Assembly: GCF_026626705.1 (NCBI RefSeq) | Contig: NZ_JAPNKC010000001.1 | Span: 2,728,001 to 2,792,000 of the forward strand | Direction of reading: 5' to 3' | Source of the DNA: Pyxidicoccus sp. MSG2 | GTDB lineage: Bacteria > Myxococcota > Myxococcia > Myxococcales > Myxococcaceae | Length of the DNA: 64,000 bases | Shown: positions 1 through 64,000 of the stretch, one piece after another | How the letters are laid out: each line of letters opens with the position of its first letter | Numbering within the stretch: position 1 is the stretch's first letter | The notes under the pieces: model-generated | What the model was told of the DNA's origin: nothing | Databases searched by the model: none | What the model saw: the letters and a program-made list of their open reading frames with translations, nothing else | Translations under genes and position numbers: made by a program

Positions 1-903
1 GAGATTGGCGCCGGTTTCGAGCCTCGCGCCTCCCCGCGACCACAGCGTTCCGCCCTCGCTCACATGGGACATGGGCCTCAGCAGCCCCAGGGCCACGCGC
101 AACTCCGCCGCGAGGCGCTCGGCGAACCTCCACCGGAGCTTCATCCGAGCCCAGCCTGCGGGAGACACCTGCGTACCCGCTTGGGCCGACACCCAGGGGT
201 CCGCGAGCTGGAAGGTGTGGAAGACGATGCCCGCGCCCACGCCAGGTTCGAGCTGAAGGCGCTCCGCCGCGGAGAGCCGATAACTGAAGAAGGCGCCACC
301 TTGCACCTCGAACACGCTCAGTGCTGCGCCGCGAGTCCCCCCGAGCCCCGCCTCCGCCTCGAGGCCGAACGCCCCCAGTCCGCGCCTGATGGAGAGCACG
401 AGGTGTGGGTCGACCGCGGGTCCACGCCAAAGCGAACCCAGGCCCAGGCTCAGGTCCAGCTCGGAGCTCCGTGGGGCGGAAGCCACCGCCACGGGAGGCG
501 GGGGCGCAGACGCGGGAGGCGGGGGCGCGGGCGGGGGCGGCTCCGGCTCGGGCTTCAGCGCCCGCGTCATCTCCGAGAGCTTCTGGGCGACTTCCAGGTG
601 AAGCTCCGCGAGCGAACCCCGCCCCACGCGAACGCTCTGCTCGACCCGTTGCCGTGGCCCGACTGCCTCGAGCCGCAGTCCTTCTGGAGTGCGGCTTGCG
701 CGCAGTCGAAGCTGCGCCGGGCGCTCCGGAGAGACGACCGCGAAGCCCTCCTGTATCAACCGGATCGCCACCTTCCGCTCCAGCTCCACGCCGTCCCACC
801 GCCGATAGTCCTGGTCGGACAGGGAGCGAAGGTCGAAGGAAACGGACACCGCCGGGGCCTGGGTCAGGAAGATGAGGGAGAGCGCGCTGAGCAGAGCGGT
901 CAT
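1..903 (-). CDS. Exported hypothetical protein, C-terminus cut by window edge
   Basis: The reading frame stays open from an ATG at 903 to the left edge, so about 301 residues are visible and the stop lies outside. The N-terminus is a short hydrophobic signal-peptide-like segment (MTALLSALSLIFLTQAPA). Next comes a mixed alpha/beta part of about 100 residues, then a linker of alternating prolines and alanines near residues 118-138. The rest is rich in alternating polar and hydrophobic residues with Leu-Gly pairs, as in outer-membrane beta barrels. The frame on the opposite strand also stays open here, but only this frame gives a signal peptide and a sensible Pro-rich linker. I do not recognise a family. 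It is divergent from the DUF1592 gene. An envelope location is an inference. Confidence 0.7.
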   Translation of the reverse strand, partial: MTALLSALSLIFLTQAPAVSVSFDLRSLSDQDYRRWDGVELERKVAIRLIQEGFAVVSPERPAQLRLRASRTPEGLRLEAVGPRQRVEQSVRVGRGSLAELHLEVAQKLSEMTRALKPEPEPPPPAPPPPASAPPPPVAVASAPRSSELDLSLGLGSLWRGPAVDPHLVLSIRRGLGAFGLEAEAGLGGTRGAALSVFEVQGGAFFSYRLSAAERLQLEPGVGAGIVFHTFQLADPWVSAQAGTQVSPAGWARMKLRWRFAERLAAELRVALGLLRPMSHVSEGGTLWSRGGARLETGANL

Positions 904-1022
904 GCGGTGACGGTGAGAGTACCGTCGACCGTGGACCACAGCCAGCATCGGCCGCCCGTGCACTCCAGCTGCCCGCCATCACGGGGAGGAAAGTTTTTTC
1001 GGCCGCGCGCGTAGCTGGGGGC

Positions 1023-2816
1023 ATGACGTTTCCACGCTACGTGAGCCTCCTGCTTCTCTGCGCTGGCGCGGTCGCCTGCTATGGCAGCGCCGAGCACATC
1101 AGCCCCGGCGGAGACGACCCCGCCGGCGAAGACGACCCCGCTCCGCCGGCTTCGTCCGTGCCCATCCCCCCTGCACCGGCGCAGTTCTCCTGCGACGCGA
1201 ACGCCGTCCCCGCGGACCTGCCATTGCCCAGGCTGTCCCGGACGCAGCTGGCGAACTCGCTTCGCTTCGCCATTGCCCGCGCCTTGCCGAACGAGGCGGA
1301 CGCCATCTGGACGAAGCTTGCGCCCGTCTTCGCCCGGTACCCCACGGACCAACGCACACCCGCGCCCGGTGACTTGAAAGGCGGCTACAGCCGGATGGAC
1401 CAGTCCATCCAGCAGTCCCAGGTCGACGTCATGTACGACCTGGGGAAGGCCGTGGCCCAGGAGCTCACCGGCAGCGACGCGCGCCGCAACACCCTTCTGG
1501 GCAGCTGCGCGAGCGACAGCCAGACTGGCAACGACCGAGCCTGCCTGGAGACCTTCATCCGTGGATGGGGCTCCCGCGTCCTGCGCTACCCACTGCCGAC
1601 GGCGGAGGTCACCGTCTTCGCGGACATCGCCGGGGCCACTCCGGTGGACAGGGCGGCGGTGGCCGACGTCATCACCACGCTCCTGAACTCGCCCTGGTTC
1701 CTCTACCGGGTCGAGCATGGAACGAACGCCAGCCAGTCGGTGAGCCCTCTCTCCGCGTTCGAGCTGGCCTCGAGGCTGTCCTATCAATTCTGGCAAGCGC
1801 CTCCAGACGACGCGCTCTGGGCCGCGGCGGTCAATGGCTCACTGATGACCGCGAGCGGCTTCACTGCCGAGCTCGACCGGATGATGCAAAGCCCCCAGCT
1901 GCGAAGCTCGCTGCACGAGTTCGTCAGCGAGTGGCTGCGGCTCGAGGAGCTGCCGTCGCTGGTGGCGCTCCGGAACGACCCGGTCTACCAGGCCTTCGTC
2001 GGGGCGGAGATGCCCACGGACGCTGCACGCACCGCGATGTTCGAAGACGTCCAGCTCTCTGCCTGGCAGACCGTCGTGTCGGGTGGCTCGGTGAGCGACT
2101 TCCTCCACGACCGGAGGTCCTACACGGCGGACCCATTCCTGGCCTCCATCTACTGTGTGCCCGTCTGGAGTGGCTCCGGTCCGGCGCCGGTCATCCCTTC
2201 CCAGAACCGCAGCGGGCTGCTGACACGCGCTGCGTTGCTGGCCACGGGAACCGCGTCGACGCGTCCCATCCACAAGGGGTACCTGGTGCGAAACGCACTG
2301 CTCTGCCAGAAAGTCGGAGCCCCACCTCCCAACGCCAGCGACAGGCCTCCCGCACCGACGGAGAGCATGACGACGCGACAGGTGGTGACCCAGCTCACCT
2401 CCGGAGGCAGCTGCGGTGGATGTCATAACCAGACCATCAATCCGCCGGGCTTCGTGCTGGAAGGGTTCGATGCGCTCGGGCGAGAGCGCGGCGTGGAGCG
2501 GCTGTTCGACCCGCGGGGCCACGTAACCACCGCACCCTCGGTGGACACCGTGGCGGAGATGCGGGTCTACGACGACGAGCGACGAGTCGTCTCCAACGCC
2601 GCCGAGCTCACGAAGATGCTCGATGACAGCCAGCTCTTCGAGTCCTGCGTCGCGCGGCACTACTTCCGCTTCTCGCACGCCCGCGTGGAGTCCACCGAGA
2701 GGGATGGCTGCCTGCTCTCGGAGATGGAGACGGTCGCGCGCAGCGGCGCGCCCATGGCCGACATGCTGAAGGCAGTCGCCACACACCCCACCTTCAAGCA
2801 GAGGAGCTTCCAGTGA
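1023..2816 (+). CDS. DUF1595/DUF1592/DUF1588/DUF1585 domain lipoprotein (putative c-type haem protein)
   Basis: This 597-residue protein starts with a lipoprotein signal; the lipobox-like stretch CAGAVAC puts the acylated cysteine near residue 19. An Ala/Pro linker follows. The order then matches the planctomycete/myxobacterial cytochrome-like family: DUF1595 (about 175-240), DUF1592 (about 240-345), DUF1588 (about 375-480) and DUF1585 (about 520-590). A CGGCH haem c attachment motif sits at about residues 463-467 inside DUF1588. The next gene overlaps by 4 bases (GTGA), so the two are probably translationally coupled. In the family this protein pairs with a DUF1552 protein; the substrate is not known. 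The haem is inferred from the motif alone. Confidence 0.88.
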   Translation: MTFPRYVSLLLLCAGAVACYGSAEHISPGGDDPAGEDDPAPPASSVPIPPAPAQFSCDANAVPADLPLPRLSRTQLANSLRFAIARALPNEADAIWTKLAPVFARYPTDQRTPAPGDLKGGYSRMDQSIQQSQVDVMYDLGKAVAQELTGSDARRNTLLGSCASDSQTGNDRACLETFIRGWGSRVLRYPLPTAEVTVFADIAGATPVDRAAVADVITTLLNSPWFLYRVEHGTNASQSVSPLSAFELASRLSYQFWQAPPDDALWAAAVNGSLMTASGFTAELDRMMQSPQLRSSLHEFVSEWLRLEELPSLVALRNDPVYQAFVGAEMPTDAARTAMFEDVQLSAWQTVVSGGSVSDFLHDRRSYTADPFLASIYCVPVWSGSGPAPVIPSQNRSGLLTRAALLATGTASTRPIHKGYLVRNALLCQKVGAPPPNASDRPPAPTESMTTRQVVTQLTSGGSCGGCHNQTINPPGFVLEGFDALGRERGVERLFDPRGHVTTAPSVDTVAEMRVYDDERRVVSNAAELTKMLDDSQLFESCVARHYFRFSHARVESTERDGCLLSEMETVARSGAPMADMLKAVATHPTFKQRSFQ

Positions 2817-4420
2817 GCAGGACACCTGTCTTCCGAGTGGACCGCCGCATGTTTCTGCGCGGCGCGGGCGGAGCCGTGCTGGCGTTGCCGCTGCTCCCAT
2901 CGCTGCTGAGCCCGAGCGAAGCGAAAGCGCAGACGGCTCAGCGCCCGAAGTGCTTCGTGCACTTCCGCACCCCACATGGCGCCATCTTCGGCGCGAACAT
3001 GTGGCCGGAGGACCCGGCGCTGACGCAGAGCCTGTTCTACGCGGACCACGACGTCCGGCGAGGGGCGCTGGCCGCTCCGGTCAACGCGAGCGGTGATGCG
3101 GTCATCAGCCGGGTGCTGGCCGCGAAGTCGACGGTGCTCACGCCCACCCTCGTCTCGAAGATGAACATCCTGCGAGGCCTCGACTTCCCCCTGTACATGG
3201 GTCACAACTTCGGCGCCGCGCTGGGCTACTACGACTTCGACAAGCAGCGGCCCGACTCGCCCCGGGCAACCATCGACCAGGTGATGGCCTACTCTCCGGC
3301 CTTCTACCCGAGCGTCGCCTCCGTCCGGAAACGCAGCGTCGCCATCGCCGCCTCGGGCACCTCGAGCGGCAGCTGGGGCTACAGCACCCCTGGGGTTCGT
3401 TCCTCCGGAGTCACTTCGAGCTCCATCAGCCCCATCGAAAGCTCGCTCTCCCTGTTCGACATCCTGCTCGCCGGCACCGGCAGCTCCGGCAGCACCCGAG
3501 CACCGGTGGTGGACAGGGTTCTCGACAGCTACCGGCGGCTCCGCAACGGCAGCGGTCGGCTCTCCGCCGAGGACAAGACGCGACTGGACCAGCACATCGA
3601 CGCAGTCGCCGAGTTGCAGCGCCGGCTGGGGACGACCAGCGTCGGCTGCCAGGTGCCGTCGCGGCCCACCACCGACAACCTGTCGCTCAAGAACTCGGGG
3701 TCCTTCGCGGGAGACCCAGCGAAGAACATCGAATACTTCCGGCTCATCAACGAGGTGCTCGCAGTGGCGATGAACTGCGGCGTCTGTCGCATCGCCACCA
3801 TCAGCATCGACGAGAACAACCAGAACCTGAGTTTCACCACCCGCGCCCCACAGGGTGAAGACTGGCACAACAACGTCGTTCATCCGGCGACCGTGGCCGG
3901 GGCGAACCAGGACCTGGTGGTGCAGTTCAACCAGGTCTTCTTCTCACAAGTGTTCCTCGACCTCGTCTCCCGTTTCGAGCGGTTCTCGAACGGCGCGGGT
4001 GGAACGCTGCTGGATGACTCGCTGGTCGCGTGGGCACAGGAGAACGGCAACACCCCACACTTCTCCTTCTCCGTCCCGGTGGTGACCGCCGGAAACGCGG
4101 GAGGCGCCCTCAAGACCGGCAGCTACTGCGACTACCGGAACATCACGCGCAAGGTGAGCGGAGACTCCAGCACGGGCAGCGAGGGCAACTCCCTGTGGGC
4201 AGGCCTCCTCTACAACCAGTGGCTCGGCACGGCGCTCCAAGCGATGGGAATCCCGAAGACGGAGTGGAGCGAGCCCGACCATCCCGGCTACGGCTGGAAG
4301 GCGTCGTACCAGTCTGGCTACGAGTACTTCTTCACGAACAAGGGCTTCAGCTCGGCGCAGGCATATCCGTCGTCGATGTGGCAGAAGACCGGAGAGCTGC
4401 TGCCGTTTCTCGCGTCGTAG
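2813..4420 (+). CDS. DUF1552 domain protein with twin-arginine signal
   Basis: The 535-residue product begins with a Tat export signal: RRMFLRG followed by a hydrophobic stretch ending near residue 36 at an Ala-rich cleavage site. The rest matches DUF1552, including the early HFRTPHGAIF block and the late GWKASYQSGYEYFF block. The GTG start overlaps the stop of the DUF1592 gene, which fixes the start and argues for joint translation. Tat export fits a protein that folds or takes a cofactor in the cytoplasm before it meets its haem-bearing partner. The biochemical function of the family is unknown. A long perfect hairpin lies about 70 bases after the stop. Confidence 0.88.
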   Translation: MSRTPVFRVDRRMFLRGAGGAVLALPLLPSLLSPSEAKAQTAQRPKCFVHFRTPHGAIFGANMWPEDPALTQSLFYADHDVRRGALAAPVNASGDAVISRVLAAKSTVLTPTLVSKMNILRGLDFPLYMGHNFGAALGYYDFDKQRPDSPRATIDQVMAYSPAFYPSVASVRKRSVAIAASGTSSGSWGYSTPGVRSSGVTSSSISPIESSLSLFDILLAGTGSSGSTRAPVVDRVLDSYRRLRNGSGRLSAEDKTRLDQHIDAVAELQRRLGTTSVGCQVPSRPTTDNLSLKNSGSFAGDPAKNIEYFRLINEVLAVAMNCGVCRIATISIDENNQNLSFTTRAPQGEDWHNNVVHPATVAGANQDLVVQFNQVFFSQVFLDLVSRFERFSNGAGGTLLDDSLVAWAQENGNTPHFSFSVPVVTAGNAGGALKTGSYCDYRNITRKVSGDSSTGSEGNSLWAGLLYNQWLGTALQAMGIPKTEWSEPDHPGYGWKASYQSGYEYFFTNKGFSSAQAYPSSMWQKTGELLPFLAS

Positions 4421-4492
4421 CCGACCCGAGTGGTCCGGCGCGGCGATTCATGGCGGGCGGGCGTGCCAGGCCTGATGCGTTTTCGCTGGGTC

Positions 4493-4520
4493 GGGGATGG
4501 GGCCGACGAGCCCCATCCCC
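4493..4520. terminator. Perfect 11-bp hairpin between convergent genes
   Basis: GGGGATGGGGC (4493-4503) and GCCCCATCCCC (4510-4520) are exact reverse complements around a 6-base loop. A second inverted repeat follows directly, CTCACTG (4520-4526) with CAGTGAG (4550-4556), enclosing CCGCG/CGCGG. There is no clear U tract. The position between the 3' ends of the DUF1552 gene and the facing secreted-protein gene fits a bidirectional terminator. Confidence 0.6.
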
Positions 4521-4591
4521 TCACTGCCCCTTTCCGCGACGCGCGCGGACAGTGAGAGTCCCCCGCGAAAACGGGCAACTTCAGATTCAGC

Positions 4592-5176
4592 TCACTGGAT
4601 GATGGTGGTGACCTGGGTCTCGCATGTGTCGGTTTCGATGTGGGAATTTCGTGCATCGATGGCGCAAGTCGCGATGCCGTAGGTGGTCGTGTAGAGGGTG
4701 GCCGAGCAGTAGGCGCCAGAGACGGAGACCACCAACTGCCAGACACACGTCTTCGCGCCGGGGTTGCCCGGGTCCGCCGGGTTGTTCGTGTAGTAGTAGT
4801 ACTGGCTCACCGGAGTGAGGGGGGGCAGGTTCATCCGGAAGTAGCCCGTGATGTTGGGCGGAGGATTCGAGACCAACGGATAGGGCGGCAGCCAGGTGGG
4901 AGTTCCGTAGAGGCTGTATCCGGGGAACAGGTTGGCGCCAGTCCAGTTGGCGATGAAGAAGGTTTCGGGGACGGTGGCGTCGAGCGACGGCGAAGCGCCT
5001 CCCCGGCTGTGCTGTGGGAGTTGCACCGTCTCCTGGGAGCGGAGGCTGACGAACTCGCCGCGCCGGGTGAACAGCTCGAGGTCACCTTGATGGTGATGCT
5101 GCGGCTCCGCGAACGCGAGGAGCGGCATGAGGGACAGCAGGGAAACAGCCAGCGAGCGCTTGAGTATCCGCTTCAT
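4592..5176 (-). CDS. Secreted hypothetical protein
   Basis: The protein has 194 residues from the ATG at 5176, preceded by a good ribosome site (AAAGGAG). A typical Sec signal peptide (MKRILKRSLAVSLLSL, then a cleavage site after LLAFA) opens it. The frame stays open a further 61 codons upstream, but that part has no signal peptide, so the inner start is preferred. The mature part begins with a histidine-rich stretch (EPQHHHQGD). It later has Tyr/Pro-rich segments (YYYYTNN) and several cysteines near the C-terminus that could form disulfides. I do not recognise a family. Confidence 0.72.
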   Translation of the reverse strand: MKRILKRSLAVSLLSLMPLLAFAEPQHHHQGDLELFTRRGEFVSLRSQETVQLPQHSRGGASPSLDATVPETFFIANWTGANLFPGYSLYGTPTWLPPYPLVSNPPPNITGYFRMNLPPLTPVSQYYYYTNNPADPGNPGAKTCVWQLVVSVSGAYCSATLYTTTYGIATCAIDARNSHIETDTCETQVTTIIQ

Positions 5177-5479
5177 GAGGATGGGCTCCTTTGCCTGCCA
5201 CGGATGAATGCAACGCGTGCAGCCGCAACCTCCACACAGGGAATTCGCGGCTGTGGTGTTATACTCCAAGTGCGTGAATTTATTCACTGCCGAGCTCATC
5301 ACGCGTGGGTGCCAGGGCTGTGCCGCGTACGACGCGCGCATTCGCGGCGGCTCCGGCACACCTCCGTGACCAGGCGTTCCTCGTCCTGCAGAGCCTTCAT
5401 GCGCTGCTCTGGCTGCTCACGAACGTGACGCGCTACCAGTCAGCTGGGGATCCCTCTGCGGGCGCCGCTTGAGGACTGG
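5177..5479. other. Intergenic region with a short palindrome
   Basis: No convincing gene is visible in these 303 bases. The part next to the secreted-protein gene is clearly more A/T-rich and contains a perfect inverted repeat, GTGAAT-TT-ATTCAC, at 5274-5287, roughly 100 bases upstream of that gene's start. It may be an operator or promoter element. The part near the tetR gene's 3' end shows only very short frames. Confidence 0.35.
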
Positions 5480-6151
5480 CTACAGCGAAGCCGCGATCCC
5501 GGCGAGGATGAGGTCGATGCCGGCGAGGAACTCGGCGCGGTCGTCGTGCTCGCGCAGTTGGGCAGCGACGTTCCGGGTGAACGGATACTCGTGGGCGTCG
5601 AGCGCCTTCCACTGGGCTGACACCGTTTCGAGAAAGTCAGCGCGGTCCACGGACGGCTCGAGCAGGCGGCCGTTCGCGGCATTCTGGACGCTCACTCCGA
5701 TGATGTAGCTCAACAGCGTCGACGCCGACGTGAACCAGGCGCCACCTGGAACCCCCAGCGCTTGGACCTGGCGCCCGATGCGCTCGAAGAGCTGCAGCAT
5801 CGCGGTCTGCCACGGAGAGAGAGAGAGCTGCGCGCCCACCCACGGATGCGCATCGACCGCCTCGAACACGCCGACGGCGATCCTGCGGATCGCTTCATGC
5901 GGCGTGGCGAAGGCGAGGACTTCGCCCATCGCGCGGGCGATGACGGCGTCACTGGCGGCGACGAGTAGCTCGTTCTTGTTCGCGATGTGCCAATAGATCG
6001 CGCCGGGTCCAGTCGCCAGCCGCGTGGCAAGCGAGCGGAAGGTCAACCCGTTCTCGCCCTCGTCGTCGAGCAGCTCGATCGCCGCGTCGACGATCCGCTC
6101 GCGTGAGAGCGCATCCTCACGTCGTTCCGACCCGCGCGTTGCCTTTGCCAT
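5480..6151 (-). CDS. TetR family transcriptional repressor
   Basis: This 223-residue protein has an N-terminal helix-turn-helix with the TetR pattern: RERIVDAAIELLDDEG, then LTFRSLATRL and GAIYWHIANKNELL at about residues 18-63. The larger C-terminal part is the usual ligand-binding/dimer domain. The start at 6151 puts MAKATRG at the N-terminus; the frame extends further upstream but would read through the operator region. It is divergent from a flavin monooxygenase. Two nearly identical 15-bp palindromes lie between the genes, so it most likely represses itself and the monooxygenase until a small aromatic or drug-like ligand binds. The ligand cannot be told from sequence. Confidence 0.9.
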   Translation of the reverse strand: MAKATRGSERREDALSRERIVDAAIELLDDEGENGLTFRSLATRLATGPGAIYWHIANKNELLVAASDAVIARAMGEVLAFATPHEAIRRIAVGVFEAVDAHPWVGAQLSLSPWQTAMLQLFERIGRQVQALGVPGGAWFTSASTLLSYIIGVSVQNAANGRLLEPSVDRADFLETVSAQWKALDAHEYPFTRNVAAQLREHDDRAEFLAGIDLILAGIAASL

Positions 6152-6160
6152 GGCTCCATC

Positions 6161-6212
6161 TTGACAGGTCTGGAACAGCGTTCCAATATAGGTTATGGAA
6201 CGGCGTTCCATA
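6161..6212. promoter_or_regulatory. Twin TetR operators in divergent promoter
   Basis: Two perfect palindromes share the same arms: TGGAAC-AGC-GTTCCA at 6171-6185 and TGGAAC-GGC-GTTCCA at 6196-6210. The second extends to 19 bases with TA on both sides. Their centres are 25 bp apart, so they do not lie exactly on the same helical face (about 2.4 turns). A TTGACA sits at 6161-6166, immediately before the first palindrome. The promoter for the monooxygenase is therefore probably buried under the operators. The sites lie 20 bases from the tetR start and about 50 from the monooxygenase start. Confidence 0.8.
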
Positions 6213-6260
6213 GTCCGACAGCGGCGTCGCCGAGCGGTCTCCCACTCGAAAGGAAGCACG

Positions 6261-7463
6261 ATGACTCCGATCACGATCATTGGCGCCGGCCTCGGCGGGC
6301 TGACGCTCGCTCGCGTTCTGCACGTCCACGGCATCGCCGCCACCGTCTACGAGGCCGATGCGTCCGCGGATGCGCGCACGCAGGGCGGAATGCTCGACAT
6401 CCATGACCACAACGGACAGCTCGCGCTGAAGGCGGCCGGACTGTTCGACGAATTCCGCCGAATCATCCATGAAGGCGGCGAGGCTACGCGGGTGCTCGAC
6501 CCGCACGGCACGGTCCTTCTCGACCAACCCGACGACGGCAGCGGCCGTCGCCCCGAGGTGCATCGCGGCGAGCTGCGCCGCCTCCTGCTCGACTCGCTGC
6601 CCGATGGAACCGTCCAGTGGGGACACAAGGTCACCGCCGTCCACCCGCTCGGTGACGGGCGTCATGAGCTGACATTCGCGGACGGGTCGACTGCAACCAC
6701 GAGCCTCCTGGTCGGCGCGGACGGCGCCTGGTCGAGGATTCGGCCGCTGCTGTCCGACGCGAAGCCCGAGTACGTCGGCATCTCGTTCATCGAGACCTAC
6801 CTGTTCAACGCCGACGCGCGCCACCCGGCCAGCGCAAAGGCCGTCGGAGGCGGGGCCATGCTCGCCCTCACGCCCGGCAAGGGCATCCAAGCCCACCGCG
6901 AAACCAACGGCACCCTGCACACCTACGTCGCGCTCACCAGGCCGCGGGAGTGGCTCGCGGGCATCGACTTCGCCAACCCGAAGGCGGCGAAGGCTCGAGT
7001 CGCGGCGGAGTTCGACGGCTGGGCGCCAGAGCTCACCGCGCTGATCACCGACGGCGAGACAGACCTCGTCCCCCGAACGATCCATGCGCTCCCGGCGGGA
7101 CATCGGTGGGAGCGCGTGCCCGGTGTGACTCTTCTCGGCGACGCCGCGCATCTGATGCCGCCGTCCGGTGAAGGCGCCAACCTCGCGATGTACGACGGCG
7201 CCGAGCTCGGCAAGGCCATTGCCGCGCACCGAGGCGACCTCGAAGCCGCGCTCGCCGAGTACGAGGAACCCATGTTCGCCCGGAGCGCGAACGAAGCCGC
7301 CGAGGCCGCGACCATCCACCGGCTCTGCTTCGGCGACAACGCTCCGCACGGGCTGATCGACTTCTTCACCGGCTCAGAATCGACCGCGGCACCGCCCACC
7401 GCGAAGCAAGGCCGAGTCCACGCCGCCGCCGTCAACCCGGCGGACATCGACATGTATCGTTGA
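6261..7463 (+). CDS. FAD-dependent monooxygenase (TetX/PHBH-like)
   Basis: The 400-residue protein opens with a Rossmann nucleotide-binding fold (TIIGAGLGGLTLARVL, glycines at about residues 7-12). Near residues 293-310 it carries the FAD motif GDAAHLMPPSGEGANLAM typical of class A flavoprotein hydroxylases, and in particular of TetX-like enzymes. The start at 6261 has an AAAGGAAG ribosome site; a longer N-terminus would lie under the operators. Enzymes of this family use NAD(P)H and oxygen to hydroxylate aromatic or polyketide compounds, and some inactivate tetracyclines. Control by the divergent TetR gene supports a detoxification or catabolic role. The substrate is unknown. Confidence 0.88.
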   Translation: MTPITIIGAGLGGLTLARVLHVHGIAATVYEADASADARTQGGMLDIHDHNGQLALKAAGLFDEFRRIIHEGGEATRVLDPHGTVLLDQPDDGSGRRPEVHRGELRRLLLDSLPDGTVQWGHKVTAVHPLGDGRHELTFADGSTATTSLLVGADGAWSRIRPLLSDAKPEYVGISFIETYLFNADARHPASAKAVGGGAMLALTPGKGIQAHRETNGTLHTYVALTRPREWLAGIDFANPKAAKARVAAEFDGWAPELTALITDGETDLVPRTIHALPAGHRWERVPGVTLLGDAAHLMPPSGEGANLAMYDGAELGKAIAAHRGDLEAALAEYEEPMFARSANEAAEAATIHRLCFGDNAPHGLIDFFTGSESTAAPPTAKQGRVHAAAVNPADIDMYR

Positions 7464-7469
7464 GCCTGC

Positions 7470-8213
7470 TCACGCCGACCGAGCCAGCGCAACCGCGTCG
7501 GGACCCGCGGGAAAGCGGAGCTTCTCCGACGTGTCGTTCGCGGCGTGCCAGACCGCTTCGGCCACGTCGGACTCGCGCGTCACCGCGGCCGGCTGCCCGA
7601 ATGAGGCGAAGATGCGCTGTGCGAAAGGCGCATACGCCTCTGGGAACAGCCCTTCCATACGGGGGCTGCCGTTGCTCGTGAACCGGGTGCTCGGGCAATA
7701 GCCCGGCTCGACGAGCTTCACGCGCAGGTTGAAGGCTTCGAGCTCGAACGCGAGCGACGCCGTGAACCCTTCGATGGCCACCTTGCTCGCGGTGTACACA
7801 GCCACCAGCGGCATCGGCGCCAGCGTCGCGCTGGACGTCACGTTCACAACCACTCCCGATTTGCGTGCGCGAAACCGGGGCAGCACCGCCTGCGTCATCG
7901 CCATCACACCGAAGACGTTGGTCTCGAACACGTCACGCACCGTGGCCATCGGCGTGGCCTCGAAGGCCCCCATGAGCCCGATGCCCGCGTTGTTGACGAG
8001 CACGTCGATGGGCCCGCTCGCCTCCAGCGCCGCCGCGATGCTCTCGGGCTTCGTCACGTCGAGCGGCACCACACGCAGCCGGTCCGAACGCGGGAGGACG
8101 TCCTCGCGTGGCGTTCGCATGGTAGCGACCACGTTCCAGCCCTGCGCGTGAAAGTAGCGCGCGGTCTCGAGTCCGTAGCCGGAGGAGCAACCCGTGATGA
8201 GCACCGTCTTCAT
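7470..8213 (-). CDS. Short-chain dehydrogenase/reductase
   Basis: The 247-residue enzyme shows the full classical SDR set: cofactor motif TGCSSGYG (residues 8-14), NNAG (74-77), catalytic Ser near 128, and YTASK with Tyr140 and Lys144. The start at 8213 follows an AAGGAG ribosome site at good spacing. It most likely oxidises or reduces a small alcohol or ketone with NAD(P)H; the substrate is unclear. The gene faces an AraC regulator across 112 bases. It is convergent with the monooxygenase, 6 bases from that gene's stop. Confidence 0.9.
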   Translation of the reverse strand: MKTVLITGCSSGYGLETARYFHAQGWNVVATMRTPREDVLPRSDRLRVVPLDVTKPESIAAALEASGPIDVLVNNAGIGLMGAFEATPMATVRDVFETNVFGVMAMTQAVLPRFRARKSGVVVNVTSSATLAPMPLVAVYTASKVAIEGFTASLAFELEAFNLRVKLVEPGYCPSTRFTSNGSPRMEGLFPEAYAPFAQRIFASFGQPAAVTRESDVAEAVWHAANDTSEKLRFPAGPDAVALARSA

Positions 8214-8325
8214 GTCGACTCCTTGCATTGCCGCGATTCGCGCGGCGTCGATGGTCTCAAGGTACTTGCGGCCGACAGGACTCTCCACCACGTGCGGTCC
8301 ATATTTCTTTTGCTAGAGTCCAGCC

Positions 8326-9231
8326 ATGACTGACCCTCTCTCGGAAGTCATCGCCCTGCTTCAACCACGAGCCGTCTTCTCGAAAGGCATCAGCGGAGCG
8401 GGCCGCTGGGGTGTTCGCTACTCGGACTTTGGCCAGCCGAGCTTCTGTGCCGTGCTCGAAGGGCGCTGCCGACTCGCTGTCGACGGCCAGCCCGCCCTCA
8501 CGCTCGAGGCGGGCGATTTCGTACTCCTGCCGGCGACGCCGGGTTTCACCATGTCCGGCTTCGAGCCGGTGACACCCGAGCGCATCGACCCCAAGGTGAC
8601 GCCCTCTCCGAAGGGTGAGGTGCGTCACGGTACGCGTGGCGGCCATCCCGACGTGCGCCTGCTCGGCGGTTACTTCGTCTTCGACTCGCCTGACGCGGCC
8701 CTGATGGTGTCGTTGCTCCCGGCCCTGGTGCACGTGCGCGGCGTGGAGCGTCTCTCGGTACTGGTACGACTCGTCGGCGACGAGACGAGCGAGCAGCGAT
8801 CGGGCCGCGACCTCGTGCTCACGCGTCTCGTGGAGCTACTGCTCATCGAGGCGCTGCGGTCGACCTCGAGCGACGACGCACCTCCAGGGCTCCTGCGCGG
8901 TCTGGCGGATGCGCGGCTCGCACCCGCGATACGGCAGATGCACAGTCACCTCGCGCGGCCGTGGACGGTGGCGCAGCTCGCGAAGAGCGCGGCGCTTTCG
9001 CGCTCGGCATTCTTCAATCGCTTTACGCGCACCGTGGGTCTGCCCCCGATGGAGTACCTGCTGGACTGGCGGATGGCCATTGCGAGGGGGCTGCTTCGCC
9101 GCCGGGAGCTTGCCGTCTCCGAGGTCGCCGAGCGCGTCGGGTACAGCTCGGCGAGCACCTTCAGTACGGCGTTCAGCCGGCACGTGGGCCAGTCTCCGGG
9201 CCGCTATGCGCGTGCAAGCCAGGCGGCATAA
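8326..9231 (+). CDS. AraC family regulator (cupin plus HTH), divergent from SDR
   Basis: The N-terminal half (about residues 1-180 of 301) is a cupin-type effector domain of the AraC-binding-like-6 kind, with GRCRLAVDGQPALTLEAGDF and a later GGYFVFDSP block. The C-terminal 100 residues hold the two AraC helix-turn-helix motifs: WTVAQLAKSAALSRSAFFNR and AVSEVAERVGYSSASTFSTA, ending in GQSPGRY. Position and orientation suggest that it controls the divergent short-chain dehydrogenase, which is a common pairing. The sensed compound is unknown. Confidence 0.88.
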   Translation: MTDPLSEVIALLQPRAVFSKGISGAGRWGVRYSDFGQPSFCAVLEGRCRLAVDGQPALTLEAGDFVLLPATPGFTMSGFEPVTPERIDPKVTPSPKGEVRHGTRGGHPDVRLLGGYFVFDSPDAALMVSLLPALVHVRGVERLSVLVRLVGDETSEQRSGRDLVLTRLVELLLIEALRSTSSDDAPPGLLRGLADARLAPAIRQMHSHLARPWTVAQLAKSAALSRSAFFNRFTRTVGLPPMEYLLDWRMAIARGLLRRRELAVSEVAERVGYSSASTFSTAFSRHVGQSPGRYARASQAA

Positions 9232-9369
9232 CTCGCATCGAAGCCGTGGGCCACGCCGGGCTATTGAGATACCCGGCGGTTGCAATCCGTCCGCCTGCGT
9301 CTGTATCAGCGCTTGCCGGGCCGAACGGGCGCGGAGGACGCGCCGGGGAGCTGATAGCCTCGCCGCCCC

Positions 9370-10584
9370 GTGCTCCACCTCGTTGCCAACCTCTTCGTCT
9401 TCCCCGTCCTTCTGGCCCTGTGCTGTGTGGGGCTGCGCCACGGCCTGTCGTGGAGCTCGCTCGTCAATGCGACCCTCTTCCCTGCGCTGATGCTGGCGAG
9501 CGTCGCGGTGCACGAAGCAGGGCATGCCCTCGCGGCCCGCGCGGTGGGGCTCACGGTGCTCCGTATCGAGCTCGGTATGGGACGCCGCGTCTGGCGCGGG
9601 CGGCTGGGGCGGACGGACGTGGTGCTGAACGCCTTCCCCGTGCTCGGGCTGACCTTTTGCGGCGCGGCGTCGGAGCGCGCGCTGCGCACCCGCTTCTGGT
9701 TCCTGGTCGCCGGAGGCCCGGCCATCACCGCGGCACTGGTGGTGCTCCTGTGGCCGCCGACCTCCTCCCCCTGGCAGGTCGTGCTGCCACTCGAGGCGTT
9801 CGCGCACAGGATTGCGCCCCGCGAGTTGCTCGTGTTCTTCAACCTGTGGCTCCTCGCCTTCAACCTGCTGCCCGTGCCGCTTCTCGTGCGGAATCTGGGC
9901 ATGGTCAACGACGGCACCCGGCTGCTCACCATCCCGTTCTCGCGCCAGGACGAGGCCCGAGACCTGCTCGACTCGGCGGTGCTCCTCGATGCGACCGAGC
10001 GCGTCGAGCGGCGGGACTTCGCCGGCGCGCGCGAGCGCCTGGACGAAGCGCTTGCGAGACGCCCCGCGTCCGTCCACCTGCGCAACGTGCTCGGCACGGT
10101 CCAGCTCGCCGAGGGGGAGCACGCCGAGGCGCGCACCACCTTCCTCGGTCTCTTACGGGACGTGTCCCCCAAGACGCTGTCCTTCTGGTTCATCCGCAAC
10201 AACGTGGCCTGGACGGACTTCCTCCTGCGCCGGGAGGAGCTGCGCGCGGAAGCGGACGAGCACTCGGCCGCGGCGTACGCGCGGCTCAAGAACGTCCCCG
10301 CGATCGTGGGCACGCGGGGCGCCGTCCTCGTCTGGCTGGACCGCTCCGCCGAGGCGGTGCCCCTCCTCGAGCGAGCCTTCGTCGCCACCGGCGCACCTCC
10401 GAACCGCGCGAACGTCGCCTGCACCCTGGTGCTGGGCTTCACGCGGCTGGGCGACCGTGAAAGGGCTGCACGCTGGCTCGCCCGCGCCGAAGAGAACGAC
10501 CCGCACTGTGCCCTCCTCAGCGAGGCCCGCGCCGCGCTCGCCCCTCCCCTCACGGCTCCCACCGGCCCGGCCGCAATCGCCTGA
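9370..10584 (+). CDS. M50/site-2-protease-like membrane protein with TPR-like C-terminus
   Basis: The 404-residue protein starts at a GTG (9370). Several hydrophobic segments fill the first 200 residues. The zinc-binding motif HEAGH lies in a membrane segment at residues 48-52. A second motif, FNLLPVPLL with ND at about 180-181, corresponds to the third zinc ligand region of M50 peptidases. The C-terminal half is soluble and helical with TPR-like repeats (for example ATERVERRDFAGARERLDEA). M50 proteases cleave membrane-embedded substrates; the TPR part could recruit a partner. A purely structural role is possible, because many M50-like proteins have no known substrate. Confidence 0.8.
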   Translation: MLHLVANLFVFPVLLALCCVGLRHGLSWSSLVNATLFPALMLASVAVHEAGHALAARAVGLTVLRIELGMGRRVWRGRLGRTDVVLNAFPVLGLTFCGAASERALRTRFWFLVAGGPAITAALVVLLWPPTSSPWQVVLPLEAFAHRIAPRELLVFFNLWLLAFNLLPVPLLVRNLGMVNDGTRLLTIPFSRQDEARDLLDSAVLLDATERVERRDFAGARERLDEALARRPASVHLRNVLGTVQLAEGEHAEARTTFLGLLRDVSPKTLSFWFIRNNVAWTDFLLRREELRAEADEHSAAAYARLKNVPAIVGTRGAVLVWLDRSAEAVPLLERAFVATGAPPNRANVACTLVLGFTRLGDRERAARWLARAEENDPHCALLSEARAALAPPLTAPTGPAAIA

Positions 10585-10599
10585 GCGCTGCCGGGCGCG

Positions 10600-10614
10600 G
10601 CTCGAGCTTCGAGC
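10600..10614. terminator. Short inverted repeat between convergent genes
   Basis: GCTCGA-GCT-TCGAGC forms a 6-bp stem with a 3-base loop, placed between the stop of the M50-like gene and the stop of the facing old yellow enzyme gene. No U tract is present, so the terminator role is only a positional inference. Confidence 0.3.
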
Positions 10615-10632
10615 TCACTGCCCTTCGAGCAA

Positions 10633-11721
10633 CTAGCGCAGCGTCGGGTAGTCCGTGTAGCCCTTCTCCTCGCCGGTGAAGAAGGTGGAGGCGTCCACCG
10701 GGTTGAGGGGAGCCTCGTGCCGGAAGCGCTCCGGCAGGTCCGGGTTGGCGAGGAACGGCACGCCGTAGGCCACGAGATCCGCCTCGCCCAGGGCAATCGC
10801 CGCCTCGCCGGTCTGCGCTTCGTAGCCACCGTTGACGATGAACGCTCCCTGGAACGCCTTGCGCAGCAGCGGGGAGATGCGCTGCTCCGGGCTCGGCACT
10901 CCCTTGCCCGACACGGCCTCGGTCACGTGCAGATAGCCGAGCCCCAACCGGCTCAGCTCGCGCGCCATATAGGTGAACGTCTCGGCCGGCGTGGAATCCG
11001 ACACGCCTGCGTAGGGAAACGATTGCGGCGAGAGCCGGTACCCCACCCGCTCCGCGCCCCAGACGCCCACCACCGCCCGCGCCACCTCCAGCGGGAAACG
11101 AGCCCGGTTCTCGATGCTGCCGCCATACGCATCCGTGCGCTGGTTGGAGCCATCCCGCAGGAACTGATCCAGCAGGTAGCCGTTGCTGCCGTGCAGCTCG
11201 ACGCCATCGAAGCCCGCCTCCCGGGCGTTCTCGGCCGCGCGCCGGAACTGCTCGACGACGCCGGGCAGTTCCTCAATCTCCAGCGCTCGCGGCGTCACGA
11301 CGCGCTTCTTGCCCTGGAACGTGAAGACCTCCCCTTCGTACCCGAGCGCCGAGGGAGCCACCGGCAAGCGGCCGTCATGGAAATCCGGGTGCGAGACACG
11401 CCCCACGTGCCACAGCTGCGCGAAGATGATTCCGCCCGCCGCGTGGACGGCCTCCGTCACCTTCCTCCAGCCCGCCACCTGCTCGGGCGAGTGCACGCCA
11501 GGCGTGCGGATGTACCCCACCCCCTGAGGGCTGACCTGGGTGGCCTCGGTGATGAGGAGCCCCGCGGAGGCGCGCTGCGTGTAGTAGGGCGCCGCCAGGG
11601 GGTTGGGCACATTGCCGTCGACCAGCGCCCGGCTGCGCGTCATGGGCGCCATCACCATCCGGTTCTTCAGTTCGAGACGGCCGAGACGAAAGGGAGACAG
11701 CAGCTTCGAGGTGTTTGGCAT
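10633..11721 (-). CDS. Alkene reductase (old yellow enzyme family, NemA-like)
   Basis: The 362-residue sequence is colinear with FMN-dependent old yellow enzymes: LLSPFRLGRLELKNRMVMAP at the start, QLWHVGRVSHP near 102-112, and HGSNGYLLDQF with the substrate-binding His177 and Asn180. Such enzymes reduce activated C=C bonds of enones, and related members reduce nitro-esters and N-ethylmaleimide using NAD(P)H. The gene faces an AraC regulator over only 34 bases, so the two promoters must overlap. Roles in quinone or electrophile detoxification are typical but not proven here. Confidence 0.92.
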   Translation of the reverse strand: MPNTSKLLSPFRLGRLELKNRMVMAPMTRSRALVDGNVPNPLAAPYYTQRASAGLLITEATQVSPQGVGYIRTPGVHSPEQVAGWRKVTEAVHAAGGIIFAQLWHVGRVSHPDFHDGRLPVAPSALGYEGEVFTFQGKKRVVTPRALEIEELPGVVEQFRRAAENAREAGFDGVELHGSNGYLLDQFLRDGSNQRTDAYGGSIENRARFPLEVARAVVGVWGAERVGYRLSPQSFPYAGVSDSTPAETFTYMARELSRLGLGYLHVTEAVSGKGVPSPEQRISPLLRKAFQGAFIVNGGYEAQTGEAAIALGEADLVAYGVPFLANPDLPERFRHEAPLNPVDASTFFTGEEKGYTDYPTLR

Positions 11722-11755
11722 GGCCAGGGAATGTCGAGGCCGCTATGGACGCGCC

Positions 11756-12790
11756 ATGTCACCCAGTCCAAAAGAATTTGCAGGGCGTCCAGAGCCGCAG
11801 GACGAGCAGGGCTCGGATGTCCTCGCCGACGTGCTGGACACGATGCGCCTGTCGACCGTCATGTATGGCCGCTTGGAGCTGTGTGCGCCCTGGGGAATCC
11901 GGTTTTGCGAGAGGCCTGACGCGCACATCATCCTGCTCGCGCGCGGAAGCGCTCGCCTGGAAGTCGAGGGAATGGAGGGAGCGGTCACCCTGTCTGCCGG
12001 AGACCTGGCCCTGCTTCCGCACGGCGGAGGGCACACGCTCCGCGACGCGGAAGGAAGTCCGCTCCACATCCTGGAGCAGGGCGAATGCAAGCGAACCCGG
12101 GGGAGAGGGCCGATACGGCTCGGAGGCGATGGCGAACGCACCACCCTGGTCGCCGGTTCCTTCCGGCTCGGCGCCGCGCCGCGCACGCTGCTGTTCGAGC
12201 GGCTCCCGCGCCTCGTCCACGTCGCCGCGGATGATCCGGCGATAGCCCCGTCGCTGGCGTCGACCGCTCAACTGCTCATCACCGAGAGTGCCTCGTCCAG
12301 CCCGGGGGCGACCGTCGTCATGAGCCGGCTCGCGGACATCCTGCTCGTGCAGGCCCTGCGGGCGCACATCGCGACAGGTCAGTGCCGGGAGCATGGGCTG
12401 TGCGCGCTCACGGATCCCCAGATTGGAAAGGCCCTCTCGCTCATCCACGAGAGCCCCGCCGACCCCTGGACCGTCGAGAGCCTCGCATCGGCCGTCGCCC
12501 TCTCACGCTCCGGCTTTGCCGCCCGCTTCACCGCGCTCGTCGGAAAGCCCCCCTTGGAGTACCTCGCGCGGTGGCGGATGACGAAGGCCGCCCAGCTCCT
12601 TCGAGAGAGCGAGACTCCGTTGAGCGAGCTCGCGGCGGTCATCGGCTACCAGAGCGAGGCCTCGTTCAATCGGGCCTTCAAACGCTGGGGAGGGAGCGCC
12701 CCGGGAGCGTACCGGCGCGAACATCGCCGGGGAGGAGTCAGGAGCGTCCCCGCCGCCGAAGCCCTGCCCGCCAAGGCACCCTCGAGGTAA
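11756..12790 (+). CDS. AraC family regulator, divergent from old yellow enzyme
   Basis: The 344-residue product has a cupin effector domain (about residues 25-200; MYGRLELCAPWGIRF and LEVEGMEGAVTLSAGDLALL) and a C-terminal AraC DNA-binding domain with WTVESLASAVALSRSGFAAR and PLSELAAVIGYQSEASFNRA. I chose the ATG at 11756 because upstream in-frame starts would run into the old yellow enzyme start region; an ATG at 11720 is an alternative. It very likely regulates the neighbouring reductase. A basic, low-complexity tail follows the HTH. Confidence 0.85.
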   Translation: MSPSPKEFAGRPEPQDEQGSDVLADVLDTMRLSTVMYGRLELCAPWGIRFCERPDAHIILLARGSARLEVEGMEGAVTLSAGDLALLPHGGGHTLRDAEGSPLHILEQGECKRTRGRGPIRLGGDGERTTLVAGSFRLGAAPRTLLFERLPRLVHVAADDPAIAPSLASTAQLLITESASSSPGATVVMSRLADILLVQALRAHIATGQCREHGLCALTDPQIGKALSLIHESPADPWTVESLASAVALSRSGFAARFTALVGKPPLEYLARWRMTKAAQLLRESETPLSELAAVIGYQSEASFNRAFKRWGGSAPGAYRREHRRGGVRSVPAAEALPAKAPSR

Positions 12791-12916
12791 TCGTTCCCTT
12801 ACCGATGCAACAGGGGTGCACCTGCATTCAGAGCGGGCAGGCCAGATTCTGGCCGCGTTAGAATGACCTGCTTCGTCCTTCGTGGTCGAAGTCACCGCAC
12901 TCCTGGAGTGAACGCA

Positions 12917-13444
12917 ATGGCCGGCAAGACGCCCAAGAAGTCGGCGAAGGTCGCAAAGAAGGCCGCGGCGAAGAAACCGCTGGCGCGGCAGGCGGTGCCC
13001 AAAGCCACCGCCACCAGGGGCAAAGGCCACGCGGTGGCCGCAAAGCCGCGCCTCCTCTCTGGCGGCAATCCCCAGATCGCGAAAGGTTACGGCGACGCCC
13101 CCGTGCAGGCCTACATCGCGGCCATGCCGGGCTGGAAACGCGACGTCGGGCGCCGCCTCGACGCGCTCATCGCGCGCACCGTCCCCGGCGTACACAAGGC
13201 GGTCAAATGGAACACGCCGCTGTACGGAATCGAGGACCAGGGCTGGTTCCTCGGCATCCATTGCTTCACGAAGTACGTCAAGGTGACGTTCTTCCGTGGC
13301 ATGTCGCTGCGTCCTGTCCCTCCCGGCGAGTCCAAGAGCCAGGACACGCGCTACCTCGACATCCACGAGGACGACCCGCTCGACGAAGCTCAGTTCGCCG
13401 CTTGGGTGAAGCAAGCCAGCCAATTGCCCGGCGAACGAATGTGA
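12917..13444 (+). CDS. DUF1801-like protein with lysine/alanine-rich N-terminal tail
   Basis: The 175-residue product has two parts. The first 45 residues are a lysine/alanine-rich tail (GKTPKKSAKVAKKAAAKKP) like those of histone H1-type proteins. The remainder fits DUF1801: Y-x-x-x-MPGWKRDVGRRLDALI, then VKWNTPLYGIEDQGWFLGI and a KVTFFRG strand. The domain's function is unknown. The tail could bind DNA or another polyanion, but that is only an inference. The gene ends 13 bases before an AraC gene on the same strand, so they probably share a transcript. Confidence 0.8.
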   Translation: MAGKTPKKSAKVAKKAAAKKPLARQAVPKATATRGKGHAVAAKPRLLSGGNPQIAKGYGDAPVQAYIAAMPGWKRDVGRRLDALIARTVPGVHKAVKWNTPLYGIEDQGWFLGIHCFTKYVKVTFFRGMSLRPVPPGESKSQDTRYLDIHEDDPLDEAQFAAWVKQASQLPGERM

Positions 13445-13457
13445 GCGGTGCCTGGTC

Positions 13458-14270
13458 ATGACCCACGCGTTCTACCGACCCAAGGCGCCTCTCGACGCGC
13501 TCGTGGACTACTTCTGGGTGTCCGGCAACTACGTCGCGCAGGCGCCGCGCGAACGGGTGCTGCCGTCGGGCTCGCAGGCCCTCGTCGTCCATCTCGGTGA
13601 GACCCCGGTGCGCGTCTACTCCGGCGAGCACACGACCGAGGCCGCCGACGCCCCCGGCGCGCTCTTGTGCGGCGCGCGAAGCAGCCCGCTGATCATCGGC
13701 ACCACGCTGGGCCCGACCGTCGGCGTCCACTTCAAGCCCGGTGGCGCGCACCCCTTCTTCGGCGTGCCCGCCAACGCAGTCGCGGAGCAGACCGTGGCGC
13801 TGGATGCGCTGTGGGGCGCATCGGCTCACTCGCTGCGCGAACGGTTGATGGAGACGTCCTCGCCGCTCGAGCGAGTGCAACTGCTGGAAGAGTACCTCCT
13901 GCACCGACTGCGCCGCTCCTTCGAGCCGGGTCCCGCGCTTCGTGCATCGCTGGAAGCGTTCGAGGAACCCGACCTCACGTCGGTCGCTGAAGTCAATCGC
14001 CGGACGGGGCTCTCGCCGAAGCGTCTCCTGGCCCTGTTTCGCGAGGAGGTCGGCCTGAGTCCGAAGACGTTCTGGCGTGTCCGACGGTTTCGAGCGGCGC
14101 TACGCGACCTCGATCTGGGCTCCTTGCGTGGCGCCGCGCTGGCCGCCGAGCACGGCTACTGCGACCAGGCTCACTTCCTTCGCGAGTTCCGGTCGCTCGC
14201 CGGCTCGAGCCCGCGCGAATACCTCGCGGCGCGCGTCGCGGACACCGACCACGTCTCGGTCTACGGGTAA
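13458..14270 (+). CDS. AraC family regulator (DUF6597-like N-terminus)
   Basis: The 270-residue protein carries an N-terminal domain typical of a second AraC subfamily (PLDALVDYFWVSG, then the block GTTLGPTVGVHFKPGGAHPF). The C-terminal HTH pair follows: LTSVAEVNRRTGLSPKRLLA and LRGAALAAEHGYCDQAHFLR, with the SSPREYL end. It lies 13 bases downstream of the DUF1801-like gene and 163 bases upstream of the ABC exporter pair on the same strand. It may act on either, but no operator is obvious. Confidence 0.85.
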   Translation: MTHAFYRPKAPLDALVDYFWVSGNYVAQAPRERVLPSGSQALVVHLGETPVRVYSGEHTTEAADAPGALLCGARSSPLIIGTTLGPTVGVHFKPGGAHPFFGVPANAVAEQTVALDALWGASAHSLRERLMETSSPLERVQLLEEYLLHRLRRSFEPGPALRASLEAFEEPDLTSVAEVNRRTGLSPKRLLALFREEVGLSPKTFWRVRRFRAALRDLDLGSLRGAALAAEHGYCDQAHFLREFRSLAGSSPREYLAARVADTDHVSVYG

Positions 14271-14433
14271 AAAGATCCAATCCACGGTTCCTGTCCCAGG
14301 GTTTCCTTGGCGACATGGAACCTGGTGAACGCTCCCCGCAACGCGCGTCGGCAGGCCCGGCATTGACGGAAAGGTCGAGCCACGGGCGCGTCATACGACT
14401 GCTTCGCATCATCACCTACAGAGGGAGGCGGGC

Positions 14434-16239
14434 ATGAGTGCCGACTCCTCCACCGCGCGGGCCGAGGACCGCTCGCTCTCGGGCCTCGGGGCGCTCCTCG
14501 GGCTGCAGGGGCCGCTCGTCGCCGGAGCCGCGCTCTCGTCGACGTTGGCAGCGGCCCTCGCGCTGGTGCCGTTCTTCGTCGTCGCGCGCATGGCCACCTC
14601 CATCTACGCAACGCCGCCGGACCTCGACGCGGTTCGAGCACTCGCCCTCGTCGCCGCGGGCGCGCTCGCGTTGCGCTACGTCCTCGTCGCCGCCGCGAAC
14701 ATGCTGGCGCACGTCGCCGCGTACCGAATCCTTCATGAGCTGCGCCTGCGGCTCGCGAAGAAGCTCGGCGCCGTTCCGCTCTCGTTCTTCAGCCGGCGTG
14801 GCGCCGGGGAGCTGAAGAAGACGCTGATGGACGACGTGAACCAGATCGAGGCGTTCGTCGCCCATCACTTTCCGGATGCGGTCACCGCGCTCGTCGTCCC
14901 GCTCGCGACGGCCGTCGCCCTTCTGTGGGTCGACTGGCGCATGGCCCTCGCCAGCGTCGTGATGGCGCCGCTCGCCGTCGTGGCGATGGCTGTCGCCATG
15001 CGCGACGTCGGCAAGGCGCATCAGCAGTGGAATGAAATCCAGAGCCGGATGAACAGCTCGCTGCTCGAATACCTGCGGGGCATCCACGTCATCAAGACCT
15101 TCGGCCTGTCCGCGCAGCGCTTCGGCGACCTCTCGCGCTCCATCGAAGAGGGGCTCGCGTGGATGGAGGGGTTCATGCGCACCAACGGCCGTGGCTACGG
15201 CTCGTTCGGCGCGCTCATCGGCTCGAGCCTCGTCGTCCTCGTGCCCATGGGCGGCTGGCTCTACACGCGCGGCACGCTCTCGCTCGAGTCGCTCGTGCTC
15301 TTCCTCGTGCTCGGGCCTCAGCTCCTCATGTCGATGATGCGGCTGATGTTCGCGTGGGGAAACGTCGACCGCATCCAGGCGGGCAACGCTCGCATCCAGG
15401 CCATCCTCGCCGCGCCGGACCTCGAGACTCCCGCGAGCGCCGCACGGCCCGCGCACGATGGCGTCGCGTTCCGTGGCGTCGGCTTCCGTTACGAGGACGG
15501 AGGACCCGAGGTCCTCCACGACGTCTCCTTCGAAGCGCCAGCGGGCAGGGTCACCGCGCTGGTCGGCCCCTCGGGCGCGGGCAAGACGACGCTCGTGCGG
15601 CTCGTGCCCCGCTTATGGGAGGCGACGAACGGCGCGGTCGAGCTCGGCGGCGTCGACGTGCGCACGCTCCCGCTCGACGAGCTGCTCTCGCACATCTCGA
15701 TGGTGTTCCAGGACGTGTTCCTCTTTCACGGCACCATTCACGAGAACCTGCGTCTGGCCCGGCCCGAGGCCACCGATGCGCAGATCGATGCCGCGTGTCG
15801 CGCCGCGCGTGCGTACGACTTCATCCAGGCGCTCCCCAGGAAGTACGACACGCTGCTCGGTGAGCGCGGCGCACGCCTCTCGGGGGGCGAGAAGCAGCGC
15901 CTGTCCATTGCGCGCGCGCTCCTCAAGGACGCGCCAGTGCTGCTGCTCGACGAGGCGACGGCTTTCGCCGACCCCGAGAACGAAGCGCGCATCCAGGAAG
16001 CGCTCTCCGAGCTGTGCGCGGGGCGGACGGTGCTCGTCGTCGCGCACCGGCTGTCGACGATTGCCACCGCCGACCACATCGTCGTCATCGACGGAGGCCG
16101 CGTGAACGACCAGGGTACGCACGACGAGCTGCTCGCGCGCTGCGCGTTGTACCAACGTCTCTGGCGCAGCCACACCGAAGCACTCGACTGGTCGCTAGGC
16201 GACCCGGGCACGGCCGCCAGCGCGCAGGAGGTGGCGTGA
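14434..16239 (+). CDS. ABC exporter half-transporter (permease-ATPase fusion), first of a pair
   Basis: The 601-residue protein has an N-terminal six-helix transmembrane domain (about residues 15-320) and a C-terminal ATPase domain. Walker A is GPSGAGKTT at residues 378-386, the signature is LSGGEKQR, Walker B is VLLLDEATAF, and the switch histidine lies in VVAHRLST. A GAGGGAGG-like ribosome site precedes the ATG at 14434. The next gene begins on the last base of this stop (TGATG), so the two subunits are probably made together as a heterodimer. The pair resembles the IrtAB/YbtPQ type linked to siderophores, but substrates of such exporters cannot be read from sequence. Confidence 0.9.
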   Translation: MSADSSTARAEDRSLSGLGALLGLQGPLVAGAALSSTLAAALALVPFFVVARMATSIYATPPDLDAVRALALVAAGALALRYVLVAAANMLAHVAAYRILHELRLRLAKKLGAVPLSFFSRRGAGELKKTLMDDVNQIEAFVAHHFPDAVTALVVPLATAVALLWVDWRMALASVVMAPLAVVAMAVAMRDVGKAHQQWNEIQSRMNSSLLEYLRGIHVIKTFGLSAQRFGDLSRSIEEGLAWMEGFMRTNGRGYGSFGALIGSSLVVLVPMGGWLYTRGTLSLESLVLFLVLGPQLLMSMMRLMFAWGNVDRIQAGNARIQAILAAPDLETPASAARPAHDGVAFRGVGFRYEDGGPEVLHDVSFEAPAGRVTALVGPSGAGKTTLVRLVPRLWEATNGAVELGGVDVRTLPLDELLSHISMVFQDVFLFHGTIHENLRLARPEATDAQIDAACRAARAYDFIQALPRKYDTLLGERGARLSGGEKQRLSIARALLKDAPVLLLDEATAFADPENEARIQEALSELCAGRTVLVVAHRLSTIATADHIVVIDGGRVNDQGTHDELLARCALYQRLWRSHTEALDWSLGDPGTAASAQEVA

Positions 16240-18002
16240 TGCTCGGAGAAATCTTCATGCTCGGTGAGCGGCTCGCTGGCCGAAAAGACGCACGTCTCCG
16301 GCGCGGACTGCTCTTCGCCTTCGCCGAAGCGCTCACCATCGCCGCGCCCTACGCCCTGGTCCTCTTCTTCGTTCGCGAAGCGCTCGAGCACCGGCTGACA
16401 ATGCACCTGACATGGTGGCTCACCGGTGGCATCGCGCTCTCAGCGCTGCTGCGCCTCGCGTTCTCGGGAGGGGCGATGTCCAACATCTTCATCGCCGCGC
16501 ACACGCTCATGGGGCAGGCGCGCATCCGCACAGCCGATCACCTGCGACGCTTGCCGATGGGGTTCTTCACGCAGCGAAGGAGCGGTGAGCTGGCAGGCGT
16601 GCTCACCACCGACGTCGCGCTCGTCGAGGACGTGTGGTCGCACACCATCGGCATCTTCACGTCGAGCTTCGCCCTGCCGATGCTGGTCGGCCTCGGCCTC
16701 TGCTTTCTCGATTGGCGCCTGGGGCTCGTCGTCCTCGCCGCTCTACCGGTGGCGCTCCTCGTGATGGCCGCGACCACGCCCATCTTCGTGCGCGAAATCG
16801 AGGCCGTGCTCGAGGCCTCGGCGGACGTGAGCGCTCGCGTGGTCGAATACGTGCAGGGCATCGCCGTGCTTCGCGCGTTCGGCCGGCACGGCGAGGTCTA
16901 CCAGCGCTTCGTGAAGGCCATGGAGCGCCTGCGTGACGCCCTCATCCGCGCCGATGTCCTGCCCTCTCCCCTGCTCGCCGTGTTCGGCTTCGTCGTCGAG
17001 GTGAGCTTCGTCGCGGTGGCGTACGCAGGAAGCGCGCTGGCGCTGCGCGGCTCGATTCAACCCGGGGTGTTGCTCGTCTTCCTCGTCGTGACGGTGGGCG
17101 TCGTGCGACAGGTCGCGGACCTCGGTGTCGCGCTGCTCCTGCTTCGAGCGTCCCAGCGCGCACTCGGTCGCGTCGACCGGCTGCTCGCGGAGAAACCGCT
17201 GGCGGAGTCGTCCGCGAGAGCGGCGCCGCTCCAGACGTTCGACGTGGAGGTCGACTCCGTGTCCTTCGCTTACGAAGACGAGGCCGTGCTCGACGGCGTC
17301 TCGGTGACGTTCCCCGAGCGCTCGCTCACCGCGCTCGTCGGCGCTTCGGGCTCGGGCAAGTCGACGCTGGTCCACCTCGTGGCGCGCCTGTGGGACATCC
17401 CGCGCCCGGGTGCCATCCGCATCGGTGGCGTCGACATTCGCGACATGCCGTTCGAGGAGCTGCACCAGCACATCGCGATGGTGTTCCAGGACGTCGTCCT
17501 CTTCTCCGGGACCATCCTCGAGAACCTCCGTGTCGGGCGGCCCGACGCCTCACTCGAAGAAGTCGAGCGTGCAGCGAAGGCCGCGCGCGCCCACGACTTC
17601 ATCACGGCCCTGCCGAACGGCTACGACACCGTCCTCGGCGAAGGAGGTGGAACCCTCTCGGGCGGCGAGCGCCAGCGTTTGTCCATCGCGCGCGCCATCC
17701 TCAAGGACGCGCCCGTCGTGCTCCTCGACGAGGCAACCGCCTCGGTCGACGCGTCGGCGGAGGCCGAGATACAGCGCGCGGTCGACGAGCTGGTCAGGAA
17801 GAAGACTGTCGTCGTCATCGCGCATCGCCTGCGCACCGTGCGGCGGGCGCACCGCATCGTCGTGCTCGACAAGGGGCGCGTCGCGGAGTCAGGCACGCAC
17901 GAGGAGCTGCTCGCGAAGCGCGGCGTCTACGCAGCGCTCTGGCAGGAGCAGGAGCGCGCCAGGGGCTGGCGGCTCGCGGCGAGCGCAACACGCCGCACGT
18001 GA
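16239..18002 (+). CDS. ABC exporter half-transporter (permease-ATPase fusion), second of a pair
   Basis: The 587-residue product starts at the ATG that overlaps the stop of the previous gene by one base. The frame is open earlier, but that part is a shadow of the upstream gene. Membrane helices occupy about residues 20-310. The ATPase domain has Walker A GASGSGKST at 368-376, signature LSGGERQR, Walker B VVLLDEATAS and the His switch VIAHRLRT. Both ATPase sites of the presumed heterodimer look intact, unlike many heterodimeric exporters in which one site is degenerate. No substrate-specific neighbour is present. Confidence 0.9.
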   Translation: MLGEIFMLGERLAGRKDARLRRGLLFAFAEALTIAAPYALVLFFVREALEHRLTMHLTWWLTGGIALSALLRLAFSGGAMSNIFIAAHTLMGQARIRTADHLRRLPMGFFTQRRSGELAGVLTTDVALVEDVWSHTIGIFTSSFALPMLVGLGLCFLDWRLGLVVLAALPVALLVMAATTPIFVREIEAVLEASADVSARVVEYVQGIAVLRAFGRHGEVYQRFVKAMERLRDALIRADVLPSPLLAVFGFVVEVSFVAVAYAGSALALRGSIQPGVLLVFLVVTVGVVRQVADLGVALLLLRASQRALGRVDRLLAEKPLAESSARAAPLQTFDVEVDSVSFAYEDEAVLDGVSVTFPERSLTALVGASGSGKSTLVHLVARLWDIPRPGAIRIGGVDIRDMPFEELHQHIAMVFQDVVLFSGTILENLRVGRPDASLEEVERAAKAARAHDFITALPNGYDTVLGEGGGTLSGGERQRLSIARAILKDAPVVLLDEATASVDASAEAEIQRAVDELVRKKTVVVIAHRLRTVRRAHRIVVLDKGRVAESGTHEELLAKRGVYAALWQEQERARGWRLAASATRRT

Positions 18003-18103
18003 CTCTTCAGCAGCTTCCTGGAGTGGCGGTCCGCCTCATGGAGAGGAGGTATTTGCCGGCATGGTTTTTTGCATCTTTTCCTCCGCGTCGGATCCTTCAA
18101 TGC

Positions 18104-20386
18104 ATGCTCCCTCTCAGGCACCTTTCCTTTCTGGCCACCGTACCGCTGCTCTTCCTGGCAGCCTGCACCGCTCAGCCCTCCGGCTCCGTCCAGTTCGCAG
18201 CCTCCGTCCAGCAGGCCCTCTCCTCCCAGGATGTCACTCGCGTCAAGGTGACCCTCTCCACACCGGAGATGTCTTCCCGCGTCGTCGAGCTGGCCAGGTC
18301 CAACGGCGCCTGGAACGGACTCATCGGCGACATCCCCGCTGGCTCCGACCACTCCTTCCTCGCCGAGGCCTCCGACGCCTCTGGCACCATGCGTTTCCAG
18401 GGTCAGGCCTCCGGCGTCACCATCACCGCCAACCAGACCACCACCGTGGCCATCACCCTTCAAGAGATTGAACCGCCTCTTCCCTACGGCAATGAGGCCC
18501 CCCTCATTGACTCCGTCGTCGCCTCCACCACCACGGTCCAGGCTGGCGGCTCGCTCTCGCTGAGCGCGACGGCGCATGATCCCAACACCGAAGACACCCT
18601 CACCTTTGCGTGGACGGCCTCCAGCGGCACCTTCTCCGCCCCCACGGCCGCTACCTCCTCGTGGACGGCGCCATCCTCCACGGGCATCCATACCCTCGTC
18701 TTCACCGTGACGGACTCTCAGGGCGCTGCCTCCTCCGTCTCCCTCGCCGTCAACGTCGTCTCCAGCACCTCCACCGGCAACGCGGTCCTCAACGTCTCCT
18801 TCAACCTCTGGCCCGTGGTCTCCAAGGTCTCGGCCTCGCTCAACCGGCTCGACGCGGGGCAGTCCACCGCCGTCTCCGCCAATGCCTCGGATGCGGATGG
18901 CGATGCCCTCTCCTACCAGTGGGCCGCGACCTGCCCCGGGACCTGGACGGATGCGACCTCCAGCACCGCTTCCTTCATCCCTTCCTCCGTTCCGGCCAGC
19001 GCGTGTAACAACTGCCGGCTCACCGTCACGGTACAAGACGGCCGGGGTGGGCAGACCACGGGCTCGCTCAACCTCTGCGTTGCCGCCTCATCCACCGAGC
19101 GCTTCGCCCCTCTCTTCACCACCTTCTACCAGTCCGCCACCTCCACCTCTCCGGGCCAGACGGTGACCTTTGACGTCACCGCCATGGACCCGCAGGCCAG
19201 CTCCATGACGTTTGCCTGGACTGCCAATACGGGCTCGCTGGCCGCGGCGCAGAGCACCGCCAGCACCAGCCATGTCGTGTGGACGGCCCCCTCCTGCACG
19301 GTGACGGGCCCTCCCCCCTCCATCACCGCTGTCGTCACCAATGCCTACGGCCTCTCAGCCTCCAGGTCTTTCTCCCTCTCCGGCCTGCTGACGTGCGTGG
19401 CCGGCTGGTCCTCCGCGGGCTCCATGGCCGCGGGCCGCTACGCCCATACGGCCACCCTGCTCTCCTCCGGCAAGCTGCTCGTCACCGGGGGCGTGGTGAA
19501 TGGCGGCGCCCTGGACTCCGCGGAGGTGTACGACCCGGCCACCGACTCCTGGTCCTCCGCGGGCGTCATGGTTGCGGCCCGCTACCAGCACACCGCCACC
19601 CTGCTCCCCTCTGGCAAGGTGCTCGTCACGGGGGGCTACGGCAAGAGCGGCGTCCTGAACTCCGCGGAGGTGTACGACCCGGCCACCCACTCCTGGTCCT
19701 CCACAGGCTTCATGGCCACGGCCCGCTACCAGCACACCGCCACCCTGCTCCCCTCCGGCAAGGTGCTCGTCGCTGGGGGCGTGTTGAATGGCAGCGCACT
19801 GCCCTCCGCGGAGGTGTACGACCCGGCCACCAACACCTGGTCCTCCACAGGCTCCCTGGCCACGGCCCGCTACCAGCACACCACCACCCTGCTCCCCGCC
19901 GGCAAGGTGCTCGTCACGGGGGGCTTCAATGGCAGCGCCCTGCCCTCCGCGGAGGTGTACGACCCGGCCACCCACTCCTGGTCTTCCACAGACTCCCTGG
20001 CCATGGCCCGCTACCAACACACCGCCACCCTGCTCCCCTCCGGCAAGGTGCTTGTCGCCGGGGGCGCCACTGGATACTCCCCCTCCGCGGAGGTGTACGA
20101 CCCGGCCACCCACTCCTGGTCCTCCGCCGGTACCATGATTACGGGCCGCGGCCTCCACACCGCCACCCTGCTCTCCTCTGGCAAGGTGCTCGTCACGGGT
20201 GGCTACAATGGCTTCCTGGCCTCCGCGGAGCTGTATGACCCGGCCACCCACTCCTGGTCCTCCGCGGGCACCATGTCCACGGCCCGCAACCAACACACCG
20301 CCACCCTGCTTTCCTCAGGCAAGGTGCTCGTCGCCGGGGGCTGGAATGGCGGCAGTCTCTCTCCCACGGAGACCTACGCACCTTGA
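18104..20386 (+). CDS. Kelch-repeat lipoprotein with Ig/PKD-like domains
   Basis: The 760-residue protein starts with a lipoprotein signal; the lipobox LAAC puts the cysteine at about residue 19. The N-terminal 400 residues contain strand-rich modules with alternating Ser/Thr and PKD- or Ig-like patterns (for example TFAWTASSGTFSAPTAATSS). The C-terminal part has seven Kelch motifs of 45-48 residues, each with RYQHTATLLPSGKVLVTGG and YDPATHSWSS-type cores, which would close one beta propeller. In myxobacteria such proteins sit on the cell surface, but their ligands are unknown. The start at 18104 is chosen from the signal peptide; its ribosome site is weak. Confidence 0.82.
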   Translation: MLPLRHLSFLATVPLLFLAACTAQPSGSVQFAASVQQALSSQDVTRVKVTLSTPEMSSRVVELARSNGAWNGLIGDIPAGSDHSFLAEASDASGTMRFQGQASGVTITANQTTTVAITLQEIEPPLPYGNEAPLIDSVVASTTTVQAGGSLSLSATAHDPNTEDTLTFAWTASSGTFSAPTAATSSWTAPSSTGIHTLVFTVTDSQGAASSVSLAVNVVSSTSTGNAVLNVSFNLWPVVSKVSASLNRLDAGQSTAVSANASDADGDALSYQWAATCPGTWTDATSSTASFIPSSVPASACNNCRLTVTVQDGRGGQTTGSLNLCVAASSTERFAPLFTTFYQSATSTSPGQTVTFDVTAMDPQASSMTFAWTANTGSLAAAQSTASTSHVVWTAPSCTVTGPPPSITAVVTNAYGLSASRSFSLSGLLTCVAGWSSAGSMAAGRYAHTATLLSSGKLLVTGGVVNGGALDSAEVYDPATDSWSSAGVMVAARYQHTATLLPSGKVLVTGGYGKSGVLNSAEVYDPATHSWSSTGFMATARYQHTATLLPSGKVLVAGGVLNGSALPSAEVYDPATNTWSSTGSLATARYQHTTTLLPAGKVLVTGGFNGSALPSAEVYDPATHSWSSTDSLAMARYQHTATLLPSGKVLVAGGATGYSPSAEVYDPATHSWSSAGTMITGRGLHTATLLSSGKVLVTGGYNGFLASAELYDPATHSWSSAGTMSTARNQHTATLLSSGKVLVAGGWNGGSLSPTETYAP
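19421..20383 (+). repeat. Seven near-identical tandem Kelch-coding repeats
   Basis: Units of roughly 135-144 bp repeat seven times. The DNA itself, not only the protein, is highly conserved: blocks such as CACACCGCCACCCTGCT and GAGGTGTACGACCCGGCC recur almost unchanged. The low divergence points to recent duplication or ongoing gene conversion within the gene. Such tracts also favour copy-number change by recombination. Confidence 0.85.
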
Positions 20387-20439
20387 GCGCGTGCCCGCCC
20401 GGAATCCGGTCGCTGCGTCAAAACGAGCGTCATGTTCTT

Positions 20440-20904
20440 CTACTTCGTCTCCAGGGCGGAGGAAGCGGCGATCGACTTGAGCACGTTCCAGAATCCAAAG
20501 AACGACGGTCCCACTTCCAACTCGACCTCGAGCGCCTCGCCCGTGTGACGAACCAGCGTCAGGCGACTCATGGCCAGTTTGCCGGTCGGCCCCATCGCCA
20601 GCATCCGATTGACATAGGCGATGTCCGCTGTCGCGTCCTTGAGCTCGCCCCAGGGAAGGGTCACGACCTCCTGCCCCTGGCGGATGACCACCCGCTCAGT
20701 CGTTAGAAGGACCCACTCCGTCGGCTCGCGAAAGCAGGCGATGACCGGAAGCTCGTCGGAGCGGACCATGACCTGCTCCATCAGCCGTATCTGGACGTCA
20801 GCGGGGAGCTCGGCGAACGGGCGTGTATACGCACCCCGGTCGCCCGTCCGTTCGAAGATTCGAAGCAGCCTCTGGAGCTTCGACTCAGCGCTCAGCTTCT
20901 TCAT
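20440..20904 (-). CDS. Hypothetical cytoplasmic protein with a possible PH-like fold
   Basis: The 154-residue frame from the ATG at 20904 starts MKKLSAESKLQRLL; a longer frame upstream is low-complexity and not credible. After about 60 helical residues, alternating strands (EWVLLTTERVVIRQGQEV, then VTLPWGELKDA) resemble bacterial PH-like domains that sit on membranes or scaffold stress proteins. No signal peptide or membrane helix is present. I am not sure of the family. It is divergent from a lipoprotein gene across 305 bases and convergent with the Kelch gene. Confidence 0.6.
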   Translation of the reverse strand: MKKLSAESKLQRLLRIFERTGDRGAYTRPFAELPADVQIRLMEQVMVRSDELPVIACFREPTEWVLLTTERVVIRQGQEVVTLPWGELKDATADIAYVNRMLAMGPTGKLAMSRLTLVRHTGEALEVELEVGPSFFGFWNVLKSIAASSALETK

Positions 20905-21209
20905 GGCGTCAGGTCCTTGAACCTCAATCCGGTGCGACACGGGCCACTTCGGCCGACCATGGTGCACTGGAGCAACTGAAGCAACCCGGTTGTCAGGCCC
21001 GGCTCTCTTACGGAACGCGGCGCCTGTGGGGCACGTGGGCCACACGATGTGGGGTTGGCCCCCCGTGAATCCAGGGCGCATGGGGCCATGCCCAGGTGAG
21101 CCCATGCAAGTGCCCCATGGCATGTCACTTGCGACTGAGGACCTCCCCGGCGCGGGCGTGCCTTCCGCACGTCGTGCGGCCTTTCAGCATTCCCGTCGAG
21201 GAGTGGAGC
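20905..21209. other. Divergent intergenic region with inverted repeats
   Basis: No gene is visible in these 305 bases. CATGGGGC (21079-21086) and GCCCCATG (21112-21119) form an inverted repeat separated by 25 bases, and nearby tracts (GGGGCACGTGGGCC, GGGCCATGCCC) are also partly self-complementary. This could be a regulatory region for the two divergent genes or just GC-rich chance symmetry. Confidence 0.3.
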
Positions 21210-22700
21210 ATGACCGCAGTCAGTCTGGGCCGACGTTCGTCATCTTTGATTCTCATCCTGGCGCTCTCAGTCTCGGGAGTGCTCGCTGGCTGCAGCTCGT
21301 CGTCGGAGGACCCGTCCCAGGAGGAGCCGTCACCGGACGGTGGGAATCCGCCACCCGACGCGGGGAGCCCTCCACCCGACGCAGGGAGCCCTCCACCCGA
21401 CGCGGGGAATCCGCCACCACCGCCTCCTTCGTTCACCTGGGGCAACGGCACGGACACCGGCAAGCTCGAGGGCAACGTGTGGACCCCCGGGCGTGACGCG
21501 ACGGGGCTCGTGAACGCGGCGTCGTGGGCGCTCGTCCCCAAAGGGCGGTGGATCCAGGTCGCTGGAACGCCGCTCACCTCGCTCGACGCGGAGGTCAAGG
21601 CGGCGCTTCCCGGCTTCAGGGATCTCGGCTCCGGGGGAATCGCCGCGGTCATCAACGCCTACTCCGGCGTGGCGGTCGACGCGCCTCGCGCCCGGTGGTG
21701 GGCCTTCGGCGGCGGGCACGCCGACAGCTCCAACAACGGCATCTACCGCTTCGACATGGCGAAGATGCGCTGGAGCATCGAGCAGCTCCCAGACAACCCG
21801 GCGAACTGGACGAACGTCGTCTACGGGAACACGTACAGCCACTACCCGCCCGCGGCGGAGTACTCCAAGGCCCACCCGGACAGCGACGTCTATAGTGATG
21901 AGTTCTTCGACCCGAGCCGGCCCGCCGCTTCGACTGGCCACCCCGTGGCCCGCCACACGTACAACGGGCTCGTCTACAACCCGGACCTCCAGGAGGTCGC
22001 CTTGGGCGTCCGGCGGATGTGGCGCTACAGCCTGACCACCCACACCTGGAAGCGCCACAACCCCTTCAACACCCCGGGTGCCACCTACGACGGAGCGACT
22101 GGCTACGGCGGCGCGGCCGGCTGGACGTTCTGGGACGAGGTGAAGCACCGGTACCTCTTCGGCCCCACGGAGAACTACAACTATTCGAAGTGGTGGTCCT
22201 TCGACACCGACGACCAGTCCTGGAACTGGGAGGTCATCACTCCTCCCGCATGGCAGTTCGCCCAGATGGTCAGGGTGGGTCGCAAGCTGGTGAGCTTCCC
22301 CGCCCCGGAGGCGAAACACGACACCTTTCCTCCGCGGTTGGTCACGTACGACATGGACACGGGGGAGTGGGGCTTCCTGTACCTGAAGAGCGACCTCGAA
22401 GTCTCTCGCTGCTACTACAGCGATGACTTCGAGGGACAGATCTTCGCCTACGTGCCACCACTCAACCGCTACATCGCCGCGTTCCGGTATGACCGCGACG
22501 GGGATGGGAGCTTCGAGTACCGGACCTTCGAGGTCGACCCGGTGGCCCTCACGCTCCGCGAGGCGCCGGAGTACGAGGCGGGCGCCTTCGACGGGTGGCA
22601 CGGGCTCGTCAAGAACCGCTTCTTCTACCTGGCGACGCACGACGCCCTCGTCTACGTGCGCAAGGGAGAGGAGAACCTGCGCGTCTTCCGGCTCCCCTGA
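21210..22700 (+). CDS. Lipoprotein with Pro/Asp repeat linker and beta-propeller-like domain
   Basis: The 496-residue product has a lipoprotein signal ending in the lipobox LAGC, then Ser/Glu, then a tandem linker built from SPPPDAG units encoded by 21-bp DNA repeats near 21350-21415. The remaining 430 residues are strand-rich with Kelch-like patterns (WWAFGGGHADSSNNGIYRFD, AFRYDRDGDGSFEYRTFE). They probably form a surface-exposed propeller held off the membrane by the linker. GAGGAG before the ATG at 21210 supports the start. Function is unknown. Confidence 0.78.
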   Translation: MTAVSLGRRSSSLILILALSVSGVLAGCSSSSEDPSQEEPSPDGGNPPPDAGSPPPDAGSPPPDAGNPPPPPPSFTWGNGTDTGKLEGNVWTPGRDATGLVNAASWALVPKGRWIQVAGTPLTSLDAEVKAALPGFRDLGSGGIAAVINAYSGVAVDAPRARWWAFGGGHADSSNNGIYRFDMAKMRWSIEQLPDNPANWTNVVYGNTYSHYPPAAEYSKAHPDSDVYSDEFFDPSRPAASTGHPVARHTYNGLVYNPDLQEVALGVRRMWRYSLTTHTWKRHNPFNTPGATYDGATGYGGAAGWTFWDEVKHRYLFGPTENYNYSKWWSFDTDDQSWNWEVITPPAWQFAQMVRVGRKLVSFPAPEAKHDTFPPRLVTYDMDTGEWGFLYLKSDLEVSRCYYSDDFEGQIFAYVPPLNRYIAAFRYDRDGDGSFEYRTFEVDPVALTLREAPEYEAGAFDGWHGLVKNRFFYLATHDALVYVRKGEENLRVFRLP

Positions 22701-22739
22701 GCCCGCACCGGCCGGTTCCATGAGACGGGCCTCAAGGCC

Positions 22740-22774
22740 GAGGCCGTCCCGGGGACTCAGCCCGGGGCGGCCTC
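22740..22774. terminator. 14-bp stem-loop between convergent genes
   Basis: GAGGCCGTCCCGGG (22740-22753) pairs with CCCGGGGCGGCCTC (22761-22774) over 14 positions with a single wobble, around a 7-base loop. It lies between the stop of the lipoprotein gene and the stop of the facing hydrolase gene, so it can serve both strands. A U tract is missing. Confidence 0.65.
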
Positions 22775-22786
22775 CTGCGCCGCCTC

Positions 22787-24565
22787 TCACTTCGCGGTGA
22801 CAGCGCCGAGGATGAACTGGGGCAGGAGCTCCTCCCGGAACTTCCTCCAGATGGCCACGTGGTTGTAGTTGCCCGCGGTGAACATCACGACGAGGTCGAG
22901 CTCGGGGACGACCATCACCAACTGTCCCCCGTTTCCGCTGGCCTCGTATTCCGAGTACACGCGGTCACCGACGCGGAGCTCATGGCGCCACCACGTGTAG
23001 CCATACGTCCGTCCGTCTCCCATCGTCGCGTGGTTGGCCGTGGAGCGCTCGACCCAGCGCTGGCTCACCACGCGCCGGCCATTCCACATCCCCCCGGAGA
23101 GGTAGAGCTGCCCGAGCTTGAGCGCGTCGCGCGGGCGCATGTAGATGCCGCCGCCCAGGTACTGCTCGCCCGTGGGCATCAGGTCGAGGTGGTAGCCGCG
23201 CATCTGGAGCGGCGTGGCGAGATTCTTCTCGAAGAACTCCGGAATCCACATGCGCGTGACATTGCGCAGGACACCGCCCAGCAGGTTGATGTTCGCCGAG
23301 CAGTACACGGCCTTCTCGCCGGGCCCGCGCACCATCGGAAGGTCCAGCGTGTACCTGTACCAGTCCGGCACGTCGTCCTCGAGCCGGTCCTCGTTTCCAG
23401 GTGAGGCCGGGTCATCGTCGTCGCAGGCCAGCCCTGTCGACATGGTCATCAGGTGCGCGACGGTGAGCTTGCGCTTGCGTGCGTCCAGGTTCGCAAGCCG
23501 CCCCTTGTACTCGGGGAACAGCGAGAGGACCGGCGTATCCACGGTGAAGGGTGCGCCCTGGTCCAGGGCGATTCCAATCATCACGGAGGCGTAGGACTTC
23601 GCCGCGGAGCGCAGGTCATGGGGGCGCTCCTTGTCGAAGCCCTGGAAATACTCCTCGACCACCAGCTTCCCGTGGCGTGCGACGAGCAACCCCTGGATGG
23701 CGGGCGCGGACTCCGGGCCGGGTTCCTGGTCGAGGATGCGCTGCACGAGCTGGCGGATGGGCTGGACGTCCATGCCGACCTCGGACAGGGAGGCCGTCGC
23801 CCAGCCGTCTTCCTCCGCGATGGGCCGCTGGTAGACGTAGGGGCCCGGCGCGAGCGTACGGGCATGGAGGCCCACGGCCTGGGTCCGCTCCCTGCGGGTG
23901 AAGTCGAACGTCGTATCCATGGACGGCAGGCGCAGTGACAGCCGCCCGGCTTGCGCGTCGAACGTGCCGTCGAGCTGCACATTGCCAGACGCAGCCGTGA
24001 GACGGACGGCGCCACCCTGGAGGCCGACCCGGAACATCATCCGGTTGCCGAAGTTCCGCTCCGGGTTGCGGATGAACGCACTCACGGAGCCGTCCGGCTG
24101 CTTCCGGACCACCAGGTACAGCGAGAACCGGTCCTCCAGGGGCGCCACTTCTCCACGCCAGACCTCCGCGTGGAGCGCGCGCAGCTCCACCGGCGTGGCG
24201 AACTTCATGCCGCTCATCAGCACGCGCGGCTGAATCCAATGACCGGTGATGCGCCGGCCGTCCTCCGCCAGCGTCCCCCGGAGCTCGCCCTGTCCTCCAG
24301 GGAAGACGACGGAGACCTTCCTGCCGTCCACCCGGGCCGGGACGTCGAATCCCGCGATGCGTGCGCGCCAGGTGCCCTCGCTTCGCACCAGCGTCAATTC
24401 CCCTCGGACCTGTGGCCCGAGCACGCGCTCGCTGCCCCAGATTCCCACCAACTGCTCCGCGGGCTCCGGCGGCCCGGGGGTCGCGCCGACAAGCCAGGGA
24501 ACCAGCCCCAGGAAGAACCAGACGCCCCTTCGGTTTCCAGCAATCCGGTTGCGTTTGTTTCCCAT
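22787..24565 (-). CDS. Exported serine hydrolase, class C beta-lactamase family
   Basis: The start is the ATG at 24565 (MGNKRNRIAGNRRGVWFFLG), giving 592 residues with an export signal; the frame is open upstream but without a plausible start. An N-terminal beta-rich domain (about 35-230) precedes the beta-lactamase/esterase domain. The catalytic SxxK motif is SAAK with Ser320 and Lys323. The second-motif tyrosine lies in VYCSANI and the last box contains NGGQLVMVVP, resembling esterases or 6-aminohexanoate oligomer hydrolases more than true beta-lactamases. The extra N-terminal domain is unusual for the family. The substrate is unknown. Confidence 0.82.
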   Translation of the reverse strand: MGNKRNRIAGNRRGVWFFLGLVPWLVGATPGPPEPAEQLVGIWGSERVLGPQVRGELTLVRSEGTWRARIAGFDVPARVDGRKVSVVFPGGQGELRGTLAEDGRRITGHWIQPRVLMSGMKFATPVELRALHAEVWRGEVAPLEDRFSLYLVVRKQPDGSVSAFIRNPERNFGNRMMFRVGLQGGAVRLTAASGNVQLDGTFDAQAGRLSLRLPSMDTTFDFTRRERTQAVGLHARTLAPGPYVYQRPIAEEDGWATASLSEVGMDVQPIRQLVQRILDQEPGPESAPAIQGLLVARHGKLVVEEYFQGFDKERPHDLRSAAKSYASVMIGIALDQGAPFTVDTPVLSLFPEYKGRLANLDARKRKLTVAHLMTMSTGLACDDDDPASPGNEDRLEDDVPDWYRYTLDLPMVRGPGEKAVYCSANINLLGGVLRNVTRMWIPEFFEKNLATPLQMRGYHLDLMPTGEQYLGGGIYMRPRDALKLGQLYLSGGMWNGRRVVSQRWVERSTANHATMGDGRTYGYTWWRHELRVGDRVYSEYEASGNGGQLVMVVPELDLVVMFTAGNYNHVAIWRKFREELLPQFILGAVTAK

Positions 24566-24647
24566 GGTCGGCGGGAGGCTACTCCACGGCCCCGCGAGAT
24601 GACTTCGACTTCTCGATGACGCGTGGGAGGGGTGGCAGACTGGAGGC

Positions 24648-25580
24648 ATGTTCGACTGGCTCCGCAAGAAGCTTCGTGGCACGCCCTCCCCGCGCACGCC
24701 TGAGCCTGCAGACACCACGAAGTCCGCGGCGCCTGTCCCGAAGGCAGCGCCGCCAGAAGCCATCCCGTGGGGGTGCTGGGTCTGGATGCAGCTGCCGTGG
24801 GAATTCCAGGAGCGCTTCCTCGGGTACGTGTACGTCGACCCCGACGCGGGCCTGTCCGCCAAGGGAGACCGTGAGAGCGTGGCGGAGCTCGCGGAGCGCC
24901 CGGGCGTCACCGTGCGCCTCCCCATGGGGTTCCCGCTCCGGCCCCTCACGGCGGAGGAGGTCTCCGCGCGCGGGCTGCCGGCCACGCCCGCCTGGCTCGT
25001 CCACTTCGGGCCCCAGCCAGACCCTGCGTCACCCTGGCGGCAGGACCCGCACCTCCAGGGGCGCTTCCACGAGAGCCACCCGAATGACCTGGAGGTGCTG
25101 GTGCATGATGGAGAGCCGCGACGGACAGGCCGAATGCCCGAGCTGTGCTGGGTCCGCGTCCTGCGCGCGGAGCGGGGCCCCTTGCGGCGGGTGCTCAACC
25201 GCCCCGGGCAGACGCAGCTCTCCCAGGAGGAGCTCCAACGCCGGTACTCCGGCGACACGTGGGTCTACGTCGCCCGGCTCCTCAATGCGCCCCATGGGCT
25301 CCAGGACCTCCACCAGGGTGAGGAGCTCCGCTTCGTGAGCGGCGCCGCCCTGTATCACCCGCTCCACGTCACCCCTCAGTACCTCCAGGAGCGCGAGAGC
25401 TGGAACATCACCCCGTGCGACAAGTGCGGCTGGAGCGAGACCTTCGACCCGCCTGGCGTCATGGCGAGATTCCGCTTCCCGGACATGCCCCCGGACGCGG
25501 AGCTGGACGCCTTCACCGCCTTCTGTCCCATGTGCGGCGGAATCCAGCTCCTCTCCCGCGTGGGCACTGCCGACGCCTGA
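24648..25580 (+). CDS. Hypothetical protein with C-terminal zinc-ribbon-like cysteines
   Basis: This 310-residue cytoplasmic protein is not one I recognise. The N-terminus is basic (MFDWLRKKLRG) with a Pro/Ala linker to about residue 40. Residues 40-250 are well ordered, with many tryptophans. Near the C-terminus a CDKC motif and a later CPMC motif form two CxxC pairs about 45 residues apart, as in zinc ribbons. It is divergent from the serine hydrolase across 82 bases. The zinc site is an inference from cysteine spacing. Confidence 0.7.
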   Translation: MFDWLRKKLRGTPSPRTPEPADTTKSAAPVPKAAPPEAIPWGCWVWMQLPWEFQERFLGYVYVDPDAGLSAKGDRESVAELAERPGVTVRLPMGFPLRPLTAEEVSARGLPATPAWLVHFGPQPDPASPWRQDPHLQGRFHESHPNDLEVLVHDGEPRRTGRMPELCWVRVLRAERGPLRRVLNRPGQTQLSQEELQRRYSGDTWVYVARLLNAPHGLQDLHQGEELRFVSGAALYHPLHVTPQYLQERESWNITPCDKCGWSETFDPPGVMARFRFPDMPPDAELDAFTAFCPMCGGIQLLSRVGTADA

Positions 25581-25619
25581 CGCACGCGCGGGCGTGTTCC
25601 CGGGGGCTCAGCCTGCGGC

Positions 25620-26333
25620 TCAGGGCTCGAAGCGCGCGAGGAACACCTTGAACTGCAGCGAGACGAAGATGGGTTTCGGCGCCACCAGTCCGGTTCGGGC
25701 GAACATCGCGAACAGGGCGGCATCGGACTCGATGGGCCGCATCGTCGCGAAGCGCTGGCGCCGAAGCTCCAGCTCGTCCAGGGGGATTCCATACGTCCGC
25801 CACCGCCGCAGCTCCACGTTCGTCAGCTCGGGGTCCATGCCGATGCGGCAGCCCAGCACGAGGGGCGCTCCAGGCTTGAGCCGCCGGGTCACTTCTCGCA
25901 GCAGCTCCAAGCGGGCCTCCTCGCCCTCCACATGGTGCAGGACCCCCATCATCTGCGCGCCGTCGAACGGGGGGCCGGCAGGCAGGCTGCTCAGCTCGCC
26001 CACGTGCAGGTGCGTGCGCGAGAGCAGTCCCTCGGCCTCCAGGCGCTTGCGGGCGACGGCGAGCATGGCGTCGGAGGGGTCCACGCCCGTGAAGCGCCAG
26101 CCTGGCACGTCGAAGCGGGTGTAGGGCATCAACTCCGCGCCCGTCCCCACTCCCACGTAGAGCAGCGACGCCGTGTCCTGGCCGTCGAGCTGCGCGGTCA
26201 GCGCGCTGACCCCGAGCTCGTACATCGCCTGGGCACCGGCGAGGGTGACGGACGCCTGGGCGTCGTAGTGCGCGGCGCGGTCGGCGCCAAAGCCCGGCAC
26301 GGTGTGGTGGTGGGCTTTGTGGTCGTGAGCCAT
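25620..26333 (-). CDS. SAM-dependent methyltransferase (class I)
   Basis: The 237-residue product has the SAM-binding motif I (LLYVGVGTGAELMPY, about residues 56-70), an acidic motif II (GVDPSDAMLAVARKRL) and the later block GVLHHVEGEEARLELLREV. The N-terminus is histidine-rich (MAHDHKAHHH). The start at 26333 follows a GAGGA site; the longer frame is not supported. The methylated substrate is unknown. It lies 82 bases downstream of a doxX-like gene on the same strand and may be co-transcribed. Confidence 0.85.
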   Translation of the reverse strand: MAHDHKAHHHTVPGFGADRAAHYDAQASVTLAGAQAMYELGVSALTAQLDGQDTASLLYVGVGTGAELMPYTRFDVPGWRFTGVDPSDAMLAVARKRLEAEGLLSRTHLHVGELSSLPAGPPFDGAQMMGVLHHVEGEEARLELLREVTRRLKPGAPLVLGCRIGMDPELTNVELRRWRTYGIPLDELELRRQRFATMRPIESDAALFAMFARTGLVAPKPIFVSLQFKVFLARFEP

Positions 26334-26415
26334 GACGTGTCCTCGGGAGGCCCGCAGAAGCGGGCGATAGGACCAGAAGATGCGTCGGGCCCCCGATGAA
26401 TGGGAGAGCGGGGAT

Positions 26416-26847
26416 TCAGGCCGAATCGGCGGAATGGATGGGCGCCCGGGACCGGCGCCCCCAGAAGACGAAGAGAGCGAGCGCGACCAGCAGGACGTTG
26501 AAGGGGGTATTCGCCGCCTCGCCGCGCGAGACGTGGAAGACGATGGCGCAAACCTGGAGCGCCGCACAGCCCAGCGCGGCGAGGCCGGTCAAGCCCGGCT
26601 TGATGCGCGTGAGCGATGGCAGGACGAGGCCCAGCCCGCCGCACAGGTCAACCACCGCCGTCGCGTACAGGAACGCTGCCGGAACCTGCCCTGCCCACGG
26701 AATCATCGCCGCGAGCTGCGGAACCGGAGTCAAAAGCTTCCAGATGCCCGTGCCGGCGAAGACGACCCCCAGTAGCGCCTGGACGACCCACAGGCTGACG
26801 TGAAGAACTTTGGACGGCCTCGCGCTGACGCCGATCGCAGTGGTCAT
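26416..26847 (-). CDS. DoxX-like integral membrane protein
   Basis: The 143-residue protein has four predicted membrane helices, beginning with LWVVQALLGVVFAGTGIWKL and followed by MIPWAGQ and the AALGCAALQVCAIVFHVSRG segment, as in DoxX-like proteins. The start at 26847 is the first good ATG after the HxlR operator region; longer N-terminal extensions would read through that operator. The family's exact role is uncertain, with links to redox and quinone metabolism. The divergent HxlR gene, which responds to thiol or electrophile stress in related systems, supports that. Confidence 0.82.
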   Translation of the reverse strand: MTTAIGVSARPSKVLHVSLWVVQALLGVVFAGTGIWKLLTPVPQLAAMIPWAGQVPAAFLYATAVVDLCGGLGLVLPSLTRIKPGLTGLAALGCAALQVCAIVFHVSRGEAANTPFNVLLVALALFVFWGRRSRAPIHSADSA

Positions 26848-26867
26848 GGCATTTCTCGTGGCGGGTT

Positions 26868-26902
26868 GGTTACTTTCGTGTGCCCGGTTACAAATGGTAA
26901 CC
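26868..26902. promoter_or_regulatory. Probable HxlR operator half-sites
   Basis: A perfect inverted repeat, GGTTAC-AAATG-GTAACC, occupies 26886-26902, and a further identical half-site GGTTAC lies at 26868-26873. All three fall in the intergenic space between doxX and the hxlR-like gene. Repeated half-sites of one sequence between a regulator and its divergent target are typical of autoregulated dimers. Confidence 0.65.
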
Positions 26903-26970
26903 AGGCCCATCCTGCATACCGAGAGGACGCCGGACAAGGAGGCACATTGAAGTCACTAGGGAACGGAAAG

Positions 26971-27336
26971 ATGACCACGCGCTACGACGACGATTGCGTC
27001 GCGACGCGTGAGATTCTCAGCCTCGTCGGGGACAAGTGGAGCGTGCTGGTCATCGTCAACCTCGGCGAAGGCACGATGCGCTTCAGCGACATCAAACGCG
27101 CCATCGAGGGCATCTCGCAGCGCATGCTGACCCTCACGCTGCGAGGCCTCGAGCGTGATGGGCTGGTCACTCGGACCGTCTTCCCGACGATTCCGCCGCG
27201 CGTGGACTACGCGCTCACGCGGCTCGGACGAACGCTGCTCGAGCCGGTGACCGCGCTCGCGATCTGGGCGCAACACCACAAGCCGGAGATCCAGCGCGCC
27301 CGCGAGGCTTTCGCACGCGCCGCCAAGTCGGCGTGA
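26971..27336 (+). CDS. HxlR family winged-helix regulator
   Basis: The 121-residue protein matches HxlR: CVATREILSLVGDKWSVLVI with the conserved redox-type Cys near residue 9, then RFSDIKRAIEGISQRMLTLT and a DYALTRLGRTLL wing. The ATG at 26971 gives the usual short N-terminus. However, a TTG at 26947 follows an AAGGAGG at only 4 bases and is in frame, so eight extra residues are possible. It is divergent from doxX and very probably controls it through the palindrome between them. Confidence 0.85.
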   Translation: MTTRYDDDCVATREILSLVGDKWSVLVIVNLGEGTMRFSDIKRAIEGISQRMLTLTLRGLERDGLVTRTVFPTIPPRVDYALTRLGRTLLEPVTALAIWAQHHKPEIQRAREAFARAAKSA

Positions 27337-27564
27337 CCGCGCCCGTGGGCCTGGGCAGCACGCAAGGCCCGCGGCGCTGACGGTTCGCTCACAGCAGGTC
27401 CACGGTCGTCACACACTGGAGGGGTGAGATTCTCCGAACCGATGGGGGCTACCACAGTGGCAGCAAGGTCTTCCCATCAACCCGGACTCATGAGCTGTCA
27501 GGCCCTTCAGGTAATCGTTCGGAATGGCCCTGCTGAAGAGAACCAGCGCCAGGAGGAATCTCCA

Positions 27565-28206
27565 TTGAAGCTGCGCTCAACGGTGCTGGTCGCGATTCTC
27601 GCCGGATGCTCCACGACTCACGGGACGGGCGGGTCTGGTTCCGATCCAGCACCAGGGAGCCAACCCGCGACGAAGAAAGAGCTGCCCTGGATTCCAGTGT
27701 TCGGCGGGCGGATGAAGACGACTCTCTTCTACGGTCCCTGGCAGTGCAGGCAGGAGTTCATGCGAACGTGCCAGCGGGAGTGCGCCCGGGTCATGGGCTG
27801 CATGTGGCTGGCCGACATCAAGCTGGATTGGGAAGGGCGATTGGTCGTCCCACCGCTTCCCGTCAAAGCCGGCAGCCGCTACGGCATCTCCCACTGCTGC
27901 TGCGACTATCCCAAGTTGTCGCCGGACAAGAAGGAGGCTGAACGGAAGAGATGGGAGAACTTCCGGACTTCCTTCCGGAAGGACTGGAGCAAGAAGTTCG
28001 GAGACTGGCCCGAAGAGGAGGGCGTGGCCTGGCCCGGGCACCACATCCGGGACCTTCATCACGGCGGCGATCCGGTGGACCCCAGCAACATCATCCCCGT
28101 CGAGCCGAGCGTGCATACCGTCTTCAACAAGGCGTATCCCGCCTGCTACGGAGGTCAGGCACCCTGGAATACAGTGGGGCCCAATCTGCCTTACTCGGAC
28201 AACTGA
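27565..28206 (+). CDS. TIGR02269-like lipoprotein with HNH-like nuclease C-terminus (putative toxin), copy 1
   Basis: I choose the TTG at 27565, preceded by AGGAGGA with 7-base spacing, giving 213 residues. It opens with a lipoprotein signal (MKLRSTVLVAILAGC). The middle has conserved cysteines (YGPWQC, SHCCCDY). The C-terminus carries WPGHHIRDLHHGG, then DPSNIIPV, then VHTVFNKAYPACY, a His/Asn pattern resembling HNH-type nucleases. A SMI1/KNR4 gene follows after 2 bases. Together these suggest a lipoprotein toxin with its immunity protein, comparable to the SitA/SitI cassettes of Myxococcus. The nuclease activity and toxin role are inferences; no catalytic assignment is certain. Confidence 0.75.
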   Translation: MKLRSTVLVAILAGCSTTHGTGGSGSDPAPGSQPATKKELPWIPVFGGRMKTTLFYGPWQCRQEFMRTCQRECARVMGCMWLADIKLDWEGRLVVPPLPVKAGSRYGISHCCCDYPKLSPDKKEAERKRWENFRTSFRKDWSKKFGDWPEEEGVAWPGHHIRDLHHGGDPVDPSNIIPVEPSVHTVFNKAYPACYGGQAPWNTVGPNLPYSDN

Positions 28207-28208
28207 CG

Positions 28209-28682
28209 ATGGCCACGCCCATGAGCAGCCTGCTCGAAGAGGTCTCCCGCGAGCACTTCCCGTATCCGCCCGCCGCACCCGAAGAGATCGATGCGTTCGA
28301 GCGTCGGGTTGGCTGGAAGTTGGACCCGGACCTGCGCGCCTTCTACCTGCACTGCAATGGAGCGGAGCTGATTGAGCGGCTCCCGGAAACCCCTTACCGC
28401 GTCCTCCCGCTGCACAAGATCGTCCGAGCGCGGGTGGCCATCTACGGCGAAGATGACGACAAGTGGGGACCGGCCTCGGTGTACGCGTTCTGCGATGTGC
28501 AGGACGGCAACTACGTGTTGGTGGACGTGGCCCGACAGGAGAATGGCCACTATCCCCTCTTCGACGGGGACCACGAGGCGTGGCCGGACCCGGCCTACTG
28601 CAAGCAGGTCGCCAGTTCCTTCTCGGAGTTCCTGGAGCAGGTACTGCGCACCCGACGCGGCCTCTACTGGCTGGGGGAGTGA
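28209..28682 (+). CDS. SMI1/KNR4 (SUKH) family protein, putative immunity protein, copy 1
   Basis: The 157-residue protein matches the SMI1/KNR4 superfamily: helical start (LLEEVSREHFPYPPAAPEEI), then DAFERRVGWKLDPDLRAFY with the conserved Asp/Arg-Phe-Tyr and HCNGAELIERL. A central strand pair follows. SUKH proteins are widely used as immunity proteins of polymorphic nuclease toxins. The gene begins 2 bases after the upstream lipoprotein stop, so the two are translated together, as expected for toxin and antidote. The cytoplasmic location fits neutralisation of a nuclease. Confidence 0.85.
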   Translation: MATPMSSLLEEVSREHFPYPPAAPEEIDAFERRVGWKLDPDLRAFYLHCNGAELIERLPETPYRVLPLHKIVRARVAIYGEDDDKWGPASVYAFCDVQDGNYVLVDVARQENGHYPLFDGDHEAWPDPAYCKQVASSFSEFLEQVLRTRRGLYWLGE

Positions 28683-28699
28683 AATCTCCTCGGGCTGGG

Positions 28700-29002
28700 C
28701 TACGGGGGTTCTTCGAGTACTGCATCCAATGCGACGGATGCCTCAAGTTCCTCAAGTGTATCCACAAACTTGTGCGGCCTCAGCCAAGGGTACGGCGACA
28801 ACGGGGGTGGGCTTGCTCGGAAGATCGCGTCAATGGCCCGCGCCCCTTCAGAGCGGATGACCACCTTCACCGTAAAGCGCTCCGTCGTCGTACCAGTCGT
28901 GTAGATGCTCACGTCTGATGCTGGGACGTTGAGGCGTCTGAGGAGTTCCTCTGCTCGGCGCTTCTGCTCAGGTTTGAGTCCGTGAACGATGATGTCTTGC
29001 AT
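28700..29002 (-). CDS. Small hypothetical protein in accessory region
   Basis: The 100-residue frame starts at the ATG at 29002 (MQDIIVHGLKPEQKRRAEEL). It looks like a genuine small alpha/beta protein, with a charged helix early and strand-rich residues 30-60, and no signal peptide. Base use is less GC-biased than in the flanking genes. I do not recognise it. It lies between the immunity gene and an integrase remnant, so it may belong to the same acquired element. Confidence 0.55.
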   Translation of the reverse strand: MQDIIVHGLKPEQKRRAEELLRRLNVPASDVSIYTTGTTTERFTVKVVIRSEGARAIDAIFRASPPPLSPYPWLRPHKFVDTLEELEASVALDAVLEEPP

Positions 29003-29026
29003 GGGGAATACGCAGCGCGTTGCTTC

Positions 29027-29420
29027 TTAGCGCAGGGTGGGAACCTTCGTCGGGGCGGCGTGTGTCGCGTAGAAGCACCGCGTGGTAGTGGGGCTCTTGT
29101 GGTTAAGGAAGGCTGCCACCGAGGCCGGGGCTGCCCCCTTCTCGATGGCCCAGGTGGCGACGGAGTGCCGGAACCGTCCCGGGTGAATGCCAGGATACCC
29201 GCCGCCTTGCAGGGCCCCTTGATGGCCAGGGTGCACTTCTCGAAGCTGAATGAACCCCACCCCAGCAGCCGCTTCCCAGCCTCCAGCACCTCGGCGGAAA
29301 CGGCGGTGCGCAAGGGTTTGCCGCTCTTGGTCTGCGGACACACCAGCACCCCAGCGATTCCATTGGCCTCGCCCGGTACGGCTCCACGCTGCCCATCTTG
29401 GCGAAGAGCACTCACTCCGA
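29027..29420 (-). pseudogene. Frameshifted tyrosine recombinase (phage-type integrase) remnant
   Basis: On this strand a C-terminal integrase block reads GRFRHSVATWAIEKGA, then SVAAFLNHKSPTTTRCFYAT, with the catalytic Arg-His pair, the later His and the nucleophilic Tyr. The preceding block (TKSGKPLRTAVSAEVLEAGK) lies in another reading frame, so at least one indel separates them near 29190. No N-terminal core-binding domain is seen. The gene is thus a decayed remnant. It sits about 150 bases from a truncated tRNA-Asn, the usual attachment target of such enzymes. Confidence 0.75.
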
Positions 29421-29572
29421 AACGTACCAGCCGATGCCAGCCTGAACGTCCATCCCGTCACGCCAGTGAGGTGCAAGGTGCTCGCGCGCGAGCATTCTGT
29501 CCACGGACAGGGGAGGGCAAATGAAAAGGGCCTTGGACTTTCGCCCAAGGCACTGCATTTCTTCGAGAATCC

Positions 29573-29618
29573 TGCTCCCCGACGAGGACTCGAACCTCGG
29601 ACCTAGTGATTAACAGTC
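29573..29618 (-). other. 3' half of tRNA-Asn (GTT), attachment-site remnant
   Basis: Reading on this strand from 29618, the sequence begins in the anticodon stem, shows the anticodon loop CTGTTAA with GTT at 29614-29612, then a variable loop, a T arm (CGAGG-TTCGAGT-CCTCG) and the acceptor 3' strand TCGGGGA followed by GCA. The 5' half is absent: bases to the right do not pair with it. Homology starting at the anticodon stem-loop is the classic crossover segment of tyrosine integrases at tRNA genes. It is therefore probably an att site or a truncated tRNA gene, not a functional tRNA. Confidence 0.8.
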
Positions 29619-29621
29619 CCC

Positions 29622-31115
29622 ATGTCCCCGCACACCATCGCCTTCGTGGTCTCGCTCGCCGTCGCGCTCGCCGCGCCGGCTGTGCAGCCCCTTTCGAGCG
29701 CCGTGCCCCGATTCGAGCCAACCCCCTGCCCTGCCACCGTGGAGCCCGGGGAACGCATCGACTGCGGGCTGCTGGTGGTTCCGGAGAATCGGAACAAGGC
29801 GGGCAGCCGTCTCATCCGACTACCGGTGGTGCGCCTGCGCAGTCGCGCCGAGCACCCGGCCGCCGACCCCGTCTTCTACATGCCCGGAGGCCCCGGCGTG
29901 AGCGCGACGGCCAACCTGCGCTCGGGCAGGCGCAACCCGCTGCTCGATGAACGGGACCTCATCGTCCTGGAGCCACGCGGAGGACGCATGGCTCAGCCCG
30001 CGCTCGAGTGTCCCGAAATCAACGCGCTCAAGGGAGACGTGGCCGCGGGTCGGCTGCGGGGACAGAAGGCCCTGGACGCGCTGGCGAAGGCGGCGGGCCG
30101 CTGCAGGGAGACACTGACCTCATCCGGTGTGGACCTGGACGGGTACACGACGGCGGCCACGGCGGACGACATCGAGGACCTGCGCAAGGTCCTGGGCTAC
30201 GCGCAGTGGAACCTCCAGGGCCTCTCCTACAGCACGCGGCTGATGTTGACGGTGCTGCGCAGGCACCCGTCCGGCGTGCGCTCCGTCATCCTCGATTCAG
30301 TGCTGCCCCCCGAGGTGAACTTCGACGAGGTGGCGGCGACGAATCTCCAGCGCGTCCTCGACCTCGTCTTCGATGGGTGCGCCATCGACCGCGAGTGCGG
30401 CGCCGCATACCCCGACCTGCGCCAGCGCTTCGCCCGGCTCGTCGCCGCCGCCGAGCGCAAGCCACTGCCCCTGAAGCTGAAGGAGTCCGTGACGGGAGGA
30501 CGGCCGGTGGAGGTGCGCGGCGCGCAGGTGGTCGAGGCCCTCTACTCAGCGCTGCACCGGGTCGACCTGATTCCCCTCGTCCCCCGAATCATCAGCCGGG
30601 CGGCCGCGGGCGACTACACGGAGCTGACACCGCTGGTGGAGGAAAACCAGGGCCCGTCCACGATGAGCTGGGGCCTGCGCCTCTCGGTGTGGTGCGCGGA
30701 GGAGCTGCCCTTCGAGGATCCCGCTCGCATCGTCGCGCAGCGCTCGCCCTCGATGGGGTTGGGAGGCGTCGACGAGGGAACGGCCTCCGCGGAGACCTGC
30801 CGCGCCTGGAACGTGGCGACCGTGCCCGCCGTGGAGAACGAGCCGGTGAAGAGCAACGTGCCGGCGCTCGTCTTCGCCGGGGAGTTCGACCCGGACACGC
30901 CGCCAGACTGGGGCCGGCAGTTGCTCGAGTCCATGCCCCACGCGCGCTACGTCGAGTTCCGGGGGTACAGCCATGGCGCGTCGTTCAACCCGTGTGGTGC
31001 CCAGGTCACCCTGGCGTTCCTCAGAGACCCCGGGGCACCGCTGCCACTCGACTGCGTCCTCGCGCTTCGCGGCGCGGACTTCGGCCAGAGCGCTTCCATT
31101 CCGCCAGGCCACTGA
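29622..31115 (+). CDS. Exported alpha/beta hydrolase, TAP-like C-terminus
   Basis: The 497-residue product begins with a signal peptide ending near residue 25. The hydrolase fold shows the oxyanion region (FYMPGGPGVSAT), a nucleophile elbow GLSYS near residue 205, where most relatives have GxSYG, an acid residue in FAGEFDPDTPPDWGRQL and the catalytic His in GYSHGASF. The C-terminal part fits the TAP-like domain of secreted tripeptidyl aminopeptidases. The ATG at 29622 follows the truncated tRNA by 3 bases and has no clear ribosome site, so expression may have changed when DNA inserted here. Peptidase versus esterase activity is unresolved. Confidence 0.82.
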   Translation: MSPHTIAFVVSLAVALAAPAVQPLSSAVPRFEPTPCPATVEPGERIDCGLLVVPENRNKAGSRLIRLPVVRLRSRAEHPAADPVFYMPGGPGVSATANLRSGRRNPLLDERDLIVLEPRGGRMAQPALECPEINALKGDVAAGRLRGQKALDALAKAAGRCRETLTSSGVDLDGYTTAATADDIEDLRKVLGYAQWNLQGLSYSTRLMLTVLRRHPSGVRSVILDSVLPPEVNFDEVAATNLQRVLDLVFDGCAIDRECGAAYPDLRQRFARLVAAAERKPLPLKLKESVTGGRPVEVRGAQVVEALYSALHRVDLIPLVPRIISRAAAGDYTELTPLVEENQGPSTMSWGLRLSVWCAEELPFEDPARIVAQRSPSMGLGGVDEGTASAETCRAWNVATVPAVENEPVKSNVPALVFAGEFDPDTPPDWGRQLLESMPHARYVEFRGYSHGASFNPCGAQVTLAFLRDPGAPLPLDCVLALRGADFGQSASIPPGH

Positions 31116-31198
31116 CGGGTTGTCCCTTTCGAGCACCGGCAGCTTCATCACCTCCGACGGCCCCCTTCCCTGGTAGCGAAGTCATTGCCAGGAGTGGA

Positions 31199-31225
31199 GG
31201 CCACCCGCCGGGCGAGCAGGTGGCC
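31199..31225. terminator. 7-bp stem-loop between convergent genes
   Basis: GGCCACC (31199-31205) and GGTGGCC (31219-31225) form an inverted repeat with a 13-base loop between the stop of the hydrolase gene and the stop of the large MYXO-CTERM gene. It is a candidate bidirectional terminator without a U tract. Confidence 0.4.
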
Positions 31226-31244
31226 CCACGGGGCTCGACGCGCG

Positions 31245-34200
31245 CTATGAGCGACGGCGGCGGCGCAGGATGGCGCCAGCCCCGAGCGCCAGGGCCAGCT
31301 CGAAGCCACCCGAGGTGGCACCACAGCCACAGCCGGACGACTCATCCGGCGGCGGCGGGCTCGTGCCCGCGTCCCGCGACGGGTCCGTGCCCGCGTCCTG
31401 GGGCGGATTCGTGCCCGCGTCCTGCGGCGGATTCGTGCCCGCGTCCCGCGGCGGCTCCGTGCCTGCGTCCTGCTGGCACACGTCAGACTCCGCGCCCACG
31501 CAGCTACCGGCCTGGCAGGAGTCCGGCGTGGTGCACGCGTTGCCATCGTTGCACACGCTGCCATTCGGCCGCGGCACCGCGGAGCATCCACCCTGGCCAT
31601 CGCAGCTCGAGGAGTTCTCGCACTGCCCGGGGCTGCACTGGTAGGTCATGCCTCCGCAGGTGCGCCCATTGCACGTATCGGTGTGGGAGCAGGCATTGCC
31701 GTCATCGCAGCTCCGGCCATCGAGCGGCGCGCAGACGCCGTCCACGGGCGCCCCCTCCGCCACCGAGCACGCCTCGCAGACACCTCCACCACACGCGGTG
31801 TTGCAGCACACGCCGTCCACGCAGTAGCCACTCGCGCACTCGCCGGCCACGGCGCAGGCACTACCATTCGCGAGCATGTCGGACACCCACCGGGCGCGCA
31901 GCCGCGGATCGCCGAAGGCATCCCTGCGCTCGTACACCACCAGCGCGCGCTGCCGGCCGTCCGAGGCCACCGCAGGCGCGGCCTGCACGAAGGGTCCGGG
32001 TGCCACCGAGAAGCCACCTCCGTCCAGGTCCCCGCCTCCCGTGGGGACGACCTGGCCGTACAGGTGCGACTCCGACAGGGTGTCGGTCGACAGGTCGTCC
32101 CGCGTGTCCCTCCAGACGGCGACGTGGCGCGTTCCGTTGAAGGCGAGAGCCGGCTCGGACTGGTAGCCGGGCGCAATGGCCAGCTTGCGCCCGGTGCCAT
32201 CTGGCAGGCCTCCGTCCAGCAGCACCCGGGCACCGTAGATGTCGTCCCGGCTGGTGCTGCTGCGTCCGTCCTCCCAGGCCACCAGGAAGCCGGCCTCGGA
32301 CGCGCTCACGGCGTGGGTGTACTTGCTCCATGAGGCCCGTAGCAGCGGCTGTCCATCCGGGTCCAGCACCCCACCGTCCGAGTCGATGCGGGCCGCGTAC
32401 AGGTCCCCGAAGCTGTTGCTCCGGCTGTCATTCCAGACGACGAGCGAGAGGCCTCCGAACGCGGCGATGACCGGCCGGACCTGATTGTGCGTGGCGGTGC
32501 AGATGGGAATCGGAGACAACTCCCCCGGCTCGCCCTCGTGCGGGACGCGCAGCCCCAGGATGTTGAAGCCGTCGGGCGTCCACTCATTCCAGACGACCTG
32601 GTACTGGTGGCCATCCGAGGCCACCGCCGGATTGTGCCGCTCCGCGGGCGTGGGAGTGAGGAGCATCTCCCGCGCCTCCAGCACGCCCGCATCCGAGGTG
32701 AGCCGGGCAGCGTACACGTCGCTGTTCGAAGAGAAGCCGGCGTCGCGCGGGTTCTCCCACACCACCAGGCACCGGCCGCCCTCGCAGGCGATGCGCGGCG
32801 AGGCCTGCGGGTCGGGCGCCGTCGTCACCGGGACACCCGCCAGGTCCAGCAGCGCCCCGTCCGTGCCGACGCGCGCCGCGTAGATGTCCTGCCCCGAGTC
32901 GAGGGCATTGCGGTTGTCCACCCAGGCCACGACATAGTGCTCGCCGTCGAAGGCCACGGTGGGCTGCTTCTGCGTGTTGGCCACCACCGAGAGCAGCGTC
33001 GCCGGAGTCGCGGGCAGCTCGGCGGCCGCGCCCACCTTCGTGGCGAGCACGTCCCACGAGCGGGCTGTCGTCTGCTGCTCGGCCCAGGCGAGCAGGAAGG
33101 TCTCCCCGTCCGAGCCGACGGAGAACGGCGCGATGTAGGGGGCGGGCGCCACGGGGAGCTCGGACGTGGAGACCTGCGCACCCGAGGCATCCAGGCGCAC
33201 CACGGGCAGGACGCGGCTCGGCCCGCGATAGTCCTGCCAGGTGACCAGGAAACCGTCACGCGCGGCCGCCACCACGGGCGTCACCTGGTAGCCCCCGGAC
33301 AACAGCGCCCGCGCGGAGCCGCTCACGGGCGTGCCGTCCAGCGCGAGCCGCGCGGCATAGACCTGGGTCGGTGCCGTGCCGCCGTCCGCGAGCTGGGCCC
33401 GGTTGTCCTCCCAGGCCAGCAGGTACTGCGTGCCGTCGGACACGAGCGCCGGGGCCCCCTGCGAGCCCGGGGCCGAGATGATGCTCCGGCCGCTCGGCTC
33501 CAGCACCGTGCCGGCAGTGCTGATGCGCGTCCCGTACAGGTCCGAGTTGCCGGTGCCGGAGCGCGAGTCGGACCACACCACCAGGAACTCCGAGCCGCCG
33601 AAGGCCACGGTCGGCAGGTACTCCGACTGGGGGCCGGTGGAGATGGGGAAGTCCGTCCCGATGCGCTTGCCGTCGCGGCCCACCCGGGCGCCGTACACGT
33701 CCGAGGAGGAGCCGTTGCGCCAGTCCAGCCAGACGACGAGGAAGTTCGTCCCGTCGAAGGCGACCCGAGGGGACTCCTGGCTGAAGCCGGCGGAGGAGAT
33801 GACGGCGGGAGCCGGGTCGATGACCTGACCGGCCGGCGAGACGCGCGTGGCATGGATGTCCGTCGCCGACGACGGGGTGAGCTGCCGTTCCCACACCACC
33901 AGGAAGTTCGTTCCGTCAAAGGCGACCGATGGAGCCGCGTGGTAATGGGGCGTGTCGGTGATTTCGAAGCCGAAGGGGTCGAGCAGCTGGCCGTCCCTGC
34001 TCACCCGCGCCCCCATCAGGGTGCTGGTGGACGACGAGCCGCGGCGGAGTCCCTCGCGGTGGTCCGCCCAGACGACGAGGTAGTTCGTCCCGTCGAAGGC
34101 CACGGCCGGTTCGAGCTGGGCCTCCGACGCTGGCAGGCGGACCGGCAGGTCGATGCCGAACTCCTGCGAGGCGGCGGCGAGCGGCGCGGCCTGGGGCTGG

Positions 34201-34304
34201 GGAGCGGCCTGGGCCCCCGTCCCCTGGACGGCCATCAAGGTGGCAGCCAGCGCGAGGCAACCAGAGGTGAGAAGCGTCATGAAAACGGCGCGCGGGGAAG
34301 CCAT
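31245..34304 (-). CDS. Large MYXO-CTERM surface protein with 14 repeats
   Basis: The start is the ATG at 34304, giving 1019 residues with a signal peptide ending near residue 35. Fourteen repeats of about 45-50 residues follow, each with a core like VAFDGTNYLVVWADHREG, and presumably build beta-propeller or WD-like blades. A cysteine-rich module (CNTACGGGVCEACSVAEGAP and DDGNACSHTDTCNG types) comes next, then tandem DAGT-PP linkers. The end reads GCGCGATSGG, a hydrophobic stretch and RRRRRS, the Cys/transmembrane/Arg pattern of the MYXO-CTERM signal that directs sorting to the cell surface. The ligand or function is unknown. Confidence 0.88.
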   Translation of the reverse strand: MASPRAVFMTLLTSGCLALAATLMAVQGTGAQAAPQPQAAPLAAASQEFGIDLPVRLPASEAQLEPAVAFDGTNYLVVWADHREGLRRGSSSTSTLMGARVSRDGQLLDPFGFEITDTPHYHAAPSVAFDGTNFLVVWERQLTPSSATDIHATRVSPAGQVIDPAPAVISSAGFSQESPRVAFDGTNFLVVWLDWRNGSSSDVYGARVGRDGKRIGTDFPISTGPQSEYLPTVAFGGSEFLVVWSDSRSGTGNSDLYGTRISTAGTVLEPSGRSIISAPGSQGAPALVSDGTQYLLAWEDNRAQLADGGTAPTQVYAARLALDGTPVSGSARALLSGGYQVTPVVAAARDGFLVTWQDYRGPSRVLPVVRLDASGAQVSTSELPVAPAPYIAPFSVGSDGETFLLAWAEQQTTARSWDVLATKVGAAAELPATPATLLSVVANTQKQPTVAFDGEHYVVAWVDNRNALDSGQDIYAARVGTDGALLDLAGVPVTTAPDPQASPRIACEGGRCLVVWENPRDAGFSSNSDVYAARLTSDAGVLEAREMLLTPTPAERHNPAVASDGHQYQVVWNEWTPDGFNILGLRVPHEGEPGELSPIPICTATHNQVRPVIAAFGGLSLVVWNDSRSNSFGDLYAARIDSDGGVLDPDGQPLLRASWSKYTHAVSASEAGFLVAWEDGRSSTSRDDIYGARVLLDGGLPDGTGRKLAIAPGYQSEPALAFNGTRHVAVWRDTRDDLSTDTLSESHLYGQVVPTGGGDLDGGGFSVAPGPFVQAAPAVASDGRQRALVVYERRDAFGDPRLRARWVSDMLANGSACAVAGECASGYCVDGVCCNTACGGGVCEACSVAEGAPVDGVCAPLDGRSCDDGNACSHTDTCNGRTCGGMTYQCSPGQCENSSSCDGQGGCSAVPRPNGSVCNDGNACTTPDSCQAGSCVGAESDVCQQDAGTEPPRDAGTNPPQDAGTNPPQDAGTDPSRDAGTSPPPPDESSGCGCGATSGGFELALALGAGAILRRRRRS

Positions 34305-34492
34305 ACGAGTCTCCAGGTGCAACCACGGCCGCCAGGATACAGACACGTCGGCGCTTCTCCAGGGGAGCACCGTCCAGTGGAGCCCAGGACCCAGGCAGGC
34401 AGGGGCTTCCCTGACCTCACGCCGCGTTGACGTCCCAACCTTCGTCCACATCCGACTTGGGCCCTAAACCGTGTGTGGTAGCGAAAGGCTCG

Positions 34493-37400
34493 ATGAATCA
34501 CTCGACGGATTCTCGCGAAGCCACAACGGGCATTTCTTCCACCTTCGAGGACTCCGCCGAGGTCCTCGCGGGCGGAGGGGAGATGGGCGCCCTCATCCGC
34601 GCCACGGACTGGTCGAAGACGGCCATCGGCGCGGTGACGGGCTGGCCCCAGAGCCTGCGCACCGCCGTCAGCATCCTGCTCGAGTCGCGCTTCCCCATGT
34701 ACATCGCGTGGGGGCCGGACTTCGTCCAGCTCTACAACGACGGCTATCGGCCCATCCTGGGCTCGACGAAGCACCCCGCCGCCATGGGGCGGAGCACGCG
34801 CGAAACCTTCGCTGAAATCTGGCACATCATCGGTCCGATGTTCGAAGGGGTGATGGAGGGAAGGGCCGTCGGTGTGACGGACTTCATGCTCCCCCTGGAC
34901 CGTCACGGGTTCACCGAGGAGTGCTACTTCATCTTCTCCTACAGCCCCATCCGTGACGAAAGCGCGGGCGTCGGTGGCGTCCTCGTCACCGTGACGGAGA
35001 CCACCGACCGCGTCCTCGGAGAGCGGCGGCTGCGGACGCTGAGGGACCTCGCGGCACGCGCGGGGGCGGTGAAGCGGGAAGAGGAGGCCTGGCGAGAAGC
35101 AGCCCATGCGCTGGAGGGCAACGCCTTCGACATTCCCTTCGCCCTGCTCTACCGGTTGGATGAGACGGGCACGCGCCCCACCCTGGTGGCGTCGGCGGGC
35201 TGGACATGCTCCAGCGAGGACGCGGACAGTCCCCCGTGGCCCTTTCTCGAGGCCACGGAAACGCAGAGCGCGCAGCTCGTCTCCGACGTGCGCGCCCGCT
35301 TCGGCGACCTACCCGGCGGCGCCTGGCCCGAGTCCCCCCACTCCGCCTGGGTGCTGCCCATCTCCCGTCCGGGCGCCGAGCGCTCCTACGGCTTCCTCGT
35401 CGTGGGCCTGAGCACACGTCGCCCGCTGGACGACGACTACCGCGGGTTCCTGGGGCTGGTGGCGGACCACCTCGCCACGGCCGTGAGCAACGCCCGCGCC
35501 TACGAGGAGGAGAAGCAACGGGCCGAGGCCCTCGCCGAGCTGGACCGCGCCAAGACGGCCTTCTTCAGCAACGTCAGCCACGAGTTCCGCACGCCCCTCA
35601 CCCTGATGCTGGGGCCCGTCGAGGACGGCCTGGCGGACGCCCGGGAGCCGCTCCCGCCCGGACAGCGCGAGCGCCAGGAACTGGTGCGCCGCAACGGCCT
35701 CCGGCTCCAGAAGCTGGTCAACACGCTGCTGGACTTCGCCCGCTTCGAGGCGGGGCGCGCCAGGGCCTCCTTCGTCCCCACGGACCTCGCCGCGCTCACC
35801 CGGGACCTCGCGAGCACGTTCGACTCGGCGATGGCGACCGCCGACCTCCAACTGGTGGTGGAGTGCCCCGCCCTGCCGGAGGCCGTCCATGTCGACCCGG
35901 CGATGTGGGAGAAGATTGTCCTCAACCTCCTCTCCAACGCCTTCAAGTTCACCTTCACGGGTGAAATCCGTGTCGCGCTGAAGTGGCTGGGCGAGCGCGT
36001 GGAGCTCACCGTCCAGGACACGGGCACCGGCATCCCCGAAGAGGAGCTGTCGCGCATCTTCGAGCGCTTCCACCGGGTGGAGGGCGCGCGCGGGCGGAGT
36101 CACGAGGGCACGGGCATCGGCCTCGCCCTCGTGCGGGAGTTGGTGAACCTGCACCGCGGGCAGGTGACGGTGAAGAGCGTCCTCGGGAAGGGAACCACCT
36201 TCACCGTGTGCCTCCCGACGGGCACCGCGCACCTGCCCAGGGAGCAGCTCGGCGAGGCCCGAGCGCTCGCGCCCACCGGGATTGGGTCTCACGCGTTCCT
36301 CGCCGAGGTCTCCCAATGGAATGACACCGGCACCCCGTCATCCGCGCCGTCGGTGCCGGCCCCACACCAAGCGGGTGCACGCATCCTGGTGGCGGACGAC
36401 AACACCGACATGCGCACCTACCTCACGCGCCTGCTGTCGCCGCACTGGACGGTGGAGGTGGTGAGCGACGGTGCGCGGGCCCTCGCCGCGGCGCAGGCGC
36501 ATCCCCCGGACCTCATCCTGTCCGACGTGATGATGCCGGGCATGAATGGCCTCGAGCTGGTCCGCATGCTGCGCGCGGACCCGCGCACCCGGACCATCCC
36601 CGTGGTGCTCCTCTCCGCTCGCGCGGGGGAAGAGGCCACCATCGAGGGCTTGAAGAGCGGCGCCGACGAATACCTCGTCAAGCCCTTCTCCGCGAACGAG
36701 CTCCTCGCTCGCGTCAATGCGCAGCTCACGGTCTCCCACCTGCGGCGGCAGGCCGTCCAGGCCGAGCGCGCCCACGCCGAGCAAGCCAGCCGGCTGCTCG
36801 CCGAAGCCGAGCGCGCCACCCGCTCACGCGAGGAGACGCTGGCCATCGTCAGCCACGACCTGCGCTCTCCCTTGAGCAGCATCAGCCTCGCCGCGGAGCT
36901 CCTCCAACGCACCCTGGGGCATGACGAGCGCGATGCTCAGTGGCGCAAACAGACGGACTCCATTCTCCGCTCCGTGGGCCGCATGAACCGGCTCGTGGGG
37001 GACCTGCTCGACGTGGCGAGCATCGACTCCGGCAGCCTCTCCCTCGAGCCCCGGCCCCACGCGGCGGAGGAGCTGCTGCGCGAGGTCCGCGAGACATTCG
37101 AGCCGCAGGCGCTGGAGAAGGGCGTCGCGCTCCAGACCGCAATCGCCTCCCACCTTCCGCCGGTGCCGTGCGACAGGGAGCGGGTCCTCCAGGTCCTCGG
37201 AAACCTCGTCTCCAATGCGGTCAGATTCACTCCCCACGGCGGCACCGTGCGGGTGCGGGCGGAGCTCGAGCAGGGCACCGGGAGCGTCCGCTTCAGCGTG
37301 TCGGACACCGGCCCCGGAATCCCGCTCGAAGCCCAACCCCACATCTTCGACCGCTACTGGCACGCGGCCCAGAAGCGGCGCGAGGGCCACGGCCTGGGTC

Positions 37401-40400
37401 TCTCCATCGCGAAGGGCATCGTGGAAGGCCATGGCGGGCGCATCCAGTTGGAGAGTCCTCCCGGCGCGGGCAGCACCTTCTCCTTCTCGATACCGCTTGC
37501 GCCGCGGGCGAAGGCTGTCACGCCCGCGGCACCGCTCGCGCATCACCCGGCGCTCCCACCGCCGACGCGCCCGGGCACCGAGGAGAGCTTCATCCAGGCC
37601 GGCGGTGAGATGGGCGCCCTGATGCGCTCCATCGACTGGTCCCAGAACCCGCTGGGTCCGTGCGAGCGCTGGCCGCAGTCGCTGCGCACGTCCGTCAGCA
37701 CGATGCTCCGCTCCCCCTACCCCATCATCCTCTTCTGGGGGCCGGAGCTCATCATGCTGTACAACGACCCGTTCCGGCCCATCCTGGGCGCCAAGCACCC
37801 GCAGACGATGGGCGCGCGCGGGAATGAGGCGCTCGCCGAGGAATGGACACTCCTCGGCCCCTTGATGAAGCGCGTGCATGAGACAGGCGAGCCGCTGTTC
37901 ATCGAGAACGGCAACGTCAACTTCGCGCGCCGGCCCGGCGGCCTGAGGGAAGAGGCCTACTTCACCTGGTCCTACAACCCGACCATCGGCGAGACGGGGG
38001 GCATCGCGGGCCTCTTCGCCATCGCGAGCGAGACGACGCGGCAGGTGGTCGGTGACCGGCAGCTGGCCATCCTCCGGGAGCTGTCCATCCGGACGGCCCT
38101 CGACAAGAAGGTCGAGGACATCTACCGCTCGCTGGATGCCGTCCTCGCGCAGGCCGGCAACGACGTGCCCTTCGCCCTCCTCTATGCCGTCAGGGCCGAC
38201 ACGGCTCACCTGGTCAGCCGTGCCGGCCTGTCCCAGGGAGCACGCGCCGCGCCCACCGAGCTGATGCTCGGCGACACGACGTCCTGGCCGCTCCAGGGCG
38301 TGGCGCGGACGGGACAGGAGGTGCTGGTCGAAGACCTCCACACCCGCTTCGGCCCCCTCCCGGGCGGGCCCTGGCCCGAGCCCGCGACGCGGGCCCTGAT
38401 GCTTCCGGTGGCGATGGGCGCGGACGCGGAGACGATGGGCGTGCTCGTCGTCGGGCTCAGTCCGCTCCGCGCGCTCGACGACGAGTACCGGGGCTTCCTG
38501 CAGCTGCTGGCGCGGCAGCTCGCCGCCAGCATCTCCAGCGCCCGCGCCTATGAGCAGGAGAAGAAGCGGGCGGAGGAGCTCGCCCAGCTCGACCAGGCCA
38601 AGACGGCGTTCTTCAGCAACGTGAGCCACGAGTTCCGGACGCCGCTGACGCTGATTCTCGGCCCCATCGAGGACGCGCTGACCAGCACGCGAAAGGCCCT
38701 GGAGGGAGAGCAGCTCGACCTGGTCCGCCGCAATGCCTTGCGGCTCTACAAGATGGTCAACACCCTCCTCGACTTCTCGCGAATGGAGGCGGGGCGGGCC
38801 CAGGCGACGTTCGTTCCGACGGACCTCGCGCGCTTCACGAGCAACCTGGCCAGCGCCTTCGAGTCCGCCGCGGCGAGTGCGGGCCTGCGCCTGGTGGTGG
38901 ACTGCCCGCCGCTGCCCGAGCCCATCTATGTCGACCCGGACATGTGGGAGAAGGTTGTCCTCAATCTCCTCTCGAATGCCGTGAAGTACACCCACCAGGG
39001 TGAAATCCGCGTCGGCCTCGAATGGGCCGACGGGCAGGCCGTCCTCACCGTCCAGGACACGGGCGTGGGCATCCCCGAAGAAGAGCTCCCGCGCGTCTTC
39101 GAGCGCTTCTACCGCGTCCGCTCCACCGAGGGACGCAGCCACGAGGGGACCGGCATCGGCCTCGCGCTGGTGCAGGAGCTGGTGAGGCTGCACGGCGGCA
39201 GCGTCTCGGTGACGAGCAGGCTGGGTGAGGGCAGCACCTTCACCGTGCGACTGCCGCGTGGCTCGGTGCACCTTCCCCCGGAGCGGGTCCAGCAGACGCT
39301 CGAGTCCCGCGCTTCCGCGGCGGGCGCCGCGCCTTTCGTCGAAGAGGCCCGGCGCTGGTCCGCGGGCACCGGGGAGGCAGCGGGCGACTCCCTCCCCGGA
39401 GCACCCGACGACACCTTCGAGGTACCGCCGGAGTACGTGCACTCCCGCATCCTCCTCGTGGACGACAACGCGGACCTGCGCACCTACGTCTCCGGGCTGC
39501 TTCGGCGCACCTTCCCCAACGTCCAGATGGCGGCGGACGGGAACAAGGGCCTCGCAGAGGCGCGCGCCCACCCGCCGGACCTCATCCTCTCGGATGTGAT
39601 GATGCCAGGGCTGGACGGCTTCGGACTGGTGCGCGCCCTGCGCGCCGACGAGCGCACGCGGGCCATCCCCATCATCCTCCTGTCCGCCCGGGCGGGCGAT
39701 GAGTCCACGGTGGAGGGGCTGCACAGCGGCGCGGACGACTACCTGGTGAAGCCGTTTTCAGCACGGGAGCTCCTCGCCCGTGTACGGACCCAGTTGGAGA
39801 TGGCGCGCGTGCGCCGGGACGTGGCGCAACATGAGCATGCCGAGCAGCAGCTCCGTGCCACGGTGAAGGCGCGCGACGAGTGGCTCAACGCCGTGAGCCA
39901 CGAACTCCGGACGCCCCTGAGCGCGCTGGCGCTGAGCGTCCGGTCGCTGATTCGCGGCGTCACCCCCGGGGAGCGCGCCGTGCTCTCTCCCGAGGAAGCG
40001 AGCACCCGGGCGCAGGCCACGGAGCGACACCTCCACCGGCTGACGCGACAGGTGGAGCAGCTCGTCGAGGTGGCGGAGCTCGTGTCGGGCCACCTGGAGC
40101 TCACCCCGGAGGAGACCGACCTCTCCACGGTGGTGGGCGCCCTCGTCGAGGAGACGCGAGAGAAGGCCGCGCGCATGGGCTGCACCCTCACCCTGAGCGC
40201 GAGCTCGCCCGTCGTGGGGGCCTATGACCGCGCGCGGTTGCGCCAACTGGTGGAGGGCCTTCTCGACAACGCCCTCAAGTTCGGGATGGGCAAGCCCGTG
40301 GAAGTCACCGTGGCCAGGGACGCGGACAGCGCTTCGATTCGCATCGTGGACCATGGCGGAGGTGTCTCGCCCGAGGACGCGGAGCGCATCTTCAGCCGCT

Positions 40401-40609
40401 TCGAACGCGCCGCTCCCACCCGGAACTACGGGGGCTTCGGCCTGGGCCTGTGGATGGCACGCCACATCGCGGAAGCACACGGGGGAGCCCTCCACCTGAC
40501 GAAAACGGAGGGCGGAGGGGCCACCTTCACGGTGGTGCTCCCGCTGAGCTTCGCCAGCACGGTGCCAGGGGCGGTCCCTATGCAGTCCCTTCGGCGGCCT
40601 GTTCGCTGA
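34493..40609 (+). CDS. Giant hybrid histidine kinase with four kinase cores and two receivers
   Basis: The ATG at 34493 (with a GAAAGG site) gives 2038 residues. The chain has two similar halves. Each has a PAS-like sensor (about 25-170 and 1035-1180), a GAF-like domain (190-335; 1200-1350), a HisKA/HATPase core, a receiver and a second HisKA/HATPase core. Phosphoacceptor histidines are at residues 363, 788, 1379 and 1803, in boxes such as SHEFRTPLT, SHDLRSPLS and SHELRTPLS. Receiver aspartates are at 678 and 1701, in LSDVMMPG, each followed by a YLVKPF lysine. HATPase G boxes (GTGIPEEE, GHGLGLSIAKG) look intact. No membrane helix is seen, so it is probably cytoplasmic. Duplication and fusion explain the layout; the stimulus is unknown. 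Confidence 0.9.
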   Translation: MNHSTDSREATTGISSTFEDSAEVLAGGGEMGALIRATDWSKTAIGAVTGWPQSLRTAVSILLESRFPMYIAWGPDFVQLYNDGYRPILGSTKHPAAMGRSTRETFAEIWHIIGPMFEGVMEGRAVGVTDFMLPLDRHGFTEECYFIFSYSPIRDESAGVGGVLVTVTETTDRVLGERRLRTLRDLAARAGAVKREEEAWREAAHALEGNAFDIPFALLYRLDETGTRPTLVASAGWTCSSEDADSPPWPFLEATETQSAQLVSDVRARFGDLPGGAWPESPHSAWVLPISRPGAERSYGFLVVGLSTRRPLDDDYRGFLGLVADHLATAVSNARAYEEEKQRAEALAELDRAKTAFFSNVSHEFRTPLTLMLGPVEDGLADAREPLPPGQRERQELVRRNGLRLQKLVNTLLDFARFEAGRARASFVPTDLAALTRDLASTFDSAMATADLQLVVECPALPEAVHVDPAMWEKIVLNLLSNAFKFTFTGEIRVALKWLGERVELTVQDTGTGIPEEELSRIFERFHRVEGARGRSHEGTGIGLALVRELVNLHRGQVTVKSVLGKGTTFTVCLPTGTAHLPREQLGEARALAPTGIGSHAFLAEVSQWNDTGTPSSAPSVPAPHQAGARILVADDNTDMRTYLTRLLSPHWTVEVVSDGARALAAAQAHPPDLILSDVMMPGMNGLELVRMLRADPRTRTIPVVLLSARAGEEATIEGLKSGADEYLVKPFSANELLARVNAQLTVSHLRRQAVQAERAHAEQASRLLAEAERATRSREETLAIVSHDLRSPLSSISLAAELLQRTLGHDERDAQWRKQTDSILRSVGRMNRLVGDLLDVASIDSGSLSLEPRPHAAEELLREVRETFEPQALEKGVALQTAIASHLPPVPCDRERVLQVLGNLVSNAVRFTPHGGTVRVRAELEQGTGSVRFSVSDTGPGIPLEAQPHIFDRYWHAAQKRREGHGLGLSIAKGIVEGHGGRIQLESPPGAGSTFSFSIPLAPRAKAVTPAAPLAHHPALPPPTRPGTEESFIQAGGEMGALMRSIDWSQNPLGPCERWPQSLRTSVSTMLRSPYPIILFWGPELIMLYNDPFRPILGAKHPQTMGARGNEALAEEWTLLGPLMKRVHETGEPLFIENGNVNFARRPGGLREEAYFTWSYNPTIGETGGIAGLFAIASETTRQVVGDRQLAILRELSIRTALDKKVEDIYRSLDAVLAQAGNDVPFALLYAVRADTAHLVSRAGLSQGARAAPTELMLGDTTSWPLQGVARTGQEVLVEDLHTRFGPLPGGPWPEPATRALMLPVAMGADAETMGVLVVGLSPLRALDDEYRGFLQLLARQLAASISSARAYEQEKKRAEELAQLDQAKTAFFSNVSHEFRTPLTLILGPIEDALTSTRKALEGEQLDLVRRNALRLYKMVNTLLDFSRMEAGRAQATFVPTDLARFTSNLASAFESAAASAGLRLVVDCPPLPEPIYVDPDMWEKVVLNLLSNAVKYTHQGEIRVGLEWADGQAVLTVQDTGVGIPEEELPRVFERFYRVRSTEGRSHEGTGIGLALVQELVRLHGGSVSVTSRLGEGSTFTVRLPRGSVHLPPERVQQTLESRASAAGAAPFVEEARRWSAGTGEAAGDSLPGAPDDTFEVPPEYVHSRILLVDDNADLRTYVSGLLRRTFPNVQMAADGNKGLAEARAHPPDLILSDVMMPGLDGFGLVRALRADERTRAIPIILLSARAGDESTVEGLHSGADDYLVKPFSARELLARVRTQLEMARVRRDVAQHEHAEQQLRATVKARDEWLNAVSHELRTPLSALALSVRSLIRGVTPGERAVLSPEEASTRAQATERHLHRLTRQVEQLVEVAELVSGHLELTPEETDLSTVVGALVEETREKAARMGCTLTLSASSPVVGAYDRARLRQLVEGLLDNALKFGMGKPVEVTVARDADSASIRIVDHGGGVSPEDAERIFSRFERAAPTRNYGGFGLGLWMARHIAEAHGGALHLTKTEGGGATFTVVLPLSFASTVPGAVPMQSLRRPVR

Positions 40610-42641
40610 ACCTCGGGCCGCCAGGGCTGGGAGCCACCCCGGGTAGCGCGGGAAGCTCCACCGTGAAGGTGGCGCCCTCGCCGGGGCGGCTCGTGGCATG
40701 CAACTGGCCCCCGTGCGCTTCGACAATCTCCTTCGCGAGGTAGAGCCCCAGCCCGAGCCCGCCGTACTCCCGGGGGGACACCGCCTGTTCGAAGCGGCCA
40801 AAGACACGCGAGAGCGCCTGGGCATCCATCCCCACCCCATGGTCGCGCACGCGGAGGAGGGCGCGGCTGCCGGCCTGGGACACCTCCACCTCGAGGGGGC
40901 GTCCGGCGCCGAACTTCACGGCATTGGAGAGCAGGTTGGTGAGCACCTGCTCGATGCGGAGCCTGTCCCACTCTCCGAGCACGTCGTCCTCGAGGCGCAG
41001 CAGCAACGTGCAGCCGGCCCGCTCGAATTGCTCCCTGAAACGCTCCGTCGTCGTGCGCACGAGCTCGTCGAGTCGCACCGGCTCGCGGGCAAGCTGAAGC
41101 CGTCCGGAGTGGATGCGCCCGATATCGAGAAGGCTGTCGACCAGGCGCGAGAGGCGGGCCACCTGCTTGACGGCCAGTTGGAGCTTCCGCCGGACGGACT
41201 CCACCACCGGGCGTGGACCCAGCGACCGCAGGAGGGTGCCCAACCGCAGGTTGAGGGCGGTCAGCGGCGTGCGCAGCTCGTGGGCCGCGATGGCGATGAA
41301 TTCGTCGCGGGCATGGACGGCCTGCTCCGAGCGCTCGAAGAGCCAGGCATTCTCCACGGCCAGGGCACAGCGTCGCGCGAGCTCTTCGGCAAGGTACCGC
41401 TCGCGAGCGCGGAGCGGCCGCAACCGCTCCTCCCCCACCAGCACGAGCGCGCCCACCGGCTTCTCCCTGCCCTGCAACGGCACCAGGATGATGCGCCCGG
41501 ATGGGTCCACCCATCGCTGGAGGGGGGGTGTCAGCTGGGCGGCCAGCACCGGGTGGAGCTCCGGCCCCACCCCCATCTCGGCCACCTGAACGAGGCGCCC
41601 ATCTTCCTGCGCCACCCATGCGGCGAACCCCGTGGCCATATCGGGGACCACCCGCTCCGCGATGAGGGAGAGCGTGCGGCGAACGTCCAGGGACTCGGCG
41701 AGGAGCGCCCCCACGTCGGCGAAGAACCGGTGGACGCGCGCGGTCGCGCGGCGCTCCGCAACCAGCGCCGCGAACGCGTTGGCGGAGAGCCCCATCACCG
41801 CGAGGTACGCCTGCGTCGCGAGAAGTTGTGCCTCGCTCGATACGGGCGCGCCAGAAAAAGGGCCATGCCCGGCGACCGTGTCTCCCAGGGTGATGGTCGT
41901 GAGCGCCGCCACCGCGGCGGCCGTTCCCGCCGGCCCCAACCAGAGTGCCGCCCAGACGAGCAGGGGAAAGGGAAGATAGGGGAAGGCCCAGCGCACGGAC
42001 CCGCCGAGGACGAAGTGGCTCACCGCCACGACCGCACCGAGAACGATGGCCAGCTCGCCCAGGCACCGCGGACGGGCGAACTCACGTGGGAGGGGCCACC
42101 ACGTGAGCAGCAGCGGCGCCAACAGCAGGCTTCCCAACGAGTCGGCCAGAAACCAGGCGAGCCACTCGATGGAAAAGGGAGCCGCACCCTCCAGCCAGAG
42201 CACCATCGACGCGGCCCCGAGCGTCGCGCTGACGAGCGGCCCGAGCAGGCCTCCGAAGAGGATGAGGCCGGCGACTTCGCGGACATGGTGCAGCCGCACC
42301 GGCCCCGCCGCCCAGGAGCACACGAGGACCGCCCCCAGCAGTGCGCGGAGGCAGTTGGCCGCCGCCCACGTCAGGGCCATGGGAAGCACACCGCCGAGCA
42401 CCAGCACCTTGGCCAGCTCGGCGAGGAAGAGTGCGGCGAGGAGGATGCCCCAGTGGCGTCGCTCGACCCGTACGAGCACCGCGAGCGTCAGTCCACTCGG
42501 CAGCCAGATGGCGGCACTGTGGTAGGGAGCAAACGTGGTGCGCTCACTCACCACCCCGAGGCCGAAGAAGAGGAGCCCGAGAGCGGTGGCCCAGCCCACC
42601 GTCTCCAGCGTGGTGCTTCGCGGCTCTCGCAACGACCTCAT
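40578..42641 (-). CDS. MASE1-GAF histidine kinase, overlapping the giant kinase gene
   Basis: From the ATG at 42641 the protein has 687 residues. About ten hydrophobic segments form an N-terminal MASE1-like membrane sensor (about 10-300; HSAAIWLPSGLTLAVLV). A GAF-like domain follows (about 330-440), then HisKA with His454 in AAHELRTPL, and HATPase with GVGMDAQALSRVFGRFEQ and GLGLGLYLAKEIVEAHGG. No receiver is attached. The last 32 bases overlap the 3' end of the giant kinase gene on the other strand. Other start codons upstream (up to 42749) are possible. Confidence 0.85.
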   Translation of the reverse strand: MRSLREPRSTTLETVGWATALGLLFFGLGVVSERTTFAPYHSAAIWLPSGLTLAVLVRVERRHWGILLAALFLAELAKVLVLGGVLPMALTWAAANCLRALLGAVLVCSWAAGPVRLHHVREVAGLILFGGLLGPLVSATLGAASMVLWLEGAAPFSIEWLAWFLADSLGSLLLAPLLLTWWPLPREFARPRCLGELAIVLGAVVAVSHFVLGGSVRWAFPYLPFPLLVWAALWLGPAGTAAAVAALTTITLGDTVAGHGPFSGAPVSSEAQLLATQAYLAVMGLSANAFAALVAERRATARVHRFFADVGALLAESLDVRRTLSLIAERVVPDMATGFAAWVAQEDGRLVQVAEMGVGPELHPVLAAQLTPPLQRWVDPSGRIILVPLQGREKPVGALVLVGEERLRPLRARERYLAEELARRCALAVENAWLFERSEQAVHARDEFIAIAAHELRTPLTALNLRLGTLLRSLGPRPVVESVRRKLQLAVKQVARLSRLVDSLLDIGRIHSGRLQLAREPVRLDELVRTTTERFREQFERAGCTLLLRLEDDVLGEWDRLRIEQVLTNLLSNAVKFGAGRPLEVEVSQAGSRALLRVRDHGVGMDAQALSRVFGRFEQAVSPREYGGLGLGLYLAKEIVEAHGGQLHATSRPGEGATFTVELPALPGVAPSPGGPRFSEQAAEGTA

Positions 42642-42757
42642 GCCAGCCCCCCGCCCCGGGAGGGGGGCCCATCCCAGGAGCATGAAAGATGGGAAGACCG
42701 GCCGCCGCCCGCAGGGGCGCCGAGCCCGGCTGCCCGCTCCGTCACTCACACGACGAT

Positions 42758-43447
42758 TCAGCTCCCCTTGGGCCGGGTCCGCGCACGAGGGGCCTTGCGC
42801 GCGGCCTTTCGCGACGCGGGTGGTGTCTCGGACGGAACAGGGCCATACCGCCGGGCCGCGACGTCCTGATGCGCGAGCCGGCGGAGCGCGATGAGCACGG
42901 GCTCGTGGAGCGCGGTGCCGAGCACGGCGTACTCGACGGCGGCCGCGGCATCGTCCCGCGGGATGCGGCCGACGTCGAACTCGGCGATGGCGCGGATGTG
43001 CGGCCCGTAGACGGCGAGTCGCGCGTCGTCGAGGGGGATGCCAGCGGCCTCGGCGGCGGCGAGCGCGCGCTCGAGCTGGGCGACGGCCGCGAAGCGAGGC
43101 TCATAGACCTGGCCGAGCTGCTCCAGCACGGCACGGGCGCGCGGGTAGTCGGCCGTGGCATCCGGCGTCACCTCCGGCGGCAGGGCCTCGATGGCCTGGC
43201 CGAAGGTCTCGAAGAGGGAGTCCTGGGGCTGGTCGATGAGCCGAAGCACCTCGCGCGCCTTCTGCACGCTGAGGCCCACCGTCTCGGTGAGCGCGCGAAT
43301 CACGGCGATGCGCCGCACGTGCACCTCGCCGTATTCGGCCCGCGTCGCGGCGGTCGCCTCACCGGCCGGGAGCAGTCCCTCGCGCAGGTAGTACTTGATG
43401 GTCGCGAGCGGAACGCCTGTCCGCTCCACGAGCTCGGAGATGCGCAT
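42758..43447 (-). CDS. MerR family regulator
   Basis: The 229-residue product starts with a MerR winged-helix (MRISELVERTGVPLATIKYY, then LREGLLPAGEATAATRAEYG) followed by a dimerisation helix. The C-terminal 110 residues are a helical effector domain I do not recognise, ending in a basic tail (KAARKAPRARTRPKGS). The start at 43447 follows AAGGAAAT at good spacing. A small membrane-protein gene is divergent. Palindromes in the shared promoter suggest that it controls that gene and itself. Confidence 0.87.
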   Translation of the reverse strand: MRISELVERTGVPLATIKYYLREGLLPAGEATAATRAEYGEVHVRRIAVIRALTETVGLSVQKAREVLRLIDQPQDSLFETFGQAIEALPPEVTPDATADYPRARAVLEQLGQVYEPRFAAVAQLERALAAAEAAGIPLDDARLAVYGPHIRAIAEFDVGRIPRDDAAAAVEYAVLGTALHEPVLIALRRLAHQDVAARRYGPVPSETPPASRKAARKAPRARTRPKGS

Positions 43448-43457
43448 GCGGATTTCC

Positions 43458-43506
43458 TTGCACTGGATAGCTGAGCTATCTAACATTGGATACCATGAGT
43501 ATCCAA
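43458..43506. promoter_or_regulatory. MerR-type operator between -35 and -10, plus palindrome on the start codon
   Basis: A TTGCAC (43458-43463) and a TAACAT (43481-43486) are 17 bases apart. Between them sits a perfect palindrome, GATAGCT-G-AGCTATC (43466-43480), the spacer position that MerR regulators use. A second perfect inverted repeat, TTGGATAC and GTATCCAA with a CATGA centre (43486-43506), encloses the ATG of the membrane protein, so it may block ribosomes as an mRNA hairpin or bind a second dimer. Confidence 0.65.
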
Positions 43507-43917
43507 CCTCACACCCTCATCGTCATCGGCACCCTCCTCCTCTCACTCATCACGGTGGAGTCGGGGGGCTGGTTCCTCACCCGCGTCGGCCGGGGAATAG
43601 TCCCCGCGAACGCGCTGCAGAAGAACTTTTTCCGTGCGGGGCACGCCCATGCGGCCGTGCTCCTGGTGCTCAGCATCGCCATCCTCGCGGTCATCGACGC
43701 CGCGAGGCTGCCGTTCGCCTTCGACCTGGTCGCGCGCTACGGCGTGCCGGTCTCCGCACTGCTCATGCCGGCGGGGTTCTTCCTCTCCGTCCTGGGAAAG
43801 GACCCGCAGCGCCCCAACCGCCTCTTCGCCCTGCTCTGGGTGGGCGTGGGCTCGCTCACGCTCGGGCTGCTGGCGGCGGGCCTGGGGTTGCTCCTCGCGG
43901 GCATCTCGGCCGCGTGA
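43495..43917 (+). CDS. Small integral membrane protein, four helices
   Basis: The 140-residue protein begins at the ATG at 43495, inside a palindrome; a TTG nine bases upstream is also in frame. Four hydrophobic segments (LIVIGTLLLSLITVES, AAVLLVLSIAILAVID, GVPVSALLMPAGFFLSVLG, and a final one near the end) with a conserved-looking FFRAGHAHA between the first two suggest an integral membrane protein. Function is unknown. The divergent MerR gene and operators suggest that an exogenous or stress ligand induces it. Confidence 0.72.
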   Translation: MSIQPHTLIVIGTLLLSLITVESGGWFLTRVGRGIVPANALQKNFFRAGHAHAAVLLVLSIAILAVIDAARLPFAFDLVARYGVPVSALLMPAGFFLSVLGKDPQRPNRLFALLWVGVGSLTLGLLAAGLGLLLAGISAA

Positions 43918-43945
43918 GCCACCTGCGCGGCCCCGTCGGCCCTCG

Positions 43946-44932
43946 CTACCCGGCCACGCCGGCCTGGCGGGTGCGACGCCTGAACTCACCCGGAGTCTGC
44001 GCGTGGACGCGCTGGAAGGCCCGGTTGAAGGCACCGGGTGACTCGTAGCCGACGGCATCGGCGATTTCCGCGAGCCCGGAGTCCCCGTCGCGCAACAGAC
44101 ACCCCGCCTTGTACATCCGCCAGCGCGTCAGGTACTCGAGCGGCGTCTCTCCAATCTGTTCCTTGAAGCGCAGGGCGAATGCCGAGCGCGACATACCCGC
44201 CACGCCGGCGAGCGCCTCGACGGACCAGGGGTGCGCCGGGGAATGATGCATCGCGCGCAGTGCCGCGCCGAGCGGCCCCCTCCCGAGCGCCGCCAACCAG
44301 CCCTGCTCTCCCGCCCGGCCCGATGCGTAGTGCGCGCGAATCGTCTGGACGAACAGGATTTCCGCCAGTCGGCTGATGACGACGGGGGAGCCGATGGTGG
44401 GCGTCGCGGTTTCGAGCGACAGGAGGTTGAGCGTCGCCCCCAGCGCGCTGGCCTGGGCTTCGTCGCCCCGCACGCACAGGACGCTCGGCAGCATTTCGAA
44501 GACGGGCTTGCCGCTCCACTCGTCGAACTCGAACAGGCCGGTGACGACGTGGGTTGGCGCACCGCCTCCGCCCAGGTGGAGCAGGTCGCCGACCTTCGTC
44601 CGGATGAGCGCCTCCCCATCGACGGGACGGGTGCGGAGCGCGTCGCGCACCGTGATGCCGACGTCGGGCGCGACGACGTAGCAATCACCGCCGCGCAGCG
44701 GGATGGGGCTCGGCTCCCCGGTGACCTCGAGCCAGCAGCTCCCGCGCGTCACCAGCCCGAACTTCGCATGCGGCGAGCCGGGGAACTTCACGCCCCACGG
44801 CGCGGTCGCCTCCATCCGGCAATACAGCGCGCTCCTGACGCGCATCGCGGTGAACACGTCGCTGAACGGGTCCACCCCCGCGAGCGTCCTCAAATCTGGA
44901 CGATTGGATACTTCTTCTGGCGTTCCAGGCAC
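43946..44932 (-). CDS. AraC family regulator, divergent from dehalogenase-like gene
   Basis: The 328-residue regulator uses a GTG at 44932, preceded by GGGAGGAC. Its cupin effector domain (MEATAPWGVKFPGSPHAKFG, GGDCYVVAPDVG) is of the same type as those of the regulators near 8.3 and 11.8 kb. The HTH pair reads WSVEALAGVAGMSRSAFALR and GLAEIADAVGYESPGAFNRA, ending QTPGEFR. It faces a hydrolase gene across 54 bases and very likely regulates it. Confidence 0.87.
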   Translation of the reverse strand: MPGTPEEVSNRPDLRTLAGVDPFSDVFTAMRVRSALYCRMEATAPWGVKFPGSPHAKFGLVTRGSCWLEVTGEPSPIPLRGGDCYVVAPDVGITVRDALRTRPVDGEALIRTKVGDLLHLGGGGAPTHVVTGLFEFDEWSGKPVFEMLPSVLCVRGDEAQASALGATLNLLSLETATPTIGSPVVISRLAEILFVQTIRAHYASGRAGEQGWLAALGRGPLGAALRAMHHSPAHPWSVEALAGVAGMSRSAFALRFKEQIGETPLEYLTRWRMYKAGCLLRDGDSGLAEIADAVGYESPGAFNRAFQRVHAQTPGEFRRRTRQAGVAG

Positions 44933-44986
44933 TGAAAGTCCTCCCGCTCGGACTTACGGTACCTCATGAACAGAGGAGGTCACACC

Positions 44987-46363
44987 GTGGAATCAGCAAC
45001 TCCGAAGGCCCTTCGCACGCTCGGCTCAGGATGGGCGGCGTCCGTGCCCATCGTGCTGCTCGCGACGCTCGCCGTCGCGGTGGTGCCTCGCAGCCGCGGG
45101 CTCACCTTCTTCCCCGAGCTCCGGTATGCGGTCCTGGCGCCCGCGTGCGTGCTCCTCGCGGTGGGCGCGGCGTTCGTGTATCGCGCGCTTGCTGGACGTA
45201 CGGGTCGGCCACGACTTGCGCTGGCGGCAATTGTCTTCGGGCTCGCGCTGGTCCTGCTCCTGGGGATGGCCGTCCTGGGCCCTCGCGGGCTCGTCGCCTC
45301 GGGGCTCCCCGCCGTCATCGCCGTGGCCGCCACCGTGGTCTGGTTCGTCCCCCGCTCCGCCGAGCGGACTCGCCGCTCACGTCTCGGCACGGCCGCCCTC
45401 GTGCTCTTCGGGGCGCTCGAAGCCGCTGGCGTCTTCGCGGCGATTGCAAGCGAGCGTGCCGCGCCGCCCGCCGCTGCCGACCTCCCGCGCTCGATGTTCG
45501 ACGTGGAGCACAGGTTCATCGACCTCCCAAGCGGCGCGCGCATCCACTACGTGGACGAAGGCCAGGGCGAGACGCTGCTCTTCCTGCACGGCAACCCGTC
45601 CTGGTCGTTCCAGTGGAGAGACCTGATTCATGGGCTTCGCGGCTCGTACCGCTGCATCGCCCTGGACTACCCAGGCTTCGGCCTGTCCCAGGCGCCGGAC
45701 GGCTTCGGCTTCACCCCTGGCGAGGAGAGCCGCGTCCTCGAGGAGTTCGTCGACCAGCTCGGGCTTCGTGACGTGACGCTGGTCATGCAGGACTGGGGCG
45801 GGCCCATCGGCACCGCTTTCGCGGAGCGCCGTCCCGAGCTCGTGCGAGGCCTCATCCTGGGGAGCACCTGGGCATGGACGACGCGCACGAGCGAGCCGCG
45901 CGGCATCTGGTCGGTCATCGCCGGCGGTCCCGTGGGTGAGTTCGTGCAGGTCAACTTCAATGGGATTGCCACGGTCGCGCTGAAGGACAGCATCGTCCGT
46001 GAGCTGCCTTCCGACGTGGCGGACGTCTACGTGCGTCCATTCCGGCCGCTGGAGCGTCGCGGGATTGCCGCCTTCTATCCGGGGCAGATTACCGCCGCGA
46101 GCGACTGGTTCGCGGAGCTCGAAGCCGGCCTCCCCGCCCTCAAAGACAAACAGGCGCTCATCTTCTGGGCCCTGAAGGACCCCGGCTTTCCCCGGAGCGA
46201 CCTCGAGCGCTGGGAGCAGACGCTTCCCAATCACAAGACTGTCGAGCTTCCCCATGCGAGCCACTTCTTCTTCGAGGACACCTCGGACGAAGTCATCTCG
46301 GAAATCCGTGCGTTCATATCGTCCACCGGTCCCGGGGTTCGCGTGGGAGGGGTTGCGCGATAA
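44987..46363 (+). CDS. Membrane-anchored haloalkane-dehalogenase-like alpha/beta hydrolase
   Basis: The GTG at 44987 follows AGAGGAGGT at 6-base spacing, a much better start than the ATG at 44966 that sits before this ribosome site. The 458-residue product has about four membrane helices in its first 150 residues, then an alpha/beta hydrolase. It shows HGNPSWSFQWRDLI and the nucleophile box VMQDWGGPIG, where Asp replaces Ser as in haloalkane dehalogenases, and an HASHFFFED catalytic histidine. A membrane domain fused to a dehalogenase-like fold is uncommon. The substrate is unknown and an esterase role is possible. Confidence 0.82.
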   Translation: MESATPKALRTLGSGWAASVPIVLLATLAVAVVPRSRGLTFFPELRYAVLAPACVLLAVGAAFVYRALAGRTGRPRLALAAIVFGLALVLLLGMAVLGPRGLVASGLPAVIAVAATVVWFVPRSAERTRRSRLGTAALVLFGALEAAGVFAAIASERAAPPAAADLPRSMFDVEHRFIDLPSGARIHYVDEGQGETLLFLHGNPSWSFQWRDLIHGLRGSYRCIALDYPGFGLSQAPDGFGFTPGEESRVLEEFVDQLGLRDVTLVMQDWGGPIGTAFAERRPELVRGLILGSTWAWTTRTSEPRGIWSVIAGGPVGEFVQVNFNGIATVALKDSIVRELPSDVADVYVRPFRPLERRGIAAFYPGQITAASDWFAELEAGLPALKDKQALIFWALKDPGFPRSDLERWEQTLPNHKTVELPHASHFFFEDTSDEVISEIRAFISSTGPGVRVGGVAR

Positions 46364-46374
46364 CGTCGCGCGCG

Positions 46375-47328
46375 ATGGATTCCCAGTCCGAGCCCGCCTC
46401 CACCGTCAGTCCGCCCTCCCCGGCGCCGCTGTCCGTCCCACTCCAGGCCCTGGAGCCTCTTGCGCCGGAGCGCCCGCGCGTGTGGCCCGTCTTCCTCGCG
46501 TTCGGGCTCGCGCTGGTGACGCTCCTGGTGGCCGGGGCCCTCCTCGCCGGCATCGCGGTGGCGGTGGAGCTGGCGCGCACCGGCGTGAAACCCCAGGACA
46601 CCGAGGCTCTCAACGCCGTGGTGGAGAAGCTCAAGCTGATGCCCTGGCTCCACGTGGCGGGAGTGGTGATGTCCAGCACCACCACGCTCGCCGCGGCGCT
46701 CATTGGCGCCTGGCTGTCACCCCGACCGTGGCGCGAGCGGCTGCGCCTCCAGGCCGGCGCACCGCTGCCGCCCTGGGTGTGGGCGGCCGCCGTGATGGGC
46801 TGCTGCGCGCTGGGACAAGCGATGGAGAGCGCCACCATCCTCACCGGCGCGTGGGACTGGACCACCTCGCTGAAGGGTATCCAGGCCACCAGCGCGGCCT
46901 CGCCTGGCACATTCGCGCTGCTGATGCTCTTCGGCGCGCTGGTCGCGGGCACGGCCGAGGAGCTGTTCTTCCGCGGCTACGTGCAGAGCCGCCTGGTGGA
47001 GCGCTGGGGGCGCACGGCCGGCATCGCCACCGCGGCCAGCCTCTTCGGCCTCATGCACATGGACCCCATCCACGGCCCCATCGCCCTGGTGATGGGCCTG
47101 TTCCTGGGGTGGCTCGCCGAGCGCACCGGCAGCCTGCGCCTGCCGGTGTGCGTGCACATCCTCAACAACGCGGTGTCCTTCCTGCTCACCCGCTACTCGG
47201 TGCCCTCCTCGGAGCTCTCCACCTCGGTGCACGTGACGATGCTCATCGTGTGCCCGCTGCTGGTGGTGGGGGCCCTGGTGCTGGTGCGCCGGTCCAGCGG
47301 GGTGGCCGTGCCGGCCGGGCATGGGTGA
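46375..47328 (+). CDS. CPBP family intramembrane metalloprotease
   Basis: The 317-residue protein has about eight hydrophobic segments. The CPBP/Abi signature EELFFRG starts at Glu195-Glu196, with Arg at 200, and a second motif FGLMHMDP puts His at about 228. These residues coordinate zinc in the glutamic/metallo CPBP proteases, including Rce1-like enzymes and bacteriocin-processing proteins. It lies 11 bases after the hydrolase gene on the same strand, so the two are likely co-transcribed. The substrate is unknown. Confidence 0.87.
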   Translation: MDSQSEPASTVSPPSPAPLSVPLQALEPLAPERPRVWPVFLAFGLALVTLLVAGALLAGIAVAVELARTGVKPQDTEALNAVVEKLKLMPWLHVAGVVMSSTTTLAAALIGAWLSPRPWRERLRLQAGAPLPPWVWAAAVMGCCALGQAMESATILTGAWDWTTSLKGIQATSAASPGTFALLMLFGALVAGTAEELFFRGYVQSRLVERWGRTAGIATAASLFGLMHMDPIHGPIALVMGLFLGWLAERTGSLRLPVCVHILNNAVSFLLTRYSVPSSELSTSVHVTMLIVCPLLVVGALVLVRRSSGVAVPAGHG

Positions 47329-47350
47329 GGCGCCATCCGCCCATGCCCGG
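47315..47350 (+). terminator. 11-bp stem-loop overlapping the protease stop codon
   Basis: CCGGGCATGGG (47315-47325) pairs perfectly with CCCATGCCCGG (47340-47350) across a 14-base loop. The left arm is inside the last codons of the protease gene. It can end transcription of that operon and lies before the facing VOC gene. No U tract is present. Confidence 0.5.
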
Positions 47351-47371
47351 GCGACCGGCCATGACCGTGTA

Positions 47372-47737
47372 TCAGGACGCGCGGGGGCGGCAGTTGACCT
47401 CGACGAGGAGGCCTCCCGGCGCCTTGCAGTACACCATCGTGCCGCGGTTGTTCCGGGTGACCTCGGAGACCTCCAGCCCGTCGCTCGTCGCGCGGGCGTG
47501 GAACTGCGTCACGGCGTCTTCCGTGTCGACGTAGAAGCCGAGGTGGAACCCTTCCGGGTAGGCCTGCGCCGGGTCCTTGAGCTTCTGCAACACGAGCACG
47601 AGGCCATGCCGGTCCGAGAGGATGGCGATGGCTGGCGAGGCCCGATTCGAGCCGTGCTCGAAGTCGAAGTAGCGCTCGAAGAACAGAGCGGTGCGCTGGA
47701 CGTCGGGGACCTGCAGGTCGAGGTGATTCAGCTTCAT
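47372..47737 (-). CDS. VOC (glyoxalase/bleomycin-resistance fold) protein
   Basis: The 121-residue protein from the ATG at 47737 has the paired-beta-alpha VOC pattern: MKLNHLDLQVPDVQRTALFF, then GLVLVLQKL and GFHLGFYVDTEDAV, and a C-terminal APGGLLVEVNC with a likely metal-ligand Glu. VOC proteins isomerise or open small molecules, or bind antibiotics. The metal and the substrate cannot be assigned. It is convergent with the CPBP protease. Confidence 0.85.
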   Translation of the reverse strand: MKLNHLDLQVPDVQRTALFFERYFDFEHGSNRASPAIAILSDRHGLVLVLQKLKDPAQAYPEGFHLGFYVDTEDAVTQFHARATSDGLEVSEVTRNNRGTMVYCKAPGGLLVEVNCRPRAS

Positions 47738-47835
47738 GGTGGGAGCCTCTGAAGGCACACGTGTGCCTTGCATGGCCGTGGGTTCTCACCTGAACGAGGT
47801 GGAACAAGTGCTCCCACCGTGGGAGTGAGCGGGGC

Positions 47836-48117
47836 TCACCGAACCGCTCTGCCGTTTTCCGACCGGCGCGAAAAATAGAGGGCTTGCGCTCCTCTGTGCA
47901 AGTCCGAGCAATCCCAGAGCGCCATCAGCACACCGTCGCCCGTGGCGGTGGGGCCGCCCGTCACATCCAGGCAGCGGCCTCCGTTGACGGCGACGATTTC
48001 GTACCGGCCCGAGCCCTTGCTGTTGCGCCTCCAGAGCTGCTTCGACAGGCCCGAGCACGGCGCCTGCTGGATACACGCGCCGTTGCCGGTGGCGCCGGAG
48101 CGGCGCTTCCAATCGCC
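47836..48117 (-). pseudogene. Remnant of a ricin-type lectin domain
   Basis: Only about 80-90 residues at the end of a frame look real: GACIQQAPCSGLSKQLWRR, GRYEIVAVNGGRCLDVTGG, then TGDGVLMALWDCSD. The CLDV and LWDCS spacing matches a beta-trefoil lectin repeat. Upstream residues are unrelated low-complexity sequence, and no signal peptide or start fits. The fragment is on the opposite strand to the second lipoprotein/immunity pair and helps mark this stretch as rearranged DNA. Confidence is moderate because the fragment is short. Confidence 0.5.
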
Positions 48118-48250
48118 GCACGGCAAGGTAGCGCACCGCCAGACCCTGGAGTGGCAGGCGGCAACGCCTGCTTGTCGGGCCAACCCACCAAGAGGGCCCC
48201 CCACCGCCGTGACTTGCGTGCGGCGCGTTGTCGGTGCTAGCCGCTTTTGC

Positions 48251-48892
48251 GTGTTTGCCCCCTCCGAGTATCGTCCGCTCGTCGTCGCGCTCACCGCGTC
48301 GGCCCTCGCAGCATGCGGCTCGGCCACGGTCGGCGCAGTCGGCATGCCCCCCGCCACTGCAAGGTGGGTCGGGCCGGCGGTGCCGAGCCCCAACGGCGGC
48401 CGGGTGACCACGACCATCTATTACGGCCCGTGGCAGTGCAACGCCAAGCAGCTGGGGCGCTGCCAGCGCCAGTGCGCATCCGAGGGCCGCGTGCTCATGG
48501 GCTGCATCTGGCTCGCGGACATCAAGGGCGATTGGGTCGGGCGCTTCATGTTCCTCCCGGCGGAGGGTGGCACCCGCTATCCGCTCACTCACTGCTGCTG
48601 CGACTACGCGACTGTCGACCCCCGGCGCGGCAGAGGCATCTGGGACAACGCCCGGGACGCGTTCCGGGCGAACTGGATTGAGGAGTTCGGCACATGGCCC
48701 GGCACAGCCGGCCGCAACTGGCCGGGCCACCACATTCGCGACCTCGGCCACGGAGGGCACCCCACCGACCCGAGCAACATTCTGCCCGTGCCGGACCCTG
48801 TCCACACGCTCTTCAACAACGCCTATCCGCAGTGCTACGCGCGCGGCAGTCGGTGGTCCACCCCCGGGCCCAACATCCCCTACAGCGACTAG
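48251..48892 (+). CDS. TIGR02269-like lipoprotein with HNH-like nuclease C-terminus (putative toxin), copy 2
   Basis: From a GTG at 48251 the product has 213 residues, the same length as the copy at 27.6 kb. A lipobox (LAAC) follows a short hydrophobic stretch. The shared core contains YYGPWQC, GCIWLADIKGDW, THCCCDY and the C-terminal WPGHHIRDLGHGG, DPSNILPV and VHTLFNNAYPQCY, almost the same as in copy 1, whereas the N-terminal linker differs. The start is uncertain, since no ribosome site is clear. A SMI1/KNR4 gene follows after 3 bases. The role as a lipoprotein toxin is inferred from this pairing. Confidence 0.72.
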   Translation: MFAPSEYRPLVVALTASALAACGSATVGAVGMPPATARWVGPAVPSPNGGRVTTTIYYGPWQCNAKQLGRCQRQCASEGRVLMGCIWLADIKGDWVGRFMFLPAEGGTRYPLTHCCCDYATVDPRRGRGIWDNARDAFRANWIEEFGTWPGTAGRNWPGHHIRDLGHGGHPTDPSNILPVPDPVHTLFNNAYPQCYARGSRWSTPGPNIPYSD

Positions 48893-48895
48893 CCC

Positions 48896-49357
48896 ATGAC
48901 GCCAACCCTGGACCAGCTCCTGGCCACCGTGGTGCGCGAGCACTACCCGCACCCTCCCGCGACCGAGGCGGAGATTGCCGCGTTCGAATCACGCGCGGGC
49001 TGGCAGCTCGGAGCCGAGCTGCGCGCCTTCTACTTGCGGTGCAATGGCGCGGAGCTGTTCGAGCCGCTGCCCAACGCGCGCTACAGCCTCCTCTCTCTCG
49101 GAGAGCTACAACGCGCCCGCGTTCGAATGCGCGGCAGCGACGATGACTCCATGGGCCCCGCGTCCTGGTGGACGCTGGTGGACTGCCAGGACTCGGATTT
49201 CATCTTGGTGGACGTGGCCCAGCCGCCCCCCTATCCCTTGTTGGATGCGTACCACGGCACATATCCGGCCGTGACGCCCGTGGCAGCGTCGCTCCGCGAG
49301 TTTCTGGCGCGAGCCCTCACGAGCAACAACCGCCTCTACTGGCTCCACGATGACTAA
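48896..49357 (+). CDS. SMI1/KNR4 (SUKH) family protein, putative immunity protein, copy 2
   Basis: The 153-residue protein is clearly paralogous to the one at 28.2 kb: REHYPHPPATEAEIAAFESR, then LRAFYLRCNGAELFEPLP and a NRLYWL end against GLYWL. Charged surface loops differ (SDDDSMGPASWWTL against GEDDDKWGPASVYAF), as would be expected if each immunity protein recognises its own toxin. It starts 3 bases after the upstream lipoprotein stop. Confidence 0.83.
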   Translation: MTPTLDQLLATVVREHYPHPPATEAEIAAFESRAGWQLGAELRAFYLRCNGAELFEPLPNARYSLLSLGELQRARVRMRGSDDDSMGPASWWTLVDCQDSDFILVDVAQPPPYPLLDAYHGTYPAVTPVAASLREFLARALTSNNRLYWLHDD

Positions 49358-49455
49358 ACCATCCGAACCAGGTTCTTGCAGGGGGGACCGCGCAGAGGCC
49401 CGACGTTTCGGCCTACAACGACGCCCCCCTGACAGGACCTCCTCCGGATGGCTTA

Positions 49456-49665
49456 GAGGCGCTCACGCGGACCATCAACGCCGAGGAAGGCTCGGCCCGA
49501 TTCCGGAAGCTCGACGTGACGCGGCTGGAGGACATGGAGGCATTCATCGGCTACGCGCGGACGGAGCTGGGACGCGTGGAAATCATCATCAACAACGCTG
49601 GCATCATGCCGATGTCGCTGATGGAGACGCGGAAGGTCGACGACAGGAACGAGTCGTGGCGTTGA
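49456..49665 (+). pseudogene. Internal fragment of a short-chain dehydrogenase
   Basis: One frame reads EALTRTINAEEGSARFRKLD, VTRLEDMEAFIGYARTELGR, VEIIINNAGIMPMSLMETRK, then a stop after ESWR. The NNAG box and surrounding pattern match short-chain dehydrogenases, but the cofactor-binding N-terminus and the catalytic Tyr-Lys part are both missing. There is no start codon with a ribosome site. This is a decayed gene piece next to the second toxin/immunity pair. Confidence 0.7.
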
Positions 49666-49748
49666 CAGCAAATCGCCTGTCGGCTCACGCTGCGACGGCT
49701 GCGCCCGTCACACATCCTGCGGCCGTCCATACACAATCGAGTTCCGCC

Positions 49749-51002
49749 ATGAGACGCATCGCTCTGCTCGCTCTGATGTTCCTCGCTGCATGCTCCGAGG
49801 CCCCTCCCCAGGACGGCCTTGAAACGGCCAGTTCCTCCGCCGCCCTCCTGCTCTCGCCCGAGGCCGAGGCGCGCATCCTCGACTTCGTCAACTACCCCGG
49901 CAACAGCGTCGGCGTGCTCCAGAACCAGGTGGGCATCCACCCCTGGGCGGCGGTGGCCATCACCGCCCACCGCGACGGCGCCGACAGCGTCTCCCCCTCG
50001 GCCGATGACGCCTACTTCACCACCATCGCCGGGCTCGACGCGGTGCCCAACGTCGACGACACGGTGCTGCAGCAGCTCGACGTGTACTCGGCGGCGCACC
50101 CGGCGCCGGCGGGCGAAACGGTCGAGGGCGTGAGCTTCCGCGGTTGGGAGTCGGAGTCGGTGGTGTGGGGCGTCAACCACGCCGACTCGGCCACGATCCA
50201 CAACCTCCTCGAGGCGCGCGCCGCGGACCACCTGTACGCGGGGCGCCCGTACACCCGCGTAGCGCAGATGGGCGCCGTCACCTGGGTCGGCCCGACCGCG
50301 CTCGTGCAGCTGCGCGCTCACGCGCTGCCGTGGTGGAACTGCCTGCACGGACAGACCTGCCTTGCCGGCACGTTCGACGGCGTCACCTTCAACGAGCCCA
50401 CCGCCGTGACCGCACTGGACCTCGCCAATCAGGCCACGTACGCGCAGCTCACCGGGCACGGCGTCGCCGGCGCGCAGGCCAACGACCTCATCGCCGCGCG
50501 CCCGTACACGTCGCTGGCGGCGGTGGCGGCGACGTACGGCATCGGCACGGCGACGATGGACGCGCTCAAGACCTACGCGCAGGGCGGCCCCTCCACCTGC
50601 ATCACGCTGTGGTCGAACGCGGTGGCGCCGCAGCTGCCGCACGTGCTGCTCATGAGCGAGAGCGACCGTCCTGTCGAGCTGGTGTCGTGGCAGGGCGAGG
50701 GCGGGAGCGCGCCAACCGCCGCCACGGTGCTGGCACTGGCCGGCGTGCCGTCGGGATACACCGCCGAGGTGCGCGTGGTCTCGAACTACTTCCGCGCGCT
50801 GGAGCCGTCGAGCGGCAGCGCCGATCCGTGGGCCGCGGCCAACATCGAGAACGCGTTCGACACCCAGCTCACCGACGTCATCTACGTCGCGCTGCACGCG
50901 CCGCCGGGCGGCCCCAACCAGGCCGTCGTGCAGGTCTTCCTCGTCGGTCGCACCTCGTGCGGTGACCTCGTCGGCATCAAGTCCATCGCCATCGAGACCT
51001 GA
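49749..51002 (+). CDS. Hypothetical lipoprotein with helix-hairpin-helix-like repeats
   Basis: The 417-residue product starts at the ATG at 49749 with a lipoprotein signal (MRRIALLALMFLAAC). Residues 30-110 and 170-270 contain repeated segments such as NYPGNSVGVLQNQVGIHPWA and TYAQLTGHGVAGAQANDLIA, resembling helix-hairpin-helix units, here outside the cytoplasm. The C-terminal half is beta-rich with paired cysteines (QTCLAGTF; TSCGDLVG). I do not recognise the family. Confidence 0.72.
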   Translation: MRRIALLALMFLAACSEAPPQDGLETASSSAALLLSPEAEARILDFVNYPGNSVGVLQNQVGIHPWAAVAITAHRDGADSVSPSADDAYFTTIAGLDAVPNVDDTVLQQLDVYSAAHPAPAGETVEGVSFRGWESESVVWGVNHADSATIHNLLEARAADHLYAGRPYTRVAQMGAVTWVGPTALVQLRAHALPWWNCLHGQTCLAGTFDGVTFNEPTAVTALDLANQATYAQLTGHGVAGAQANDLIAARPYTSLAAVAATYGIGTATMDALKTYAQGGPSTCITLWSNAVAPQLPHVLLMSESDRPVELVSWQGEGGSAPTAATVLALAGVPSGYTAEVRVVSNYFRALEPSSGSADPWAAANIENAFDTQLTDVIYVALHAPPGGPNQAVVQVFLVGRTSCGDLVGIKSIAIET

Positions 51003-51114
51003 GCCCGCGCGAGAGGCGTGAGAGGCTGGGAGCTGCCGCCATGAGCGTGGAGGTGGCAGAAAACGTGGGAACGGTGTCATTGTCTCAAACGCCGCGCGGT
51101 CGCATGGTGTCACC

Positions 51115-52164
51115 ATGTCCACGCGACCCCCACGGCCCAAGGCCGCGCGCACCGCCGCCCTGCCCCCGAAGACCTGCCGGGTGGCAATGCTGGCCTACCC
51201 GGACGTGCAGATGCTGGACGTCATGGGGCCCCTCGAGGTCTTCGCGCGCGCGTCGCGCTGGCTCAAGGACAGCGGCCTGCGCGGTGACGATGCCTACCAG
51301 GTCGAGATCATCGGGCTGAAGCGCGGCGCCTTCCCCGCGTCCTCGGGGCTGCGGCTGCACGCCGACCGCCGTTTCGACGAGGTGCGCCGCGGCATCGACA
51401 CCCTGCTCATCGCGGGAGGACGGGGCGCGGAGCGCTACTGCACGCATCCGCCGCTCCTGCGCTGGATTCGCCGGCAGGCAGGTGGCGTGCGGCGGCTCGC
51501 GTCCGTCTGCACCGGGGCCTTCTTCCTCGCCGAGGCGGGGCTGCTCGAGGGCCGCCGCGCCACCACCCATTGGGCCTCGTGCGACGCGCTCGCCCGCAAG
51601 TACCCCGGCATCCAGGTGGAGTCCGACCGCATCTTCGTGCAGGAGGGAGGGCTCTACACCACCGCGGGCGTCACCGCGGGCATGGACCTGGCCCTCGCGC
51701 TCGTGGAGGAGGACCACGGCCGCGAGGCGGCGCTGGAGACGGCCCGGGCCCTGGTGATGTTCCTGCGCCGCCCCGGGGGCCAGGCGCAGTTCAGCGCGCA
51801 GCTCTCCGTGCAGCTCGCGGAGCAGGAGCCGCTGCGCGAGCTGCAGGCGTACATCCAGGACCACCCGCGTGCGGACCTCTCGGTGCCCACCCTCGCCCGG
51901 CGCGTGGCGATGAGCCCGCGCAACTTCGCCCGGGTATTCACGCGCGAGGTGGGGATGACCCCGGCGCGCTTCGTGACCTCCACCCGCGTGGAGACCGCGC
52001 GCCGCCTGCTCGAGGAGTCCTCGGAGGACCTCGAGGCCGTGTGCGCGATGAGCGGCCTCGGCACCCCGGAGGCCATGCGCCGCGCCTTCCTCCACAAGGT
52101 GGGCATCCCGCCCGGCCAGTACCGCGAACGCTTCAACCGTCACGCCATCGCCTCAGCCTCCTGA
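51115..52164 (+). CDS. GlxA-like regulator (DJ-1/PfpI domain plus AraC HTH)
   Basis: The 349-residue protein has an N-terminal DJ-1/PfpI (type 1 glutamine amidotransferase-like) domain: VAMLAYPDVQMLDVMGPLEV, then LIAGGRGAE and a VCTGAFFLAEAGLL elbow with a cysteine. A C-terminal AraC DNA-binding domain follows (LSVPTLARRVAMSPRNFARV and LEAVCAMSGLGTPEAMRRAF). It lies 14 bases upstream of a second, exported DJ-1-like protein, which it may control. Confidence 0.88.
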   Translation: MSTRPPRPKAARTAALPPKTCRVAMLAYPDVQMLDVMGPLEVFARASRWLKDSGLRGDDAYQVEIIGLKRGAFPASSGLRLHADRRFDEVRRGIDTLLIAGGRGAERYCTHPPLLRWIRRQAGGVRRLASVCTGAFFLAEAGLLEGRRATTHWASCDALARKYPGIQVESDRIFVQEGGLYTTAGVTAGMDLALALVEEDHGREAALETARALVMFLRRPGGQAQFSAQLSVQLAEQEPLRELQAYIQDHPRADLSVPTLARRVAMSPRNFARVFTREVGMTPARFVTSTRVETARRLLEESSEDLEAVCAMSGLGTPEAMRRAFLHKVGIPPGQYRERFNRHAIASAS

Positions 52165-52178
52165 ACCCGGAGCCTCGA

Positions 52179-53321
52179 ATGAAACCGAACCGCCTCTTCC
52201 ACCGAGCCGCCCCCCTCCTGCTCGCCCTTGCCCTGAGCTCGGGCGCGGCCTCCGCCGTGGAGCCCGCGGCGGCGAACGCGAAGCACTACGTCTGCCCTCC
52301 CTGTGCGCACCCCTGTGACGCGAAGGTGCACGACAAGCCGGGCACCTGCCCGCTCTGCGGGATGAAGCTGGTCGAGCAGCAGGAGGCGGCGGCGCCCGCC
52401 CCGCCGCGCAAGAAGGTCGCCATCCTCATCTTCAACGGCGTGGAGATCATCGACTACACGGGCCCCTACGAGGTGTTCGGCGGCGCGGACTACGACGTGT
52501 TCACGGTCGCCGAGACGCGCGCGCCGGTGACCACCGCGATGGGGATGACAGTCGTACCGAAGCATGCGTTCGCCGATGCCCCCCAGGCCGACGTCGTCGT
52601 GGTGCCCGGCGGCGGGGTGACGGAGGCGCAGCACAGCATGCCGACGCTCGCGTGGGTGAAGCAGCAGAGCACCCGCGTGCAGCAGCTGATGTCCGTCTGC
52701 AACGGCGCCTTCATCCTGGCGAATGCGGGCCTGCTCGACGGGCTGAGCGCGACGACCACGTACATCAACCTCGAGAAGCTCCAGGCCGCCTTCCCGAAGG
52801 TCAAGGTCGTGGACGACCGGCGCTTCGTGGACAACGGGCGCATCATCACCACCGCGGGGCTCGCCGCGGGCATCGACGGAGCGCTGCACGTGGTGTCCAA
52901 GCTGGATGGTCTGGGACTCGCGCAGCGGGTGGCGCTCGCGGGCGAGTACGACTGGCGCCCCCGCGAGAGCTTCGTGCGCGCCGCGCTCGCCGACCGGCTC
53001 ATCCCCCAGGTTGACGTGGACGCGCTCGGCGACTGGGACATCGCGAGCACCGAGGGGAGCACCGACCGCTGGGAGCTGGTCCTCGTGGGACGCTCCGCGC
53101 TGAGCGCGGCGCAGTTGATGACTCAACTGGGCCAGGGGCTCGCGGCAGGCGGGTGGGCGCGCCGCGAGCCTGCATCCGCGAGCGAGGCCTCGCCGCTGCG
53201 CAGCGATTGGCGCTTCAGCGGGCGCAAGGGCGAGCCCTGGACCGGCGTGCTGACGCTCCATCCGCGGCCGGGCGCCGCGGGTCAGTACACGGCGAAGCTG
53301 GCCATCGCGCGCGCAGGGTAG
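52179..53321 (+). CDS. Exported heavy-metal-binding plus DJ-1/PfpI domain protein
   Basis: The 380-residue product has a signal peptide (about 26 residues), then a heavy-metal-binding domain: HYVCPPCAHPCDAKVHDKPG and TCPLCGMKLVEQQ, with Cys pairs and a CGM motif. Residues 70-270 form a DJ-1/PfpI domain (VAILIFNGVEIIDYTGPYEV, VVVPGGG, VCNGAFILANAGLL). About 110 residues of unknown beta-rich sequence follow. Combining export, a copper/zinc-type metal module and a DJ-1 fold is unusual. It shares a transcript with the GlxA-like regulator. A metal-handling or aldehyde/glyoxal role is only a guess. Confidence 0.83.
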   Translation: MKPNRLFHRAAPLLLALALSSGAASAVEPAAANAKHYVCPPCAHPCDAKVHDKPGTCPLCGMKLVEQQEAAAPAPPRKKVAILIFNGVEIIDYTGPYEVFGGADYDVFTVAETRAPVTTAMGMTVVPKHAFADAPQADVVVVPGGGVTEAQHSMPTLAWVKQQSTRVQQLMSVCNGAFILANAGLLDGLSATTTYINLEKLQAAFPKVKVVDDRRFVDNGRIITTAGLAAGIDGALHVVSKLDGLGLAQRVALAGEYDWRPRESFVRAALADRLIPQVDVDALGDWDIASTEGSTDRWELVLVGRSALSAAQLMTQLGQGLAAGGWARREPASASEASPLRSDWRFSGRKGEPWTGVLTLHPRPGAAGQYTAKLAIARAG

Positions 53322-53419
53322 GCGCTCGGCTGCGGACGACGGGCCGCTCCCCAAACAAGTGGCGTCCGCCTGCCCCTGGCACTTCCCGGCGGCACGCCAT
53401 GCGGGCAGGCTGGGGCGCC

Positions 53420-54031
53420 ATGAAAGCCCTGCACCGCAAAGACCTCCATGGATGGTCTCGCTTCGACGAGGCGCGCAACCTGGACTTCCACAGCGTCCTC
53501 TGGGTCCGCCCTGAAGGGAACGTGGTCTTCGACCCGCTCCCGCTGTCCACCCATGATGCCGCGCACCTGCGCTCGCTGGGTGGGGTGACCTGGGTCGTGC
53601 TGACCAACTCGGAGCATGTGCGCGCCACGCGGGAGCTGGTCGCGGACTTCGGTGCGAAGGTCGCCGGCCCCCGCGCCGAGTCCGATACCTTTCCCCTGAA
53701 ATGCGACCGGTGGCTCGCCGACGGCGAGACGCTCGTCCCCGGCCTGGAGGCCCTGGAGCTGCACGGCTCCAAGACGCCCGGCGAGCTGGCCTTCCTCCTG
53801 GAGGACACAACGCTGCTGACGGGAGACCTCCTTCGCGGACATATGGGCGGCCGGCTCAACCTCCTGCCGGACGCGAAGCTGAAGGACGCAGCCCGTGCGC
53901 GGGCCTCTGTCCGCGGGCTGCTGGCCAGGACGCGCATCGACACGGTGTTGGTGGGCGACGGCTGGCCGGTGTTCCTCCGCGGGCGCGCGGCACTGGAGGA
54001 GCTGGTGGCCGCGCTGCCCCAGGACACCTGA
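53420..54031 (+). CDS. Metallo-beta-lactamase-fold-like protein
   Basis: The 203-residue product (ATG at 53420) has the two-layer beta pattern of MBL-fold proteins: NVVFDPLPLSTHDAAHLRSL, a VVLTNSEHVRATRELVADF segment where HxHxDH is usual, and LLTGDLLRGHMGGRLNLLPD. The normal zinc ligands are largely lost (NSEHVR replaces the canonical histidine cluster). It may therefore be a non-catalytic or altered-metal relative. It follows the exported DJ-1 gene by 98 bases. Confidence 0.7.
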   Translation: MKALHRKDLHGWSRFDEARNLDFHSVLWVRPEGNVVFDPLPLSTHDAAHLRSLGGVTWVVLTNSEHVRATRELVADFGAKVAGPRAESDTFPLKCDRWLADGETLVPGLEALELHGSKTPGELAFLLEDTTLLTGDLLRGHMGGRLNLLPDAKLKDAARARASVRGLLARTRIDTVLVGDGWPVFLRGRAALEELVAALPQDT

Positions 54032-54115
54032 GCCTCACCCACGCTGCCCATGCATCAGACCGGCATGGCCGCACGAACCCGAAAGCCTTCGGGCCCCGGG
54101 TCGGAGATGCCAGCA

Positions 54116-54268
54116 ATGAGCGTGCGAGCAGACGTATTCGTCCCATCCGCCTCTGCCGAGGTGCAGGTGCGGTTCTATGTCGACGAGCTTCGACTCTTCG
54201 AGGTTGCTCAGGAGACCAGCGCGCTGCTGTCCAGCCCGCCGGCGCGGCGCCGACCGCCGAGCGTGTAG
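54116..54268 (+). pseudogene. Possible truncated VOC-like gene
   Basis: A 50-codon frame starts MSVRADVFVPSASAEVQVRF followed by YVDELRLFEVA, resembling the N-terminus of VOC proteins (an FYVxELxLF pattern). It soon runs into a stop, and related-looking coding (RVEAGLEVLLDAAETLCVRD) continues in a different frame to about 54350. A frameshift in a former VOC gene is the simplest reading. The match is short and uncertain. Confidence 0.4.
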
Positions 54269-54397
54269 TGCGAGTCGAAGCAGGACTCGAAGTGCTGCTC
54301 GACGCTGCCGAGACACTCTGCGTCCGGGATGAGCAGACATGGTTGCCATTGCCTCGGCGGGTGAGTCGCAGAGCCCGCTCCGGTGCCGGGGACGCGG

Positions 54398-54856
54398 TCA
54401 GAGCGCGCGCTTCATGCCCTCGTGGCTCGCCTCGAAGCCCAGGCGCGCGTAGAAGCGGTGGGCGTCGGTGCGGCGCTTGTCGGTGGTGAGCTGCATCAGC
54501 CCACAGCCGCGCGCGCGCGCGCGGGCCATCGCGTCCTCCATCAGCTGCTCGCCGATGCGCTGGCCGCGCAGGTCCGCGCGCACACGCACCGCCTCGACCA
54601 GCGCGCGCCGCATCCCTCCACGGCTCAGGCCCGGGATGTACGTGAGCTGCAGCGTGGCGATGACCTCGCCTGCCAGCTCGCCCACGATGAGCTCGTTGTC
54701 CGAGGCGGCGGAAATCTCGTCGAAGGCGGCGCGCACGGCCGGCGTGGGCTCGGCGAGGTAGCCCGTGCGCGAGCGGGCGATGGCGTCATCGGCGAGCAGC
54801 GCGAGGATGGTGGGCAGGTCGGCGACAGTGGCGATGCGGAAGGTGACGGGGGCCAT
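54398..54856 (-). CDS. GNAT family N-acetyltransferase
   Basis: The 152-residue product has the GNAT fold: TFRIATVADLPTILALLADD, then GEVIATLQLTYIPGL and the acetyl-CoA loop VRVRADLRGQRIGEQLMEDA (R/Q-x-x-G-x-G/A), with FYARLGF near the end. The start at 54856 gives MAPVTFRI, the usual N-terminus; a few residues upstream are possible. The substrate is unknown. It lies 56 bases after the aminotransferase stop on the same strand. Confidence 0.87.
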   Translation of the reverse strand: MAPVTFRIATVADLPTILALLADDAIARSRTGYLAEPTPAVRAAFDEISAASDNELIVGELAGEVIATLQLTYIPGLSRGGMRRALVEAVRVRADLRGQRIGEQLMEDAMARARARGCGLMQLTTDKRRTDAHRFYARLGFEASHEGMKRAL

Positions 54857-54912
54857 GGCCCCCATCTTTGCAAATGCCCGCGCGTGCGCCACGGGTCGTC
54901 GCGAAGGCCCCG

Positions 54913-56058
54913 CTACTGGAACGCGCGGATGGCCTTCACCAGCGCGGCGACGGACTCGTCGCGCACGTTGAGCGGCGGCATGAGGCGGAGCACCTCGGGG
55001 TCATGCGAGCCACCCACCAGGATGTTCGACGCGAGCAGGTGCTGGCGCAGGGCCGACGCACGCGGGCCCACCCTCAGACCGAGCAACAGTCCCGCGCCGT
55101 GAATCTGTCGCACCACCGTGCCCTCCAGCTCGCGGCGCAGCAGGGCCTCCACGTAGAGCGCGCGCTCCATGAGCCGCTCATCGCGGAGGATGTCCAGGGT
55201 GACGCTCAGCGCGGCGCACGCGAGCGGCCCACCGCCGAAGGTGGAGCCCAGGTCTCCTGACTTGAGGGCCCGCGCCACCGCCGCAGTCATCAGCACCGCG
55301 CCCATGGGGACGCCGGATGCCATGGCCTTGGCGCAGGTGATGAGGTCCGGCGTCACGCCGAAGCGCTGGGCGGCGAATGGCGCGCCCGTCCTGCCAATGC
55401 CCGTCTGGATTTCATCGAAGATGAGCAGCGTCCCGCTCGCGTCACACGCGCGGCGCAGGGCCTGGAGCCACTCGACATTCGCCGTGCGCACCCCGGCCAT
55501 GGACTGGATGGGCTCGACGATGACCGCCGCCACGTCGGACAGGTCCGCCGACGCCAGCGAGGCCACGTCGTTGAAGGGCAGCACCCGCTTGGGCACCAGC
55601 AGGTCCGCCAGGGGCTGCGTCAGCTTCGGGTCGTCCGTGACGGAGAGCGCCAGCAGCGTGCGCCCGTGCCAGCCACCCTCGAAGGCGGCCAGTCGTTTGC
55701 GCCCCGTCAGCAGGAGCGCAATCTTCAGCGCGTTCTCATTGGCTTCCGTACCCGAGTTGCAGAAGAAGACGGACGCCATGGCCTCGGGAGCGAAGGCCAC
55801 CAGCTTCTCCGCGGCCGCGTCGCGCACCGGCAGCGAGGCCGCCGTCGAATAGAAGAGGAGCGAGCGGGCCTGGGCCGCCACCGCCTCCGCCACTCGCGGG
55901 TGGGAGTGGCCGGTGGCGCAGACGCAGTGCCCTCCGTACCAGTCCAGGTACGCCCGCCCCTGGTCGTCATAGACGCGGTCCTCCTCCCCCCGGTGGATGG
56001 GAAATGGATAGGGCGCGTAGGTCGGAAGCAGGGCCGGAAGGCCGGGCTGGCTGGACAT
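54913..56058 (-). CDS. Class III (acetylornithine-type) aminotransferase
   Basis: The 381-residue PLP enzyme from the ATG at 56058 shows FFCNSGTEANENALKIA, the phosphate-contacting SGT at about 102-104, the PLP aspartate in FDEIQTGIGRTG (Asp215) and the Schiff-base lysine Lys244 in CAKAMASG. The sequence is closest in pattern to acetylornithine/succinylornithine/LysW-lysine aminotransferases (ArgD/LysJ). Without neighbours from arginine or lysine synthesis, the exact substrate is open. Confidence 0.87.
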   Translation of the reverse strand: MSSQPGLPALLPTYAPYPFPIHRGEEDRVYDDQGRAYLDWYGGHCVCATGHSHPRVAEAVAAQARSLLFYSTAASLPVRDAAAEKLVAFAPEAMASVFFCNSGTEANENALKIALLLTGRKRLAAFEGGWHGRTLLALSVTDDPKLTQPLADLLVPKRVLPFNDVASLASADLSDVAAVIVEPIQSMAGVRTANVEWLQALRRACDASGTLLIFDEIQTGIGRTGAPFAAQRFGVTPDLITCAKAMASGVPMGAVLMTAAVARALKSGDLGSTFGGGPLACAALSVTLDILRDERLMERALYVEALLRRELEGTVVRQIHGAGLLLGLRVGPRASALRQHLLASNILVGGSHDPEVLRLMPPLNVRDESVAALVKAIRAFQ

Positions 56059-56199
56059 GGGAAGGGCGTGCGCTCCTGGCGGACACATGGCCGCGGTGAG
56101 AATGGGCGCGCATATTATGCAGCCCCATTCGCAGCACAAGTGACGATTTGCCTATGTGAGCCGCCTGCCCGCCCCATGCATATGCACTGAATGCAGCCG

Positions 56200-56622
56200 T
56201 CAGGTCTCCTCGCGCGGGGGCATGGCGGCGATGGTGCCCTGGGCCACGGCCACCAGCGTCTCGCCCTTCTCGGAGAGGGCGAAGATGTCGCAGTGGCACA
56301 CGGCCTGGCGCTTCCCCGCATGCACCGCGCGGGCTCGCGCGATGAGGCGAAGGCCGACGGCCGGACGGACGTAGTTGATCTTGAACTCCGACGTGACGAC
56401 AGGCACCTGCATCGCCGTGCCGCCCGCGAAGGTGAGGGCGTTGTCCGCCAGGTAGCTCAGCACGCCGCCGTGGGCGAAGCCGTTCTGCTGGCGCAGGTCG
56501 TCCTTCAGGCGGAGCTCGAGCACGGCGTCGCCCGGCGACAGATGCGTCAACTCCGTTCCCAGCAACGTGCTGAAGGACTGCTGTCCGAGCACCTGTCGAC
56601 CGAGTTGCAGCAGCGCGTCCAT
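56200..56622 (-). CDS. PaaI-like hotdog-fold thioesterase
   Basis: The 140-residue protein from the ATG at 56622 has the hotdog core: LKDDLRQQNGFAHGGVLSYL, where the HGG box binds the thioester, and ADNALTFAGG, then TSEFKINYVRPAVG. PaaI-type enzymes hydrolyse acyl- or aryl-CoA esters. The palindromes directly upstream may control it. It lies upstream of the aminotransferase gene on the same strand across 141 bases. Confidence 0.85.
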   Translation of the reverse strand: MDALLQLGRQVLGQQSFSTLLGTELTHLSPGDAVLELRLKDDLRQQNGFAHGGVLSYLADNALTFAGGTAMQVPVVTSEFKINYVRPAVGLRLIARARAVHAGKRQAVCHCDIFALSEKGETLVAVAQGTIAAMPPREET

Positions 56623-56643
56623 GCGGTGTTCCCCTCGCGGCAA

Positions 56644-56673
56644 TCTAGAATCTGATTCTAGAATCACGTTCTA
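56644..56673. promoter_or_regulatory. 19-bp palindrome upstream of thioesterase gene
   Basis: TCTAGAATCTGATTCTAGA (56644-56662) is a perfect palindrome with a single central base. TAGAA (56659-56663) and TTCTA (56669-56673) add an overlapping, shorter inverted repeat. The element starts 22 bases before the thioesterase start and is A/T-rich compared with its surroundings, typical of an operator for a small dimeric repressor. No obvious repressor gene is next to it. Confidence 0.6.
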
Positions 56674-56919
56674 ATCAGGAGCCGCCGCCCGCGCAATTGC
56701 CCTTGGGGTATCCCACCCACCAGGTCCCTGTGATTCCGCGCACTTGTCCGGGCGAAAAGCCCCGGGAAATTCAGGGTGTCGATCTCCCGGACGCTCGTTC
56801 GACGTGGAGTCTGAAGCAGCACAGACCCGGGCCCTTCACAGAGACCTCATGCCATGCTGTTCCTGCCCTTCGACTTCATCTTCTACATGAGCACGCTCGC
56901 ACGGGAGACGAGCCCCCAC

Positions 56920-57270
56920 ATGAGTCTCGCGAAGAAGCTGAACCTCAAGGATGGAATGAAGACCCGCGTCGTCGGCAAGCCCGCGGGCGTCGACCTCGAC
57001 GACGTGGTGACCACCACCTCCGCGAAGGCAGAGGGCCTGCTCGTCTTCGTGAAGAACCTGGCCGAAGTGGACGCGAAGTGCGCGCCCCTCATCGAGGCCG
57101 CGAAGGCGGACCGCATCGCGTGGGCGGCGTACCCCAAGGCGGGGCAACTGGACACGGACCTCAACCGGGACATCCTCTGGCGGCACCTGGAGAAGCAGGG
57201 CATCCAGGGCGTTCGCCAGGTGGCGCTCGACTCCGTCTGGAGTGCCATGCGCTTCCGCCCGGGCAAGTGA
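56920..57270 (+). CDS. DUF3052 family protein
   Basis: The 116-residue product from the ATG at 56920 begins MSLAKKLNLKDGMKTRVVGK, followed by GVDLDDVVTTTSAKAEGLLV. It ends IAWAAYPKAGQLDTDLNRDI and VALDSVWSAMRFRP, a strand-rich pattern of DUF3052 with the conserved YPK and WSxxRF blocks. The function of the family is unknown. Starts further upstream (56887, 56854) are possible but lack ribosome sites. It is followed by the ECF sigma gene on the same strand. Confidence 0.78.
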   Translation: MSLAKKLNLKDGMKTRVVGKPAGVDLDDVVTTTSAKAEGLLVFVKNLAEVDAKCAPLIEAAKADRIAWAAYPKAGQLDTDLNRDILWRHLEKQGIQGVRQVALDSVWSAMRFRPGK

Positions 57271-57366
57271 GCGGAGTCCTCGCGGCGCGTGTGTGAGGAG
57301 CACGGCGCGGGTGGGACGTCATTCCCGGCCTTGAACTGGAGGCCCGGCCTGCGTAAGTCGGGCGCC

Positions 57367-58647
57367 GTGACGGCCACCGAGACGCAGCGCGCGATTCACG
57401 CGGTCTGGAGAATCGAATCGGCCCGGCTCATCGCCGGCCTCACGCGCTTCGTGCGCGACGTCGGCCGCGCCGAGGAGCTGGCGCAGGACGCGCTCGTCGC
57501 CGCGATGGAGCAGTGGCCGAAGTCCGGCGTCCCGACGAACCCGGGCGCCTGGCTCATGGCCACCGCGAAGCACCGCGCCATCGACGAAATCCGCCGCAAC
57601 CAGCGGCTGGAGCGCAAGCACGAGGAGTTGGGCCACGAGATGCAGGCCTGGCAGGAGCAGTCCACGCCGGACCTGGACGCGGCGCTCGACGACGACGTGG
57701 GCGACGACTTGCTGCGCCTTGTCTTCACCGCGTGCCACCCGGTGCTCTCGTCCGAGGCGCGCGTCGCCCTCACGCTGCGGCTGCTCGGCGGCCTCACGAC
57801 GGACGAAATCGCCCGGGCCTTCCTCGTCCCGGAGCCCACCGTCGCCCAGCGCATCGTCCGGGCCAAGCGCACGCTCGCCGAGGCGAAGGTGCCCTTCGAG
57901 GTGCCGCGCGGGCCCGAGCTCGCGGAGCGGCTGTCGTCGGTGCTCGGCGTCATCTACCTCATCTTCAACGAGGGCTACTCCGCCACCGCCGGGGATGACT
58001 GGATGCGACCGGAGCTGTGCCAGGACGCGCTCCGCCTGGGCCGCATCCTCGCCGGACTCACCCCCAACGAGCCGGAGGTCCACGGCCTCGTCGCGATGAT
58101 GGAAATCCAGGCGTCGCGGATGCGGGCGCGCACCAGCCCGACGGGCGAGCCCATCCTCCTGCTCGACCAGAACCGGGCCCTCTGGGACCAGCTCCTCATC
58201 CGTCGCGGGCTGGCGGCGCTGGAGCGCGCCGAGGCGACGGGCGGCCCCCGGGGCCCGTACGTGTTGCAGGCCGCCATCGCCGCGTGCCACGCGCGGGCGC
58301 GGACCCCGGAGGCCACGGACTGGGCGCGCATCGCCGCGCTCTACGGCGAGCTGGTCCACCTCATGCCCTCCCCCGTCGTGGAGTTGAACCGCGCCGTCGC
58401 CATCTCCATGGCCCTGGGCCCGGCGGAAGGGCTGAAGCTCGTCGATGCGCTGCTGCCGGAGCCCTCGCTCAAGAGCTACCACCTGCTGCCGAGCGTCCGC
58501 GGAGACCTGCTCTCGAAGCTCGGCCGCTTCGATGAGGCCCGGAAGGAGTTCGAGCGCGCCGCCTCGCTCACGCGCAACGCGCGCGAGCGCAAGCTGCTGC
58601 TGGAGCGCGCCGAGACGTGCGCCGAGTCCTCCCGGACGCGGCATTAG
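57367..58647 (+). CDS. ECF sigma factor with long C-terminal helical (DUF6596/TPR-like) domain
   Basis: From a GTG at 57367 the protein has 426 residues. Region 2 is at about 15-90 (SARLIAGLTRFVRDVGRAEE and GAWLMATAKHRAIDEIRRNQ) and region 4 at about 130-190 (LLGGLTTDEIARAFLVPEPT, then VAQRIVRAKRTLAEAKVPFE). Region 4 is followed by about 230 residues of helical repeats (VIYLIFNEGYSATAGDDWMR) as in the ECF42-like group. Such sigma factors usually lack an anti-sigma partner and are controlled through this extension. The DGPF partner often found with the group is not seen here. Its last bases overlap the facing GFA gene's stop. Confidence 0.88.
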   Translation: MTATETQRAIHAVWRIESARLIAGLTRFVRDVGRAEELAQDALVAAMEQWPKSGVPTNPGAWLMATAKHRAIDEIRRNQRLERKHEELGHEMQAWQEQSTPDLDAALDDDVGDDLLRLVFTACHPVLSSEARVALTLRLLGGLTTDEIARAFLVPEPTVAQRIVRAKRTLAEAKVPFEVPRGPELAERLSSVLGVIYLIFNEGYSATAGDDWMRPELCQDALRLGRILAGLTPNEPEVHGLVAMMEIQASRMRARTSPTGEPILLLDQNRALWDQLLIRRGLAALERAEATGGPRGPYVLQAAIAACHARARTPEATDWARIAALYGELVHLMPSPVVELNRAVAISMALGPAEGLKLVDALLPEPSLKSYHLLPSVRGDLLSKLGRFDEARKEFERAASLTRNARERKLLLERAETCAESSRTRH

Positions 58648-59087
58648 GCCTGCGCGCGGACAGGCCACGGCTGGGCGCGCATGCCCGCGGCCCAGTTGTT
58701 GTTGCGGCCGTCCCAGTAGCGGATGGTCAGCTCGCTCAGGTCCACGTCATCCAGGCAGTTGACGTAGACGCTCCGGAAGTCGCCGCCGATTTCCGGCACG
58801 TGGCCGCCGCCGAAGACCTGGATGCCGCACTTCTTGCAGAAGGCGCGGTAGTTGGGGCTGTTCCCCTCGCTGTACCGACCCACGCTCTCCTCGCCGGACA
58901 CCAGGCGGAAGGCGCTCGGCTTCACCACGGCGCTCGTGGCCCCCACCTTGGTGCAGATGGTGCAGTTGCAGCGGCTGACGGGCGCGGTGAGGTCCAGCTC
59001 GGCCTCGAAGCGCACGGCGCCGCACCGGCAGCCGCCCGCGTGCGTCTTCAGGTTGCTGGAGGTCTTCTGGGTCTGGGTCTCGCTCAT
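58644..59087 (-). CDS. GFA family protein (glutathione-dependent formaldehyde-activating-like)
   Basis: The 147-residue product has the GFA zinc-fold cysteines: GGCRCGAVRFEAEL, RCNCTICTKVGATSAV and FCKKCGIQVFGGG. The ATG at 59087 follows AGGAG at good spacing. The Cys pattern is complete for the two zinc sites. The founder enzyme binds S-hydroxymethylglutathione, but many GFA proteins have unknown roles. Its TAA and the sigma gene's TAG overlap on opposite strands. Confidence 0.85.
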   Translation of the reverse strand: MSETQTQKTSSNLKTHAGGCRCGAVRFEAELDLTAPVSRCNCTICTKVGATSAVVKPSAFRLVSGEESVGRYSEGNSPNYRAFCKKCGIQVFGGGHVPEIGGDFRSVYVNCLDDVDLSELTIRYWDGRNNNWAAGMRAQPWPVRAQA

Positions 59088-59153
59088 GACGGGTTCTCCT
59101 GTGCGGCGTGAAGGACAGGAAGAGTTGTAGGCCCCGGTCGTGACAGCCTTATG

Positions 59154-59561
59154 TCAGGTTTCACCGGAAGGGAGCGCGTAGTCGAATTCGTACGCGTGCT
59201 GGCCCCCGGCGATGATGATTCGCATCGAGCCGGAGAGCCCCTCCAACTGCCCCGTGCCGGAGTCCGGCACCACGGTGAGGACGAGCTGGGACACACCGCG
59301 CGTCATCGTCCCCGAGTGCTGGAGGGCGAAGGAGCCAGTGCGGCCGTGCAGGCTGCCGGTGGCGCGCTCCAGGGCCACGTACCCGGCCGAGCTCTCGACG
59401 GGTGTCCTCACGGCGAGCATCTGCCCCTGGCTGGTCGCCTCCAGGTCACCGTGGAACTTCTTGTCGAGGGCCAGCCGGCCAATCGCCGAGGCCTCGGCCC
59501 CCGCGTCCGGGGCCATGGGGGTCAGCTTGACGTCGAATGCTCCGCTCGCGCGCTTCGTCAT
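59154..59561 (-). CDS. DUF3224 family protein
   Basis: The 135-residue protein from the ATG at 59561 is strand-rich with a calycin/lipocalin-like pattern: MTKRASGAFDVKLTPMAPDA, LDKKFHGDLEATSQGQMLAV, TGSFALQHSGTMTRG, and GTGQLEGLSGSMRIIIAGG. This matches DUF3224, a small barrel family of unknown role. It is the first gene of the pair with GFA, 66 bases upstream of it on the same strand, and faces an AraC gene. Confidence 0.82.
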   Translation of the reverse strand: MTKRASGAFDVKLTPMAPDAGAEASAIGRLALDKKFHGDLEATSQGQMLAVRTPVESSAGYVALERATGSLHGRTGSFALQHSGTMTRGVSQLVLTVVPDSGTGQLEGLSGSMRIIIAGGQHAYEFDYALPSGET

Positions 59562-59652
59562 GGGGTCTTCGCTCCTTGAGTGGCCCGTCAGATACGCCCC
59601 CCGCGCCGCGCTGCGATTGCAAAAACGCGACACCTGCCCAGAATGCCGTGCA

Positions 59653-60483
59653 GTGAGCCGCCCCCGTCTCGACGCGCCCCGTGGCGTCCTCCAGCGCCGC
59701 GCGCCCGAGGGTCGGATTGCCCACGAGCGCTTCGCGCCCTCCCCCGCCCTGGAGCCCTTCGTCCAGCACTACTGGACGGTGCGGTGGGACCTCCGCGGCG
59801 AGCCACCTGTCCTCGCGGAGACGCTGCCGCACCCGTGCGTGCACCTGGTCTTCGAGCGGGGACGTGCCCGGGTGATGGGCGTGCAGACGGCGCGGAGATT
59901 CCGGCGGCACCTGCGCGGCCAGGACCGCGTCTTCGGCATCAAGTTTCGCCCCGCGGCCTTCCAGCCCTTCCTCGGCGCGCCGCTCTCGCGCATCACCGAC
60001 CGGGGCCTCAGCCTGCGCACGGTGTTCGGCCCGGAGGCCCACGCGCTGCGGGACGCCATCCTCGGAGAGCCGGACCCGAGGCGGTGCGTGGTGCTCGCGG
60101 AGGACTTCCTCTGCAAGCGGCTGCCACTCATGCCCGAAGAGACGGCCCGGCTGAGGGACCTGGTGGAGCGGCTCGCCGCGGACCCGACCATCATCCGGAT
60201 GGACCAGGTCGCCGCGCTCGCGGGACTGGAGCCGCGCAAGCTGCAGCGCCGCTTCGACGCGGCCGTCGGCGTGAGCCCCAAGTGGGTCATCCAGCGCTAT
60301 CGCCTGCACGAGGCCGCCGAGCGGCTCACCCGGGCGGACGTGCCGGACATGGCGAGCCTCGCGCTGGAATTGGGGTACTTCGACCAGTCGCACTTCATCC
60401 GCGACTTCAAGGCCGTCGTGGGCCGTCCGCCGGCCCGGTACCTCGCGGAAGCGCGGGCGAGCGGGCCCGGCCGGAGGCGCTGA
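59653..60483 (+). CDS. AraC family regulator, divergent from DUF3224 gene
   Basis: The GTG at 59653 gives 276 residues. The N-terminal domain (FVQHYWTVRWDLRGEPPVLA, FGIKFRPAAFQPFLGAPLSR) is like that of the regulator at 13.5 kb. The C-terminal HTH reads RMDQVAALAGLEPRKLQRRF and DMASLALELGYFDQSHFIRD with PPARYL at the end. The frame stays open upstream, but there it runs antisense through the DUF3224 gene. It probably regulates the divergent DUF3224-GFA pair. Confidence 0.85.
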   Translation: MSRPRLDAPRGVLQRRAPEGRIAHERFAPSPALEPFVQHYWTVRWDLRGEPPVLAETLPHPCVHLVFERGRARVMGVQTARRFRRHLRGQDRVFGIKFRPAAFQPFLGAPLSRITDRGLSLRTVFGPEAHALRDAILGEPDPRRCVVLAEDFLCKRLPLMPEETARLRDLVERLAADPTIIRMDQVAALAGLEPRKLQRRFDAAVGVSPKWVIQRYRLHEAAERLTRADVPDMASLALELGYFDQSHFIRDFKAVVGRPPARYLAEARASGPGRRR

Positions 60484-60537
60484 GCGCGGCGAGCCGTGGC
60501 ATGACGTGGGTGCTCGGGGCCACGCCCTGCCCTGCGC

Positions 60538-62130
60538 TCAGGACGCCTCCGGGCTGTCCTTGAGGAGCAGGCCCAGGTAGCGGCTGAAATCGAGGGTGCC
60601 GAGCGCGGCCAGCTCGCGCTCCAGTTCCTCGCGGCGCCAGTGGAGGTTGGCGCACTGGCGACGAACCGCGACGAGCTCCAAGCCCAGCACTTCCAGGCGC
60701 GAAGCCCGGGACTTCATAAGTCGTGCGGCCTCCAGCGCCTGGCGGCCCTCGCCTTCCAGTGCGTCCAGCTCGCGCCGCTGCTCGACGAACCGGGCGCTCG
60801 CGGACTTCTCGCGACGGGCGCGCGTGTTCAGCAATTTCTGGAGCCGGGCCTCCACCCGCGCCAGCTCCCGCTGCGTCGTAGCGAGCGACGCCTGGAGCGC
60901 CCTCCGCCGTACGAGGGCTCCCTGTCGCTGGAAGTTGGAGCGCGCCCACAGAAACCCCAGCCCTCCCGTGAGGCCCAGCCCCACCCACCACAGCGGAGAC
61001 AGGGCCACCGCCAGGACGGCGGACAGGCCGCCCGCGAGCAGGATGCCGTTGGCCACCTTGCGGTCCTCCATCGACACCCCAGCGGGCACCGGCGGGGACG
61101 CGGGCGCGGGGACCATGAAGCGCGACACCTCGAGCGCGGCGGTCGGCGCGAGAGGCGCCTTCCCCGGGGGCAGCGCCGCCTTCACCGCGATTCGCGAGGC
61201 CACTGGCGCCGCGGGCAGCTGGATGTCCGCGAGGGCCGCGCCGTCCAGGGGAGGTACCTCGTGCGGAAGGCGCGTCAGGAGCGAGTCCAACAAGAGGGAC
61301 GCCACCGCCCTCACTCGCTCGTGCGGGGAGGACAGCAGGGCCTGGAACAGCGGGGAGCGTTGGCGCTCGACGAAGTCCTTCTTGCGGAACAGCAGGCAGT
61401 CATCGCCGCCCTGGAACCGCGCCCAGAGCGCAGGCTCGTGGGCCAGGGCGACGAGGGAGGCCCACACCCCCCAGGCGGAGAAGTGGTCCAGCCGCTCGTC
61501 GAAGAAGTCCGGGGCGCGGTCCGGGTGCTGGTAGTTGGCGTGCCCGCGCTCGTGGCTCCGGCGCCCGGCGAGGGCGGGGACGAACATGCCGTCGTAGTCC
61601 ACCAGCCGGAGCCCCTCGGGAGCGATGACGACGTTGCCATGCTGGAGGTCGCCATGGGCCACCCGTGCGCGCCGCAGGTCCGCCTGCAGCTCCACCCAGG
61701 CGGCCGCCAGGTCGAACAGCGCCTTGGGCGACGCGTGGTGCTTCTCGACGTGGCGGGCCAGGGACTCGCCCTGGACCCACTCCATCTTCACGACGGGGAA
61801 CCATTCCCCGTGCACCTGGATGCCCTGGGAGAGGAAGGCGACCTCCACGGCGCACGGCATCCGATTCGTCGACAGGTGCCGGATGATTTCCGTGTAGCGC
61901 TCCGACTGGTCGGGCTGGATGGGCCGGGTGAAGCAGCGCACCGCGAAGGAGCGCTCGCCATGGTTCAGCCTGTAGACGGTGGCGAAGTTTCCCGCGCGGG
62001 GCCGGGGCAGTCCCGCCAGGGCCCCGGTCTCCACCAACTCCGGCACGGCGGCCTGGAGCTCCGGGTCGGAGAACGCCTGGCGTGGGTTCTGGATGGCCGC
62101 CTGATAGTCACTGTCGGAAGGCAGCTTCAC
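60538..62130 (-). CDS. Membrane-linked protein kinase of a vWA/PP2C/kinase triad
   Basis: The 530-residue product starts at a GTG immediately after the stop of the phosphatase gene. The N-terminal 300 residues are a protein kinase: nucleotide loop RAGNFATVYRL (about 45-55), catalytic HGDLQHGN (about 159-166) and DYDG (178-181). The usual ATP-binding lysine is an arginine (AVRCF, residue 65), which may be a family trait. A linker and two hydrophobic segments (about 365-400) lead to a coiled coil of about 100 residues. The order resembles kinase partners of TerY. Confidence 0.8.
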   Translation of the reverse strand: MKLPSDSDYQAAIQNPRQAFSDPELQAAVPELVETGALAGLPRPRAGNFATVYRLNHGERSFAVRCFTRPIQPDQSERYTEIIRHLSTNRMPCAVEVAFLSQGIQVHGEWFPVVKMEWVQGESLARHVEKHHASPKALFDLAAAWVELQADLRRARVAHGDLQHGNVVIAPEGLRLVDYDGMFVPALAGRRSHERGHANYQHPDRAPDFFDERLDHFSAWGVWASLVALAHEPALWARFQGGDDCLLFRKKDFVERQRSPLFQALLSSPHERVRAVASLLLDSLLTRLPHEVPPLDGAALADIQLPAAPVASRIAVKAALPPGKAPLAPTAALEVSRFMVPAPASPPVPAGVSMEDRKVANGILLAGGLSAVLAVALSPLWWVGLGLTGGLGFLWARSNFQRQGALVRRRALQASLATTQRELARVEARLQKLLNTRARREKSASARFVEQRRELDALEGEGRQALEAARLMKSRASRLEVLGLELVAVRRQCANLHWRREELERELAALGTLDFSRYLGLLLKDSPEAS

Positions 62131-62895
62131 TCACTTCTCCACGAAGAGCTGGAGGAGCGTCACGTCATCATTGCGGATGGCCTTGCGCGCGCGCAGCCGG
62201 CCGATGAGCGCCTCGAACGCGGCCCTGCCCTCTCCCGATAGCGAGCCGGGAAGTTCCGTCCAGGGGGCCTGCCCGCGCTCGTGCTCCGCGAGGAACCAGC
62301 ACGCCAGCGCGTCCGTCATCAGGAAGAGCGTGTCGCCGTCCCGCAGCGCTCCCGAGGCCACCCGCACCTGCGCGCCCACGCGCCCGTTCTGGTGCGCATG
62401 CGTGGAGATGAGGAACGGCGTGGAGCCGAACGCAGCGGACTGCTCCAGGGGGAAGCTGCGCAGGAGCCCTTCCCGCCGGAGCTGGAAGAGGCACGAGTCC
62501 CCCACCGCGAGCGCTTCCCACATACCGGGGCCATCCGCCGTGGGCGGCGCCATCAGCCGCACGCCCAGGAGCGTGGCGAAGGCGCCCTCTCGGAGCTTCT
62601 CCTCCGCGTACCAGGGAAGTGGTTTGGCACCGACGTGCGCGTGCCACCGACGCTGGAGCTCGGGAAGGACGGCGAGAAGTCCTGCCGCGTCTGTGACTTC
62701 GCCGCTCGCGAAGGCCCCTGAAAGCAGCCGGGCCCAGTGGCCGGAGAAGAGGCTCTCCGTCGCGCCATCCGCGACGGCCGCGAGGAGTGGCGCGACACCG
62801 GAGGCGCCCGCGCTTTCGGGAGCGTACGCGTCCTCGTTCTCGGAGGGCTGGTTGCCCTCCTTCTGCAGCGAGACGGCTTCGATGCGGATGCGCAC
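62131..62895 (-). CDS. PP2C-like protein phosphatase of the triad
   Basis: The 254-residue protein uses a GTG at 62895 with an AGGGGA site. It has the PP2C signature residues: SENEDAYAP, VADGATESLF with the metal Asp, LAVGDSCLF, TDALACWF and NDDVTLLQL at the end. These positions mark a complete metal-dependent phosphatase. It lies between the vWA gene (9-base gap) and the kinase gene (no gap), implying tight co-expression and opposing modification of a common target. Confidence 0.85.
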   Translation of the reverse strand: MRIRIEAVSLQKEGNQPSENEDAYAPESAGASGVAPLLAAVADGATESLFSGHWARLLSGAFASGEVTDAAGLLAVLPELQRRWHAHVGAKPLPWYAEEKLREGAFATLLGVRLMAPPTADGPGMWEALAVGDSCLFQLRREGLLRSFPLEQSAAFGSTPFLISTHAHQNGRVGAQVRVASGALRDGDTLFLMTDALACWFLAEHERGQAPWTELPGSLSGEGRAAFEALIGRLRARKAIRNDDVTLLQLFVEK

Positions 62896-62904
62896 GAACG
62901 TCCC

Positions 62905-63738
62905 CTAACGCAGGTTGCTCGGGCGCGTTCCGATGTTCAGGAACTTGATGAGCGAGATGATGTCCGCGTTGAAGACGAAGCCGCGTGCGCCATCGCCCAC
63001 CTGGAGCCCTTCCTCGCGCGCGGCTGACAGCATGCCCGGCGTCAGCGGGCTGGAGAGTTGGAAGAGGAGCCGCGCGTGCGCGTCCGGCAGCCCCGTGTCC
63101 GAGCTGGGGAACTGGATGGGCGTGGACGGGTGCGCGGACAGGTGCACGTTGAGCAGCAGCACCTCGCCGTCCGTGGTGCGCAGCCCGCGCAACTCGGACG
63201 CAATCGCCGTGGGGTCCCCGTCGGTGGGCTGCCCGTCGGAGATGTTCACCACGATGGGCGGGAAGCCCTCGGGATACCGGCGCACCCAGTCACCCACGAG
63301 GCTCGTCGCGCGGCCGAGCGCCTGGCACATGGGCGTGGCGCCGTTGGCCACCGACTCGAACCAGATGGGGAAGCGGACCTTCTCGCGCACCAGTCCGCCC
63401 ATGCCGTCCTCACGCTCGCGCGTGCGCTCCTCCAGCCGCGCCGGAGCGTGGCCAATCTCGCTGACGGGCACGAGGCTCCGCCCCGCGAGCGGTCCCCGGA
63501 AGGCGGGCCCCACCTCTCCGCCGTAGCCCAGCACGCCCAGATGGAAATAGTCGCGAATGCCCTCCTCGCGCGCGCACCGGACGACCAGGTTCTGCAGGAG
63601 CCGGTTGGTGACGTCCGCCACTCCGTCCGCCTTGCGCCGCTGGGAGCCGCTGAACGGCTCCTCCATGGACCCGGACTGGTCGATGAGGATGAGGATGCAC
63701 GCTGGATTGGTCCGGCTGATCTCCGCCGAGTACGCCAT
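62905..63738 (-). CDS. von Willebrand factor A domain protein (TerY-like)
   Basis: The 277-residue product has a complete MIDAS: DQSGSM at residues 20-25 (Asp20, Ser22, Ser24), a Thr in the NGATPMCQ segment, and the acidic ISDGQPTDG. The overall size and features fit TerY-like vWA proteins. GAAGGGGAAC before the ATG at 63738 supports the start. As the first gene of the phosphatase/kinase operon, it may present the substrate to the two enzymes. Confidence 0.85.
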   Translation of the reverse strand: MAYSAEISRTNPACILILIDQSGSMEEPFSGSQRRKADGVADVTNRLLQNLVVRCAREEGIRDYFHLGVLGYGGEVGPAFRGPLAGRSLVPVSEIGHAPARLEERTREREDGMGGLVREKVRFPIWFESVANGATPMCQALGRATSLVGDWVRRYPEGFPPIVVNISDGQPTDGDPTAIASELRGLRTTDGEVLLLNVHLSAHPSTPIQFPSSDTGLPDAHARLLFQLSSPLTPGMLSAAREEGLQVGDGARGFVFNADIISLIKFLNIGTRPSNLR

Positions 63739-63817
63739 GTTCCCCTTCGAGCAGGTCGTGGTGACGAGGCCCGAAAGAGTAATGCAGCAGGTCCGGCCCG
63801 AACAGCACGAGAAGCGC

Positions 63818-64000
63818 TCACGCCGCGTCGGGGCAGGCGATCTCCGACCACGCCGTCCCGTCGAAGCGCAGCAGGCTCCGCGGCCCCACGGACCACAGCA
63901 CGTCCCCCGCGGCGTCCAGGCGATGGGTGAGCGGCCGGTGCGTCCCGCCGGGCGTCACGTCGAAGAATGCGCCCCGCGCGTACGCGTGGAGGCCATGCAG
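63818..64000 (-). CDS. C-terminus of a possible repeat or propeller protein, cut by window edge
   Basis: The frame is open from the right edge to a TGA at 63818-63820; 60 residues are visible. The end reads GDVLWSVGPRSLLRFDGTAW, then SEIACPD. WxxGxxxLLRFDGTxW patterns of this kind recur in repeat or propeller proteins. It lies upstream of the vWA gene on the same strand across 79 bases, so it may be the first gene of the same operon. The rest cannot be judged. Confidence 0.5.
   Translation of the reverse strand: MHGLHAYARGAFFDVTPGGTHRPLTHRLDAAGDVLWSVGPRSLLRFDGTAWSEIACPDAA

What the first reader, a model, noticed from the sequence alone, without database searches (positions are those of the whole stretch)
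60538..63738. vWA-PP2C-kinase operon resembling the TerY-P triad
Three genes, with a 9-base gap and then no gap between them, encode the vWA protein, the phosphatase and the kinase. The same triad is known from Ter-type stress systems, but no TerB, TerD or other Ter gene is visible. This may be a stand-alone stress or defence module with an unknown substrate and a membrane-attached kinase.
Basis: partly seen in the sequence, partly recalled or inferred. Interest (0 to 1): 0.68.

Follow-up and report, generated by a model that had tools for sequence, protein, structure and literature searches.

The report
TerY-P phage-defence triad, hairpin-tailed kinase
Three adjacent genes in a soil bacterium form a known type of switch, a protein kinase, its phosphatase and a metal-binding partner, of the TerY-P kind that protects bacteria from viruses, here with a kinase tail (a predicted membrane hairpin and coiled coil) unlike that of the tested versions.

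Summary
In detail: vWA, PP2C and kinase genes lie head to tail on the minus strand with gaps of 9 and 0 bases. They match PADLOC's three TerY-P models, so the right file is a stand-alone TerY-P triad, an already known anti-phage system. TerD was not found anywhere in this genome. The kinase tail is not standard: the PADLOC kinase model matches only its first half, and the rest is a predicted membrane hairpin and coiled coil, not the OB fold or zinc ribbon described for other triads. Long-form relatives carry a helix-hairpin-helix stretch matched by profile to the tail of E. coli YegI; the window kinase lacks it. The cassette is accessory: 14 of 27 genomes of the genus have it, at three places, with two empty sites and one decayed remnant. 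Of 20 loci outside the genus whose neighbours I scanned, at least four have a known defence gene within about 9 kb (restriction, CBASS, BREX PglX, Shedu); no random-locus control was run. The window's own neighbourhood shows no other complete system. Substrate and trigger remain unknown.

The parts
62905..63738 (-). TerY-type vWA protein, 277 aa; MIDAS residues D20-x-S22-x-S24, T135, D168
   Evidence: PADLOC TerY 2.4e-101 over 1-277/277; these residues are invariant in 29 aligned proteins including YegL
62131..62895 (-). PP2C-type protein phosphatase, 254 aa; putative metal-binding D22, D43, D133, D195, D243/D244
   Evidence: Pfam PP2C_2 8.7e-8; PADLOC PP2C 2.9e-32; these Asp are invariant in 17 aligned proteins and at least 94% conserved in 31 rows
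60538..62130 (-). Hanks-like protein kinase with predicted membrane-hairpin and coiled-coil tail, 530 aa
   Evidence: PADLOC STK_OB 4.2e-71 over residues 1-272, profile 1-270/562; AlphaFold2 mean pLDDT 85.6
61261..62130 (-). kinase catalytic domain (about residues 1-290): G-loop from 47, AVRCF at 63 (Arg at the usual Lys position), HGDLQHGN at 159, DYDG at 178
   Evidence: G47, H159-G160-D161, N166, D178 and D180 are invariant in 29 kinases; Foldseek matches to Ser/Thr and Tyr kinases
60925..61071 (-). predicted transmembrane hairpin, residues 354-402
   Evidence: hydropathy; AlphaFold helices 354-377 and 380-402
60601..60921 (-). helical (coiled-coil) hairpin, residues 404-510; lies where long-form relatives carry a helix-hairpin-helix stretch that is missing here
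   Evidence: AlphaFold helices 404-458 and 462-510; long forms in alignment A1
62896..62904 (-). 9-base vWA-PP2C gap with a purine-rich, ribosome-site-like stretch before the PP2C GTG
   Evidence: the ribosome-site reading is by eye

Best explanation
A TerY-P triad with a membrane-hairpin kinase: an accessory anti-phage signalling cassette. Shown by sequence: three adjacent genes of the TerY-P families, conserved catalytic or metal-binding residues, a predicted membrane hairpin and coiled coil on the kinase. Inferred: the kinase sits at the inner membrane, its coiled coil pairs it with itself or a partner, and the vWA protein is the metal-dependent adaptor that holds kinase and phosphatase together. 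In the resting cell PP2C keeps the kinase and its targets dephosphorylated; a phage-borne cue at or near the membrane tips the balance to phosphorylation of host or phage proteins and stops the infection; PP2C then resets the switch.
For: PADLOC models for all three proteins. Conserved catalytic and MIDAS residues. Kinase-fold matches. Predicted membrane segment after residue 285 in 29 of 43 family kinase rows, 29 of 34 once nine Rikenellaceae rows are set aside. Accessory pattern: 14 of 27 genomes in the genus, empty sites and a decayed remnant. Defence genes within about 9 kb in L059 and L060, L083 and L092. Two plasmid copies; one viral contig with a related kinase. TerY-P protects P. aeruginosa from Autographiviridae, most cells surviving though some die (passages). 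E. coli YegI is reported membrane bound and dephosphorylated by PphC (passages).
Against: No phage test exists for this tail type that I found. Among 64 proteins of the window and its right flank no other complete defence system is apparent by eye; scattered matches include five MADS models (mad6 is this kinase; the carriers of mad1, mad2, mad3 and mad8 were not identified). Within each clade of the genus the triad stays at one place among metabolic and regulatory genes. The OB fold reported for tested kinases is missing. Between the triad and the CBASS genes of L060 lie radical-SAM and oxygenase genes. The resembling yegL-pphC-yegI locus is core in E. coli (5342 of 5426 genomes), which suits housekeeping as well. 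No control was made for how often random loci have defence neighbours.
Confidence: 0.65

Rival explanations
1. A stress or envelope-signalling switch rather than phage defence: kinase, phosphatase and vWA protein tune envelope or stress physiology, as may be so for the core E. coli yegL-pphC-yegI locus.
For: Same gene order in E. coli, with yegJ on the other strand between pphC and yegI in K-12; the HhH stretch of the long forms matches YegI at 97.7% and the vWA matches YegL at 92.2%; the E. coli locus is core; stable location within each clade.
Against: The window proteins match the TerY-P defence models while the E. coli trio does not at E 0.01; patchy presence and loss; defence neighbours in some relatives. 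PphC is not detectably close to this PP2C.
Confidence: 0.23
2. A CoCoNuT-type or restriction-coupled triad whose partner genes lie elsewhere in the genome.
For: Zinc-ribbon triads accompany CoCoNuT systems (passages); L059 has a DUF2357-PD-(D/E)xK gene and an AAA-domain gene upstream of its vWA gene on the same strand.
Against: No CxxC in the window kinase after residue 280; no McrBC-like or restriction-enzyme model among the 16 families matched by 64 proteins round the locus. The rest of the genome was not searched for such partners.
Confidence: 0.06
3. A decaying remnant without function in this strain.
For: One relative keeps only a broken kinase tail; in the P. caerfyrddinensis-type genome the PP2C gene reads as two overlapping frames.
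Against: All three window frames are open with conserved catalytic residues; dN/dS against the nearest relative is 0.10 (vWA) and 0.22 (kinase domain), and 0.25 for PP2C against G002.
Confidence: 0.06

Closest known systems
TerY-P anti-phage system (Gao et al. 2020, not read; seen through passages of PMC7699616, PMC11090510, PMC10889362)
   Same: Three genes vWA, PP2C, kinase; strong PADLOC matches to all three models; stand-alone
   Different: Kinase tail is a predicted membrane hairpin plus coiled coil instead of an OB fold; it falls in a clade apart from the OB-type kinases L070, L072, L091. Membrane attachment as such may be shared: L070 and L091 also have a predicted C-terminal membrane segment
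CoCoNuT-associated TerY-P triad with zinc-ribbon kinase (PMC11090510, passages)
   Same: Same three enzymes
   Different: No zinc ribbon; no CoCoNuT partner seen nearby
E. coli YegL-PphC-YegI
   Same: Gene order vWA-PP2C-kinase on one strand; kinase reported membrane bound (passages); long-form relatives of the window kinase share its HhH stretch
   Different: Kinase domains only weakly alike (hhalign 70%), PP2C not detectably alike, HhH missing in the window protein; core in E. coli
Ter-dependent stress operons with TerY (Anantharaman et al. 2012, recalled, not held)
   Same: vWA-PP2C-kinase triad
   Different: No TerD found in the genome

Membership tests
TerY-P triad | adjacent vWA, PP2C and Ser/Thr kinase genes | tested here: met
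TerY-P triad | vWA of the TerY-P family with MIDAS motif | tested here: met
   2.4e-101 over the full profile; invariant MIDAS residues
TerY-P triad | PP2C of the TerY-P family with metal-binding Asp | tested here: met
   2.9e-32
TerY-P triad | kinase domain of the TerY-P family | tested here: met
   4.2e-71 for residues 1-272
TerY-P triad | anti-phage activity | not testable with these tools
   needs a phage challenge
OB-type TerY-P (the tested subtype) | C-terminal OB fold on the kinase | tested here: not met
   profile match ends at 270 of 562, whereas the L070 kinase matches to 494; the AlphaFold tail is helical
CoCoNuT zinc-ribbon TerY-P | C-terminal zinc ribbon on the kinase | tested here: not met
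   no CxxC after residue 280
CoCoNuT zinc-ribbon TerY-P | cnuH/cnuE and McrBC-like partner genes | tested here: inconclusive
   none among 64 PADLOC-scanned proteins, but I do not know that PADLOC 2.0.0 holds CoCoNuT models
Ter stress system | TerD genes with the triad | tested here: not met
   0 in the whole genome, 2 of 14 controls ring; TerB and TerC not tested
YegL-PphC-YegI | HhH stretch in the kinase tail | tested here: not met
   present in long-form relatives, missing in the window protein; the match of alignment A2, led by the window kinase, to YegI covers the kinase domain only
YegL-PphC-YegI | all three proteins homologous beyond fold | tested here: inconclusive
   hhalign probability: vWA 92.2, kinase 70.0, PP2C 0.8

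The most novel reading that the evidence does not exclude
The triad belongs to a membrane-hairpin TerY-P subtype whose tail is shared with E. coli YegI, so that the unexplained E. coli K-12 trio YegL-PphC-YegI is a diverged, core TerY-P-type switch; in this subtype infection is sensed at the inner membrane, originally with a DNA-binding helix-hairpin-helix near the anchor (incoming phage DNA?), a piece lost in the window lineage and absent from the Myxococcus-clade kinases.
Probability: 0.25. Interest if true: 0.62.

Novelty: new variant of a known kind. Interest (0 to 1): 0.36.

Why it matters
TerY-P is a tested anti-phage system whose trigger and substrate I did not find stated in the passages read. 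A subtype with a membrane hairpin, and the tail link to E. coli YegI, suggests where the switch may sit and makes a core E. coli kinase of unclear role testable as an infection-sensing switch in an ordinary laboratory strain. It also suggests that the kinase tail (OB fold, HhH, propeller, WG repeats, membrane hairpin) is the interchangeable part, while the vWA protein changes least.

Tried and rejected
Ter genes beyond the right edge: the next genes upstream encode a 295-aa protein with only a weak beta-propeller match (Pfam E 0.025) and a family-B DNA polymerase; TerD not found genome-wide. Upstream propeller gene as a fourth part: rejected, because it is missing at the triad of L040 and present without the triad in G020 (L088). 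Direct BLASTP to YegI and PphC: nothing significant, only YegL at 1e-5; profile comparison was needed. Pfam HHH_5 matched L062 and YegI below its cut-off and was not reported for L039, L040, L060, L061, so the HhH reading rests on alignment A1. Sigma-70 promoter scan: none found, 0.1 expected; uninformative. PDB sequence search: only marginal human-kinase hits for the kinase (best E 0.029), none for the vWA. A pattern search for HhH was unreliable and is not used. The output was cut in the middle (end of L043 to part of L046 not seen); I relied on its cluster sizes and on coordinates. In one search the 'AraC_L' query was translated in a wrong frame; the right one was used. PADLOC system rules were not run; all 12 family searches are used, so the carriers of the MADS matches stay unidentified. 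Searches list only 25 of 57 and 25 of 54 families. The second structure-prediction job and the VIA alignments were not used.

Rows dropped: L055-L058 and L063 are the same loci as ones already held and were left out. The neighbour scan A4 used 33 of the 42 proteins listed (eight triad proteins and one short ORF left out); only two genes of L060 were in it. A6 used 81 of the 111 listed (L091 and a number of mostly shorter ORFs left out). L051-L053 are close relatives of each other, so the 20 loci are not independent.

Full report
What is there. On the minus strand, vWA 62905-63738, PP2C 62131-62895 and kinase 60538-62130 follow each other with gaps of 9 and 0 bases. The window lies at 2728001-2792000 of the larger contig (13,193,640 bases) of a 13.3-Mb, two-contig genome. 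The vWA protein is 97% identical to one of Pyxidicoccus caerfyrddinensis, so the genome is a close relative of that species (inference).

What the parts are. PADLOC gives TerY at 2.4e-101 over the whole profile, PP2C at 2.9e-32, and STK_OB at 4.2e-71 for residues 1-272 only (profile 1-270 of 562). Pfam sees PP2C_2 and a kinase-like APH match, and the vWA only below its cut-off; NCBIfam has no match above a cut-off. The MIDAS residues of the vWA (D20, S22, S24, T135, D168) are invariant in 29 aligned proteins, YegL included. PP2C residues D22, D43, D133, D195, D243 and D244 are invariant in 17 and at least 94% conserved in 31 rows. In the kinase, H159-G160-D161, N166, D178 and D180 are invariant in 29 sequences; the usual ATP-site lysine is an arginine, as in 16 of the 24 rows, the OB-type L070 and L072 among them. 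AlphaFold (mean pLDDT 85.6) gives a kinase domain, a loose linker near 300-350, two helices 354-377 and 380-402 that coincide with the hydropathy peak, and a helical hairpin 404-510. Foldseek matches Ser/Thr and Tyr kinases; PknB (1mru) has a target TM-score of 0.60.

Tail types. Across the loci the kinase domain is joined to different tails: OB fold (L070 by the PADLOC profile; L072 and L091 by eye), a propeller (L051; L052 and L053 by eye), WG repeats in Rikenellaceae (L075; others by eye), a cysteine-rich end (L050, by eye), and the membrane hairpin plus coiled coil seen here. A predicted membrane segment after residue 285 is in 29 of 43 kinase rows and in none of nine Rikenellaceae rows; OB-type L070 and L091 have one too, so membrane attachment is not special to this tail. 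Long forms (L059-L062, L039, L040) carry a helix-hairpin-helix-like stretch inside the coiled coil, most degenerate, by eye, in L039 and L040. By profile comparison of these six with YegI, about 104 columns of that stretch match (probability 97.7, E 2.1e-12); nothing else of the proteins aligned there. The window protein and its sister L038 lack the stretch, and by eye so do the Myxococcus-clade kinases; on the kinase tree long forms branch outside both groups and within the Pyxidicoccus-type group, so two losses are the simplest reading. dN/dS (NG86) is 0.84 and 0.66 for residues 403-530 against two relatives, 0.22 and 0.33 for the kinase domain, 0.10 and 0.12 for the vWA; eleven whole-gene values for six neighbouring genes run from 0.09 to 0.37 except one at 0.65, so the tail is fast but not alone.

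Accessory or core. Strong matches are in 14 of 27 genomes of the genus, own genome included, for kinase (which searched 100 relatives; many of its 51 positives are weak generic kinase matches) and vWA, and in 21 of 145 genomes of the order at E 1e-30 for vWA. Four Pyxidicoccus-type loci (L005, L038, L039, L040) lie beside the polB gene and a fifth (L054) is elsewhere. Nine Myxococcus-type genomes have the triad between an M28 peptidase gene and a beta-lactamase-like gene, some with an extra gene between. G012 has those two genes 319 bases apart by the gene calls and no triad; G004 has them with a fragment 63% identical to residues 367-625 of the L045 kinase, broken by a stop. G020 has polB, the propeller gene and a FIST gene with no triad between. 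The unit is thus gained, moved or lost as a cassette, though it stays in place within each clade. polB itself is in 27 of 27.

Neighbours. Among 64 proteins of the window and its right flank, 16 PADLOC families matched at 1e-5; only the triad looks like a complete system, by eye. Five MADS models are among the matches (mad6 is this kinase); which other proteins carry them was not resolved. Outside the genus I scanned 33 neighbours of five loci and 81 neighbours of fifteen loci. L059 has a Type ISP restriction enzyme ending 3.8 kb before its vWA gene and a DUF2357-nuclease gene between; L060 has a TRIP13-HORMA protein and a CD-NTase of CBASS type 6 to 9 kb away, with radical-SAM and oxygenase genes between. 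The single genes tested of L061 and L064 and two of L062 gave nothing. BrxC, PglX, PglZ and BrxL matches are in the second set; PglX was placed in L083, about 1.5 kb from the vWA gene, and ORF sizes suggest the rest is there too, round the triad (inference). A partial SduA match lies about 4 kb from the Calothrix plasmid triad. So at least 4 of 20 loci have a known defence gene within about 9 kb; no random-locus control was run. Two of 72,556 plasmid records carry the triad; one viral contig carries an OB-type kinase at its edge; none of 50,697 phage records matched the vWA at 1e-5.

How it probably works. Shown: enzymes and adaptor with conserved motifs, predicted membrane hairpin. Inferred from TerY-P and YegI papers: opposing kinase and phosphatase, with the vWA protein as adaptor. 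PMC10889362 (passages) reports that TerY-P protects at low and high phage dose with most cells surviving, though some die, which argues against plain suicide. [quoted passage not shown] Where the signal enters, and what is phosphorylated, is not known; a membrane-proximal cue is my inference.

Literature. Seen: passages of PMC7699616, PMC11090510, PMC10889362, PMC4978471, PMC13232886, PMC12189002. Four papers asked for by id were not held; Gao et al. 2020, Anantharaman et al. 2012 and the two YegI/PphC papers are recalled or seen as cited. The listings of the nine searches made and the passages read showed no description of a membrane-hairpin TerY-P kinase or a YegI link, but the library lacks most subscription papers, so this is not a claim of absence.

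Noticed in passing
L038 7399-8180 (P. caerfyrddinensis-type genome G022): The PP2C gene reads as two overlapping frames while vWA and kinase stay open: a real frameshift or a sequencing error.
   Followed up: no
L005 5818-9230 (right of the window): A 295-aa protein with a weak beta-propeller match follows a family-B DNA polymerase; the polymerase is in 27 of 27 genomes of the genus.
   Followed up: partly
L073-L076, L080-L082, L084: Rikenellaceae loci have a kinase, then a vWA gene, then a second kinase-like gene, with WG-repeat-like tails (Pfam-tested for L075's first kinase only) and no PP2C detected: the phosphatase seems replaced.
   Followed up: partly
L083 3819-12609: In Runella defluvii the triad lies next to PglX, apparently inside a BREX operon.
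   Followed up: partly
L091 102-1748: A viral contig carries an OB-type TerY-P kinase with a predicted C-terminal membrane segment at the contig edge, near what look like phage structural genes.
   Followed up: partly
NC_000913 2149039-2153128 (L085): The yegL-pphC-yegI stretch is held over at least 80% of its length by 5342 of 5426 E. coli genomes.
   Followed up: partly
window and L005, 64 proteins of alignment A3: Matches to several MADS models (mad1, mad2, mad3, mad8 besides the triad kinase as mad6) are scattered round the locus; their carriers were not identified.
   Followed up: no
window 27697-28682 and 48380-49357: Two similar two-gene pairs, each a small cysteine-rich protein followed by a protein of about 155 aa, look like diverged copies (by eye).
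   Followed up: no
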